Assembly (NCBI GenBank): GCA_018241185.1
Contig: JAFEEH010000164.1
Span: 1-44,159 of the forward strand
Direction of reading: 5' to 3'
Length of the DNA stretch: 44,159 nucleotides
DNA from: Pseudomonadota bacterium
Lineage (GTDB): Bacteria > Pseudomonadota > Gammaproteobacteria > Burkholderiales > Burkholderiaceae_C
Part shown: one piece after another, positions 1-44,159 of the stretch
Numbering within the stretch: the first letter of the stretch is position 1
Layout of the letters: each line of letters begins with the position of its first letter
Notes under the pieces: model-generated
Told to the model about the DNA's origin: nothing
Seen by the model: the letters and a program-made list of their open reading frames with translations, nothing else
Database searches by the model: none
Program-made: the position numbers and the translations under genes

Positions 1-2517
1 CTGGGCCTGGACTTCAACCAGGTGCTGCAGCAGCTGGGTGCGCAGAACGCGGTCGAGAGCGCGGGCACGATCCAGTCGCCGCAGGATGTGGTGCAGGTGC
101 GGGTGGGCGGCCAGTTCACCGACGTGGAGCAGTTGCGCGCCATGCCCATCCGCGGAAGCTCGGGCAACCAGCTGCGGCTGGGCGACATCGCCGACGTGCG
201 GCGCGGCTACGTCGACCCGCCCTCGGTCAAGGTGCGCTTCCAGGGCCAGGAAGCGATCGGGCTGGGCATCTCGATGGCCAAGGGCGGCGACATCATCGCG
301 CTGGGCAAGTCGCTGCGCACGGCCACCGAGCGCATCCAGAAGTCGCTGCCCGTCGGGGTGACGCTGGCGCAGGTGCAGGACCAGCCAGCGTCGGTCTCCA
401 ACTCCGTGGGCGAGTTCGTGCACGTGCTGATCGAGGCCGTGGTGATCGTGCTGGGCGTGAGCTTCATCTCGCTCGGGCTGCACAAGGGCGGGCGCTTCGG
501 CTGGCACATCGACTACCGGCCGGGGCTGGTGGTGGGCATCACGATCCCGCTGGTGCTGGCCGTGACCTTCCTGGCCATGAACTACTTCGGCATCGGCCTG
601 CACAAGATCTCGCTGGGCTCGCTCATCATCGCCCTGGGCCTGCTGGTGGACGACGCCATCATCGCGGTCGAGATGATGGTGCGGAAGATGGAGGAGGGCT
701 ACGACAAGGTGCGGGCGGCCACCTTCGCCTACGACGTGACGGCCAAGCCCATGCTCACCGGCACGCTCATCACGGCAGCGGGTTTCCTGCCCATCGGCAT
801 CGCCAAGTCGGTGACGGGCGAGTACACCTTCGCCATCTTCGCGGTGACGGTGACGGCGCTGGTGCTGTCGTGGCTGGTGTCGGTGTATTTCGTCCCCTAC
901 CTGGGCACGCTGCTCCTCAAGGTCAAGCCCCACGACCCGGATGCACCCCCGCACGAGTTGTTCGACACGCCGTTCTACGCGCGCTTCCGGCGCGTGGTCG
1001 GGTGGTGCGTGGACCACCGCTGGATCACCATCGCGGCGACGGTGGGCATCTTCGCGCTGGGCATCGTGGGCATGGGCAAGGTGCAGCAGCAGTTCTTTCC
1101 CGACTCGAGCCGGCCCGAGATCATGGTGGACATCTGGTTCCCCGAAGGCACGTCCATCGCCGCCAACGAGGCGGTGGCCAGGCGCGTGGAAGCGCGGTTG
1201 ATGCAGGAGGACGGCGTCGCCTCCGTCGCGACCTGGATCGGGTCGGGCACGCCGCGCTTCTACCTGCCGCTGGACCAGGTGTTCCCGCAATCGAACGTTT
1301 CGCAGTTCATCGTGCTGGCCAAGTCGCTGCCCGAGCGCGAGGCGATTCGCCTGCGCCTGCCCCAACTGCTGGCGGCCGAATTCCCCGAGGTGCGCGGGCG
1401 CGTGAAGCTGCTGCCCAACGGCCCGCCGGTGCCGTACCCGGTGCAGTTCCGGGTGATCGGCGCCGATCCGGTCAAGCTGCGCCAGCGTGCCGACGAGGTC
1501 AAGGCCGTGATGCGCGAGAACGCCAACCTTCTGGGGGTGAACGACAACTGGAACGAGTCGGTGAAGGTGATCCGGATGGAGGTCGACCAGGCCAAGGCGC
1601 GGGCGCTGGGCGTGACCAGCCAGGCGATCGCCCAGGCTTCGCGCACCATGTTCAGCGGCACCACCGTGGGCCAGTACCGCGAGAACGACAAGCTGATCGA
1701 CATCGTGCTGCGCCAGTCGCCCGACGAGCGCGAAGCGATCTCGGACATCGGCAACGCCTACCTGCCGACGGCGTCGGGCCGCTCCATCCCGCTGGCGCAG
1801 ATCGCCAAGCCGGTCTTCACCTGGGAGCCCGGCGTGATGTGGCGTTGGAACCGCGACTACGCGATCACGGTGCAGGGCGACATCGTCGAAGGCCTGCAGG
1901 GCGCCACGGTGACCGAGCAGGTGCTGCCGAAGCTGCGCGAGCTCGAGTCGAAGTGGGCCGCGCAGGGCAACGGCGGCGTGCGCATCGAGGTGGCCGGCGC
2001 GGTGGAGGAGAGCAGCAAGGGCTCGGCATCGATCGTGGCGGGCGTGCCGATCATGCTGTTCATCGTCTTCACCCTGCTGATGCTGCAACTGCACAGCTTC
2101 AGCCGCTCGCTGCTCGTCTTCATCACCGGCCCGCTGGGCATCGCCGGGGTGGCGGCGGCGCTGCTGGTGCTGAACCGGCCCTTCGGATTCGTCGCGCTGC
2201 TGGGGGTCATCGCGCTGATGGGGATGATCCAGCGCAACTCGGTCATCCTGATCGACCAGATCGAGCTCGACCGTGCGTCCGGCGTGCCGGCCTGGAACGC
2301 GATCGTCGAATCGGCGGTGCGGCGGCTTCGGCCGATCGTGCTGACGGCCGCGGCGGCCGTGCTGGCCATGATCCCGCTGTCCCGCAGCGTGTTCTGGGGG
2401 CCGATGGCGGTGGCCATCATGGGCGGCCTGATCGTGGCGACGGTGCTGACCCTGCTGGCGCTGCCGGCCATGTACGCGGCCTGGTTCCGGATCCATCGGG
2501 AGCCCGAAATCGCCTAG
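1..2517 (+). CDS. RND-family efflux permease, 5'-truncated by window edge
   Basis: Inner-membrane pump subunit of a tripartite resistance-nodulation-division system, exchanging protons for exported compounds. The frame is open from base 1, so the true start lies upstream. The visible 838 residues are the C-terminal four fifths of a protein that is normally about 1030 residues. Visible are the central transmembrane block with the TM4 acidic pair in GLLVDDAIIAVEMM, the two periplasmic pore/docking lobes, and a second transmembrane block ending in a segment with GMIQRNSVILIDQIE. It follows the HAE1/AcrB-like architecture, but the substrate cannot be told from sequence. Partner membrane-fusion and outer-membrane genes are not in the window. 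The stop TAG is followed by two adjacent hairpins. Confidence 0.93.
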   Translation: MGLDFNQVLQQLGAQNAVESAGTIQSPQDVVQVRVGGQFTDVEQLRAMPIRGSSGNQLRLGDIADVRRGYVDPPSVKVRFQGQEAIGLGISMAKGGDIIALGKSLRTATERIQKSLPVGVTLAQVQDQPASVSNSVGEFVHVLIEAVVIVLGVSFISLGLHKGGRFGWHIDYRPGLVVGITIPLVLAVTFLAMNYFGIGLHKISLGSLIIALGLLVDDAIIAVEMMVRKMEEGYDKVRAATFAYDVTAKPMLTGTLITAAGFLPIGIAKSVTGEYTFAIFAVTVTALVLSWLVSVYFVPYLGTLLLKVKPHDPDAPPHELFDTPFYARFRRVVGWCVDHRWITIAATVGIFALGIVGMGKVQQQFFPDSSRPEIMVDIWFPEGTSIAANEAVARRVEARLMQEDGVASVATWIGSGTPRFYLPLDQVFPQSNVSQFIVLAKSLPEREAIRLRLPQLLAAEFPEVRGRVKLLPNGPPVPYPVQFRVIGADPVKLRQRADEVKAVMRENANLLGVNDNWNESVKVIRMEVDQAKARALGVTSQAIAQASRTMFSGTTVGQYRENDKLIDIVLRQSPDEREAISDIGNAYLPTASGRSIPLAQIAKPVFTWEPGVMWRWNRDYAITVQGDIVEGLQGATVTEQVLPKLRELESKWAAQGNGGVRIEVAGAVEESSKGSASIVAGVPIMLFIVFTLLMLQLHSFSRSLLVFITGPLGIAGVAAALLVLNRPFGFVALLGVIALMGMIQRNSVILIDQIELDRASGVPAWNAIVESAVRRLRPIVLTAAAAVLAMIPLSRSVFWGPMAVAIMGGLIVATVLTLLALPAMYAAWFRIHREPEIA

Positions 2518-2528
2518 CGGGCGCCGCC

Positions 2529-2572
2529 GGGCCGCTCCCGAGGCGGCCCGCGCCTCCTTTCGGGAGGTGGCG
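2529..2572 (+). other. two tandem hairpins after the RND gene
   Basis: Stem GGGCCGC/GCGGCCC (2529-2535 with 2543-2549) is followed at once by a second hairpin built on CCTCC/GGAGG. Neither has a T-tract. They may protect the 3' end of the efflux mRNA or act as a factor-dependent end; this is inference from structure only. Confidence 0.4.
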
Positions 2573-2648
2573 AAGACTTGCCGCAAAGCGGCATGCAGCG
2601 CCGGAGGCGCCTCAATTTGCGGCTTAAAATGCGCGGTTGACCGATTTC

Positions 2649-2683
2649 AGCGGGCGGTCTTCGCGAGGAGGCCGCCCGCTTTT
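2649..2683 (+). terminator. intrinsic terminator before tRNA-Leu
   Basis: Nine-base stem AGCGGGCGG/CCGCCCGCT (2649-2657 with 2672-2680) followed by TTTT. It lies 130 bases after the efflux stop and 60 bases before the tRNA, so it probably insulates the tRNA from the upstream operon. A T-tract of only four makes it moderate in strength. Confidence 0.6.
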
Positions 2684-2741
2684 CACATCCTCCAGCCGCG
2701 ACCCCTCGGGGCGCCCGCTTCACAGCGGTGCAGCTGGACTG

Positions 2742-2828
2742 GCGCGGGTGGCGAAATTGGTAGACGCACCAGGTTTAGGTCCTGACGCCAGCAATGGCGT
2801 GCCGGTTCGAGTCCGGCCCCGCGCACCA
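2742..2828 (+). tRNA. tRNA-Leu (anticodon TAG)
   Basis: Full cloverleaf of 87 bases including an encoded CCA. The acceptor stem GCGCGGG pairs with CCCGCGC. The anticodon loop TTTAGGT gives TAG (reads CUN leucine codons), and there is a long variable arm as expected for class II tRNA. The T arm carries GGTTCGAGTCC. It sits 23 bases upstream of the trigger-factor start, so tRNA and tig may share a primary transcript. Confidence 0.96.
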
Positions 2829-2851
2829 GCATCTTTCCAAGGAAGACTCCA

Positions 2852-4165
2852 ATGACCGTGAATGTTGAAACCCTCGAGAAGCTCGAACGGAAGATCACCC
2901 TGACCCTCCCGGTCGACACCATCAAGTCCGAAGTGGACTCGCGCCTCAAGCGCCTGGCCCGCACCGTGAAGATGGACGGTTTCCGTCCCGGCAAGGTGCC
3001 GATGAACGTCGTGGCCCAGCGCTACGGCTACTCGGTGCAGTACGAAGTGATGAACGACAAGGTCGGCGAAGCGTTTTCGCAGGCCGCCAACGAGGCCAAG
3101 CTGCGCGTGGCCGGCCAGCCCACGATCACCGAGAAGGACGGCGCGCCCGAGGGCCAGCTCTCGTTCGACGCGGTGTTCGAAGTCTTCCCCGAAGTGAAGG
3201 TCAATGACCTGTCGGGCGCCCAGGTCGAGCGCCTGTCGGCCGAGGTGAACGACGAAGCCATCGACCGCACCCTGGACATCCTGCGCAAGCAGCGTCGCAC
3301 CTTCGCACAGCGCGCCCAGGACGCGGCGGCCGAGGACGGCGATCGCGTGACCGTCGACTTCGAAGGCAAGATCGACGGCGAGCCCTTCGAGGGCGGCAAG
3401 GCGGCCGACTTCCAGTTCGTGGTCGGTGAAGGCCAGATGCTCAAGGAATTCGAGGACGCAGTGCGCGGCATGAAGGCCGGCGACAGCCGCACCTTCCCGC
3501 TCGCCTTCCCGGCCGACTACCACGGCAAGGACGTGGCCGGCAAGCAGGCCGACTTCATGGTCACCGTGAAGAAGATCGAGGCCTCGCACCTGCCGGAAGT
3601 CAACGAGCAGCTGGCCAAGTCGCTCGGCATCGCCGATGCGACGGTCGAGGGCCTGCGCGCCGACATCAAGAAGAACCTGGAGCGCGAAGTCAAGTTCCGC
3701 CTGCTGGCGCGCAACAAGACGGCCGTGATGGACGCACTGATCGCCAATGCGGAACTGGACCTGCCCAAGTCGACGGTGCAGGCCGAGATCGACCGCATGG
3801 TCGAGGGCGCGCGCGCCGAACTGAAGCAGCGCGGCATCAAGGATGCCGACAAGGCGCCGATTCCGGCCGACATCTTCCGGGAGCAGGCCGAGCGCCGTGT
3901 GCGCCTGGGCCTGGTGGTGGCCGAGGTGGTGCGTGCCAACGACCTGCAGGCCAAGCCCGAGCAGATCAAGGCCCACATCGAGGAACTGGCCGCCAGCTAC
4001 GAAAAGCCGGCCGACGTGGTGCGCTGGTACTACGGCGACAACCGCCGCCTGGCAGAGGTCGAGGCCGTGGTGATCGAGAACAATGTGACCGAGTTCGTGC
4101 TCGGCAAGGCCAAGGTGAACGACAAGGCGGTGTCCTTCGACGAACTGATGGCCCAGCAGGGCTGA
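2852..4165 (+). CDS. tig: trigger factor, ribosome-bound chaperone and prolyl isomerase
   Basis: Cytosolic chaperone that docks at the ribosomal exit tunnel and shields nascent chains. At 437 residues it has the usual family length. The ribosome-binding signature GFRPGKVP is at residues 43-50. An FKBP-type PPIase domain spans roughly 164-243 (starts near [17 protein letters not shown]), followed by the helical C-terminal chaperone domain. The ATG is preceded by AAGGAAGA. It is followed by clpP, clpX and lon in the order common in proteobacteria, which supports the identification. A hairpin at 4194-4221 separates it from clpP. Confidence 0.98.
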
Positions 4166-4193
4166 TCGGCGGGCCTGCAGGCTGCTCCCGGTT

Positions 4194-4221
4194 GGGGCTT
4201 GTGCTTCGCGGCACAAGCCCC
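4194..4221 (+). terminator. probable terminator of tig
   Basis: Perfect 11-base stem GGGGCTTGTGC/GCACAAGCCCC with a six-base loop. The following bases ATTTCATT are T-rich but not a clean T-tract, so efficiency is uncertain. It lies 29 bases after the tig stop codon. Confidence 0.6.
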
Positions 4222-4260
4222 ATTTCATTCAGGCGTTGGGCTTCCAAGAAAACGCCGGGC

Positions 4261-4320
4261 CGCCCCAAGTTTTCTTGTCCCCCTCGGGGGGCGGGTCGGG
4301 CCTGGCCCGACCCTGGGGCG
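4261..4320 (+). repeat. GC-rich multi-hairpin element upstream of clpP
   Basis: Three nested or adjacent stems can be read directly. The outer stem is CGCCCC (4261-4266) with GGGGCG (4315-4320). The inner ones are CCCCC-TC-GGGGG (4279-4290) and GGGTCGGGC-CTG-GCCCGACCC (4293-4313). Together they form a compact three-way fold ending 30 bases before the clpP ATG. It could be a dispersed REP-like element or a structured control region; I cannot decide between these. Confidence 0.5.
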
Positions 4321-4350
4321 CGTACAGTAGGACTTCTTCCGGAGAGAAAC

Positions 4351-4959
4351 ATGAGTGCACACGAAACCCAGGCCCTCGGGCTGATCCCGATGGTCATCGA
4401 GCAGTCGGGGCGCGGCGAACGCTCCTTCGACATCTATTCGCGCCTGCTCAAGGAGCGCGTGATCTTCCTGGTCGGCGAAGTGAACGACCAGACCGCCAAC
4501 CTCGTCGTGGCGCAGATGCTCTTCCTGGAGAGCGAGAACCCCGACAAGGACATTTCCCTGTACATCAACTCGCCCGGCGGCAGCGTGACGGCCGGCATGT
4601 CGATTTACGACACGATGCAGTTCGTCAAGCCGGATGTCTCGACCATGTGCCTGGGCTTCGCGGCCAGCATGGGCGCCTTCCTGCTGGCGGCAGGCGCCAA
4701 GGGCAAGCGCTACTCCCTGCCGAATTCCAAGGTCATGATCCACCAGGTCCTGGGCGGCGCCCGTGGCCAGGCGACCGACATCGAGATCCAGGCACGCGAC
4801 ATCCTGCGCACCAAGGACCAGATGAACCGCATCCTGGCCGAGCGCACCGGCCAGCCGCTGGAGAAGGTCAAGGCCGACACCGAGCGCGACTACTACATGA
4901 CCGCCGACGAAGCCAAGGACTACGGCATCGTGGACCAGGTCATCGCCCAGCGCGGCTGA
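4351..4959 (+). CDS. clpP: ATP-dependent Clp protease, proteolytic subunit
   Basis: Serine protease that forms the double-heptamer chamber of the Clp proteases and works with ClpX or ClpA. The start is the ATG at 4351 with GGAGAG seven bases upstream. An in-frame upstream extension exists but would run through the GC-rich hairpin element and is unlikely. The product is 202 residues, the normal length. The catalytic triad is visible: Ser106 in GFAASMGAF, His131 in MIHQVLGG and Asp180 in the TERDYYM context. The strand motif NSPGGSV is also present. clpX follows after an intrinsic terminator, so the two may be expressed from separate promoters. Confidence 0.98.
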
Positions 4960-5002
4960 TCCCGGATACCGGGGTATCCCGGCCACCCGCGAGGGCGGCA
5001 CG

Positions 5003-5037
5003 ACGGCGTTTTCCCTGTGGGAAACGCCGTTTTTTCT
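5003..5037 (+). terminator. intrinsic terminator between clpP and clpX
   Basis: Stem ACGGCGTTTTCCC/GGGAAACGCCGT, with one extra T on the 5' arm and loop TGT, is followed by TTTTTT at the end of the stem. It is a clear Rho-independent signature 43 bases after the clpP stop and 42 bases before the clpX start. Confidence 0.85.
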
Positions 5038-5078
5038 TTCGTTATCATTGGTGACTTACCCCAGCGAGGCACTGTTAC

Positions 5079-6356
<1,278 letters not shown>

Positions 6357-6428
6357 GTGCCGCCCGCAGGCTTTGACCTTACGACCGGCGCGCGTACTGT
6401 GCGCGTCCTGACGGTGCGCCGGCGCGAT

Positions 6429-6456
6429 CTTGAAAATCGCGCCGGGTCGACCATCT
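6429..6456 (+). promoter_or_regulatory. sigma-32 (heat-shock) type promoter of lon
   Basis: CTTGAAA (6429-6435), a 13-base spacer, then GACCATCT (6449-6456). The Escherichia coli sigma-32 consensus is CTTGAA with a 13-17 base spacer and CCCCATNT, so the -35 is exact and the -10 matches in the CCAT-T core. lon is a classic heat-shock gene. The -10 ends 27 bases before the lon ATG, leaving a short leader. Confidence 0.72.
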
Positions 6457-6483
6457 TTGACCTATCCCTTTTCGAGGATTTCC

Positions 6484-8925
6484 ATGTCCGGTCATACGCC
6501 CCTGCCTTCTGATCCGATCGACCTGCCGCTGCTGCCGCTGCGCGACGTCGTCGTGTTTCCCCACATGGTCATTCCGCTGTTCGTGGGCCGGCCCAAGAGC
6601 ATCAAGGCGCTGGAGCTGGCGATGGAGGCCGAGCGCCGCATCATGCTGGTCGCCCAGAAGGCCGCCGCCAAGGACGAGCCCTCGGTCGAGGACATGTTCG
6701 AGGTCGGCTGCGTCTCGACCATCCTGCAGATGCTGAAGTTGCCCGACGGCACCGTGAAGGTGCTGGTCGAGGGCCAGCAGCGGGCCCGCGTCGCGCGCAT
6801 CGACGACAGCCAGACCCATTTCCCGGCCAATGTGGTGCCGCTCGACCCCTCCGCCACTGCGGGCAACGAGGTCGAAGCGCTCCGCCGGGCGGTGATGCAG
6901 CAGTTCGACCAGTACGTCAAGCTGAACAAGAAGATCCCGCCCGAGATCCTCACGTCCATCTCGAGCATCGACGACGCTGGCCGCCTGGCCGACACCATCG
7001 CTGCGCACCTGCCGCTCAAGCTCGACAACAAGCAGGCCGTGCTCGATCTGTCAGATGTCAAGGAGCGGCTGGAAAACCTCTTCGGTCAGCTCGAGCGCGA
7101 GGTCGACATCCTCAACGTCGACAAGAAGATCCGCGGCCGTGTGAAGCGGCAGATGGAGAAGAACCAGCGCGACTTCTACCTCAACGAGCAGGTCAAGGCG
7201 ATCCAGAAGGAGCTCGGCGAGGGCGAAGAGGGCGCCGACATCGAGGAGATCGAGAAGAAGATCATCGCGGCCAAGATGCCCAAGGACGCACGCAAGAAGG
7301 CCGACGGCGAGCTCAAGAAGCTCAAGCTCATGTCGCCCATGTCGGCCGAAGCCACCGTGGTGCGCAACTACATCGACGTGCTGGTCGGCCTGCCCTGGAG
7401 CAAGAGGACCAAGATCAAGCACGACCTGGCCAACGCCGAGACGGTGCTTAACGAGGACCATTACGGTCTGGAGAAGGTCAAGGACCGCATCCTCGAGTAC
7501 CTCGCGGTGCAGCAGCGCGTGGACAAGGTCAAGGCGCCGATCCTGTGCCTCGTCGGCCCGCCGGGCGTGGGCAAGACCTCGTTGGGGCAGTCGATCGCCA
7601 AGGCGACCGGCCGCAAGTACGTGCGCATGGCGCTGGGCGGCATGCGCGACGAGGCCGAGATCCGCGGGCACCGGCGCACCTACATCGGCGCGCTGCCGGG
7701 CAAGGTGCTGCAGAGCCTGAACAAGGTCGGCACGCGCAACCCGCTGTTCCTGCTGGACGAGATCGACAAGCTGGGCACGGACTTCCGCGGCGACCCTTCG
7801 AGTGCACTGCTGGAGGTGCTCGACCCCGAGCAGAATCACACCTTCGGCGACCATTACGTCGAGGTCGATTTCGACCTGTCGGACGTGATGTTCGTGGCGA
7901 CCTCGAACTCGATGAACATCCCGCCAGCGTTGCTGGATCGGATGGAGGTCATCCGCCTCGCGGGCTACACCGAGGACGAGAAGACCAGCATTGCGCTGAA
8001 GTACCTGCTGCCGAAGCAGATGGAGAACAACGGCGTGAAGGCCGAGGAACTCCTCGTCACCGAGGACGCGGTGCGCGACATCGTGCGCTACTACACCCGC
8101 GAGGCCGGCGTGCGCTCCCTGGAACGCGAGCTGTCCAAGATCTGCCGCAAGGTGGTGAAGGGCCTGCAACTGAAGAAGCTGGAACCGAAGGTCACCGTCA
8201 CGAGCGAGAACCTGCACGACTACCTGGGCGTTCGCAAGTTCAGCTTCGGCCGTGCCGAACAGCAGAACCAGGTGGGCCAGGTGGTCGGCCTGGCTTGGAC
8301 CGAGGTGGGCGGCGACCTGCTGACCATCGAGGCCGTGACCATGCCCGGCAAGGGGGTCATCAGCCGCACCGGTTCGCTGGGTGACGTGATGAAGGAGTCG
8401 GTCGAGGCCGCACGCACCGTGGTGCGCAGCCGGGCGCGCCGCCTGGGCATCAAGGACGAGATGTTCGAGAAGAAGGACATCCACATCCACGTGCCCGACG
8501 GCGCCACGCCCAAGGACGGCCCGAGTGCCGGTGCCGCGATGACGACGGCCTTCGTGTCGGCGCTCACCGGCATCCCCGTGCGAGGCGACGTCGCCATGAC
8601 CGGCGAGATCACGCTGCGCGGCGAAGTGACGGCCATCGGCGGCCTGAAGGAAAAGCTGCTGGCGGCCCTCCGAGGCGGCATCAAGACGGTGCTGATTCCC
8701 GAAGAAAATGCCAAGGACTTGCAGGACATTCCCGAGAACGTGAAGAACGGCCTCGAGATCGTCCCGGTGCGCTGGATCGACAAGGTGCTGGAGATCGCGC
8801 TCGAGAAGCAGCCCGTGCCGCTGTCCGACGAGGAAGTCGCGGCTTCGCAGGCTGCGATGGCCGAACTGGCCAAGCAGCGTGCATCTTCTCCGGCGCCTGC
8901 GTCGGACGGCTCGGTCAAGCACTGA
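6484..8925 (+). CDS. lon: ATP-dependent Lon protease
   Basis: Cytosolic AAA+ serine protease degrading misfolded and regulatory proteins. The start is the ATG at 6484 with GAGG upstream, giving 813 residues. The in-frame TTG at 6430 lies inside the heat-shock promoter and is rejected as a start. The order is an N-terminal substrate-binding domain (about residues 12-205), Walker A GPPGVGKT at 358-365, Walker [10 protein letters not shown], and a C-terminal protease domain. Catalytic Ser681 is in DGPSAGAAM and Lys724 in the GLKEKLL segment; their spacing of 43 equals that of E. coli Ser679/Lys722. It is the last gene of the quality-control block. Confidence 0.98.
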
Positions 8926-8940
8926 TTCAGCGCGAGAGCG

Positions 8941-8970
8941 TTGCCGAACGGGCCGAAACCGGTATATACT
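8941..8970 (+). promoter_or_regulatory. promoter of the tRNA cluster
   Basis: TTGCCG (8941-8946), an 18-base spacer and TATACT (8965-8970) resemble a vegetative promoter with a strong -10. The -10 ends 60 bases upstream of the first tRNA-Gly, and no other gene starts between. Confidence 0.65.
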
Positions 8971-9030
8971 GCAAGGCTTCCGGCGACGGAAGAAAACGAC
9001 AGCCAGCGCCTTGTGGCACTGGCTGACGAT

Positions 9031-9106
9031 GCGGGAATAGCTCAGTTGGTAGAGCGCAACCTTGCCAAGGTTGAGGTCGACGGTTCGAGACCGTTTTCCC
9101 GCTCCA
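9031..9106 (+). tRNA. tRNA-Gly (GCC), copy 1
   Basis: 76 bases with encoded CCA. The acceptor stem GCGGGAA pairs with TTCCCGC, the D-arm contains GCTCAGTTGGTAGAGC, the anticodon loop TTGCCAA gives GCC, and the T-arm GACGG/CCGTT carries TTCGAGA. It is identical to the next copy. Confidence 0.97.
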
Positions 9107-9131
9107 GTTTTCTTCCGCCTGTCTGAAATGT

Positions 9132-9207
9132 GCGGGAATAGCTCAGTTGGTAGAGCGCAACCTTGCCAAGGTTGAGGTCGACGGTTCGAGACCGTTTTCC
9201 CGCTCCA
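9132..9207 (+). tRNA. tRNA-Gly (GCC), copy 2
   Basis: 76 bases, identical in sequence to copy 1 and separated from it by 25 bases. The identity extends into the first downstream bases (CCAGTTTTC), which suggests a tandem duplication. A terminator follows directly. Confidence 0.97.
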
Positions 9208-9216
9208 GTTTTCAAG

Positions 9217-9244
9217 AAAGGGAAGCATCTGCTTCCCTTTTTTT
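9217..9244 (+). terminator. intrinsic terminator between tRNA-Gly and tRNA-Cys
   Basis: AAAGGGAAGC-ATCT-GCTTCCCTTT followed by further Ts gives a strong canonical hairpin with a run of seven T. Its position after the second tRNA-Gly means tRNA-Cys must be made by read-through or its own promoter. Confidence 0.85.
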
Positions 9245-9268
9245 CAGGTGTGCCCCGGCCGCCTGAAC

Positions 9269-9342
9269 GGCGCGATAGCAAAGCGGTTATGCCCCGGATT
9301 GCAAATCCGGTTAGACCAGTTCGACTCTGGTTCGCGCCTCCA
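9269..9342 (+). tRNA. tRNA-Cys (GCA)
   Basis: 74 bases with encoded CCA. The acceptor stem GGCGCGA pairs with TCGCGCC, the anticodon stem is CCGGA/TCCGG with loop TTGCAAA (anticodon GCA), and the T-arm carries TTCGACT. Only 24 bases separate it from the terminator upstream. Confidence 0.96.
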
Positions 9343-9351
9343 CCCACACGG

Positions 9352-9406
9352 AGCGGCCTCTGTTCAACGACGTTGATGACGGCGTGAAAAGAGGCCGCTT
9401 TGTTTT
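9352..9406 (+). terminator. terminator after tRNA-Cys
   Basis: Ten-base stem AGCGGCCTCT (9352-9361) / AGAGGCCGCT (9390-9399) followed by TTGTTTT. The 28-base loop holds a small inner hairpin, TCAAC/GTTGA. Confidence 0.75.
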
Positions 9407-9430
9407 GGGTTATCGTCGTTCAATCCCGGC

Positions 9431-9523
9431 GCCCGGATGGTGAAATTGGTAGACACAGCGGACTTAAAATCCGCCGCTTTCCTGTGAAGGGGCGTACCGG
9501 TTCGACCCCGGTTCCGGGCACCA
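9431..9523 (+). tRNA. tRNA-Leu (TAA)
   Basis: 93 bases with encoded CCA. The acceptor stem GCCCGGA pairs with TCCGGGC, the anticodon loop CTTAAAA gives TAA (UUA/UUG leucine), and a long variable arm is built on CGCTTTCC/GGGGCG. The terminator just upstream separates it from the Gly-Gly-Cys group. It lies 26 bases ahead of the next coding gene, with which it may be co-transcribed. Confidence 0.95.
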
Positions 9524-9549
9524 CATCCACGAGTACAAGGGAGCTGCTC

Positions 9550-10188
9550 ATGCCTCGCTACAACGCTCCATTCGAGATCCATGTGCACGGCGACGTGCCC
9601 CTGCGCTCGGACGTCACCTACGACCAGATCCAGGAAGCACTCAAGCCGCTGTGGACCTACGCCGGGGCCAAATCGCTCGCGGATGGCGCCACGAGTTCCT
9701 ACGAAGAGGAGCCGGGCATCCGCTACGAGCAGAAGGACAGCATGCTGCAGATCTGCTGGACCGTCGCCGGCGACGAGGACTTCCGCCAGGCGCTCGATGA
9801 GATGTGCATGGGCGTCAACGAACTGGCGGAGCAGGGCGCGGCCATCGAAGTCACCTTCTACGACACCGAGTTCGACGAAGAGGAGGACGGCGACCCCGAA
9901 GAGGAGTCGCGCGACGACTTCGTGATGCTCTTCGTCGGCCCCAACCCGGCCGCGATCATGCAGGTGCAACGCGACCTGCTGGTCGAGGACGTGGTCAACC
10001 TCATGGAACGCCACTTCGACGGCGCCGAGCTCGGCGGCGTCGTGGCCGAGATCGACAAACTGTTCAGCGACCGCTTCGATGCGCTCGTGAATTCGCTCGA
10101 GATCGGCAAGCGCCCGCGCGGTGGCGGCACGGGCGGCCCCGGTACGGGCGGCCACGGCGGCGGCCGCCGGCCGCGCCACCTGCACTGA
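9550..10188 (+). CDS. conserved acidic protein of unknown function
   Basis: 212 residues, cytosolic by appearance, with no signal peptide or membrane segment. The ATG has AAGGGAG upstream. The body is acidic, with a dense run of Asp/Glu near residues 115-130 (FDEEEDGD and PEEESRDD). The C-terminal 35 residues switch to a Gly/Arg/His-rich tail (RPRGGGTGG, GGHGGGRRPRHLH) that could bind nucleic acid or metal. I do not recognise a named family with certainty. It follows tRNA-Leu by 26 bases and ends before a clear terminator, so it is a single-gene unit or shares the tRNA transcript. Confidence 0.8.
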   Translation: MPRYNAPFEIHVHGDVPLRSDVTYDQIQEALKPLWTYAGAKSLADGATSSYEEEPGIRYEQKDSMLQICWTVAGDEDFRQALDEMCMGVNELAEQGAAIEVTFYDTEFDEEEDGDPEEESRDDFVMLFVGPNPAAIMQVQRDLLVEDVVNLMERHFDGAELGGVVAEIDKLFSDRFDALVNSLEIGKRPRGGGTGGPGTGGHGGGRRPRHLH

Positions 10189-10223
10189 TCCGGCGGCGCA
10201 CCCTCCCGGCCGCCACACCACAC

Positions 10224-10250
10224 AGGCCCGCTTCGGCGGGCCTTGTCTTT
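10224..10250 (+). terminator. intrinsic terminator
   Basis: AGGCCCGC-TTCG-GCGGGCCTT, a tetraloop hairpin followed by TGTCTTT, sits 36 bases after the stop of the acidic protein. Confidence 0.8.
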
Positions 10251-10308
10251 GGCGGCGCGGTCATGGTGCTCCGCTATGCTCGCGCCGTCATCCCTGCGAG
10301 GAGTGCGT

Positions 10309-11625
10309 GTGGCTTTGTTTCCCTCATCGGTCCTGCAGCCGGGTGTTCGCAAGCGCGAAGTCTTTGGCTGGGCGATGTACGACTTCGCGAACTCGGGCTA
10401 CACGACAGTGGTGATCACGGCTGTGTTCGCTGCGTACTTCGTCGGAGGCATTGCCAAGGGAGCGCCCTGGGCCACCTTCGCCTGGACGCTCGCGCTGAGC
10501 ATCTCCTACGGCCTCGTGATGGTCACGATGCCAGCCATCGGCGCCTGGGCCGACCGCCGCGCGGCCAAGAAGCGTGTATTGGTGGTGGCCACGGCCGGCT
10601 GCGTGCTGGCCACGGCCGCGCTGGCGCTCACGCCGCACCTTGCCTCGGGCAGCGCGCCGCTCGCGGGCATCGCGTTCGCGATGGCGCTGGTCGTCGTGTC
10701 CAACACCTTCTATTCGTACGGCGAATCGCTGACGGGCGCCTTTCTGCCGGAACTCGCGACCGCCGAGGGCATGGGCAAGGTGAGCGGCTGGGGCTGGGCC
10801 TTCGGCTACGTGGGCGGGATGCTGACCCTCGGCATCTGTTTGGCCTACGTGCTGTGGGCGCAGTCGCGTGGCCTCCCGGCTTCGCACTTCGTGCCCGTCA
10901 CGATGCTCGTCACGGCGGCCATGTATGGGCTGGCGGCATGCGTGACCTTCGCGCTGCTGCCCGAGCGGTCGGCGCCGCAGGCGGGCCGTCCGGGCGGGGC
11001 CATGCGGCAACTGCTGCACACCCTGCGCGAGGCGCGCCGCTATCGCGACTTCATGTGGCTGCTGGCTTGTACCGTCTGCTACCAGGGCGGCGTGGCGGTT
11101 GCGATCACGCTGGCGGCGATCTATGCCGAACAGGTGATCGGCTTCGTGCCGCACGAGACGATGGTGCTGATCTTCGTGCTCAACCTGGCGGCGGCTGCCG
11201 GTGCCTTCGGCTTCGGCTATGTGCAGGATCGCGTCGGCCACCGCCTGTCGCTCGGCGCCGCGCTGGTGGCCTGGGTGGTGGTGTGCATCGTGGCGGCAGC
11301 GGCCACCACCAAGGGCGGTTTCTGGATCGCGGCGGCGATCGCCGGCCTGGCGATGGGATCGAGCCAGTCCGCCGGCCGTGCGATGACCGGCGTGCTCGCA
11401 CCACCGACGCAACTGGCCGAGTTCTTCGGCCTGTGGACCTTCGCCACGCGCCTGGCCAGCATCGTGGGACCGCTGTCCTATGGCGCGATCACGTGGGCCA
11501 GCGGCGGCAACCAGCGGGTGGCGATCATGGCGACGGCCGGCCTGTTCGTGGCCGGCCTGGCGTTGCTGGCGCCGATCGACATGCGGCGCGGCCGCATGGC
11601 GGCGTTGCAGGGCGCCGATCGCTGA
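10309..11625 (+). CDS. MFS transporter, UMF1/Atg22-like
   Basis: Integral inner-membrane transporter of 438 residues with about 12 hydrophobic segments. The N-terminal motif EVFGWAMYDFANSGYTT is typical of the UMF1 branch of the major facilitator superfamily (Atg22-like, vacuolar/amino-acid effluxer relatives), and the inter-segment motif GAWADRRAAKKR matches the MFS loop 2-3 motif. The GTG at 10309 is chosen because GAGGAG lies five bases upstream; the upstream in-frame ATG lacks an RBS. The substrate is unknown. It is convergent with the next gene, the two stop codons being one base apart, so no separate terminator fits between them. Confidence 0.9.
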   Translation: MALFPSSVLQPGVRKREVFGWAMYDFANSGYTTVVITAVFAAYFVGGIAKGAPWATFAWTLALSISYGLVMVTMPAIGAWADRRAAKKRVLVVATAGCVLATAALALTPHLASGSAPLAGIAFAMALVVVSNTFYSYGESLTGAFLPELATAEGMGKVSGWGWAFGYVGGMLTLGICLAYVLWAQSRGLPASHFVPVTMLVTAAMYGLAACVTFALLPERSAPQAGRPGGAMRQLLHTLREARRYRDFMWLLACTVCYQGGVAVAITLAAIYAEQVIGFVPHETMVLIFVLNLAAAAGAFGFGYVQDRVGHRLSLGAALVAWVVVCIVAAAATTKGGFWIAAAIAGLAMGSSQSAGRAMTGVLAPPTQLAEFFGLWTFATRLASIVGPLSYGAITWASGGNQRVAIMATAGLFVAGLALLAPIDMRRGRMAALQGADR

Positions 11626-11626
11626 C

Positions 11627-12403
11627 TCAAGGCGCCCGCAGCGACTTCGGCACGCGGTAGCGTTCGCCGTCGTAGTGCAGGACCTCGGTGCTGTAGCGTG
11701 GGGGCAGGGCGCGTTCGTGGCACTCGCCGTCTTCCTGCAGCTGCGAGCGGCTCTGCGTGAGGCTGCGCGCGAGCGTCAGGTCGGCATAGACGTCGGTGTG
11801 CGCCTTGCCGACCGACAGCATGGTCCGCAACTGCTCGAAGCGGCCGTTGCAGCGCATGTCCCATTCGCCACCATCGCGTTCGACCTCGACCTCGCCGAGC
11901 ACCTCACGCAGCCGGCTGCCTCGCGGAACATACAGGCGCAGCGTCTCGCTGGACAGGGGGTTGGTGCGAGAGTCACTGGCGTAGCGCACCCGAAGGCCGA
12001 AGGCGCGCGCCTCGGGTGAGAGCACATAGCGCCCGGTGTCGATGCGGATGTCCTGGATGCGGATCACGTCCTCCTCCAGGGCCTCGGGCTGGAAGAGCCG
12101 GGCCAGCACGGTGTCGCGCTCGGTGTTGCCGTTGTCGGGACGCTGGATCACCAGCACCTCGAGATCGAGGACCTTGCCGTGCGCCGTGCCCGCGCCGTTG
12201 ACGAGCGGCAGCACGACGATGCTGCGTCCCGGATAGGCCGGCCACGGCTTGCAGGCCGCGAGCGATTCGTCGAGCTTGCGCTTGGGGTACAGCTTGGCGT
12301 GCATGCGTTCGGCCAGGCCGCTTTCGCAAGCCGCCTGTGCGCCGGTGCCGGCCAGGGCCGCCAGGGCGAAAACGAGAAGGCAGGGAAGAAGCCGGATGCG
12401 CAT
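11627..12403 (-). CDS. secreted/periplasmic protein of unknown function
   Basis: 258 residues with a clear Sec signal peptide: basic MRIR, a hydrophobic stretch LLVFALAALAG, and a likely cleavage after AQA at residue 24. The mature part is polar with several cysteines (26, 51, and in DMRCNG and GECHE) that could form disulphides in the periplasm. No catalytic motif is recognisable. It starts 21 bases after the murI stop on the same strand, so it is probably the last gene of a fumarase-murI operon. Confidence 0.78.
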   Translation of the reverse strand: MRIRLLPCLLVFALAALAGTGAQAACESGLAERMHAKLYPKRKLDESLAACKPWPAYPGRSIVVLPLVNGAGTAHGKVLDLEVLVIQRPDNGNTERDTVLARLFQPEALEEDVIRIQDIRIDTGRYVLSPEARAFGLRVRYASDSRTNPLSSETLRLYVPRGSRLREVLGEVEVERDGGEWDMRCNGRFEQLRTMLSVGKAHTDVYADLTLARSLTQSRSQLQEDGECHERALPPRYSTEVLHYDGERYRVPKSLRAP

Positions 12404-12424
12404 CCGGCGATTGTCGGCGCGCGC

Positions 12425-13318
12425 TTAAGGGCCGGCGACGGCGGCGCCGGCAGGCAGTGGCGCCGAAGCGGAAACTTTCGGCAAAGCTGCCGGCAATGGT
12501 GTGAGCCAGCGCACCGTCGCTGCCTTCAGGGGCGCCAGGTCGGCGCTGCTGCGCAAGGTCAGGCCGGGCGAGGACTCGGGCGCATCGGCCAGCAGGCCTT
12601 GCGTGGCCAGCACCCGGCGGGTGTGCAGCGCGACCGGCACGCCGGTGTCGATGAAGCGCACGCCCGCAGGCGCCTGCGCACGGAGCAGCGTCTCGGCGAA
12701 GGGGTAGTGTGTGCAGCCCAGCACCACCGTGTCCACCTCGCCAACTTGCAAGCCAAATGGGCCTGCAGCGCCCATGTAGCCTGCGCAGAGCGCTCCTGTT
12801 TTGATAGCGTCATCGCGCTCGATGGCATCGGCCAGGCCATCGCAGGGCACGAGGCGGAACCGGGCCTGGCCGGCCAGTGAGTCGTGCAGGCGCCGGAATT
12901 TGTCGCTGGCCAGCGTGCCTTGCGTGGCCAGCACGGCGATGTGGCCGGTGCGGCTGGCCGCCACCGCAGGCTTGAGCGCAGGCTCGATCCCGATGACCGG
13001 CATCGTCGGCCACTGCGCGCGCAGCAGGTGCACGGCCGCAGCCGTCGCGGTGTTGCAGGCCACCACCAGGGCCTTGATGCGGTGCGTGCGGATCAACGCC
13101 TGGGCCACGGCGAACGAGCGTTCGATCACGTACGCGTCGCCGCGCTCGCCGTAGGGCGCATGGGCCGTGTCGGCAAAGTAGACGAAATGCTCGTGCGGCA
13201 GTTCAGCCTGCAGCGCCCGCAGCACGCTGAGGCCGCCGACGCCGCTGTCGAACACGCCGATCGGGCGGGCTGCGCTCGCTGCACGGCGGACCGCGCCGTC
13301 GGAAGTTGCAGCGGACAC
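12425..13318 (-). CDS. murI: glutamate racemase, with repeat-derived insertion
   Basis: Cytosolic enzyme converting L-glutamate to D-glutamate for peptidoglycan. The start is taken as the GTG at 13318, 11 bases after the fumarase stop (297 residues); longer versions would overlap the fumarase gene. GVFDSGVGGLSVL is at 21-33. The two catalytic cysteines are present, Cys88 in VVACNTA and Cys202 in VLGCTHYP, so the protein should be active. Residues 171-192 (starting AIKTGALC, ending PFGLQV) are encoded by a copy of the dispersed repeat at 12745-12808, in frame and without a stop. The last 40 residues are Ala/Pro-rich and weakly conserved. Confidence 0.95.
   Translation of the reverse strand: MSAATSDGAVRRAASAARPIGVFDSGVGGLSVLRALQAELPHEHFVYFADTAHAPYGERGDAYVIERSFAVAQALIRTHRIKALVVACNTATAAAVHLLRAQWPTMPVIGIEPALKPAVAASRTGHIAVLATQGTLASDKFRRLHDSLAGQARFRLVPCDGLADAIERDDAIKTGALCAGYMGAAGPFGLQVGEVDTVVLGCTHYPFAETLLRAQAPAGVRFIDTGVPVALHTRRVLATQGLLADAPESSPGLTLRSSADLAPLKAATVRWLTPLPAALPKVSASAPLPAGAAVAGP
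12745..12808 (-). repeat. dispersed ~64-base repeat, copy inside murI
   Basis: Read on the minus strand it begins GCTATCAAAACAGGAGC and ends GGCCCATTTGGCTTGCAAGT, the same order of blocks as the copies at 26882 and 34879. It lies wholly within the murI reading frame and is translated. Confidence 0.85.
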
Positions 13319-13329
13319 GTCCCGCAGGC

Positions 13330-14880
13330 TCAAGCCGTTTCCAGAGCGATGCCCTTGAACTCGCCGCTGGCGATGCGCTTGCTCCACTCGGCCGGGCCGG
13401 TGATGTGCGCGCTGGTGCCGCCGGCGTCCACGGCCACCGTCACGGGCATGTCGACCACGTCGAACTCGTAGATCGCTTCCATGCCCAAATCCTCGAAGCC
13501 CACCACTTTGGCGGTCTTGATGGCCTTGCTGACCAGGTAGGCGGCGCCGCCCACGGCCATCAGGTAGGCCGACTTGTGCTTCTTGATCGCCTCGATGGCG
13601 ACCGGGCCGCGCTCGGCCTTGCCGATCATCGCGATGAGGCCGGTCTGCGCCAGCATCATCTCGGTGAAGCCGTCCATGCGCGTGGCGGTGGTCGGGCCGG
13701 CGGGGCCGACGGCCTCGTCCTTCACCGGGTCGACCGGGCCGACGTAGTAGATGACGCGGTTGGTGAAGTCCACAGGCAGCTTCTCGCCCTTGGCCAGCAT
13801 GCCCTGGATGCGCTTGTGGGCGGCGTCGCGGCCGGTGAGCATCTTGCCGTTGAGCAGCAGCGTGTCGCCCGGCTTCCAGCTCGCCACTTCAGCGGCCGTG
13901 AGCTTGTCGAGATCGACGCGCTTGCTCTTGTTGTAGTCGGGCGCCCAGTCGATCTTCGGCCACAGGTCGAGCGAGGGCGCCTCCAGGTACACCGGGCCCG
14001 AACCGTCGAGCACGAAGTGCGCATGGCGGGTCGCCGCGCAATTCGGGATCATCGCCACCGGCTTGCTCGCCGCGTGCGTGGGGTACATCTTGATCTTGAC
14101 GTCGAGCACGGTCGACAGGCCGCCCAGGCCCTGCGCGCCGATGCCCAGTGCGTTGACCTTCTCGTACAGCTCCAGGCGCAGCTCCTCGACCTTCGTCAGT
14201 GGCTCCTTGCGGGCGGCCTTGGCCTGCAGCTCGTGCATGTCGAGGTCGTCCATCAGGCTTTCCTTGGCCATCAACGCGGCCTTCTCGGCCGTGCCGCCGA
14301 TGCCGATGCCCAGCATGCCGGGCGGGCACCAGCCGGCGCCCATCGTGGGCACGGTCTTGAGCACCCAGTCGACCACGCTGTCGCCCGGGTTGAGCATGAC
14401 CATCTTGCTCTTGTTCTCGCTGCCGCCGCCCTTGGCAGCCACGGTCACTTCGACCGTGTTGCCCGGCACGATCTCCGTGAAGATCACCGCGGGCGTGTTG
14501 TCCTTGGTGTTCTTGCGTTCGAACTGCGGGTCGGCCACGACCGAAGCGCGCAGCGTGTTGTCGGGGTGGTTGTAGCCGCGGCGCACGCCTTCGTTGATCG
14601 CGTCGTCCAGGCTGCCGGTGAAGCCACCCCAGCGAACGTCCATGCCCACCTTGAGGAAGACGTTGACGATGCCCGTGTCCTGGCAGATCGGCCGCTGGCC
14701 GGTCGCGCTCATCTTGCTGTTGGTGAGGATCTGCGCCATCGCGTCCTTGGCCGCCGGGCTCTGCTCGCGCTCGTAGGCCTTGGCCAGGTGGGCGATGTAG
14801 TCGGTCGGGTGGTAGTAGCTGATGTACTGGAGCGCGGCCGCTATCGATTCGATGAGGTCCGTCTGCTGGATCGTGGTCAT
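13330..14880 (-). CDS. fumarate hydratase class I (iron-sulfur)
   Basis: TCA-cycle enzyme interconverting fumarate and malate, using an oxygen-sensitive [4Fe-4S] cluster. The ATG at 14880 (MTTIQQTDL) gives 516 residues; an upstream in-frame start would add a Ser-rich stretch not seen in the family. Likely cluster ligands are Cys66 (ICQDTG), Cys185 (GWCPPG) and Cys281 (NCAATRH), spaced much as in E. coli FumA. The start has no strong Shine-Dalgarno. murI follows 11 bases downstream, so the two are likely co-transcribed. A second, iron-free fumarase (fumC) lies 2.3 kb away. Confidence 0.96.
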   Translation of the reverse strand: MTTIQQTDLIESIAAALQYISYYHPTDYIAHLAKAYEREQSPAAKDAMAQILTNSKMSATGQRPICQDTGIVNVFLKVGMDVRWGGFTGSLDDAINEGVRRGYNHPDNTLRASVVADPQFERKNTKDNTPAVIFTEIVPGNTVEVTVAAKGGGSENKSKMVMLNPGDSVVDWVLKTVPTMGAGWCPPGMLGIGIGGTAEKAALMAKESLMDDLDMHELQAKAARKEPLTKVEELRLELYEKVNALGIGAQGLGGLSTVLDVKIKMYPTHAASKPVAMIPNCAATRHAHFVLDGSGPVYLEAPSLDLWPKIDWAPDYNKSKRVDLDKLTAAEVASWKPGDTLLLNGKMLTGRDAAHKRIQGMLAKGEKLPVDFTNRVIYYVGPVDPVKDEAVGPAGPTTATRMDGFTEMMLAQTGLIAMIGKAERGPVAIEAIKKHKSAYLMAVGGAAYLVSKAIKTAKVVGFEDLGMEAIYEFDVVDMPVTVAVDAGGTSAHITGPAEWSKRIASGEFKGIALETA

Positions 14881-15001
14881 TGGGGGGGTTGTCGAGGAGG
14901 AGGAGCGAAGGCGATTATCGCAAGAGGACACTCGGGCTGTGGCGAAGGACGGCAGCGCCCACCCGCCTGCAGGGCGGTTCCGGGCTGCCTGCCCAGCTTC
15001 C

Positions 15002-15007
15002 TAGAAT
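15002..15007 (+). promoter_or_regulatory. putative -10 element of the acyltransferase gene
   Basis: TAGAAT at 15002-15007 lies 67 bases upstream of the ATG, with TTCCGG about 18 bases before it as a poor -35. The leader contains a small GGCGC/GCGCC hairpin with a T-rich loop. This is a motif match only. Confidence 0.35.
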
Positions 15008-15074
15008 CGCGCCGAAGGGAGGCAGGCCAGGCTGGCGCGGTTTTTGCGCCCACCCGACCTCCCAGGGAGTCCTG

Positions 15075-17135
15075 ATGTCCGAGAAAACCTACTACGCCCC
15101 GTACATCGACGGGCTGCGGGCGATGGCCGTCCTGAGCGTCATCGTCTATCACCTGCACGCCGGCTGGTTGCCGGGCGGCTTTGCGGGGGTGGACGTCTTC
15201 TTCGTCATCTCCGGCTTCGTGGTCAGCGCATCCGTGCACCGGATGCAGCCGGCAGGGGTGCTGCCCTTCATGGCGTACTTCTATGCCCGACGCGTCACGC
15301 GCATCGTCCCGGCGTTGTTCGTCTGCCTGGTGGCGACGGCCCTGGCTGCCACGCTGTTCGTTCCCAACGACTATCTGAGCCTGCCGAACCAGCGCACGGG
15401 CATGGCGGCGTTCTTCGGCCTGTCGAACTTCATTCTGGCGCGCAGTTCGGACGGCTACTTCGCACCCATCACTGAACTCAATCCCTACACCCACACCTGG
15501 TCGCTGGGCGTGGAAGAGCAGTTCTACTTCCTGTTTCCGCTGGCCTTCTTCGGCTGGCTGGCCGGACGACGTCGTGCCGCCGTTGCGCTCTTCGCCGCCG
15601 GCATGATCGTGTCCCTTGCGATCAGCATGTGGCTGGCCCATGCCAACCCGATCCACGCGTTCTACATGATCTGGAGCCGTTTCTGGGAGCTGGCGGCGGG
15701 GGTGCTGCTGTTCCAGTGCATGAAGCTGCGGGGCCACTCGTTCGAGCGACCCAGTGCGCCGAGCCGCTGGGCCAACCTCGGCGGCCTGGCCTCGATCGGG
15801 GTGCTCTTCGCCGGCCTCTGGCTGGCCGACGCAGCCCATGCGCCCATGCCTGCTTCGTTGCTGCCGGTGCTCGGCACGGTCGGTGCGCTGGGGTTCCTGC
15901 ACGGGCGCAGTGGCGGCGTCGTCGAGGCCTGCCTCTCGCATCCCGCGATGCGCTTCGTAGGCAGGATCTCCTATTCGCTGTATCTGTGGCATTGGCCCGT
16001 CTTCGTTCTCTTTCGATGGACGGTGGGCCTGACCGCGCCGGCCAACCAGCTGATGGCCGTCGCGCTCACGCTTCTGCTGTCCATGCTGTCCTATCGCTTC
16101 GTCGAGACGCCCGCCCGGCGCTCCGGCGCCCGCCTGCCTCGTCTGGTCGCGATCGGCGCCGGCGCTGCGTTGGCCCTGACCGGCGTGTCGGCGATGCTGC
16201 TGTTCGACAAGTCGCAGTCCATCATTTCGTTGAGCACCGTTGCGCGCCATCCGCAGGACTGGTATGCCCACTGGGAAGACGTCAATGCCGAAGCGGGCGA
16301 TGACGAGTGCAGGGCGAAAGTGGAGCGTGATCTGATCGCCAAGGGCACACGTTGGCAGCTCTCACGCGGGGGTTGCCCGACCGCGACAACGGCCAGCCAC
16401 AAGCTGTATGTCGTCGGTGACTCGCACGCGCAGGCCTACATGCCCCTGATGGCGCGGTACACGAAGACGACGGGCGTCCCCGTAGAGCTGTTCACGCTCC
16501 CGGGCTGCGCGGTGGTGAGCACGCCGTTGGGCATCGAAAGGTCGGTCTGCACGCGCTTCCTCGACGCCGTCTCTGCCGAGCTGACGGCTTCATTGAAGCC
16601 GGGCGATGTCGTCTTCCTGCCCGGGCTGCGCCTGCCTCGCCTGACCGAACTGACCACGGATTTCGACGAGGCGCGGGTCCAGCGCGCCGTGTGGGGTGAC
16701 AAGGCCGTCCGCGACCGCGCGGCGTCGGAGGCGGCTGCGGCGCCCTTCCTGCGTCGTCTGTCGGACAAGGGCGCCATCATCGTGCTCGAGGCGCCCAAGC
16801 CGATTCTGAAGCTGCTGCCCTATCGCTGTTCGGACTGGTTCGACCGGTCCAACCCCTCCTGCGCGCCAGGGCCGCTGGTGGACCGTGCATACATCGAGAA
16901 GTTGCGCGAGCCGGTGATGCAATCCTTCGAGCGCCTCCAGGCCTCGAACCCAGCCATTCGCGTCTGGGATCCATTGCCAGTGCTGTGCCCGCAGGCCGCC
17001 TGCTCGGCCACCTCGGCCGAGGGCCAGCCGCTCTTCTTCGACAGCGATCACCTGAGCGGCCACGGGAACACCGTGCTCCTGCCCGACTTTGCCCGATTCC
17101 TCCAAGGTGTTTTCGGCGGCGCGCCGAAGGCTTAG
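15075..17135 (+). CDS. membrane O-acyltransferase with C-terminal SGNH domain (OafA-like)
   Basis: Inner-membrane enzyme that adds acyl (often acetyl) groups to surface polysaccharide or peptidoglycan. The ATG at 15075 has AGGGAG upstream; the product is 686 residues. The N-terminal acyltransferase-3 domain (about 8-370) starts [13 protein letters not shown] with the conserved His26 in VYHLH and [15 protein letters not shown], and has about ten hydrophobic segments. The C-terminal periplasmic SGNH domain shows GDSHAQAY with Ser450 and an Asp656-x-x-His659 pair in FDSDHLS. The acceptor glycan cannot be told. It stands alone between the two fumarase genes, without glycan-synthesis neighbours. 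Confidence 0.92.
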
Positions 17136-17218
17136 ACGGGGTTGTGGTCGATGGCCCGGTCGGGGGCGGGGTGGGTCGATACTGCCGGTCCTTCATCCAA
17201 CCATCGCACCCATCCGAC

Positions 17219-18610
17219 ATGAGCACCCGCACCGAGAAGGACACCTTCGGCCCCATCGAGGTCCCCGCCGACAAGCTGTGGGGCGCGCAGACGCAGCGCT
17301 CGCTGCAGAACTTCGACATCTCCGGCGAGCGCCAGTCGCGCGAGGTGATCCATGCGCTGGCGCTGGTCAAGCGCGCCTCGGCCGTGGTCAACCAGCAGCT
17401 GGGCCTGCAGGACGCGAAGAAGACCGACGCCATCGTCGCCGCCGCCGACGAGGTGCTGGCCGGCAAGCACGAGGGGGAGTTCCCGCTCGTCGTGTGGCAG
17501 ACCGGCTCGGGCACGCAGTCGAACATGAATGTCAACGAGGTGCTGGCCAACCGCGCGAGCGAACTGCTCGGCGGCGAGCGCGGCGAAGGGCGCCTGGTGC
17601 ACCCCAACGACGACGTGAACCGCAGCCAGTCCAGCAACGACGTCTTCCCCACCGCGATGCATGTGGCCGCCGTGCAGGGCCTCGTGCACAAGGTGCTTCC
17701 CGCCATCGCCAAGCTGCGCGCCACGCTGGCCAGGAAATCCGAGGATTTCATGGACATCGTGAAGATCGGCCGCACCCACCTGCAGGACGCCACGCCCCTC
17801 ACGCTGGGCCAGGAGATCTCAGGCTGGGTCGCGCAGCTCGACCAGAACGAGAAGCACGTGCGCGCCGCGCTGCCGCACCTGTGTGAACTCGCCCTGGGCG
17901 GCACGGCCGTGGGCACGGGCCTGAACGCGCCCAAGGGCTATGCCGAGGCCGTCGCGGCGGAGCTGGCGCGCCTGACGGGCCTGCCCTTCGTCACCGCGCC
18001 GAGCAAGTTCGAGGTGATGGCCGCCACCGACGCCTTCGTGCACGCGCACGGCGCGCTCAAGACGCTGGCCGCGAGCATGAACAAGATCGCCAACGACGTG
18101 CGCTGGCTGGCGAGCGGTCCGCGCAGCGGCATCGGCGAGCTGTCGATTCCCGAGAACGAGCCGGGCTCGTCGATCATGCCCGGCAAGGTCAACCCGACGC
18201 AGAGCGAGGCCGTGACCATGCTCGCCGCGCAGGTGATGGGCAACGACGTCGCCATCAACATCGGCGGCATGAGCGGCAACTTCGAGCTCAACGTGTTCCG
18301 GCCGATGGTGGCCCACAACTTTCTGCAGAGCGTGCGGCTGCTGGCCGACGGCATGGTGAGCTTCAACGACCACTGCGCCGTGGGCATCGAGCCCAACCGC
18401 GACCGGATCGCCGAACTGGTGAGCCGCTCGCTGATGCTGGTGACGGCGCTGAACACGCACATCGGCTACGACAAGGCCGCCTATATCGCCAAGAAGGCGC
18501 ACAAGGAAGGCACCAGCCTGCGCGAGGCAGCGGTTGCGTCGGGGCACCTCACGGGGGAGCAGTTCGATGCGTGGGTGGTGCCGGAAAAGATGACTGGCCG
18601 AGAAAAGTAA
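17219..18610 (+). CDS. fumC: fumarate hydratase class II
   Basis: Iron-free, oxygen-stable fumarase of the aspartase/fumarase superfamily. The start at 17219 ([12 protein letters not shown]) gives 463 residues, the normal length. The signature [13 protein letters not shown] begins at residue 316, with catalytic Ser318. [10 protein letters not shown] and the histidine segment [11 protein letters not shown] are present. It is not in an operon with the minus-strand class I enzyme and so can be regulated separately; in other proteobacteria class II forms are used under oxidative or iron stress. Confidence 0.98.
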
Positions 18611-18637
18611 CGCATCCCCCATGCCGCTGTCGCGGCT

Positions 18638-18716
18638 CCCCCTTCTGCTGCGCGAAGGGGGCGCACCCAGCGGCCCGGCAAAGCCGGTTCCGCGGGTGCC
18701 CTGGGGACTTCGCCCC
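18638..18716 (+). repeat. three adjacent GC-rich hairpins downstream of fumC
   Basis: The stems are CCCCCTTC/GAAGGGGG (18638-18645 with 18654-18661), GCACCC/GGGTGC enclosing CCGGC/GCCGG (18663-18699), and GGGG-a-CTTC-g-CCCC (18703-18716). No T-tract follows. It may serve as the 3' boundary of both fumC and the convergent ParB-like gene. It resembles the clpP-upstream element in composition but not in exact sequence. Confidence 0.5.
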
Positions 18717-18764
18717 GCTTGTCGAACTTTCCGGCCAAGGCTGGGCGGCGGTGTCCCGGCCGTC

Positions 18765-19604
18765 TTAGAACGGTGGGCCCGCCTGCTGCGTGGCGAGCTG
18801 CTCGCGCAGCGACGCGTTCTCCGCCATCAGTTCGGCGATGCGCTGGCGCAGCGAGCCGATCAATGCCGCCGGGTCGGTCGGCTCGCCTGCGTCGGTGGCC
18901 GCGGACGGCGACGTTTCGGTCGCCGCGGCTTCTTCCCGCGGCTTGCGCTTGGCCTCGCGCACGCGCTTCGCGGCCTGCTTGAGCTCGTCTGCACCGCCGC
19001 TGGCGGCCGCGATCTGCTCCTCGGCCGGCAGGCTGGCCACGGCCGCCGCCGCGCTGAGCGAGACGGCGCCGGACTTCACGGCCGCCACCAGCTCGGGTGT
19101 CGCCTGCTTCTGGATGCGCTCGATCATGCCGACCTGACTGCTCGACAGCTTGGCCGCGCGGGCCAGGGCTTCGCGGGTGTCGATGGGGTCGGGCAGCGGC
19201 TGGGGCACGGCCGTTGCGGGCTCGGCGGCGGCATCGGCCGCGGCGCTGGTGGATGCGGCCTCGGGCGCGGGCTGACGCCGCCGCTCGGCCACGATCTCGC
19301 GCTTGCGCAGTGCCAGCACGCCGCGCTGGAAGTCCGACAGGCTGCGCCGGCCCAGGTGCTGATCGATCATCCACAGGTGCACGTCCTCCATCGAGCGGAA
19401 GCGCGTGTGCTGCACGGTCTGGAAAGGCAGCTCGTGCTTGCGGCAGATGCCGTAGCGGTTGTGGCCGTCCACCAGCACGTTGCCCCACAGCACCAGGGCA
19501 TCGCGGCAGCCCTCGGCGAGCAGGCTGCGTTCCAGCGCCTCGTACTCGTCGGGCGTGAGGGGGTCGATGTAGGCTTGCAGGTCGGGGTCGACGACGATGT
19601 CCAT
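18765..19604 (-). CDS. ParB-like N-terminal domain protein (orphan)
   Basis: 279 residues. The N-terminal third has the ParB/sulfiredoxin-like fold signature VLVDGHNRY (DGHNRY at 46-51) followed by a helical segment. The middle is an Ala/Pro-rich linker (about 125-150) and then a helix-turn-helix-like stretch (REALARAAKLSSSQVGMIER). The tail has a long Lys/Arg/Ala-rich helix and a short coiled coil (RQRIAELMAENASLREQL). Start ATG 19604 is chosen because the upstream extension has no RBS. No parA partner and no mobile element are nearby, so a role in segregation is doubtful; nucleotide-dependent DNA binding is the safest inference. Confidence 0.8.
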   Translation of the reverse strand: MDIVVDPDLQAYIDPLTPDEYEALERSLLAEGCRDALVLWGNVLVDGHNRYGICRKHELPFQTVQHTRFRSMEDVHLWMIDQHLGRRSLSDFQRGVLALRKREIVAERRRQPAPEAASTSAAADAAAEPATAVPQPLPDPIDTREALARAAKLSSSQVGMIERIQKQATPELVAAVKSGAVSLSAAAAVASLPAEEQIAAASGGADELKQAAKRVREAKRKPREEAAATETSPSAATDAGEPTDPAALIGSLRQRIAELMAENASLREQLATQQAGPPF

Positions 19605-19770
19605 GGGGCGCGGGGCAGGGCGAGCGAAAAAGGGCGGGATTGTAGGCAGCCCCTCGGCGGCCCTCTTTTGCGTCCTCTGCGGCACCTTCGCGCCCTCTGC
19701 GCTCGGCTGTCCGAATCCTCTGCGCAGCGCAGGTGTCGGCCTTCGGCCGGCAGCGCCAAAAATCTCAATC

Positions 19771-19835
19771 TGCTCCTGAATTGATAGCTGGCAGCGCCCG
19801 CCAGTCGGGCGCTGCAGCCACTTTTCGTTCAGAAC
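19771..19835. repeat. dispersed repeat, diverged copy with strong hairpin
   Basis: TGCTCCTGAATTGATAGC is the inverse of the 'gctatc..tcaggagca' block seen at 31613. It is followed by a perfect 10-base stem GCAGCGCCCG/CGGGCGCTGC (19791-19800 with 19806-19815). It lies in the gap between two minus-strand genes. Confidence 0.65.
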
Positions 19836-19846
19836 GCCAGGGGCGG

Positions 19847-20464
19847 TCAGTACCCGATCGTGAAGCGCTGTCGCGAATGCTTGGGCTGCTCGAACTCGTC
19901 CAGCAGCGCGATCGCGAAGTCGGCGAACGTGATCCAGCTGCGGCCTTCGGCGCTCACCAGAAGATCGTCGCCGCCCAGGCGGAATTTTCCGGTGCGCTCG
20001 CCTTCCACGAATTCGGCCGAGGGCGAGAGGAAGGTCCAGTCCAGCGCGGGCTCGGCACGCAGCGCATTGAGGAACACGCCGCCGGCGGCGGCCTCCTGGC
20101 GGTAGGCGTCCGGAAAGCCCGGCGCATCGATGACCTTCAGGCCCGGCGCGGCGAAAAGGCTCCCGGCGCCGCCCACGACCAACAGGCGCGGCACGCCTGC
20201 CGCCTTCACGGGCCCGATGACGGCAGCCGGCGGCACGGTGGCGAAATGGGCGGCACTGAACACGGCGTCGTGGCCCTTGAGCGCGGCCGTGAGCGCCTCG
20301 CCGTCGAGCACGTCGAGGTCCACGGCCTTCACGCCGGCGCGTCCGGCGAGTTGGGCACTGGCGTGGCGGGCGATCGCGGTGACCCGGTGGCCGCGGCGCA
20401 GCGACTCCTCGAGCAATTGGCTGCCGGCGCGGCCGGTGGCGCCGATGATGGCAATCTGACTCAT
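19847..20464 (-). CDS. NAD(P)-binding oxidoreductase (atypical SDR/NmrA-like)
   Basis: 205-residue single-domain Rossmann protein. The nucleotide motif IGATGRAG is at residues 7-14 and a basic residue follows in the RRGHRVTAIAR region, favouring NADPH. No classical Tyr-x-x-x-Lys catalytic pair is evident, as in other NmrA-like/YwnB-type proteins. The ATG has AAAGGAAC upstream. It is divergent from a LysR regulator across 127 bases, a common arrangement in which the regulator controls the enzyme gene. The substrate is unknown. Confidence 0.88.
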   Translation of the reverse strand: MSQIAIIGATGRAGSQLLEESLRRGHRVTAIARHASAQLAGRAGVKAVDLDVLDGEALTAALKGHDAVFSAAHFATVPPAAVIGPVKAAGVPRLLVVGGAGSLFAAPGLKVIDAPGFPDAYRQEAAAGGVFLNALRAEPALDWTFLSPSAEFVEGERTGKFRLGGDDLLVSAEGRSWITFADFAIALLDEFEQPKHSRQRFTIGY

Positions 20465-20508
20465 GGATGTTCCTTTTCAGTCATCTAACAAGATGGTTGC
20501 ATCGTAGT

Positions 20509-20525
20509 TTCCGAATCCGTTCGAA
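20509..20525. promoter_or_regulatory. candidate LysR-regulator binding site
   Basis: TTCCGAATCCGTTCGAA has matching TTC/GAA ends and lies in the gap between the divergent oxidoreductase and LysR genes. Such dyads are typical LysR-type sites, but the inner half-sites match poorly. Confidence 0.35.
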
Positions 20526-20591
20526 TAAAGCGCGCCGGTTGGCCAGCTTTGTTGCCAAAATCGTGCAGATGAATTCGATATCGATGTGCGC

Positions 20592-21515
20592 ATGGATCGG
20601 CTGAAAGCCATGCAGGTCTTCGTGGCCGTCGTGAAGGGCGGCAGCCTCAGCGCGGCCGCGGCAGCGCTGGACCTGTCGCGCCCCGCGGTCACACGGTGCG
20701 TCGCCGAGCTCGAAGGCTGGACCGGGGCCCGGCTTCTGCATCGCAGCACCCGCCGCCTGACGCTGACCGCGGCCGGGGAAGCGCTGCTGCCCGCCTGCCG
20801 CCAGATGGTCGAGCTGGCCGACGGCATGCGCGCGGCGGTCGCGGCACCGGATGCGGCGCTGTCGGGCCAGATCCGCCTCACCGCCAGCCACTCGCTGGGC
20901 CAGACCCAGCTCGCACCTGCGGTCGCGGGCTTCGTGGCACGACACCCCGGCGTGTCGGTCGACCTGGTGATGGCCGACCGCACGGTCAACCTGGTCGAGG
21001 AGCGCATCGACCTGGCGATCCGCATCGCGGTCGAACTCGACCCGAACCTGATCGCGCGGCGCCTGTGCGACTGCCATTCGGTCGTGTGTGCGTCGCCGGC
21101 CTGGCTCGCAGCGCAGGGCGCGCCGCGCCATCCCGCCGAGCTGGCCAAGGTCAACTGCCTCACCCACTCGTACTTCGGCAAGAGCGTCTGGCGCTTCCAC
21201 GGGCCGGACGGCGCGCCCGAGGCGGTGGCCGTCGGCGGCAACCTCTCGGCCAATGATGCGATGACCCTGCTCGCAGCGGCGCGTGCGGGCGCGGGCGTCG
21301 CGATGCTGCCGGTGGTTCTGGCCGCCCCGGCCCTGGCGGCCGGCGAGCTGGTGCCCGTGCTCGAGGGCTGGACGCCGCAGCTCGCCGGCGTGCACGCCGT
21401 GTATGCCTCGCGCCGCCACATGCCGCCGGCCTCGCGTGCACTGCTGGATTTCCTGGTCGAGCGCTTTGTTGCCGACCCGGCGTGGGGCCCCTGGTCGCCA
21501 GCACGCAGCGCTTGA
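20592..21515 (+). CDS. LysR-family transcriptional regulator
   Basis: 307 residues, ATG 20592. The N-terminal winged helix-turn-helix (about 1-60) shows MQVFVAVVKGGSLSAAAAAL followed by LSRPAVTRCVAELEGWTGARLLHRSTRRLTLT. The C-terminal effector domain is of the periplasmic-binding-protein type. A typical length, and probably a tetramer. Divergent from the NAD(P)-binding oxidoreductase gene, which is the most likely target. The effector is unknown. Confidence 0.94.
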   Translation: MDRLKAMQVFVAVVKGGSLSAAAAALDLSRPAVTRCVAELEGWTGARLLHRSTRRLTLTAAGEALLPACRQMVELADGMRAAVAAPDAALSGQIRLTASHSLGQTQLAPAVAGFVARHPGVSVDLVMADRTVNLVEERIDLAIRIAVELDPNLIARRLCDCHSVVCASPAWLAAQGAPRHPAELAKVNCLTHSYFGKSVWRFHGPDGAPEAVAVGGNLSANDAMTLLAAARAGAGVAMLPVVLAAPALAAGELVPVLEGWTPQLAGVHAVYASRRHMPPASRALLDFLVERFVADPAWGPWSPARSA

Positions 21516-21529
21516 GCGTCGCGTCGGAT

Positions 21530-21592
21530 CTGCTATCGAAAAGAGAGCTGCTCGCGCCCGACCCGCGGGCGTTGCGGGCTGATTTCGTTCAC
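21530..21592 (+). repeat. dispersed repeat copy between convergent genes
   Basis: Begins CTGCTATCGAAAAGAGAGC, continues GCTCGCGCC and ends GCTGATTTCGTTCAC. It contains the hairpin CGCCCG-ACC-CGGGCG. It lies between the LysR stop and the Sel1-repeat gene stop, where it could act as a bidirectional end. Confidence 0.75.
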
Positions 21593-21603
21593 AAAACCAG
21601 GGC

Positions 21604-22728
21604 TCAGGAGCGCCGCCGCGCGCGCCGCGCCTCGCTGAAATCGGCGATGCCGTCCACCACGCGGTCGATGAGGCGGTCGGTCCAGCCGTCGATGCGCTCG
21701 CCCAGCGTGGGCGGTGGTGCGTCGTCGAAGCCCAGCGCGGCGATCAGCTCGCGTGCCTTGTCGCTGCCCTGAGCGGCCGCCTGGCGAAGCCAGCGCTCGG
21801 CCTCGAGCAGGTCGGGTGCCGGGCCGTCGTGCCGAAGGTGCAGTTGGGCAGCCTGCAGCTGTGCCTCCAGCAGGCCCTGTTCGGCGGCACGGCGGAACTG
21901 GTCCAGTGCACCCGGCAGATCGGCGTCGCCGCCCTGGCCGCGGGCGAGCGCCAGGCCCAGCGCATGCTGGCTGGGCGCATGGCCCTGCGCGGCCGCACGC
22001 CGCCACAGGGTGCGTGCCTGTACGGGATCCTTGGCCACGCCCTCGCCGCGCAACAGTCGCAGGGCCTGGCGATACAGCGCGTCCGGATCGGCGTCACCCG
22101 TCGGTGCCAGGGCGACCGCCGCCGCGGGCGCGGCATCGGCCGGCTGCGCATCCGGCAGCCCCGGGGGCCAGGGCTGGCCAGGCCGCGGGGGCAGGGGCGC
22201 GGCGCGCGACGCCGCGTCTCCCAGCGCCGCAGGCCACCAGCGTGCGGCCGCGTCGGCAAGTCCCGGCGCGTTGACGTCCTCGGCCGCGAACAAGCGGCCG
22301 CACAGGCCCGTCATCGGCAGGAAGAGCGAGGCGCCATCGCGCGCGTGCTGCGCGCCGAAGCGGGCGCAGAAGGCACGCTCCAGCGGCGGCACGGTGGTCA
22401 GCGCGTCCGGCGCCAGGCGCAGCGCCTGATCGCCGCGCAGCCACAGCGGCGGCTGGTCCAGCGCGCGCCCCAGCACTTCGCCGGCGTAGAAGCAGAGGAA
22501 GCCGAGCAACTGCTGCTGCGCCGGCACCGCGATGAATTCGGCCGCCTGCGGCCCGCGCGCCCGGCGCAGTGCGCCCAGAAAGGCGTCGATGCGCGCCAGG
22601 CTGTCGGGCGAATAGTCGAGCCGGCAGCGTCGCAGAGGTGCCTCGAAGGCGATGCCGCAGCCCTCGGCCGGCGCTTGCTCCCACAGCGCCAGGCTGCGCT
22701 GCGCGGCAATGCCCGGGCTCGTGGCCAT
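21604..22728 (-). CDS. Sel1-repeat (TPR-like) protein
   Basis: 374 residues without a signal peptide. The N-terminal 200 residues are an unrecognised domain rich in Leu, Ala and Arg. About 212-335 hold three Sel1-like repeats (ALYRQALRLLRGEG, TLWRRAAAQGHAPSQHALGLALARGQGG, and a RWLRQAAAQGSDKA block), a protein-interaction scaffold. A short helical tail follows. It starts 16 bases after the stop of the UPF0114 gene on the same strand, so the two are probably co-transcribed and may act together. No enzymatic motif is seen. Confidence 0.82.
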   Translation of the reverse strand: MATSPGIAAQRSLALWEQAPAEGCGIAFEAPLRRCRLDYSPDSLARIDAFLGALRRARGPQAAEFIAVPAQQQLLGFLCFYAGEVLGRALDQPPLWLRGDQALRLAPDALTTVPPLERAFCARFGAQHARDGASLFLPMTGLCGRLFAAEDVNAPGLADAAARWWPAALGDAASRAAPLPPRPGQPWPPGLPDAQPADAAPAAAVALAPTGDADPDALYRQALRLLRGEGVAKDPVQARTLWRRAAAQGHAPSQHALGLALARGQGGDADLPGALDQFRRAAEQGLLEAQLQAAQLHLRHDGPAPDLLEAERWLRQAAAQGSDKARELIAALGFDDAPPPTLGERIDGWTDRLIDRVVDGIADFSEARRARRRS

Positions 22729-22744
22729 GGGGATGTGGCGTGGG

Positions 22745-23356
22745 TCAGTGGCCGTGGTCGCCGGCAGCCGACATCAGCTTGTCGGTGTACGCGATGGCCA
22801 TGGCCGACAACAGGAAGGCGATGTGGATCACGGTCTGCGCGATCAGCACCTTGTCCGTGTAGTTGTCGGCGTTGATGAAGGTCTTGAGCAGGTGGATCGA
22901 GCTGATGCCGATGATCGACAGGCCCAGCTTGACCTTCAGCACCGAGGCATTCACGTGGCTCAGCCATTCGGGCTGGTCGCGGTGGCCGTCGAGGTCCATG
23001 CGGCTGACGAAGGTCTCGTAGCCGCCCACGATCACCATGATCAGCAGGTTGGAGATCATCACCACGTCGATCAGGGCCAGCACCACCAGCATGATCACCG
23101 TCTCGTTGAGCGAAGTGGGCGGCGCGTCGGTCTTGTAGCCGATGCTGGTGACCAGCGCCTGCAGCGCGGTCTGGCTGCCGAAGGCGGCTTCCACCAGGTG
23201 CGTGAGCTCGACCAGGAAGTGCACCACGTACACGGCCTGGGCGACGATCAGGCCCAGGTAGAGCGGCAGTTGCAGCCAGCGGCTGGCGAAGATCAGCTTG
23301 GGCAGCGGCCGCATGGCGGAAGAGGGGCGGAATTCGGCAGGGTCGCGGTCGGACAT
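22745..23356 (-). CDS. UPF0114 (YqhA-like) inner-membrane protein
   Basis: 203 residues with about four hydrophobic segments ([59 protein letters not shown] and [16 protein letters not shown]). The [21 protein letters not shown] loop and [10 protein letters not shown] are characteristic of the YqhA/UPF0114 family. The function of the family is not established. First gene of a likely two-gene unit with the Sel1-repeat protein; divergent from acs across 152 bases. Confidence 0.92.
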
Positions 23357-23508
23357 CGGAGGGTGCCCCGGTTCGGGGCGGCAGGAAGCGAGGCAGGATT
23401 CTAGGAGGCGGGCGGGCTACCATGGCCATTTCCGTTGCGCAGCGTCAGTGCACCGTAAGACACCGCCGTGACATTACGGCCGCAACAAACAGCCCCAGGA
23501 GACAACAC

Positions 23509-25506
23509 GTGAGCAGCAGCACGTCCACCATCGAATCCGTCCTGATCGAGAACCGCGTGTTCGAGCCCGACGCGCGCGCGAAGCAGGGCGCCCGCATCGC
23601 CGGCATGGCCGCCTACGAGGCACTGTGCAAGGAGGCCGAGACCGATTTCGAAGGCTTCTGGGCGAAGCAGGCCCGCGCCCACCTGCAGTGGACGAAGCCC
23701 TTCACGCGCACGCTCGACGAATCGAAGGCGCCGTTCTACGCCTGGTTCGACGACGGCGAGCTCAACGCCAGCGCCAACTGCCTGGACCGCCACATCGGCA
23801 CGCCGGTCGAGAACAAGACCGCGATCGTCTTCGAGGCCGACGACGGGACGGTCACGAAGGTCACGTACAAGGAACTGCTGGCGCGCGTGAGCCAGTTCGC
23901 CAATGCGCTCAAGGCGCAGGGCATCGCCAAGGGCGACCGCGTCATCGTCTACATGCCGATGACCATCGAGGGCGTGGTGGCGATGCAGGCCTGCGCGCGC
24001 ATCGGGGCCACGCACAGCGTGGTGTTCGGCGGCTTCTCGGCCAAGGCGCTGCAGGAACGCATCATCGATGCCGGTGCCAAGGCCGTCATCACCGCCAACT
24101 TCCAGCTGCGCGGCGGCAAGGAGCTGCCGCTCAAGGCCATCGTCGACGATGCCATCGCGCTGGGCGGTTGCGACACGTTGAAGACCGTGCTGGTGTACGA
24201 GCGCACGCCTTCGGCCTGGAACAAGGTCGAAGGCCGCGACAAGACCTTCACCGAAGCCCTGCAGGGCCAGAGCAGCGAATGCGCGCCCGTGCCGGTGAAC
24301 GCCGAGCACCCGCTGTTCATCCTCTACACCTCCGGCTCCACCGGCAAGCCCAAGGGCGTGCAGCACGCCACCGGCGGCTACCTGCTGTGGGCCAGGATGA
24401 CGATGGAGTGGACCTTCGACATCCGGCCCGAGGACGTCTTCTGGTGCACCGCCGACATCGGCTGGATCACCGGCCACACCTACGTCGCCTACGGGCCGCT
24501 GGCCGCGGGCGCCACGCAGGTGGTGTTCGAGGGCATCCCCACCTTCCCGCACGCGGGCCGCTTCTGGCAGATGATCGAGAAGCACAAGGTCTCGATCTTC
24601 TACACCGCGCCGACCGCGATCCGCTCGCTCATCAAGGCAGCCGATTCCGACGAGAAGGTGCACCCGAAGAACTGGAACCTCGACAGCCTGCGCATCCTCG
24701 GCTCGGTGGGCGAGCCCATCAACCCCGAGGCATGGATGTGGTACCACCGGAACGTGGGCCACGAGAAGTGCCCGATCGTCGACACCTTCTGGCAGACCGA
24801 GACCGGCGGCCACGTCATCACGCCGCTGCCGGGCGCCACGCCGCTGGTGCCGGGATCGTGCACGCTGCCGCTGCCCGGGATCATGGCCGCGATCGTCGAC
24901 GAGACGGGCAAGGACATCCCCAACGGCTCGGGCGGCATGCTGGTCATCAAGCGGCCCTGGCCCTCGATGATCCGCACCATCTGGAACGACCCCGAGCGTT
25001 TCAAGAAGAGCTATTTCCCCGAGGAGATGGGCGGCACCATCTACCTGGCCGGCGACGGCGCCGTGCGCAGCGCCGACCGCGGCTACTTCCGCATCACCGG
25101 GCGCATCGACGACGTGCTGAATGTCTCGGGCCACCGGCTGGGCACGATGGAGATCGAATCGGCACTGGTCGCCAAGACCGACCTGGTGGCCGAAGCCGCG
25201 GTGGTGGGCCGGCCCGACGACGTGACGGGCGAGGCCGTCTGCGCCTTCGTCGTGCTCAAGCGCTCGCGCCCGACCGGCGAGGAGGCCAAGGCCATCGCCA
25301 ACGAACTGCGCAACTGGGTCGCCAAGGAGATCGGCCCCATCGCCAAGCCCAAGGACATCCGCTTCGGCGACAACCTGCCCAAGACCCGCAGCGGCAAGAT
25401 CATGCGGCGCCTGCTGCGCTCGATCGCCAAGGGCGAGGCGATCACGCAGGACACGTCGACCTTGGAGAATCCGGCGATCCTCGAGCAGTTGGCCCAGACG
25501 AACTGA
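23509..25506 (+). CDS. acs: acetyl-CoA synthetase (acetate-CoA ligase)
   Basis: Cytosolic adenylate-forming enzyme: acetate + ATP + CoA gives acetyl-CoA + AMP. The GTG at 23509 is chosen for the AGGAGAC upstream, giving 665 residues, in line with the family. The phosphate-binding motif [11 protein letters not shown] is at 273-283, [14 protein letters not shown] is the acetate-pocket region, WQTETGG is the A5 motif, and Lys630 in TRSGKIMRR is the A10 lysine, the usual site of regulatory acetylation. The strong downstream hairpin at 25526-25560 may end the transcript. Confidence 0.97.
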
Positions 25507-25525
25507 CCCGTCCGCCGGGAGCCCC

Positions 25526-25560
25526 CGGCCCGCGCCCGTGGACTACACGGCCGCGGGCCG
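25526..25560 (+). terminator. long perfect hairpin after acs
   Basis: CGGCCCGCG-C-CCGTG, loop GACTA, CACGG-C-CGCGGGCCG: 14 base pairs with a single C-C mismatch. There is no T-tract. A second small palindrome, TGCGTT-AC-AACGCA (25564-25577), and TTTT follow. Together they may end or stabilise the acs transcript, or shape the leader of the next gene. Confidence 0.55.
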
Positions 25561-25609
25561 TGATGCGTTACAACGCAGCCTTTTCAAGATTCCAAAAGGA
25601 GAGGCCGCC

Positions 25610-26143
25610 ATGGGCGTTCGTACGGGCATTCTTTTTTTCATCGTGCTGGTGATCGCCGCGCTCGCTGCGCTCAACTGGGGCACCATCGCCACCCCCACGG
25701 TCATGTCGCTGGGCTTCATGCAGGTCACGGCGCCGCTGGGCCTGATCATGCTGGGGCTGACGGTGTTGCTGAGCCTGTTCTTCCTGGTGTACGTGCTGTA
25801 CATGCAGAGCACCGTGCTGGTGGACGCGCGGCGCCACACCAAGGAGCTTCAGGCGCAGCGCGAGCTGGCCGACAAGGCCGAGGCTTCGCGCTTCACCGAG
25901 CTGCGCAACTTCCTCGAGGCGCAGGAGAACAACCATATGGCCCGCAACGGCGACCGTCACGCCGCCTTGCTGGCGCGCATCGAGCAGCTCGAGAACACGC
26001 TGCGCGCACGCGCCGAACAGGCCGACAACACATTGGCCGCGCACATCGGGCAACTGGAGGACCGGCTGGATCGACGCGGCATCGACCGTCCGCGCGATCC
26101 CCTCGACCCGCTCGACCGCCCGGTCCTGACGACCCCGCTGTGA
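25610..26143 (+). CDS. LapA-domain membrane protein
   Basis: 177 residues; ATG 25610 with AAGGAGA upstream. A GTG 72 bases earlier lies inside the long hairpin and is rejected. Two hydrophobic segments (about 6-28 and 45-67) flank a short loop, as in the LapA/DUF1049 family linked to lipopolysaccharide assembly. A long charged coiled-coil (about 75-155) faces the cytosol, and the tail is Asp/Pro/Arg-rich (RPRDPLDPLDRP). The coiled-coil extension is longer than in the roughly 100-residue LapA of E. coli. Partner LapB is not next to it. Confidence 0.8.
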   Translation: MGVRTGILFFIVLVIAALAALNWGTIATPTVMSLGFMQVTAPLGLIMLGLTVLLSLFFLVYVLYMQSTVLVDARRHTKELQAQRELADKAEASRFTELRNFLEAQENNHMARNGDRHAALLARIEQLENTLRARAEQADNTLAAHIGQLEDRLDRRGIDRPRDPLDPLDRPVLTTPL

Positions 26144-26161
26144 CGGGGCTGCGCCGGCCGC

Positions 26162-26488
26162 CTACTTGGTCGACAGCACCCAGGCCGCCAGCTTCTTGGC
26201 GTCGGCCTCGCTGACCTGCGTGTTGGCGGGCATGGGCACCGGGCCCCACACCCCGGCGCCCCCCTTCATGATCTTGGTCGCCAGCAGATCGGCCGCGCCC
26301 TTGGTGTCCTTGTACTTGGCTGCCACGTCCTTGAAGGACGGGCCCAGCACCTTGCGGTCGACCGCGTGGCAGCTCATGCAGTTCTTCGAGGTGGCCAGCG
26401 CGAGGTCGGCGGCGGCCGGCGTGGCGATGCCTCCGAGCGACAGCAGGAGTGCGAGGGCGGGCAGGGGGCGGATCGGGGACAAACTCAT
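26162..26488 (-). CDS. periplasmic cytochrome c (c551/c552 type)
   Basis: 108-residue precursor with a signal peptide (MSLSPIRPLPALALLL..., cleavage after PAAA near 27). The heme site CMSCH has Cys37, Cys40 and His41 as fifth ligand; Met86 in VPMPAN is the likely sixth ligand. The mature size of about 80 residues fits a small class I electron carrier. The ATG at 26488 is preferred; one 15 bases upstream is possible. A TACAAT -10-like box on the minus strand lies about 45 bases upstream (26532-26537). Needs the Ccm or Ccs maturation system encoded elsewhere. Confidence 0.93.
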   Translation of the reverse strand: MSLSPIRPLPALALLLSLGGIATPAAADLALATSKNCMSCHAVDRKVLGPSFKDVAAKYKDTKGAADLLATKIMKGGAGVWGPVPMPANTQVSEADAKKLAAWVLSTK

Positions 26489-26602
26489 GGTGGGGCGGTG
26501 CATGGGCTGCGTTACATTCGTTTCAACGCGATTGTAGGAAGCGGCGTGCACGCGCGCGGCCCGTTTCCCCCGAGTGAACTCGATGTCTGGAGGGATCTTT
26601 CC

Positions 26603-26860
26603 ATGTGGTTTTTGATGCTGGGCGTCCTGGGCGTCCTCCTCAAGTATTTCGAGGTCGGCTTCGTCGCCACGCTCAGCTGGTGGATCGTGCTGATCCCCTT
26701 CGGCCTGGCGATGGCCTGGTGGGCGTGGGCCGATGCGTCGGGCTATACCAAGCGCAAGGCCATGGAGCGCGAGGAGCGGCGCAAGCAGGAGCGCATCGAC
26801 CGCCAGCGCAGCCAGATGGGCATGCTCAGCAGCCGCTCCAACCGCGGCAAGCGGCGCTGA
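26603..26860 (+). CDS. small Trp-rich membrane protein (TIGR04438-like)
   Basis: 85 residues; ATG with GGAGGG upstream. Two closely spaced hydrophobic segments contain WWIV and AWWAWAD, giving five tryptophans in the first 43 residues. A strongly basic, Arg/Lys/Glu-rich cytosolic tail follows (KRKAMEREERRKQERIDRQR). This matches the small Trp-rich family found in Burkholderiales; its function is unknown. Convergent with ilvD, with a dispersed repeat between them. Confidence 0.85.
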   Translation: MWFLMLGVLGVLLKYFEVGFVATLSWWIVLIPFGLAMAWWAWADASGYTKRKAMEREERRKQERIDRQRSQMGMLSSRSNRGKRR

Positions 26861-26881
26861 AAAGAAAAAGCCTGCGCGGCA

Positions 26882-26945
26882 TGCTATCGAAACGATAGCT
26901 GCTCGCGCAGACTGGGCGGGCGCTACAGGCCGATCAGGCTTCGAA
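26882..26945 (+). repeat. dispersed repeat copy overlapping the ilvD stop
   Basis: Begins TGCTATCGAAACGATAGC, continues GCTCGCGCAGACTGGGCGGG and ends GGCCGATCAGGCTTCGAAG. The last 12 bases encode, on the minus strand, the final codons and the TGA of ilvD. Closest in sequence to the copy at 34879. Confidence 0.85.
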
Positions 26946-28631
26946 GTTGTCCAACACCGCGCCCGAGCTCGCGCTCGACGCATTGAACGCGAACTTGGCC
27001 AGCACGCCGCGCGTGTAACGCGGGGCCGGCGCCTTCCAGCCTTTCTTGCGCTCGGCGATCTCGGCCTCGGGCACGTTCAGTTCCAGCTTCAGTTGGTGCG
27101 CGTCGATGGTGATCGAGTCGCCTTCCTTCACGAAGGCGATCAGGCCGCCCGCGTAGGCTTCGGGGGCCACGTGCCCGACCACCATGCCCCAGGTGCCGCC
27201 CGAGAAGCGGCCGTCGGTGATGAGGCCGACCGATTCGCCCAGGCCGGCGCCGATCAGCGCGCCGGTGGGGGCCAGCATTTCCGGCATCCCGGGGCCGCCC
27301 TTGGGCCCCAGGTAGCGCAGCACCATCACGTCGCCGGCCACGATCTTGCCGTCGAGGATGGCCCGCAGGGCCGACTGCTCGTCGTCGAACACCCGCGCCG
27401 GGCCGGTGATGACCGGGTTCTTCAGGCCCGTGATCTTGGCCACCGAGCCTTCGGGCGAGAGGTTGCCCTTGAGGATCGCGAGGTGGCCCTCGGCGTACAT
27501 GGGCTTGTCGATCGGGCGGATCACGTCCTGGTCGGCGCGCAGCGCCGGCACGTCGGCCAGCGTTTCGGCGATGGTCTTGCCGGTGATGGTCATGCAGTCG
27601 CCGTGCAGCAGGCCGGCATCGAGCAGCACCTTCATCACCTGCGGGATGCCGCCGGCCTGGTGCAGGTCGACCGCAAGGTATTTGCCGCTGGGCTTGAGGT
27701 CGCAGATCACCGGGATCTTCTTGCGCATGCGCTCGAAGTCGTCGATGGTCCATTCGACCTCGGCCGCGTGCGCGATGGCCATGAAGTGCAGCACGGCGTT
27801 GGTCGAGCCGCCCGTGGCCATGATGACGGCCACCGCGTTCTCGATCGCTTCCTTGGTCACGATGTCGCGCGGCTTGAGGTCCTTCTTGATCGCCTCGACC
27901 AACACCTTGGCCGATTCCCTGGCCGAGTTCTGCTTCTCGTCGTGCGGGTTGGCCATGGTCGACGAGTAGGGCAGGCTCATGCCCAGCGCCTCGAAGGCCG
28001 AGGACATGGTGTTGGCCGTGTACATGCCGCCGCAGGAGCCGGTGCCGGGAATCGCGTTCTGCTCGATCTCCTTCAAGTCCTCGTCGGAAAGCTTGCCGGC
28101 CGCGTTCTGCCCCACGGCCTCGAACACGCTGACGATGTTGAGGTCCTGGCCGCGCCACTTGCCCGGCAGGATGGTGCCGCCGTACACGTAGATGGCCGGC
28201 ACGTTGGCGCGCAGCATGCCCATCATGCCGCCGGGCATGTTCTTGTCGCAGCCGCCGACCACGACCACGCCGTCCATCCACTGGCCGCCGACGCAGGTCT
28301 CGATGCAGTCGCTGATGACCTCGCGGCTGACCAGCGAGTACTTCATGCCCTCGGTGCCCATGGCCATGCCGTCCGAGATGGTGGGCGTGCCGAACACCTG
28401 CGCATTGCCGCCCGCTTCCTCGATGCCCGCGATGGCGGCGTCGGCCAGCTTCTGCAGGCCCGAGTTGCAGGGCGTGATGGTGCTGTGGCCGTTGGCCACG
28501 CCGACCATCGGCTTCTTGAAGTCGCCTTCCTGGTAGCCCATGGCGTAGTACATCGAGCGGTTCGATGCACGCGCCTTGCCTTCGGTGATGTTGGCGCTGC
28601 GGCGGTTGATCTGCAGGGTCTTGGTGTCCAT
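26934..28631 (-). CDS. ilvD: dihydroxy-acid dehydratase
   Basis: Iron-sulfur enzyme of valine, isoleucine and leucine synthesis. 565 residues. Cluster ligands are Cys55 (TPCNSG), Cys128 ([10 protein letters not shown]) and Cys200 ([15 protein letters not shown]), the set expected for the [2Fe-2S] form. The active-site Ser/Gly segment [10 protein letters not shown], here [10 protein letters not shown], is near the C-terminus. A weak RBS (AGAGAG) precedes the start. It is divergent from a LysR regulator across 113 bases that hold an inverted repeat. The 3' end runs into a dispersed repeat. Confidence 0.98.
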
Positions 28632-28714
28632 GTGGGTGTCTCTCTGGCCCCGGCGCGGGGCGGCAGTCGTGGGAGCGCCGATTGTCTTCCCACGAACTGA
28701 TTGCTTCCAATCCT

Positions 28715-28746
28715 ATTTGCATGTGCCATTGATATGCTGTGCAAAT
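28715..28746. promoter_or_regulatory. inverted repeat between ilvD and LysR gene
   Basis: ATTTGCA (28715-28721) and TGCAAAT (28740-28746) form perfect 7-base arms 18 bases apart, the right arm overlapping the regulator's start codon. The position suits a LysR site controlling both divergent genes, including autoregulation. Confidence 0.5.
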
Positions 28747-29776
28747 GAATCCGAGTCCCCCCGCCGCCACCTCGATCGGCGCTGCTTCGCCCGGCATCGA
28801 ACTGCGCGCATGGCGCCAGTTCGTCGCCGTGGCCGAGGAGCTGCACTTCGGCCGCGCCGCCCAGCGCCTGCACATGACGCAGCCGCCCGTCACGCAGGCC
28901 ATCGCGCAGATGGAGCGCACGCTGGGCGTGCGCCTGTTCGACCGTACGCGTCGGCGCGTCGCATTGACGCCTGCGGGCGAGGCGCTGCTGCCCGAGGTTC
29001 GCGAACTGCTGGCACGCGCCCAGGCCCTGCCTGCGCGCGCACAGGCCGCTGCCGCGGGCGAGGTGGGGCGCGTGCGCCTGGCCTTCGTGTCGACGGTGGG
29101 CTTCGAGCGCCTGCCGACCTGGGTGCGCGAGTTCCATACGCAATGCCCCGGCGTCGCGCTCGAACTGGTCGAGGCCACCGGCGACGTGCAGCTCGAGGCC
29201 TTCACGCGCGGGGAGATCGATGCCGGCCTGATGCTTCATGCCCCCGGCCAGGCGCCCGCGGCACTGGCCAGCCTGGGCCTGGGTGTGGAGCCGCTGGTGC
29301 TGGCGTTGCCCGCCCGGCACCCGCTGGCCCGCCGCGCCGCTCTGCCGCTGGACGAGGTGCTGGCCGAACCGCTGGTGATGTTCCCGCGTCGCATCCTGCC
29401 CTCGCTGCACGATGCGGTGTTCGACCTCTACCAGGCGCACGGCGCGGTGCCGCGCGTGGCGCAGGAGGCGATCCAGATGCAGACCATCGTCAACCTCGTG
29501 TGGGGCGGCATCGGCGTGGCCTGGGTGCCCGAGAGCGTGACGCGCTTCCAGCGCGCGGGCATCGTCTACCGGCCGGCGCAGGCCATCGCCAACCCCGCGC
29601 CGGGCGCGCGCCGTGGTGCCGCACGCCCCGTGGTGCTGCCGGCCTGCGAGACCACCCTGGTGTGGCCGGCGGGCGAGCCCTTGCCGGCACTGGCGCGCTT
29701 CGTGGACTTCGTGCGCGGCCGCAGCGGGGGGGCGTCCGAGGCCGCAACTCAGGCGCCGCGTCGTTCGCGGCGGTAG
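28745..29776 (+). CDS. LysR-family transcriptional regulator next to ilvD
   Basis: 343 residues, slightly long because of a 20-residue Pro/Ala/Ser leader before the helix-turn-helix (about 21-80: LRAWRQFVAVAEELHFGRAAQRLHM, then TQPPVTQAIAQMERTLGVRLFDRT). The effector-binding domain follows, and the last 40 residues are low-complexity and basic. Divergent from ilvD, so ilvD is a likely target. Its 3' end overlaps the convergent AraC gene by 28 bases. Confidence 0.93.
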   Translation: MNPSPPAATSIGAASPGIELRAWRQFVAVAEELHFGRAAQRLHMTQPPVTQAIAQMERTLGVRLFDRTRRRVALTPAGEALLPEVRELLARAQALPARAQAAAAGEVGRVRLAFVSTVGFERLPTWVREFHTQCPGVALELVEATGDVQLEAFTRGEIDAGLMLHAPGQAPAALASLGLGVEPLVLALPARHPLARRAALPLDEVLAEPLVMFPRRILPSLHDAVFDLYQAHGAVPRVAQEAIQMQTIVNLVWGGIGVAWVPESVTRFQRAGIVYRPAQAIANPAPGARRGAARPVVLPACETTLVWPAGEPLPALARFVDFVRGRSGGASEAATQAPRRSRR

Positions 29777-30645
29777 GCGCCGGGGCGGGCGCCCACGTGC
29801 CGGCCGAAGGCGGAGGCGAAGTGGCTCGGGCTCGAAAAGCCCACCGCCACGGCGATCGCCGTGACGCTCAGCTCGGTGCTCTCCAGCAGGCGCTGCGCCT
29901 CGGCGATGCGCGTGCGCAGCACGTACTGCCAGGGCGTGGTGCCGAAGCACACCTTGAAGCCCTCGATCAGGTGCGTCGTCGACACGCCGGCCACCTGGGC
30001 CAGCGCCTCCACGCTGATGGCCTCGTGCATCGAGGCCGAGATGTACTGCGTCAGCCGCTGACGTTGGCGCTCCGAGAAGCGCCGCGCCCGCCCCGCGCGC
30101 GGCGCCGCGCCGGCATCAGGACGCGGCTGCAGGTACGCGTCGGCGATGTGGAAGCGGATCGCGGCCAGCAGCGCTTGCAGGGCCATCTGCCCGAGGTCGT
30201 CACGCCGCTGGACGAGTTCCGCCACGCGCGCGCTCGCATGGTGGAGAAAGGCGTCGCGATGGCCCACGCGCGCGGCCAGTGCGCCCCCATCGGCCGGCCC
30301 GGCCGGCACGCTGAACTCGACGAAGCGCACCGTGCCGCCCTGTGCCTGCGCCGCATAGCGGCAGCCTGCTGGAATGGTCCAGATGTCGCCGACCCGCGGC
30401 AGCAGGTGGGTGGAGGGGCCCGCCGAGAAGGTCGACTCCATGCGTTGCAGCTCGCCGGCCAGGTGCACCACGAGCGTGTGTGCGTCCTCTTCGAATCCCC
30501 AATCGGTGAGCGCCGTCACGTCTTCCGTGACGAGTTCCACCGAGAGCGCGTCTGTGGACACCCGCTGTCGCTTCACGATCACGCGTTTCGGCACCGCATC
30601 TGCGCCGTTGTTCAAGAAACAGTCGTGAACTGATGGGATGTGCAT
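29749..30645 (-). CDS. AraC-family transcriptional regulator
   Basis: 298 residues from ATG 30645. The N-terminal half is a cupin-like sensing domain (VGDIWTIPAGCRY, VRFVEFSVPAG). The C-terminal 100 residues carry two helix-turn-helix units: ISVEALAQVAGVSTTHLIEGFK and LSVTAIAVAVGFSSPSHFASAF, ending GARPGAYRRERR, a clear AraC/XylS signature. Divergent from an SDR dehydrogenase across 137 bases, which is the probable target. Overlaps the convergent LysR gene at its 3' end. Confidence 0.93.
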   Translation of the reverse strand: MHIPSVHDCFLNNGADAVPKRVIVKRQRVSTDALSVELVTEDVTALTDWGFEEDAHTLVVHLAGELQRMESTFSAGPSTHLLPRVGDIWTIPAGCRYAAQAQGGTVRFVEFSVPAGPADGGALAARVGHRDAFLHHASARVAELVQRRDDLGQMALQALLAAIRFHIADAYLQPRPDAGAAPRAGRARRFSERQRQRLTQYISASMHEAISVEALAQVAGVSTTHLIEGFKVCFGTTPWQYVLRTRIAEAQRLLESTELSVTAIAVAVGFSSPSHFASAFGRHVGARPGAYRRERRGA

Positions 30646-30730
30646 CGAAGCAGGCAACAAATCGCAGGAATTTGACAAAGCATCAAGATTTTGAAGGCGG
30701 AGTCGTGATGCGGCCAATAGATTCCCTTTC

Positions 30731-30749
30731 GGCGCACCGGTGGTGCGCC
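30731..30749. promoter_or_regulatory. palindrome in the AraC/SDR divergent gap
   Basis: GGCGCACC-GGT-GGTGCGCC, perfect 8-base arms, 33 bases before the SDR start. It could be an operator or a leader hairpin. AraC proteins usually prefer direct repeats, so it may serve another factor. Confidence 0.5.
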
Positions 30750-30782
30750 GCAATTCCTGTTCCCACACCAAGGAGGTCATTC

Positions 30783-31556
30783 ATGGCAGCACCCACCCTC
30801 GACGGCAAGGCCGTCGTCATCGCCGGCGGCGGCAAGAACCTGGGCGCACTCATCGCCCACCAGTTCGCCGACGCAGGCGCCAAGGGGTTCGCGCTCCACT
30901 ACAACAGCGATGGCTCGAAGGCCGAAACCGAGAAGACCGCGGGCGAACTGCGCGACAAGGGCGCCGACGTCATCACCTTCCAGGGCGACCTGGCCGTGGT
31001 GGGCAACAACGCCAAGCTGTTCGACCAGGCGAAGGCCAAGTTCGGCAAGGTCCATGTCGCCATCAACACCGCGGGCGTCGTCATCAAGAAGCCCATCGCC
31101 GAGATCACCGAGGCCGACTACGACAAGAGCTTCGACGCCAACGCCAAGGCGGCCTTCTTCTTCATGCAGCAGGCCGGCCGCGTGCTGGAAGAGCGGGGCA
31201 GCATCGTCACCATCGTGAGTTCGCTCCTGGCGGCCTACACGCCGTTCTACGCGATCTACCCGGGCAGCAAGGCGGCGGTGGAGCACTACACGCGCGCCGC
31301 GTCGAAAGAGTTCGGCGAGCGGGGCATTTCGGTGAACGCGATCGGTCCCGGCCCGATGGACACCTCCTTCTTCTACGGCCAGGAGAGCAAGGAGGCGGTG
31401 GCCTACCACAGCAGCGCCGCTGCGCTGAGCAAGTACTCGAAGAAGGGCCTGACCGACATCGAGGACATCGCGCCGATCGTCAAGTTCCTGGTCACCGATG
31501 GCTGGTGGATCACCGGCCAGACGATCTTTGCCAACGGCGGGTACACGACCCGCTGA
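30783..31556 (+). CDS. SDR-family dehydrogenase/reductase
   Basis: 257 residues; ATG with a near-perfect AAGGAGG seven bases upstream, so strongly translated once transcribed. The Rossmann motif appears as AGGGKNLG (14-21), a variant of TGxxxGxG. NTAG is at 95-98, and the catalytic residues are Ser146 or 147 and the Tyr159-x-x-x-Lys163 pair (IYPGSK). The C-terminal [12 protein letters not shown] fits classical SDRs. Divergent from an AraC regulator, so probably inducible. The substrate is unknown; it may be an alcohol, a sugar or an acyl carrier substrate. Confidence 0.94.
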
Positions 31557-31612
31557 GCCGCGGCCGTTTCAGGGTCGAATCGGGCCGCAGCGCCCGTCGA
31601 TCGTGCGCGGGA

Positions 31613-31667
31613 CGCTATCGAATCAGGAGCAAACGCCACCCGGCCCGGCGACGCCTGCGTCGCCGGG
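31613..31667 (+). repeat. partial dispersed repeat followed by hairpin, lgt leader
   Basis: GCTATCGAATCAGGAGCAAACGCC (in blocks GCTATCGAATCAGGAGC and AAACGCC) matches the start of the dispersed repeat. It is followed by CCCGGCGACGC/GCGTCGCCGGG (31644-31654 with 31657-31667). It lies between the SDR stop and the lgt start. Confidence 0.55.
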
Positions 31668-31698
31668 CGGGGCGGGCGGCTGCGCGACAATGGCCGCC

Positions 31699-32547
31699 AT
31701 GCTCATGTACCCGCAGCTCAACCCGGTGGCCCTGCAGATCGGCCCGGTGGCGATTCACTGGTATGGCCTGACCTACCTCGCGGCCTTCGGCCTGTTCTAT
31801 TTCCTCGGCACGCGCCGGCTGCGGCACGAACCCTTCCGCTCCATCACCGGGTCGGGCGCCTGGAGCCGGAAGGACGTGGAGGACATCCTCTTCCTCGGCG
31901 TCATGGGCGTGATCGTCGGCGGCCGGCTCGGCTACTGCCTCTTCTACAAGCCCGGCTACTACCTGACGCATCCGCTGGAGATCTTCATGGTCTGGCAGGG
32001 CGGCATGAGCTTCCACGGCGGCCTGCTCGGGGTGATCGCGTCGATGTTCTGGTATGCGCACTCGCGCCGGCGGCCTGTGTGGCAGGTGCTGGATTTCGTC
32101 GCGCCCTGCGTGCCCACCGGGCTGGCGGCAGGCCGCGTCGGCAACTTCATCAATGGCGAGCTGTGGGGACGCTTCTCGAGTCCGGACCTGCCTTGGGGCA
32201 TGGTCTTCCCGCAGAGCGGCTCGATGCTGCCGCGCCATCCCTCGCAGGTCTACCAGTTCCTGCTCGAGGGGCTGCTGCTCTTCGTCATCCTCTGGCTCTA
32301 CGCGCGCAAGGAACGGCGCGAGCGCCGCGTGTCGGCCGTGTTCCTGATCGGTTACGGCGTGATGCGCTTCATCGCCGAGTACTTCCGCGAGCCTGACGAC
32401 TTCCTGGGACTGCTGGCGCTGAACATGAGCATGGGCCAGTGGCTGTGCGTGCCGATGGTCGTGGCAGGCGTCGTGCTCTACCTCACGGCGCCCGAGCGTC
32501 CGCGCACGGCGGCACGCGGCCAGCCGCCGGCCCGCGCGACGCCCTGA
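31699..32547 (+). CDS. lgt: prolipoprotein diacylglyceryl transferase
   Basis: Inner-membrane enzyme that adds diacylglycerol to the lipobox cysteine of prolipoproteins. ATG 31699 (MLMYPQLNP) gives 282 residues; ATGs at 31690 and 31705 are close alternatives. About seven hydrophobic segments. Conserved parts: [27 protein letters not shown] with His106, and the signature [14 protein letters not shown] at 145-158 with PRHPSQVYQ downstream. It would process the T6SS lipoproteins encoded about 5 kb away, among many others. Confidence 0.97.
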
Positions 32548-32633
32548 GCGCGACGAAGGCCGGCCGCGGCGGCTATCGCCGCCATCGCATCGTTCAATTT
32601 CACAGGCCGCGGGTGCGCCCCCACACTCGGGGC

Positions 32634-32735
32634 ATGAACTCCATCGCTACACGTGCACGGCAAATACTCGGATTGGCCATCAGCGCGGGCGGCGTCGCCG
32701 CGCTTTTCTCGCAGGGCGGATCGCTGCTGAGCTGA
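32634..32735 (+). CDS. possible 33-residue small protein
   Basis: Short frame MNSIATRARQILGL... ending GGSLLS*, with a basic start and a hydrophobic Ala/Gly/Leu core that could span or touch the membrane. CGGGG lies just upstream of the ATG, a weak RBS. It sits alone in the 195-base convergent gap between lgt and the pseudouridine synthase gene. No homologue is known to me, and it may be chance. Confidence 0.25.
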   Translation: MNSIATRARQILGLAISAGGVAALFSQGGSLLS

Positions 32736-32742
32736 ACGGCGC

Positions 32743-33690
32743 TCAGGCGCCCGGCGGCGGCATCGACAGCGTCCGTGCGCTGGTGAAGACGCGCTGCGCG
32801 CCAGTCATCGCGTCGGTGAAGGCCAGGGTCTTGGCCAGCAACTGCATCGGCCGCGCGAAGTCGTCGCTGCCCTCGGGCCAGAACACCGGGTAGATGGTGT
32901 CGTTGGCAATCGGCACACCCAGCGCCGCGCAATGCGCCCGCAGCTGGTGCTTGCGGCCCGTCAGCGGCGTCAGGCGCAGGTGCGCCCACGGACCCTCGGC
33001 GGTCAACAGCTCGATGCCGGTTTCCGAATTCGGCTCGCCCGGCACTTCATCCGAGCGCATGAAGCTCGACGCGAGTCGACTGCGGTGGACGGCAGGCAGC
33101 GCTCGAGGCGGTGGCCAGTGCACGATCGCCTCGTAGGTCTTGTGCACCGCGCGCTGCTCGAAGAGGCGCTGGTAGGCGTTGCGCGTGTGCGGCTGCACCG
33201 CGAACACCACCAGCCCGGCGGTGCCGCGGTCGATGCGGTGGATGGGCACCAGCGACTCGATTCCCAACGCGCGCTTCAGGCGTACCAGCAGCGTCTCCTG
33301 CACGTACTTGCCGCTCGGAATCACTGGGAGGAAATGCGGCTTGTCCGCCACCACCAGCCATTCGTCGCGGAACAGCACCTGCGCCTCGAAGGGCACGGCC
33401 GGCTCCTGCACCAGCTCGCGGTAGTACCAGACGCGCAGGTCCTTCGCGTAGGGCCGCTCCGGCAGGAGCGGCGCGCCGTCGCCCTCGACCACGCGGCCGG
33501 CCTGCATGCGCGCGATCCACGCGTCGCGCGAGACCATCGGAAAGCGTTCGACCAGCCAGTCCAGCACCGTCGCCCAGTCGCCGGGCGGCAGTGCCACGCA
33601 GCTCGCGCTGACGCCGTCTCGCATCGGCAACGGGCGGGGCTGGCGGGCGCGGCGGGTGCTCTGGGCGCTGCGGGGGCGAGGGGATGACAT
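32743..33690 (-). CDS. RluA-family RNA pseudouridine synthase
   Basis: 315 residues. Converts uridine to pseudouridine in rRNA or tRNA. The catalytic motif HRIDRGTAG is at 151-159 with Asp154; the family norm is HRLDRxTSG, so Ile and Ala replace Leu and Ser. LTGRKHQLRAHCAALGVPI is the conserved RluA motif III. VVADKPHFLPV is motif I. The first 25 residues are basic and Arg/Pro-rich. The target position cannot be told from sequence. Confidence 0.94.
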   Translation of the reverse strand: MSSPRPRSAQSTRRARQPRPLPMRDGVSASCVALPPGDWATVLDWLVERFPMVSRDAWIARMQAGRVVEGDGAPLLPERPYAKDLRVWYYRELVQEPAVPFEAQVLFRDEWLVVADKPHFLPVIPSGKYVQETLLVRLKRALGIESLVPIHRIDRGTAGLVVFAVQPHTRNAYQRLFEQRAVHKTYEAIVHWPPPRALPAVHRSRLASSFMRSDEVPGEPNSETGIELLTAEGPWAHLRLTPLTGRKHQLRAHCAALGVPIANDTIYPVFWPEGSDDFARPMQLLAKTLAFTDAMTGAQRVFTSARTLSMPPPGA

Positions 33691-33733
33691 GGGCGCGGCG
33701 GAATCGGGGCCGCCACTCTAGCCCAGCGCGCCC

Positions 33734-34864
33734 TCAGCCGTTGTCGCGCTGGGCCTTGTCGAGCACGTCGAGCAGGTCCTCGAGCTGCGAGAGCTCCTGC
33801 TCGTTCTTGATCACGTTGCGCAGCCAGGCGTGCAGTGGCATGTCGGCCCAGCGGGCGGCCTTGCGCGCCATGTAGGCCGCGGGGCTGGAGGGCTCGGTGC
33901 GTTCGAAATAGTCGGCCACCGCACTCAGCTGTGCGATCGCCGAGGCGCGGCTGTGGATGCCCTCGGGGCGGGCGGGCGAGGGCGCGGCGGTGGAAGCTTG
34001 CACGGCGGGGTCGTGGAAGGTGGGTTCGACGCGCTGCGGTGCGCTGGTGGCAGCCGGGCTCGCGGCCTCGTTGCCCGTTGCCGCCGGCGCGGCGGCTGTG
34101 CTCAGCGCCACGCCGGCGTCGGAGGCGAAGCGCTCCGTCGCGTGCATCAGGGCGTCGAGGGCTTCCTTCACCGGGCCGAAGCTGGGGCCGGCCGAGGCGG
34201 TCCTTTCGTCGAACACCTGCTCGAAGCGCAGGATGGCTGCGCGGCAGGTCTGCAACTGCGCGTGGGTGGCGGCGAAGAACTTGCCGGGCGTGGCGCGGCG
34301 GGCCTGATCGAACTGCTCGAGCGTGAGCTTGCCCTGGCGCAGGTCATCGGCGTCGGAGGGGTTGCGCTTGATGGCGTGGTCCAGCGCCACGGCGGTCTGC
34401 CAGGCCAGGAGGCCGTGGCGCCGCGTGCCGTCGTCGACGATCGGCGTGCGCTGCAGTAGTTCGACGGTGCGCGTGACCAGCCAGGCGATGTTGCCGTTGC
34501 GCATGTCCATGTCGCCGTCCTCAGGCAGCGGATGGACAGCGTCCCAGTAGCGCTCGCACAAGCCGGCAAGCAGACGGTAGCCGTCGGTGAGGCCCTCGAA
34601 GCCGTGCTCGACGCCCAGGGCCTCGGCGAGCCAGGCGGCGAGGCGCAGGTCCTTGGTCGCGGTGCGCAGGAGGCGGCTGCTTTCGGCGACGACGAAGCGC
34701 CAGTCGGCCTCCTTCAGGTCGATGACCCAGTCCCCTTGTTCCAGTGACGGGTCGTCGTGCTGGCGCGCAGCCTGGATGGCGTCGAACTCCGACGAGAAGA
34801 GCAGGTCTTCGCCGCAAGGCGTCGGGCCGGGCAAGGGTGCGAGAAGGGCGTCGAGATCGAGCAT
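33734..34864 (-). CDS. tssA: type VI secretion protein TssA (ImpA-type)
   Basis: 376-residue cytosolic T6SS assembly factor that primes tail polymerisation. The N-terminal ImpA_N domain (about 7-135: PLPGPTPCGEDLLFSSEFDAI, then WLAEALGVEHGFEGLTDGYRLL). An Ala/Ser/Pro-rich linker runs about 250-300, and the C-terminal part has ADYFERTEPSSPAAYMARKAARW, typical of short TssA proteins. Last gene of the minus-strand T6SS operon, separated from tssL by 92 bases holding a dispersed repeat. Confidence 0.94.
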   Translation of the reverse strand: MLDLDALLAPLPGPTPCGEDLLFSSEFDAIQAARQHDDPSLEQGDWVIDLKEADWRFVVAESSRLLRTATKDLRLAAWLAEALGVEHGFEGLTDGYRLLAGLCERYWDAVHPLPEDGDMDMRNGNIAWLVTRTVELLQRTPIVDDGTRRHGLLAWQTAVALDHAIKRNPSDADDLRQGKLTLEQFDQARRATPGKFFAATHAQLQTCRAAILRFEQVFDERTASAGPSFGPVKEALDALMHATERFASDAGVALSTAAAPAATGNEAASPAATSAPQRVEPTFHDPAVQASTAAPSPARPEGIHSRASAIAQLSAVADYFERTEPSSPAAYMARKAARWADMPLHAWLRNVIKNEQELSQLEDLLDVLDKAQRDNG

Positions 34865-34878
34865 GGATGGGCGCGGTT

Positions 34879-34942
34879 TGCTATCGAATTGCTAGCTGCT
34901 CGCGCAGACAGGGCGGGCGCTGCAGGCCGATTTGGCTTGAAA
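34879..34942 (+). repeat. dispersed repeat copy between tssL and tssA
   Basis: Begins TGCTATCGAATTGCTAGC, continues GCTCGCGCAGACAGGGCGGG and ends GGCCGATTTGGCTTGAAA. It is the cleanest copy in the window and serves as reference. It fills most of the gap between tssL stop and tssA start and would be part of their shared mRNA. Confidence 0.88.
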
Positions 34943-34956
34943 GTCGCCGAGATTGC

Positions 34957-35739
34957 TCACGGCAGCGAGATGGTCAGGTTGGCCTGGCGGGGGCCGAGCT
35001 TCACGATGTCCTGGTAGCCCGACAGCAGGGTCTGCGTGCCCTTGCCCAGGTACGACGACAGGCCGATGAAGCCCAGCAGCGCGACCAGCGCGAACACAGC
35101 GCCCACCACCCACTGCGGCGCCTCGCGCTTGAGCGAATGCGCGATCTGGTCGGGCAGCGGCCAGTGGGGCGCGAAGGGCACGCGCTTGCCCTTGATGTTG
35201 GCGATCTCGTCGCCCAGGCGCGCCGTGAGGTAGTTGAGCTTTTCCGGGCCTTCGAGTGCGTACTTGCCCTGGAAACCCAGCAGCAGGCACATGTAGAACA
35301 CCTCCAGGACCTGCACGCGCGCGGCGCCGTGGGCGCGCTGCGTCTCGAGCATGTGGAAGAAGTTCTCGCCCGCGACCTGGTCGCCGAAAAGCGAGAGCTG
35401 CAGCGGCCGGCGCTCCCACTCGGCGTGGATCGCGAACTCGGGCGAGGCCAGCACGAACTCGTCGACGACGGCGCAGAAGGCGTACTTGGCGGCGTAGACC
35501 TCCTCGGCACCGATGTCCAGGCGCTTGGCGTTGCGCTCGAACTCGGCGAGGTAGTTGCGGATGCTGCCGAGGAAGTGCTCGGCCTGCGCAGGCTCCTGCT
35601 TCTTGCGGATCAGGAAGAGCATGACGAAGCCGTCGTACAGCAGGTCCAGCAGGCTCGCGTCGGCAGCGGGCAGGGCGCCCGGCGCGGCAGGCGGTGGCGC
35701 CTCGGCGCCGAAAAGGGAAGGGGCGCGCGCCATGTTCAT
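34957..35739 (-). CDS. tssL: type VI secretion protein TssL (DotU/IcmH family)
   Basis: 260-residue inner-membrane component of the T6SS membrane complex. The cytosolic DotU domain spans about 28-200 (LLDLLYDGFVMLFLIRKK, FCAVVDEFVLASP, FFHMLE, EVFYMCLLLGFQGKY), then a single C-terminal transmembrane helix at about 209-230. There is no OmpA-type peptidoglycan-binding extension after it, so anchoring to the wall must come from other proteins. Its ATG overlaps the tssK stop (ATGA), indicating translational coupling. Confidence 0.96.
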   Translation of the reverse strand: MNMARAPSLFGAEAPPPAAPGALPAADASLLDLLYDGFVMLFLIRKKQEPAQAEHFLGSIRNYLAEFERNAKRLDIGAEEVYAAKYAFCAVVDEFVLASPEFAIHAEWERRPLQLSLFGDQVAGENFFHMLETQRAHGAARVQVLEVFYMCLLLGFQGKYALEGPEKLNYLTARLGDEIANIKGKRVPFAPHWPLPDQIAHSLKREAPQWVVGAVFALVALLGFIGLSSYLGKGTQTLLSGYQDIVKLGPRQANLTISLP

Positions 35740-37082
35740 GATGTCACCGCGATCAGTTCGATGTTGAGGTCGGCAATGCCGGCCGGGGCGTAGATGGCGA
35801 CGCTGTGCGCCTGCAGCATGCGTTCGTAGAGCGGGCTCTTGCTGTCGACGGCGAAGTAGCAGGCGCCCGCCTTGACCGGAATGGCCGGAGGCACCTGCGG
35901 CGTGTAGACCAGCCGCACGCCGGGCATGGCCGAGAGCACGAGCTTGTCGACGTCTTCGGGTGCACCGATCTTGAAGCGCGCGGGGACCGCCTCGACAAGC
36001 TCGGCCACCGGCATGCTGGCGGTGACGGCCATGTAGAACGCCGTCTTGTCGTCGATCTTTCCGGAGTCCAGGTGCCCGACGTGGAAGGAGCGCCGCGTCT
36101 CGCTCAGCGCAATGGCGAAATAGCGCGTGGAGATCACCGTGTCGAGCAGGTCGCGAATGATGTGGTCCAGCTCGGCGAAGGCCGGGCCGGGGGCCTCGTG
36201 GTCGTAGGTGGGCAGGTCGGCGAGGCTGTAGGTCTTGGCAAAGGTCATCAACGCGCCGGCCAGGGCCAGCAGGTCCTGGAAGAGCCGTTCCGGATGCAGC
36301 GCCGCGTGCCGGAACAGGTGCGACAGAGAAGCGAAGGCCGAGTTCGCGGTGTGCAGCAGCCAGAACGAGGCGATGTCGCCGGATCGGAACTCGATGATGT
36401 TCTTGCTCGGCTCGCGGTGCAGGCCGTAGAGCGAGGCCACCTTGGCCTGCAGCACGTCGAGCAGGCGGCGCAACTGCTGGTGGACCGTGGTCGAGGCATC
36501 GATGGCCAGGCAGGCCGGCACGAAGTCCTGGTCGAGCTCGAAGCTGCCTGACGCGGTGCGGCGGATGCGGATCACGGGCATCGAGACGAACTGCTCGCGC
36601 GGCTCGGTGTCGGCCAGCAGCTTGACTGTCTTGCGCAGGTACACCACCTCGGCATCGACGGCGCCGGTGTACAGGTCGGGGACCTGTTCCGGCTCGCTCA
36701 GGTAGCGCGTCGAGAAGCCGCCCTGGCCGGGCTCGCTGTAGTTGGCGCCGAGCTCGCGCACCGGGTGCAGCACCAGGTGGAAGGTGAACTCGTTCTGGCC
36801 CGCCTTGAGCGTGTCGAGCGCGATGGGTGGCGGCAGCGCGTCGGCCTGTGGGGCCGAATAGGGCTCGCCGTCGGGGAAGACCAGCGACAGCTCGGTGGCG
36901 CGCAGCATGCCGCTGGCCAGCGCGTCGAGGTCGAAGGCGACGGAGCGCACGCCCCATCCGTAAGGATGCAGCGCCTGCGTGGTCGTGTGCAGCCGTGCCT
37001 CGTGGTAGGCGTCCTGCCGCTGGAAATGCTGTGGCCGCAGGAAGAGACCTTCTCCCCACAGCACCTTGGCCGCATAGCTCAA
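35736..37082 (-). CDS. tssK: type VI secretion baseplate protein TssK
   Basis: 448 residues, the usual length. The start KVLWGEGLFLRPQHFQRQD is the hallmark of TssK, the trimeric linker between the baseplate and the membrane complex. The C-terminal domain, thought to contact TssL/TssM, is intact. Overlaps tssL by four bases and lies 79 bases after tssJ. Confidence 0.97.
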   Translation of the reverse strand: MSYAAKVLWGEGLFLRPQHFQRQDAYHEARLHTTTQALHPYGWGVRSVAFDLDALASGMLRATELSLVFPDGEPYSAPQADALPPPIALDTLKAGQNEFTFHLVLHPVRELGANYSEPGQGGFSTRYLSEPEQVPDLYTGAVDAEVVYLRKTVKLLADTEPREQFVSMPVIRIRRTASGSFELDQDFVPACLAIDASTTVHQQLRRLLDVLQAKVASLYGLHREPSKNIIEFRSGDIASFWLLHTANSAFASLSHLFRHAALHPERLFQDLLALAGALMTFAKTYSLADLPTYDHEAPGPAFAELDHIIRDLLDTVISTRYFAIALSETRRSFHVGHLDSGKIDDKTAFYMAVTASMPVAELVEAVPARFKIGAPEDVDKLVLSAMPGVRLVYTPQVPPAIPVKAGACYFAVDSKSPLYERMLQAHSVAIYAPAGIADLNIELIAVTS

Positions 37083-37161
37083 TTGTTCTGACTCCCTGGA
37101 ATGCCCGGTGCGCTGCTTTCAGCGCCGCGCGAGCTTGTTGTCGACGCCAAGCGCGGCCCGC

Positions 37162-37788
37162 TCAGGCTGCGCCGGCCTTGCACTGGATGGGTGCCAGCAG
37201 GTTGGGCGAGGGCAGGGGTGCGCTGCTGCCGGCGTTCTGCACCGGAACGATGGCGCCTCGCGTCACCGTGAGCGCGCAGGCGTGCGCGCCCATGAGCACG
37301 CCGGTCTTCTCGGATTCGACGGGGTCGAAGGCGAATCGCCAACGCTGCGCGCCAGGTGAATGGAAGAGCACCACCACGCCCAGCGCGTTCGCCGTGCGCG
37401 GCATCGACTCCGTCCAGTCGTAGCGCTGGCCGGGAATCAGCGTGATCTCGCGGCTCTCGATGAGGTCGTCGCCCAGCACCGCCTTGTCACGACCCGGTGT
37501 GACGAACGCGTCGAAAGGGGCCTGGTAGAAACTGGTGGAGTCCTTGAGCTTGTAGATCCGCGCCACCACGGCCAGCGGCTTGCCGCGAGCATCGGCATTG
37601 AGGTTGGTGCCTGCCGCCAGTGACACCGGCACCTTGCGCGGCGGCTTCTGCGACTCGGGCAGCTCCGGCTTCTTGACGCCGCTCATCTCCAACGCGATGT
37701 TGGCCACCGTCGCGACCGTGCCGGCGGTGCCGCAGCCGCCCAGCAACGCGGCCGTCAGCAGCCATGCTGCTGGCGAAATTCGTTTCAT
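37162..37788 (-). CDS. tssJ: type VI secretion outer-membrane lipoprotein TssJ
   Basis: 208-residue lipoprotein precursor; lipobox LGGC with Cys19 after a basic, hydrophobic leader. Conserved features of the SciN/VasD family include DARGKPLAVVARIYKL, STSFYQAPFDAF and IESREITLIPGQRYDW. It anchors the membrane complex by contacting TssM in the periplasm. First gene of the minus-strand T6SS unit; 207 bases of divergent promoter region separate it from the plus-strand unit. The tail beyond about 185 is Pro/Ser-rich. Confidence 0.95.
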   Translation of the reverse strand: MKRISPAAWLLTAALLGGCGTAGTVATVANIALEMSGVKKPELPESQKPPRKVPVSLAAGTNLNADARGKPLAVVARIYKLKDSTSFYQAPFDAFVTPGRDKAVLGDDLIESREITLIPGQRYDWTESMPRTANALGVVVLFHSPGAQRWRFAFDPVESEKTGVLMGAHACALTVTRGAIVPVQNAGSSAPLPSPNLLAPIQCKAGAA

Positions 37789-37995
37789 GCTTCAACTCCC
37801 TGACGGGCCGGAGCATACAAGGCCACGGGCCTGGATCGAACATTCCTCCCTCCGATGAGGCAGAGGACGCAGTGCCGAAGGACAACCAAAATCACGAACT
37901 CGCGTCGTGCCTGCTTGCATGCGGTACAGTTCGTAACGCGCCGGACTATGATGCCGGCGTTCGACCACACATAAAAGAGTTCAGGGAGCGTGGTG

Positions 37996-38664
37996 ATGTC
38001 CAAGCACATGCAATGTGCTGCTGCGGCCGTGTTGGCTGCAGCTGTCTTCGTCAGCGGATGCGCGACTGCGCCCGCGCCGGCTGCGCCGCCCACGGCAGAG
38101 CAGTTCAGCAAGAGCATGGCCGACGCCGAAGCGCTGGCGGCCAGAAACGACACCGACGGCGCAATCCGCGCCTATGAGAAGGTGGCCTCGGACAACCCGA
38201 GTCGAGGCGAACCGTGGGCTCGTGTCGCCCAGATCCATTTCGCACGCGGCCACTACAGCCTGGCCATCGTTGCCGCCGAGGAAACGCTCAAGCGCGATCC
38301 GACGAACCGGCAGGCCAAGAGCGTCACAGCAGTCGGCGGCCTGCGCCTGGCCGCGAAATCCCTGGAAGACCTTCGCAACGACAGCGCATTGACCGGTGAC
38401 GCCACCGCCGACGCGCAGCGGCTGGCGGTGCTGCTGCGTGAGACGCTGGGCCAGCCTGTGCTGGTGCCACAGCCGTCGATACGGCCGGCCCCGGTCCGCC
38501 GACCGGCACCCAGGCCGGCCGCCAAGGCCGACGCGGAGGAGCCCGTTGCACATGTGGCCGCTCCGGTACCGGTGGCACGCGCGGCGCCGGCGCCCACGCC
38601 CGCCGCGCCGGCATCCGCCAAGCCGCGCCCGGCCGGTGGCAATCCGCTGGACGCCTTCAAGTAA
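37996..38664 (+). CDS. T6SS-linked lipoprotein with TPR-like domain
   Basis: 222 residues; ATG 37996 with GGGAG upstream. Signal with lipobox VSGC, Cys22, so it should be a periplasm-facing lipoprotein. About residues 40-115 form TPR-like helices (AEALAARNDTDGAIRAYEKV, PWARVAQIHFARGHYSLAIVAAEETLKRDP). The last 80 residues are Pro/Ala/Arg-rich and disordered by composition. First gene of the plus-strand T6SS operon, 34 bases before tssB. It is not one of the 13 core subunits; an envelope accessory role is inferred from position. Confidence 0.85.
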   Translation: MSKHMQCAAAAVLAAAVFVSGCATAPAPAAPPTAEQFSKSMADAEALAARNDTDGAIRAYEKVASDNPSRGEPWARVAQIHFARGHYSLAIVAAEETLKRDPTNRQAKSVTAVGGLRLAAKSLEDLRNDSALTGDATADAQRLAVLLRETLGQPVLVPQPSIRPAPVRRPAPRPAAKADAEEPVAHVAAPVPVARAAPAPTPAAPASAKPRPAGGNPLDAFK

Positions 38665-38698
38665 GCCCATTCACATCTCCAGGGAGCGAAAAACAAGC

Positions 38699-39214
38699 AT
38701 GGCCACCAAGCGACAAAGCGTGCAGAAGCGTCTACAGAAGGTCAGGCCTCCACGCGTCCAGCTGACCTACGACGTGGAACTGGGTGACGCGATCGAGAAG
38801 AAGGAACTGCCGTTCGTGGTCGGCGTCGTGGCCGACCTGGCCGGCCAGTCCACGCTGGAGCAGCCCAAGCTCAAGGACCGCAAGTTCGTCAACATCGACC
38901 GCGACAACATCGACGACGTGATGAAGGGCCTGCAGCCGCGCGCCGCCTTCCAGGTGCCGAACAAGCTCGACGAACGTGGCGGCAAATTCGGTGTCGAGCT
39001 GACCTTCACGTCGATGGAATCCTTTTCGCCCGATGCCGTGGTGGAGCAGGTCGAGCCGCTGAAACGCCTGCTCGAAGCCCGCTCCAAGCTGGCCGACCTG
39101 CGCAACAAGATGGCTGGCAACGACAAGCTCGAGGACCTGCTGGTGGACGTCCTGCGCAGCACCGAGAGCCTGCAGGGCCTGAACCCGGGCGGCGACAAGA
39201 AGGAGTCGAACTGA
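38699..39214 (+). CDS. tssB: type VI secretion sheath small subunit TssB (VipA)
   Basis: 171 residues. VELGDAIEKKELPFVVGVVADL and FVNIDRDNIDDVMKGLQPR are characteristic of the small subunit of the contractile sheath. The C-terminal helix (LLEARSKLADLRNKM) interlocks with TssC. AGGGAG precedes the ATG. The stop overlaps the tssC start by one base (TGATG), so the two sheath subunits are translationally coupled. Confidence 0.97.
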   Translation: MATKRQSVQKRLQKVRPPRVQLTYDVELGDAIEKKELPFVVGVVADLAGQSTLEQPKLKDRKFVNIDRDNIDDVMKGLQPRAAFQVPNKLDERGGKFGVELTFTSMESFSPDAVVEQVEPLKRLLEARSKLADLRNKMAGNDKLEDLLVDVLRSTESLQGLNPGGDKKESN

Positions 39215-40701
39215 TGAATGCCTCCAACGCCGCTGCCACCGTCGACATCGCCGCGCCGGCCGCCGCCGCTGACCTGCTCGACCGCATCGTCGACCAGAGC
39301 AAGGTCGCCAAGTCGCAGGCCGAACACGTCCGCGCCCGCGACATCATCGGCGAGCTCGTGCAGCAGGTGCTCGACGGATCGGTCATCGTGTCCGACAACC
39401 TGTCGGCCACCATCGATGCCCGCGTGGCCGATCTCGATCGCCTGATCTCGGCCCAGCTCAGCGCCATCATGCATGCGCCCGAGTTCCAGAAGCTCGAGAG
39501 CACCTGGCGGGGACTGGACTACCTGGTGAAGGAAACCTCCACCAGCACCATGCTCAAGATCAAGGTGCTCAACGCCACCAAGCGCGACCTGACACGCGAC
39601 TTCAAGGCGGCCATCGAGTTCGACCAGAGCGCGATGTTCAAGAAGGTCTACGAGGAGGAGTTCGGAACCTTCGGTGGCGCGCCTTTCGGTGCGCTGATCG
39701 GCGATTTCGAGGTCACGCGTCAGCCGGAAGACATGTACTTCCTGGACCAGATGGCACACGTGGCGGCCGCCGCGCATGCGCCGTTCATCGGCGCCGCGTC
39801 GCCCGAGCTGCTGGGGCTGGAAAGCTTCGCCGACCTTGGCAAGCCGCGTGACATGGCCAAGGTCTTCGACACCGTCGAGTACGCGAAATGGAAGTCCTTC
39901 CGCGATTCGGAAGACTCCCGCTATGTCGGCCTGACGCTGCCGCGCTTCCTGGGCCGGCTGCCCTACAACCCCAAGGAAGGCACGGTCGTCGACAGCTTCA
40001 ACTTCGTCGAGGACGTCGACGGCACGGACCACGCCAAATACCTCTGGTGCAACGCCGCCTGGGCGTTCGCGACGCGGCTGACCGCGGCCTTCGAGGACTT
40101 CGGCTGGTGCGCGGCGATCCGCGGTGTGGAGGGCGGCGGCCTGGTCGAGGACCTGCCCACGCACACCTTCAAGACCGACGACGGCGAGGTGGCACTGAAG
40201 TGCCCGACCGAGATCGCGATCACCGACCGCCGCGAGAAGGAGTTGAGCGACCTCGGCTTCATCCCGCTGGTCCATTGCAAGAACTCCGATTACGCCGCCT
40301 TCTTCGGCGCGCAATCGCTGCAGAAGCCCAAGAAGTACAACACCGACAGCGCCAACGCCAATGCCGTGCTGTCGGCGCAGCTGCAGTACATCTTCTCGGT
40401 GTCGCGCGTCGCGCACTACCTGAAGGCGATGATGCGCGACAAGATCGGCAGCTTCGCGTCGGCCCAGAACGTCGAGACCTTCCTCAACCGCTGGGTGTCC
40501 CAGTACGTGCTGCTGGATGACAACGCCACGCAGGAGCAGAAGGCCCAGTTCCCGCTGCGCGAGGCGTCGATCACGGTGTCGGAAGTGCCCGGCAAGCCCG
40601 GGGTCTACCGATCCGTCGCCTTCCTGCGCCCCCATTTTCAGCTCGACGAACTGTCCATTTCGCTGCGCCTCGTGGCCGATCTGCCCAAGTCCGCAGCCTG
40701 A
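39214..40701 (+). CDS. tssC: type VI secretion sheath large subunit TssC (VipB)
   Basis: 495 residues, the family length. ESTWRGLDYLVKETSTSTMLKIKVLNA is split here into its recognised parts: LESTWRGL near 90, then FGTFGGAPFGALIGDFE near 150, and FLGRLPYNP. The C-terminal AQFPLREASITVSEVPGKPG is the sheath core and probable ClpV-accessible region. It polymerises with TssB around the Hcp tube. hcp follows after 41 bases. Confidence 0.97.
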   Translation: MNASNAAATVDIAAPAAAADLLDRIVDQSKVAKSQAEHVRARDIIGELVQQVLDGSVIVSDNLSATIDARVADLDRLISAQLSAIMHAPEFQKLESTWRGLDYLVKETSTSTMLKIKVLNATKRDLTRDFKAAIEFDQSAMFKKVYEEEFGTFGGAPFGALIGDFEVTRQPEDMYFLDQMAHVAAAAHAPFIGAASPELLGLESFADLGKPRDMAKVFDTVEYAKWKSFRDSEDSRYVGLTLPRFLGRLPYNPKEGTVVDSFNFVEDVDGTDHAKYLWCNAAWAFATRLTAAFEDFGWCAAIRGVEGGGLVEDLPTHTFKTDDGEVALKCPTEIAITDRREKELSDLGFIPLVHCKNSDYAAFFGAQSLQKPKKYNTDSANANAVLSAQLQYIFSVSRVAHYLKAMMRDKIGSFASAQNVETFLNRWVSQYVLLDDNATQEQKAQFPLREASITVSEVPGKPGVYRSVAFLRPHFQLDELSISLRLVADLPKSAA

Positions 40702-40742
40702 GCGAATCCCGCTGTCACACGTTTCAAAAGGAGAGGTAAATC

Positions 40743-41246
40743 ATGAAAGACATCTACATCAAGTTCGGCAACCCCGAGATCAAGGGCGAATCGCAGGACA
40801 AGGACCACAAGGACTGGATCGAAGTCAACTCGTGGCGCCATTCGATCGTGCAGCCGCGTTCGGCGACCGCATCGACCGCCGGCGGCCACACGGCCGAGCG
40901 TTGCGAGCACGGCGAGATGGTGTTCCAGAAGGACATGGACGTCGTCAGCCCCCTGCTGTACCAGCATGCCTCGGGCGGCAGCACCTTCGACGAAGTCACG
41001 GTGGAGTTCTACCGCGCCGACGGAGAAGGCAAGCGCGTGCGCTATCTCGAGATCAAGCTCAAGTACGTGCTGATCGCCAGCGTCACCCCGAGCGTGGTCA
41101 GCGAAGGCGTGCCGAGCGAAAGCTTCTCGCTCAAGTACGCCGCGGTGCAGTGGAAGTACACGCAGCAGAAGATCGGCGGCAACCAGGGCGGCAACTCGCA
41201 GGGCGCCTGGAGCCTGACCAAGAACGACAAGACCTACTCGGTCTGA
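40743..41246 (+). CDS. hcp: type VI secretion tube protein Hcp (TssD)
   Basis: 167-residue hexameric ring protein forming the inner tube and carrying small effectors. Recognisable parts are YIKFGNPEIKGESQDKDH, WIEVNSWRHSIVQP and SVTPSVVSEGVPSESFSLKYA. A strong RBS (AAAGGAGAGG) and a terminator right after the stop suggest very high expression relative to neighbours, as is usual for Hcp. No C-terminal effector extension is present. Confidence 0.97.
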   Translation: MKDIYIKFGNPEIKGESQDKDHKDWIEVNSWRHSIVQPRSATASTAGGHTAERCEHGEMVFQKDMDVVSPLLYQHASGGSTFDEVTVEFYRADGEGKRVRYLEIKLKYVLIASVTPSVVSEGVPSESFSLKYAAVQWKYTQQKIGGNQGGNSQGAWSLTKNDKTYSV

Positions 41247-41262
41247 GTCCTGCATCGGCCGG

Positions 41263-41292
41263 AAGCCGCGGCGAATGCCGCGGTTTCTTTTT
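41263..41292 (+). terminator. intrinsic terminator after hcp
   Basis: AAGCCGCGGC-GAAT-GCCGCGGTTT followed by CTTTTTT. It lies 17 bases after the hcp stop inside the T6SS gene set, so only part of the transcription would read on into tssE-tssF-tssG. Confidence 0.85.
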
Positions 41293-41320
41293 TGGGAGCG
41301 GCCTTTCTTCAGATCGTGAC

Positions 41321-41812
41321 ATGACCGGATTCGAACCCGGCTTGCTGGACAAGCTCTTCGACGACGACGTGCGCGGACCGACCTCGTCCGTGCTGCGCCT
41401 TCACACGCTCGACGAGATGAAGAACGCGGTGGCGCGCGACCTCGAGGCGCTGCTGAACACCCGCATGGTGTTCACCGATCAGGCGCTGGCGGGTTTTCCG
41501 GAGTGCAGTCGCTCGGTCGCGACCTACGGCCTGAACGACTTCTCGGGCCTGAGCCTCGCCAGCTATTACGACCGGCAGTTCATCTGCGGTGCGCTGGAAA
41601 ATGCGATCGCACGGCACGAGCCGCGCCTGTGCAACGTGTCCGTGGCGCTCGAAGTCGACCGCCAGCCGAGCACGCAGGTGCTCTTCTTCGGCATCACGGC
41701 ACTCCTGCGGCTGCCGAACCTGCGCGAGCCCGTGAACTTCGACGCCATGCTGCAGCCGACCACGCTGCAGTACGCGGTCTCGCGTGGCATGGGCAAGGGC
41801 CGCTCCGCATGA
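41321..41812 (+). CDS. tssE: type VI secretion baseplate protein TssE
   Basis: 163-residue gp25-like (phage T4 wedge) protein. The gp25 core is seen in LHTLDEMKNAVARDLEALLNTR, SVATYGLNDFSG and NVSVALEVDRQ. It starts the sheath at the baseplate. It begins about 29 bases after the hcp terminator; no strong RBS is evident (GGGAG at 41294-41298 is far). Overlaps tssF by four bases (ATGA). Confidence 0.95.
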   Translation: MTGFEPGLLDKLFDDDVRGPTSSVLRLHTLDEMKNAVARDLEALLNTRMVFTDQALAGFPECSRSVATYGLNDFSGLSLASYYDRQFICGALENAIARHEPRLCNVSVALEVDRQPSTQVLFFGITALLRLPNLREPVNFDAMLQPTTLQYAVSRGMGKGRSA

Positions 41813-43662
41813 GCATGGACGAGTTGCTGCCCTTCTATGAACGGGAACTCGCCTTCCTGCGTGGCCATGCCCAGGAATTCGCGCGGGCCTTCCCGAAGAT
41901 CGCGGCGCGTCTGGCCATGTCCGCCGACAGCAGCGAAGACCCGCATGTCGAGCGGATGATCCAGTCCTTCGCGCTGCTCACCTCGCGTGTCAGCAAGAAG
42001 CTGGACGACGACTATCCGGAGTTCACCGAAGCCCTCGTCGAAGTGCTGTACCCGCACTACCTGCGCGGCTTTCCGTCCTGCTCGATCGCGCAGTTCGACC
42101 CTGGGCCGGACCTGGCCCAGCTCACACGGGCCTCGGTCGTGTCGCGCGGCACCCAGCTCAGTTCCCGTCCTGTGCAGGGGCAGCCCTGCCGCTTTCGAAC
42201 CGCCTACGACGTGCAGGTAGCACCCGTTCACCTGAGCGAGGCGGTTTTCCATGCCGTCGCGTCGGCGCCGACGCAGACGGTACTGCCACGCCACGCCACA
42301 GCCAGCCTGTCGCTGAGCTTCACGGTCGCGGCCGACGAGCCGACCTTGAGCTTGCAGAAGCTCGGCCTCGATCGCCTGCGCGTCTTCGTCGATGCCGAGC
42401 CTTCGCTCGCGACCGTACTGCTCGACGCCATGTTCCTCAAGACCGCGGCCGTCTACGCCGAGTTCGGCCGCAATGGCCACTGGCATCCCTTGCGCCACGC
42501 CGTGCTGCACGAGGCCGGATTCGGGGACGCCGATGCGCTGATCGATCTGCCCGCACGCTCCCACCCGGCGTACCGGCTCCTGAGCGAATACTTCGCCTTC
42601 CCCGAGAAGTTCAACTTCTTCGACGTGGACCTGGCCGCCGCCTGCGCCTCGGCCGCGCCGTGCCGCTTGCTCACCCTGCACCTGGTCATGCGCGACCTGC
42701 GGGCCGACACGCCGGCCGCGCGCCTGCTGGAGGGTCTCTCGCACCGCAACCTGCGCCTTCGCTGCACGCCGGTCATCAACCTGTTCGAACAACGCGGCGA
42801 CCCGATCCGCCTGACCCACGCCACGCATGCGTACCCGGTGGTGGCGGACTCGCGCCACGCCCATGCCTACGAGGTCTACAGCATCGACAGCGTGAAGCTG
42901 GTGCGCCAGGACGCGGCGGGTGACGCCTTCGTCGAGTTCCGGCCCTTCTACTCGCTGCACCACGGCGAGGCGCCGGGCGATGCCGAGCACTACTGGTTCG
43001 CGCGCCGCGACGCGCAGGTGGCACAACGCAGCCCAGGCTACGAGACCGAGATCTCGGTCGTGGACATCGACTTCCGGCCCACCCTGGCGCGCACCGAGAC
43101 CTTGAGCCTGGAGCTGACCTGCACCAACCGCGACCTGCCGCACAGCCTGGCCTTCGGCCTGCCGGGAGGCGACCTGTTCGTCGCGGGGCAGAGCGCCGCG
43201 CAGTCGGTGGCGCTGCTGCGCCGCCCCACGGCGACCCAGCGCCTCCCGCACGGCAAGGGCCTGCAATGGCGCCTGGTGTCGCATCTGGCGCTGAACCACC
43301 TCTCGCTCGTTTCCAGCGGCCTGTCGGCGTTCAAGGAAGTGCTGCGCCTGTACGAGCGCGGGCGTTCGGCGGTGTCGATGCGGCAGATCGAGGCCATCAC
43401 CGCCATCGACTCGAAGCCGACGACGCACTGGCTGCCGGGCAAGCCCTTCGCCACCTTCGTGCGCGGCATCGAGGTGCGCCTGACGATCGACGAGAGCGGC
43501 TTCGTCGGCAGCAGCCTGCAGGCCTTCGCGCGGGTGCTCGACCATTTCTTCGGGCTCTACGTCCATCTCAACAGCTTCACCCAGCTCGTCGTCGTGTCCG
43601 CGCGCGACGGGCAGGACCTCGTGCGATGCCAACCCCGCAGCGGCGACTCGATCCTCCTGTGA
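41809..43662 (+). CDS. tssF: type VI secretion baseplate protein TssF
   Basis: 617 residues, the family length, from ATG 41809. ELLPFYERELAFLRGHAQEFA and FPKIAARLAMS are the family's N-terminal hallmark. Also recognisable are FTEALVEVLYPHYLRGFPS and the late GLYVHLNSFTQLVV. Forms the wedge with TssG. Start overlaps the tssE stop; its 3' end overlaps tssG by 37 bases. Confidence 0.97.
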   Translation: MSMDELLPFYERELAFLRGHAQEFARAFPKIAARLAMSADSSEDPHVERMIQSFALLTSRVSKKLDDDYPEFTEALVEVLYPHYLRGFPSCSIAQFDPGPDLAQLTRASVVSRGTQLSSRPVQGQPCRFRTAYDVQVAPVHLSEAVFHAVASAPTQTVLPRHATASLSLSFTVAADEPTLSLQKLGLDRLRVFVDAEPSLATVLLDAMFLKTAAVYAEFGRNGHWHPLRHAVLHEAGFGDADALIDLPARSHPAYRLLSEYFAFPEKFNFFDVDLAAACASAAPCRLLTLHLVMRDLRADTPAARLLEGLSHRNLRLRCTPVINLFEQRGDPIRLTHATHAYPVVADSRHAHAYEVYSIDSVKLVRQDAAGDAFVEFRPFYSLHHGEAPGDAEHYWFARRDAQVAQRSPGYETEISVVDIDFRPTLARTETLSLELTCTNRDLPHSLAFGLPGGDLFVAGQSAAQSVALLRRPTATQRLPHGKGLQWRLVSHLALNHLSLVSSGLSAFKEVLRLYERGRSAVSMRQIEAITAIDSKPTTHWLPGKPFATFVRGIEVRLTIDESGFVGSSLQAFARVLDHFFGLYVHLNSFTQLVVVSARDGQDLVRCQPRSGDSILL

Positions 43663-44159
43663 TCGAACAGCTCCGCGAGGAGCCGTTCCGCTTCGGCTTC
43701 TTCCAGGCCGTGCGCCTGGTGGAGCTGTCGATGCTCCGTCGGCGGGAGCAGGACGCGCAGCGGCGCCTGGTGCCGGCGGCGCGCATGGTGCCGTACCGCG
43801 TGCGCTTTCGCAGTTCGCTCGACCTGTCCTTCCCGCCCAGCGAGATCGCGTCCTTCACCTTGCGCAACGCGGCGGGCGAGGTGCTCGACGCGCCCGATTG
43901 GCAGCTGCCGCCGGGCCCCGATCGGCAGGCTGCGGTCGATCGCGTCGAGATGACGCCTGCCTTCTTCGGCATGCTGGGCGCCATGGGCGCACTGCCCATC
44001 ACCTACACCGAGACCTTCCTGCGCCGCGAGCAGAACTTCCGCGACCGGGGTGCGCGCGCCTTCCTCGACATCTTCACCAACCGCTCGACCGCGCTGTTCT
44101 ACGCCGCCTGGCGCAAGTACCGCCTGCCGCTGCACCATGAACACGAGGGGCGCCGCGCC
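43626..44159 (+). CDS. tssG: type VI secretion baseplate protein TssG, cut by window end
   Basis: First 178 residues of a protein normally near 330-360. REEPFRFGFFQAVRLVE near residue 18 and PSEIASFTL and FGMLGAMGALPITYTE are typical TssG features. The start ATG 43626 lies within the tssF gene, 37 bases before its stop; a GTG at 43659 (just before VIEQLREEP) is the alternative and would cut the overlap. Two TssF and one TssG form each baseplate wedge in studied systems. Confidence 0.94.
   Translation, partial: MPTPQRRLDPPVIEQLREEPFRFGFFQAVRLVELSMLRRREQDAQRRLVPAARMVPYRVRFRSSLDLSFPPSEIASFTLRNAAGEVLDAPDWQLPPGPDRQAAVDRVEMTPAFFGMLGAMGALPITYTETFLRREQNFRDRGARAFLDIFTNRSTALFYAAWRKYRLPLHHEHEGRRA

Follow-up and report, generated by a model that had tools for sequence, protein, structure and literature searches.

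The glutamate racemase gene murI in the 44,159-nucleotide stretch of DNA analysed here (the window) raises the question of how a dispersed palindromic repeat could come to form part of an essential enzyme. The sequence-only reading of the window had placed such a repeat in frame within an intact MurI, with both cysteine codons preserved, and each of these points held: the minus-strand bases 12808–12745, GCTATCAAAACAGGAGC...TTTGGCTTGCAAG, lie wholly in frame in an open gene, and the codons at 13057–13055 and 12715–12713 are intact within the motifs CNTAT and LGCTHYP. The features of the gene are listed here.

12425 to 13387, minus strand: murI, glutamate racemase ORF (320 codons from GTG 13387; Pfam, NCBIfam and PDB matches)
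13055 to 13057, minus strand: first cysteine codon (in VACNTAT), Cys91, invariant in a 34-row alignment
12745 to 12808, minus strand: repeat copy within murI, with the in-frame translation AIKTGALCAGYMGAAGPFGLQ(V)
12713 to 12715, minus strand: second cysteine codon (in LGCTHYP), Cys205, invariant in the 34-row alignment and located 3′ of the repeat-coded part

The 320-codon frame overlaps the end of the ORF directly upstream, which we take to encode a class I fumarate hydratase, and a 300-codon frame from 13327, or a start nearby, is likelier than GTG 13387. In the 300-residue frame the segment corresponds to residues 174–194 plus one base, and the residue numbers given earlier (171–192) are correct for a start at GTG 13318 but not for this frame. 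MurI is a full-length match to NCBIfam TIGR00067 (172.5 bits with a cut-off of 146.65, 1e-50, profile positions 1–226 of 251), and also matches Pfam PF01177 (8.2e-16) and 23 distinct PDB sequences, every one of which is named glutamate racemase (best E 1.2e-38). Judged by these matches, it is a bona fide glutamate racemase with an intact ORF, in which Cys91 and Cys205 are presumably catalytic, as elsewhere in the family. AlphaFold2 modelling using 34 sequences (mean pLDDT 85.7) placed residues 174–188 in one helix, followed by a loop, a strand at 200–203 and Cys205, with pLDDT values of 95–97 for the blocks spanning the repeat-coded segment. The repeat is predicted from this model to encode a structural helix and the exit loop ahead of the second-cysteine strand, and as a helix plus loop the segment would not be a surface tag; the surface loop which had been expected is ruled out by the modelled helix.

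The repeat family was examined with an HMM trained on 27 copies outside murI from the window's genome, one of these being the window copy at 34878 (L021). In the window, the HMM recovered the murI copy with 57.1 bits together with the five further copies listed below, and the 5′ block of the repeat had five matches including the murI copy, compared to 0.44 expected from shuffles.

34878 to 34946, plus strand: repeat copy, 72.7 bits (L021, part of the HMM training set)
26881 to 26948, plus strand: repeat copy, 59.8 bits, over the N-terminal part of the minus-strand ORF at 26162–26983
31566 to 31632, minus strand: repeat copy, 43.3 bits, upstream of the lgt domain (LGT start near 31723)
21531 to 21598, plus strand: repeat copy, 41.5 bits
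19771 to 19836, plus strand: repeat copy, 36.8 bits

A BLAST search of its own genome with the murI segment found at least 39 other places at E ≤ 1.6e-4 and one more at 1.93 (a lower bound, with the best 40 of 184 first-look candidates scored), including the other full-length matches on which the earlier reading had depended (full- or near-full-length at 75–81% identity). The 64 bases align gap-free with dispersed copies, and in an ungapped comparison with 29 own-genome copies, 28 shared 41–49 of the 64 positions and one shared 24. On these alignments the murI segment is a clear yet diverged copy of the repeat and not an exact recent one, so that the claim of a block-for-block match stands as regards a copy but not as regards exactness. 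Copy number is high, with 118 to at least 150 matches in three of three genomes and 60 to at least 150 in three of three more (best 150 scored). The consensus of 22 copies (17 from the window's genome and five from other genomes) is TTGCTATnGAATnnATAGCTGCTCGCGCAnGCnGGACGGGCGCTGCAGGCCGATTTGGCTTGAAA, in which a first hairpin is visible by eye and RNAalifold predicts a stem of nine pairs, two of these having changes on both sides. No Rfam model matched at the repeat positions of the window at E values up to 1, which rules out a known RNA family for the repeat, and reading the consensus by eye revealed no conserved GTAG or CGTC end. The genome has one Y1_Tnp match, which we assume to be RAYT-like, and a repeat copy directly adjoins it on the 3′ side (L423:1121–1177, C107); this adjacency may be due to chance given six copies in a 44-kb window, and a Y1 transposase is a possible mobiliser of the repeat family.

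The other copies had been described as intergenic. Since overlap with an ORF is by itself uninformative in a GC-rich genome, we made a rough check of coding context using Pfam on 20 ORFs over own-genome copies and eight over window copies. The only domain spanning a repeat was that of xseA (L013), and elsewhere the repeat either coincided with the beginning of the ORF or did not reach the domain, as is the case for the cytochrome c domain of the ORF at 26162–26983; on this check, the description does not hold for the copy in xseA. Several other placements were seen along the way. A copy at the start of ddl, encoding D-Ala-D-Ala ligase (L024:1501–1564), may supply the GTG start and first codons, and over its first 29 bases it matches the murI copy at 93% identity. 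In the gene of a DUF4130/uracil-DNA-glycosylase protein, an antisense copy (L011:1501–1544) occupies open frame before the DUF4130 domain. The window also includes two identical 83-base tandem copies with tRNA genes, 101 bases apart (9030–9213), followed by two more tRNAs.

We then compared MurI more widely using an alignment of 219 distinct proteins from 227 loci (eight identical proteins were removed) and a quick tree of 203 rows built with the segment excluded (16 class-level rows, L127–L142, were left out). The window MurI was placed in a 156-row clade (SH-aLRT 97), which from the genera it contains we take to be the Comamonadaceae, and 47 rows fell outside. MurI proteins outside the clade have the pattern ...IExGxLDxPxLxALVxRYxAPLREAGVDT and those within it typically ...IExxDAxKxxALCARYxxAxGPFGxxxGEIDT. 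The length between the E and D of these patterns is 25 codons in 40 of the 47 outside rows, whereas in the clade 94 of 156 rows have 28 codons, 58 are longer (judged by eye, chiefly through residues added ahead of the segment) and four are shorter. The usual net change of +3 codons is far below +21 and indicates that native codons were replaced, so that of the routes to domestication raised earlier (adjustment of flanking bases or replacement of residues), replacement stands and simple insertion into murI is ruled out.

The predicted difference from outgroups was also found, with the loop glycine in 148 of the 156 clade rows compared to 3/47 outside, and repeat-like DNA in the murI region (the imprint, at ≥8 bits with the 27-copy HMM) in 49 clade rows, 38 of them at ≥15 bits, and in none of the 47 outside. 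Nearly all of the repeat-like rows share an identical register, with L223 having its match elsewhere and some matches being partial. The event had been suggested to be one fixed in the genus, but the imprint is scattered over the whole clade and is present in only five of the 14 genomes of the window's own genus that have a MurI match (G000, G006, G007, G008 and G010), and this rules out a genus-limited event. The presence of the loop glycine in imprint-free clade members as well points to one founding event, and the resemblance between the outgroup helix AL..RY and the repeat-coded one leads us to suggest that chance similarity may have guided it. The same residues in MurI of bacteria without the repeat had been named as a finding that would count against domestication, and this was seen in part: Variovorax MurI retains ALCxRYMxxAGPFG in codons with no likeness to the repeat, yet is nested within the loop-bearing clade, and for this reason we take the Variovorax genes to be eroded copies rather than representatives of the state before the repeat.

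We note that no MurI match at E ≤ 0.001 was found in G013, of the same genus as the window (all 27 candidates scored), or in 33 of 200 family genomes, for which the best 11 candidates per genome were scored so that some matches may have been missed; 23 of the 33 genomes are ≥90% complete and ≤5% contaminated.

The imprint is also seen in codon choice. Of the 219 rows, 151 have the loop glycine, and in this set, unselected for repeat likeness, codons that are uncommon elsewhere in the same genes are prevalent in the segment: GCT for Ala174 (62% vs 6%), AAA for Lys176 (94% vs 29%), AGA for Arg178 (56% vs 1%), GGA for Gly178 (67% vs 6%), CGA for Arg190 (60% vs 5%) and ACA (59% vs 9%), with little or no skew at Cys181, Gly189 and Gly186. 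Synonymous-codon agreement between diverged pairs is 65% in the segment and 50% outside it among 37 rows selected as strongly repeat-like. None of 20,000 synonymous recodings of the window segment scored as high against its own genome's repeats, and in the 15 genomes described below, the observed score was reached by none of 20,000 recodings each in nine, by 6 to 80 in five, and by 865 in G227, which is unexceptional. These results bear on the suggestion that a native helix simply happens to have repeat-like DNA, by chance or by protein convergence. G227 and the partly native character of residues such as ALxxRY fit this, but the codon skew, the recodings and the exact register refute chance as an account of the whole DNA pattern, and we consider it extremely improbable.

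The imprint was also considered alongside the repeat content of genomes, using a sequence-only repeat model (R1) on 200 genomes of the GTDB family; the best 24 hits per genome were scored and genomes with at least 13 hits among these were regarded as repeat-rich. Repeats and murI were tabulated for 105 of the 200 (those left out include the repeat-rich G197, G207, G230 and G331), and 46 of 73 loop-bearing genomes were repeat-rich compared to one of 32 loop-free genomes. The exception, G300, carries a repeat-like DPFSL variant, and its murI (L230) has the variant loop DPFSLKNEEKNKG encoded by DNA that is also repeat-like (15.9 bits); this is probably the loop feature in a diverged form. Amongst the loop-bearing genomes, repeat-like murI (≥8 bits) was found in 28 of the 46 that are repeat-rich and in one of the 27 that are repeat-poor (Fisher 4e-7, kinship ignored), with the imprint missing in the other 26 repeat-poor and also in 18 of the repeat-rich genomes. 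The imprint was unrelated to GC3 (rho 0.04), and AT content as its cause is thereby ruled out. It should be noted that the murI HMM and the repeat-counting model were both drawn mainly from the window's genome, and that genomes with diverged repeats would score low on both, which could inflate the association. There were four well-supported independent pairs, in which murI differed in the same direction in 2.4 on average and in the opposite direction in none, a number with which significance is unreachable.

We also scored the segment of 15 genomes with own-genome and other-genome PWM profiles made from 173 copies outside murI. Of 189 copies fetched, six were dropped, either for a net indel, for want of a hit where one was expected or, in G311, for being the murI copy itself, and setting G203 aside reduced the remaining 183 to 173. 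The 15 genomes were chosen for having repeat-like murI, and most of the copies had been sampled as top matches to a model that came mainly from the window's genome. The double-centred own-genome advantage was 6.89 compared to about 0 under permutation (sd 1.15), and was 3.80 for third positions alone and 7.16 with two close kin removed, with each of these values reached in none of 20,000 permutations. Maxima in the controls were 3.84 for 2,000 column-permuted PWMs, 2.54 for 183 other windows of the same murI genes, and 2.63 for register shifts of 1–6 codons. The own genome ranked first in seven of the 15 and in the top three in 13. The signal sits in the middle and 3′ parts of the segment with none in the 5′ 17 bases (p = 0.17). 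Two genomes fail when third positions are scored, G282 with its own genome at rank 12 and G227 with its own at rank 10. Lineage-specific stem variants are also found in murI (for example G349 GTGCCC...AAGGACT, G190 AAGGGCTATAGGCCAATTT and G000 GGGCGCTGCAGGCC). A partial Mantel test holding the rest of murI constant was significant for all positions (r = 0.32, p = 0.0065) and not for third positions (r = 0.09, p = 0.27), and with this mixed outcome the phylogeny-aware support is modest. These comparisons suggest that, in the genomes tested, the murI segment follows the repeat dialect of the genome that carries it, as though recopying took place at times.

These data allow us to weigh the simplest history, in which one ancient insertion or replacement had no later exchange, and the murI segment is a fossil that lineages have retained unequally. 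This would fit the shared register of most repeat-like murI rows, the non-significant third-position Mantel test and independent pairs, and the murI copy of G311, which is the best-scoring among the matches listed for that genome, as slow erosion might leave it. Against this, the own-genome match, including third positions and stem variants, is greater than in every permutation, shift and composition control, and the imprint is nearly confined to the repeat-rich genomes among the 73 with the loop. We regard a history without later exchange as unlikely.

Sequence could also have moved in the opposite direction, with murI as the source of the repeat family, as might be suggested by the similar distributions of repeat-rich genomes and of the murI loop among the 105 tabulated. 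However, the place occupied by Tyr in most murI copies is TAC or TAT in 12 of the 15 genomes and in none of the 173 copies outside murI. This pattern favours murI as recipient and speaks against it as donor. Repeat-like DNA at ≥8 bits is, in addition, absent from all 47 murI genes outside the clade. On the strength of the Tyr codon we reject murI as the source of the repeats, an origin that we consider very improbable.

Whether there was a single founding event is a further question, as native codons may resemble the repeat, or the site may tolerate it, and replacements could have recurred independently. The mechanism would be close to that of our preferred reading, ancient domestication followed by recopying, minus the single founding event. 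Three observations are in keeping with this. The murI of G203 has repeat-like DNA a few codons upstream of the usual place (L223:897–953, 34.1 bits, coding DAIEKEAAGAHWAGATAL), which amounts to a second murI place. In-frame repeat-like DNA is also found by the 27-copy HMM in xseA, encoding the exonuclease VII large subunit, in six genus members out of 15, all in one subclade and including a near-identical pair (L013:1501–1553 in C6 of the window's own genome, and L424–L429), with gene length unchanged compared to seven of nine members without the repeat (small indels occur in L431 and L432). Lastly, the native outgroup RYT/ALxxRY is near to the repeat-encoded residues. The xseA and L223 cases suggest that overwriting without lengthening, as distinct from insertion, is a recurrent mode. 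On the other hand, the distribution of the loop glycine inside and outside the clade, with imprint-free members included, is at odds with repeated independent origins, and for the L223 copy the repeats of G203, its own genome, rank fifth of 16, behind those of other genomes. We think that recurrent replacement without a founding event is fairly unlikely.

A DNA- or RNA-level function, such as a binding site or an RNA hairpin with dialects that co-evolve with a binding protein, would also explain why codon choice differs so strongly between the segment and the remainder of murI. In folding, the segment does better than its shuffles (z −2.35), and REPs are described as known binding sites (PMC2817692). 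Of four intergenic copies that were folded, though, only one clearly beats shuffles (z −3.29, with the others at −1.14, −0.76 and 0.28), and the 18 of 46 repeat-rich genomes without the imprint also count against such a role, which we consider quite improbable.

Ancient domestication with repeated conversion-like recopying is, in our assessment, the best reading and a reasonably probable one. It starts from what is seen in murI, a repeat copy in a common register with a clade-level loop, a codon imprint and an own-genome match, from which we infer transfer by recombination from intergenic copies to murI on more than one occasion. A REP-like high-copy palindrome of the Comamonadaceae would have overwritten about 20 murI codons, covering the helix and the next loop, in the family ancestor with a net gain of three codons, and the repeat codons would then have become an ordinary, functional part of the enzyme. 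In genomes that still have many intergenic copies, occasional in-register copying back into murI, by ectopic gene conversion or template switching, would make the murI stretch track the local repeat dialect, silent sites included, while selection would preserve the reading frame and particular residues, among them the Tyr of RYT/RYM. After loss of the intergenic repeats, the stretch would drift to ordinary codons and keep the protein solution. The broader proposal, that hundreds of dispersed palindromes across the family act as a standing donor pool which rewrites the MurI helix, and sometimes xseA, by ectopic gene conversion, has in our view an even chance of being correct. Ectopic gene conversion and concerted evolution in bacteria involve non-reciprocal homogenisation, usually between gene paralogues, whereas the exchange proposed here is between dispersed repeats and part of the single-copy murI. 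Sixty-four diverged bases are short for RecA-dependent exchange, and no donor tract or intermediate for recopying was observed.

The closest precedents are the Rickettsia palindromic elements (RPEs) and REPs within genes. RPEs (Ogata et al. 2000, as cited in PMC2229807) are 105–146 bp long, are described as ORF insertions, and occur between genes as well as fused in frame into conserved protein genes, which they do not destroy. By this description, the murI repeat likewise has copies scattered across its genome and is read in frame as part of a conserved gene, but at 64 bases it replaced native codons with a usual net change of +3 and was not inserted; its site is also common to many family members, and the segment follows own-genome repeats. 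REPs of the GTAG/CGTC families are, in the accessible part of PMC3733652, short high-copy palindromes with some located within coding regions, as is the Comamonadaceae repeat, although its consensus does not have their conserved end tag. The nearest shared-site precedent we have seen is from the same source, in which Xanthomonas recB was struck at about the same site in two species; that portion of the paper describes no family-wide register or own-genome homogenisation, and Acidovorax, Delftia and Burkholderia do not occur in its main text. The likeness to REP/RAYT systems, as far as these are covered in the available part of PMC2817692, extends to high copy number, hairpins and the one Y1 transposase match with an adjoining repeat copy, though the murI repeat has no end tag and the adjacency may be due to chance at such a repeat density. 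No paper on this repeat, on a repeat-derived MurI or on a family-wide, own-genome-homogenised case was found among the top-ranked matches in the open-licence literature.

That palindromic repeats can be translated is known from Rickettsia RPEs and from REPs in the ORFs of several species, and as far as the available parts of these sources go, the known in-frame bacterial cases are mostly scattered insertions (PMC2229807, PMC3733652). What murI offers is a shared site in an essential enzyme, with its origin placed at the root of a single family, numerous natural replicates that have or lack donor repeats, and a measurable sign of exchange still going on. This opens two questions to testing: how noncoding repeats turn into protein, and whether dispersed repeats as short as these recombine often enough to steer host genes. 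In practice, murI trees of the Comamonadaceae should omit the repeat-coded codons and, if our reading is true, part of this enzyme would evolve with the repeat dialect of the genome, apart from the rest of the gene.
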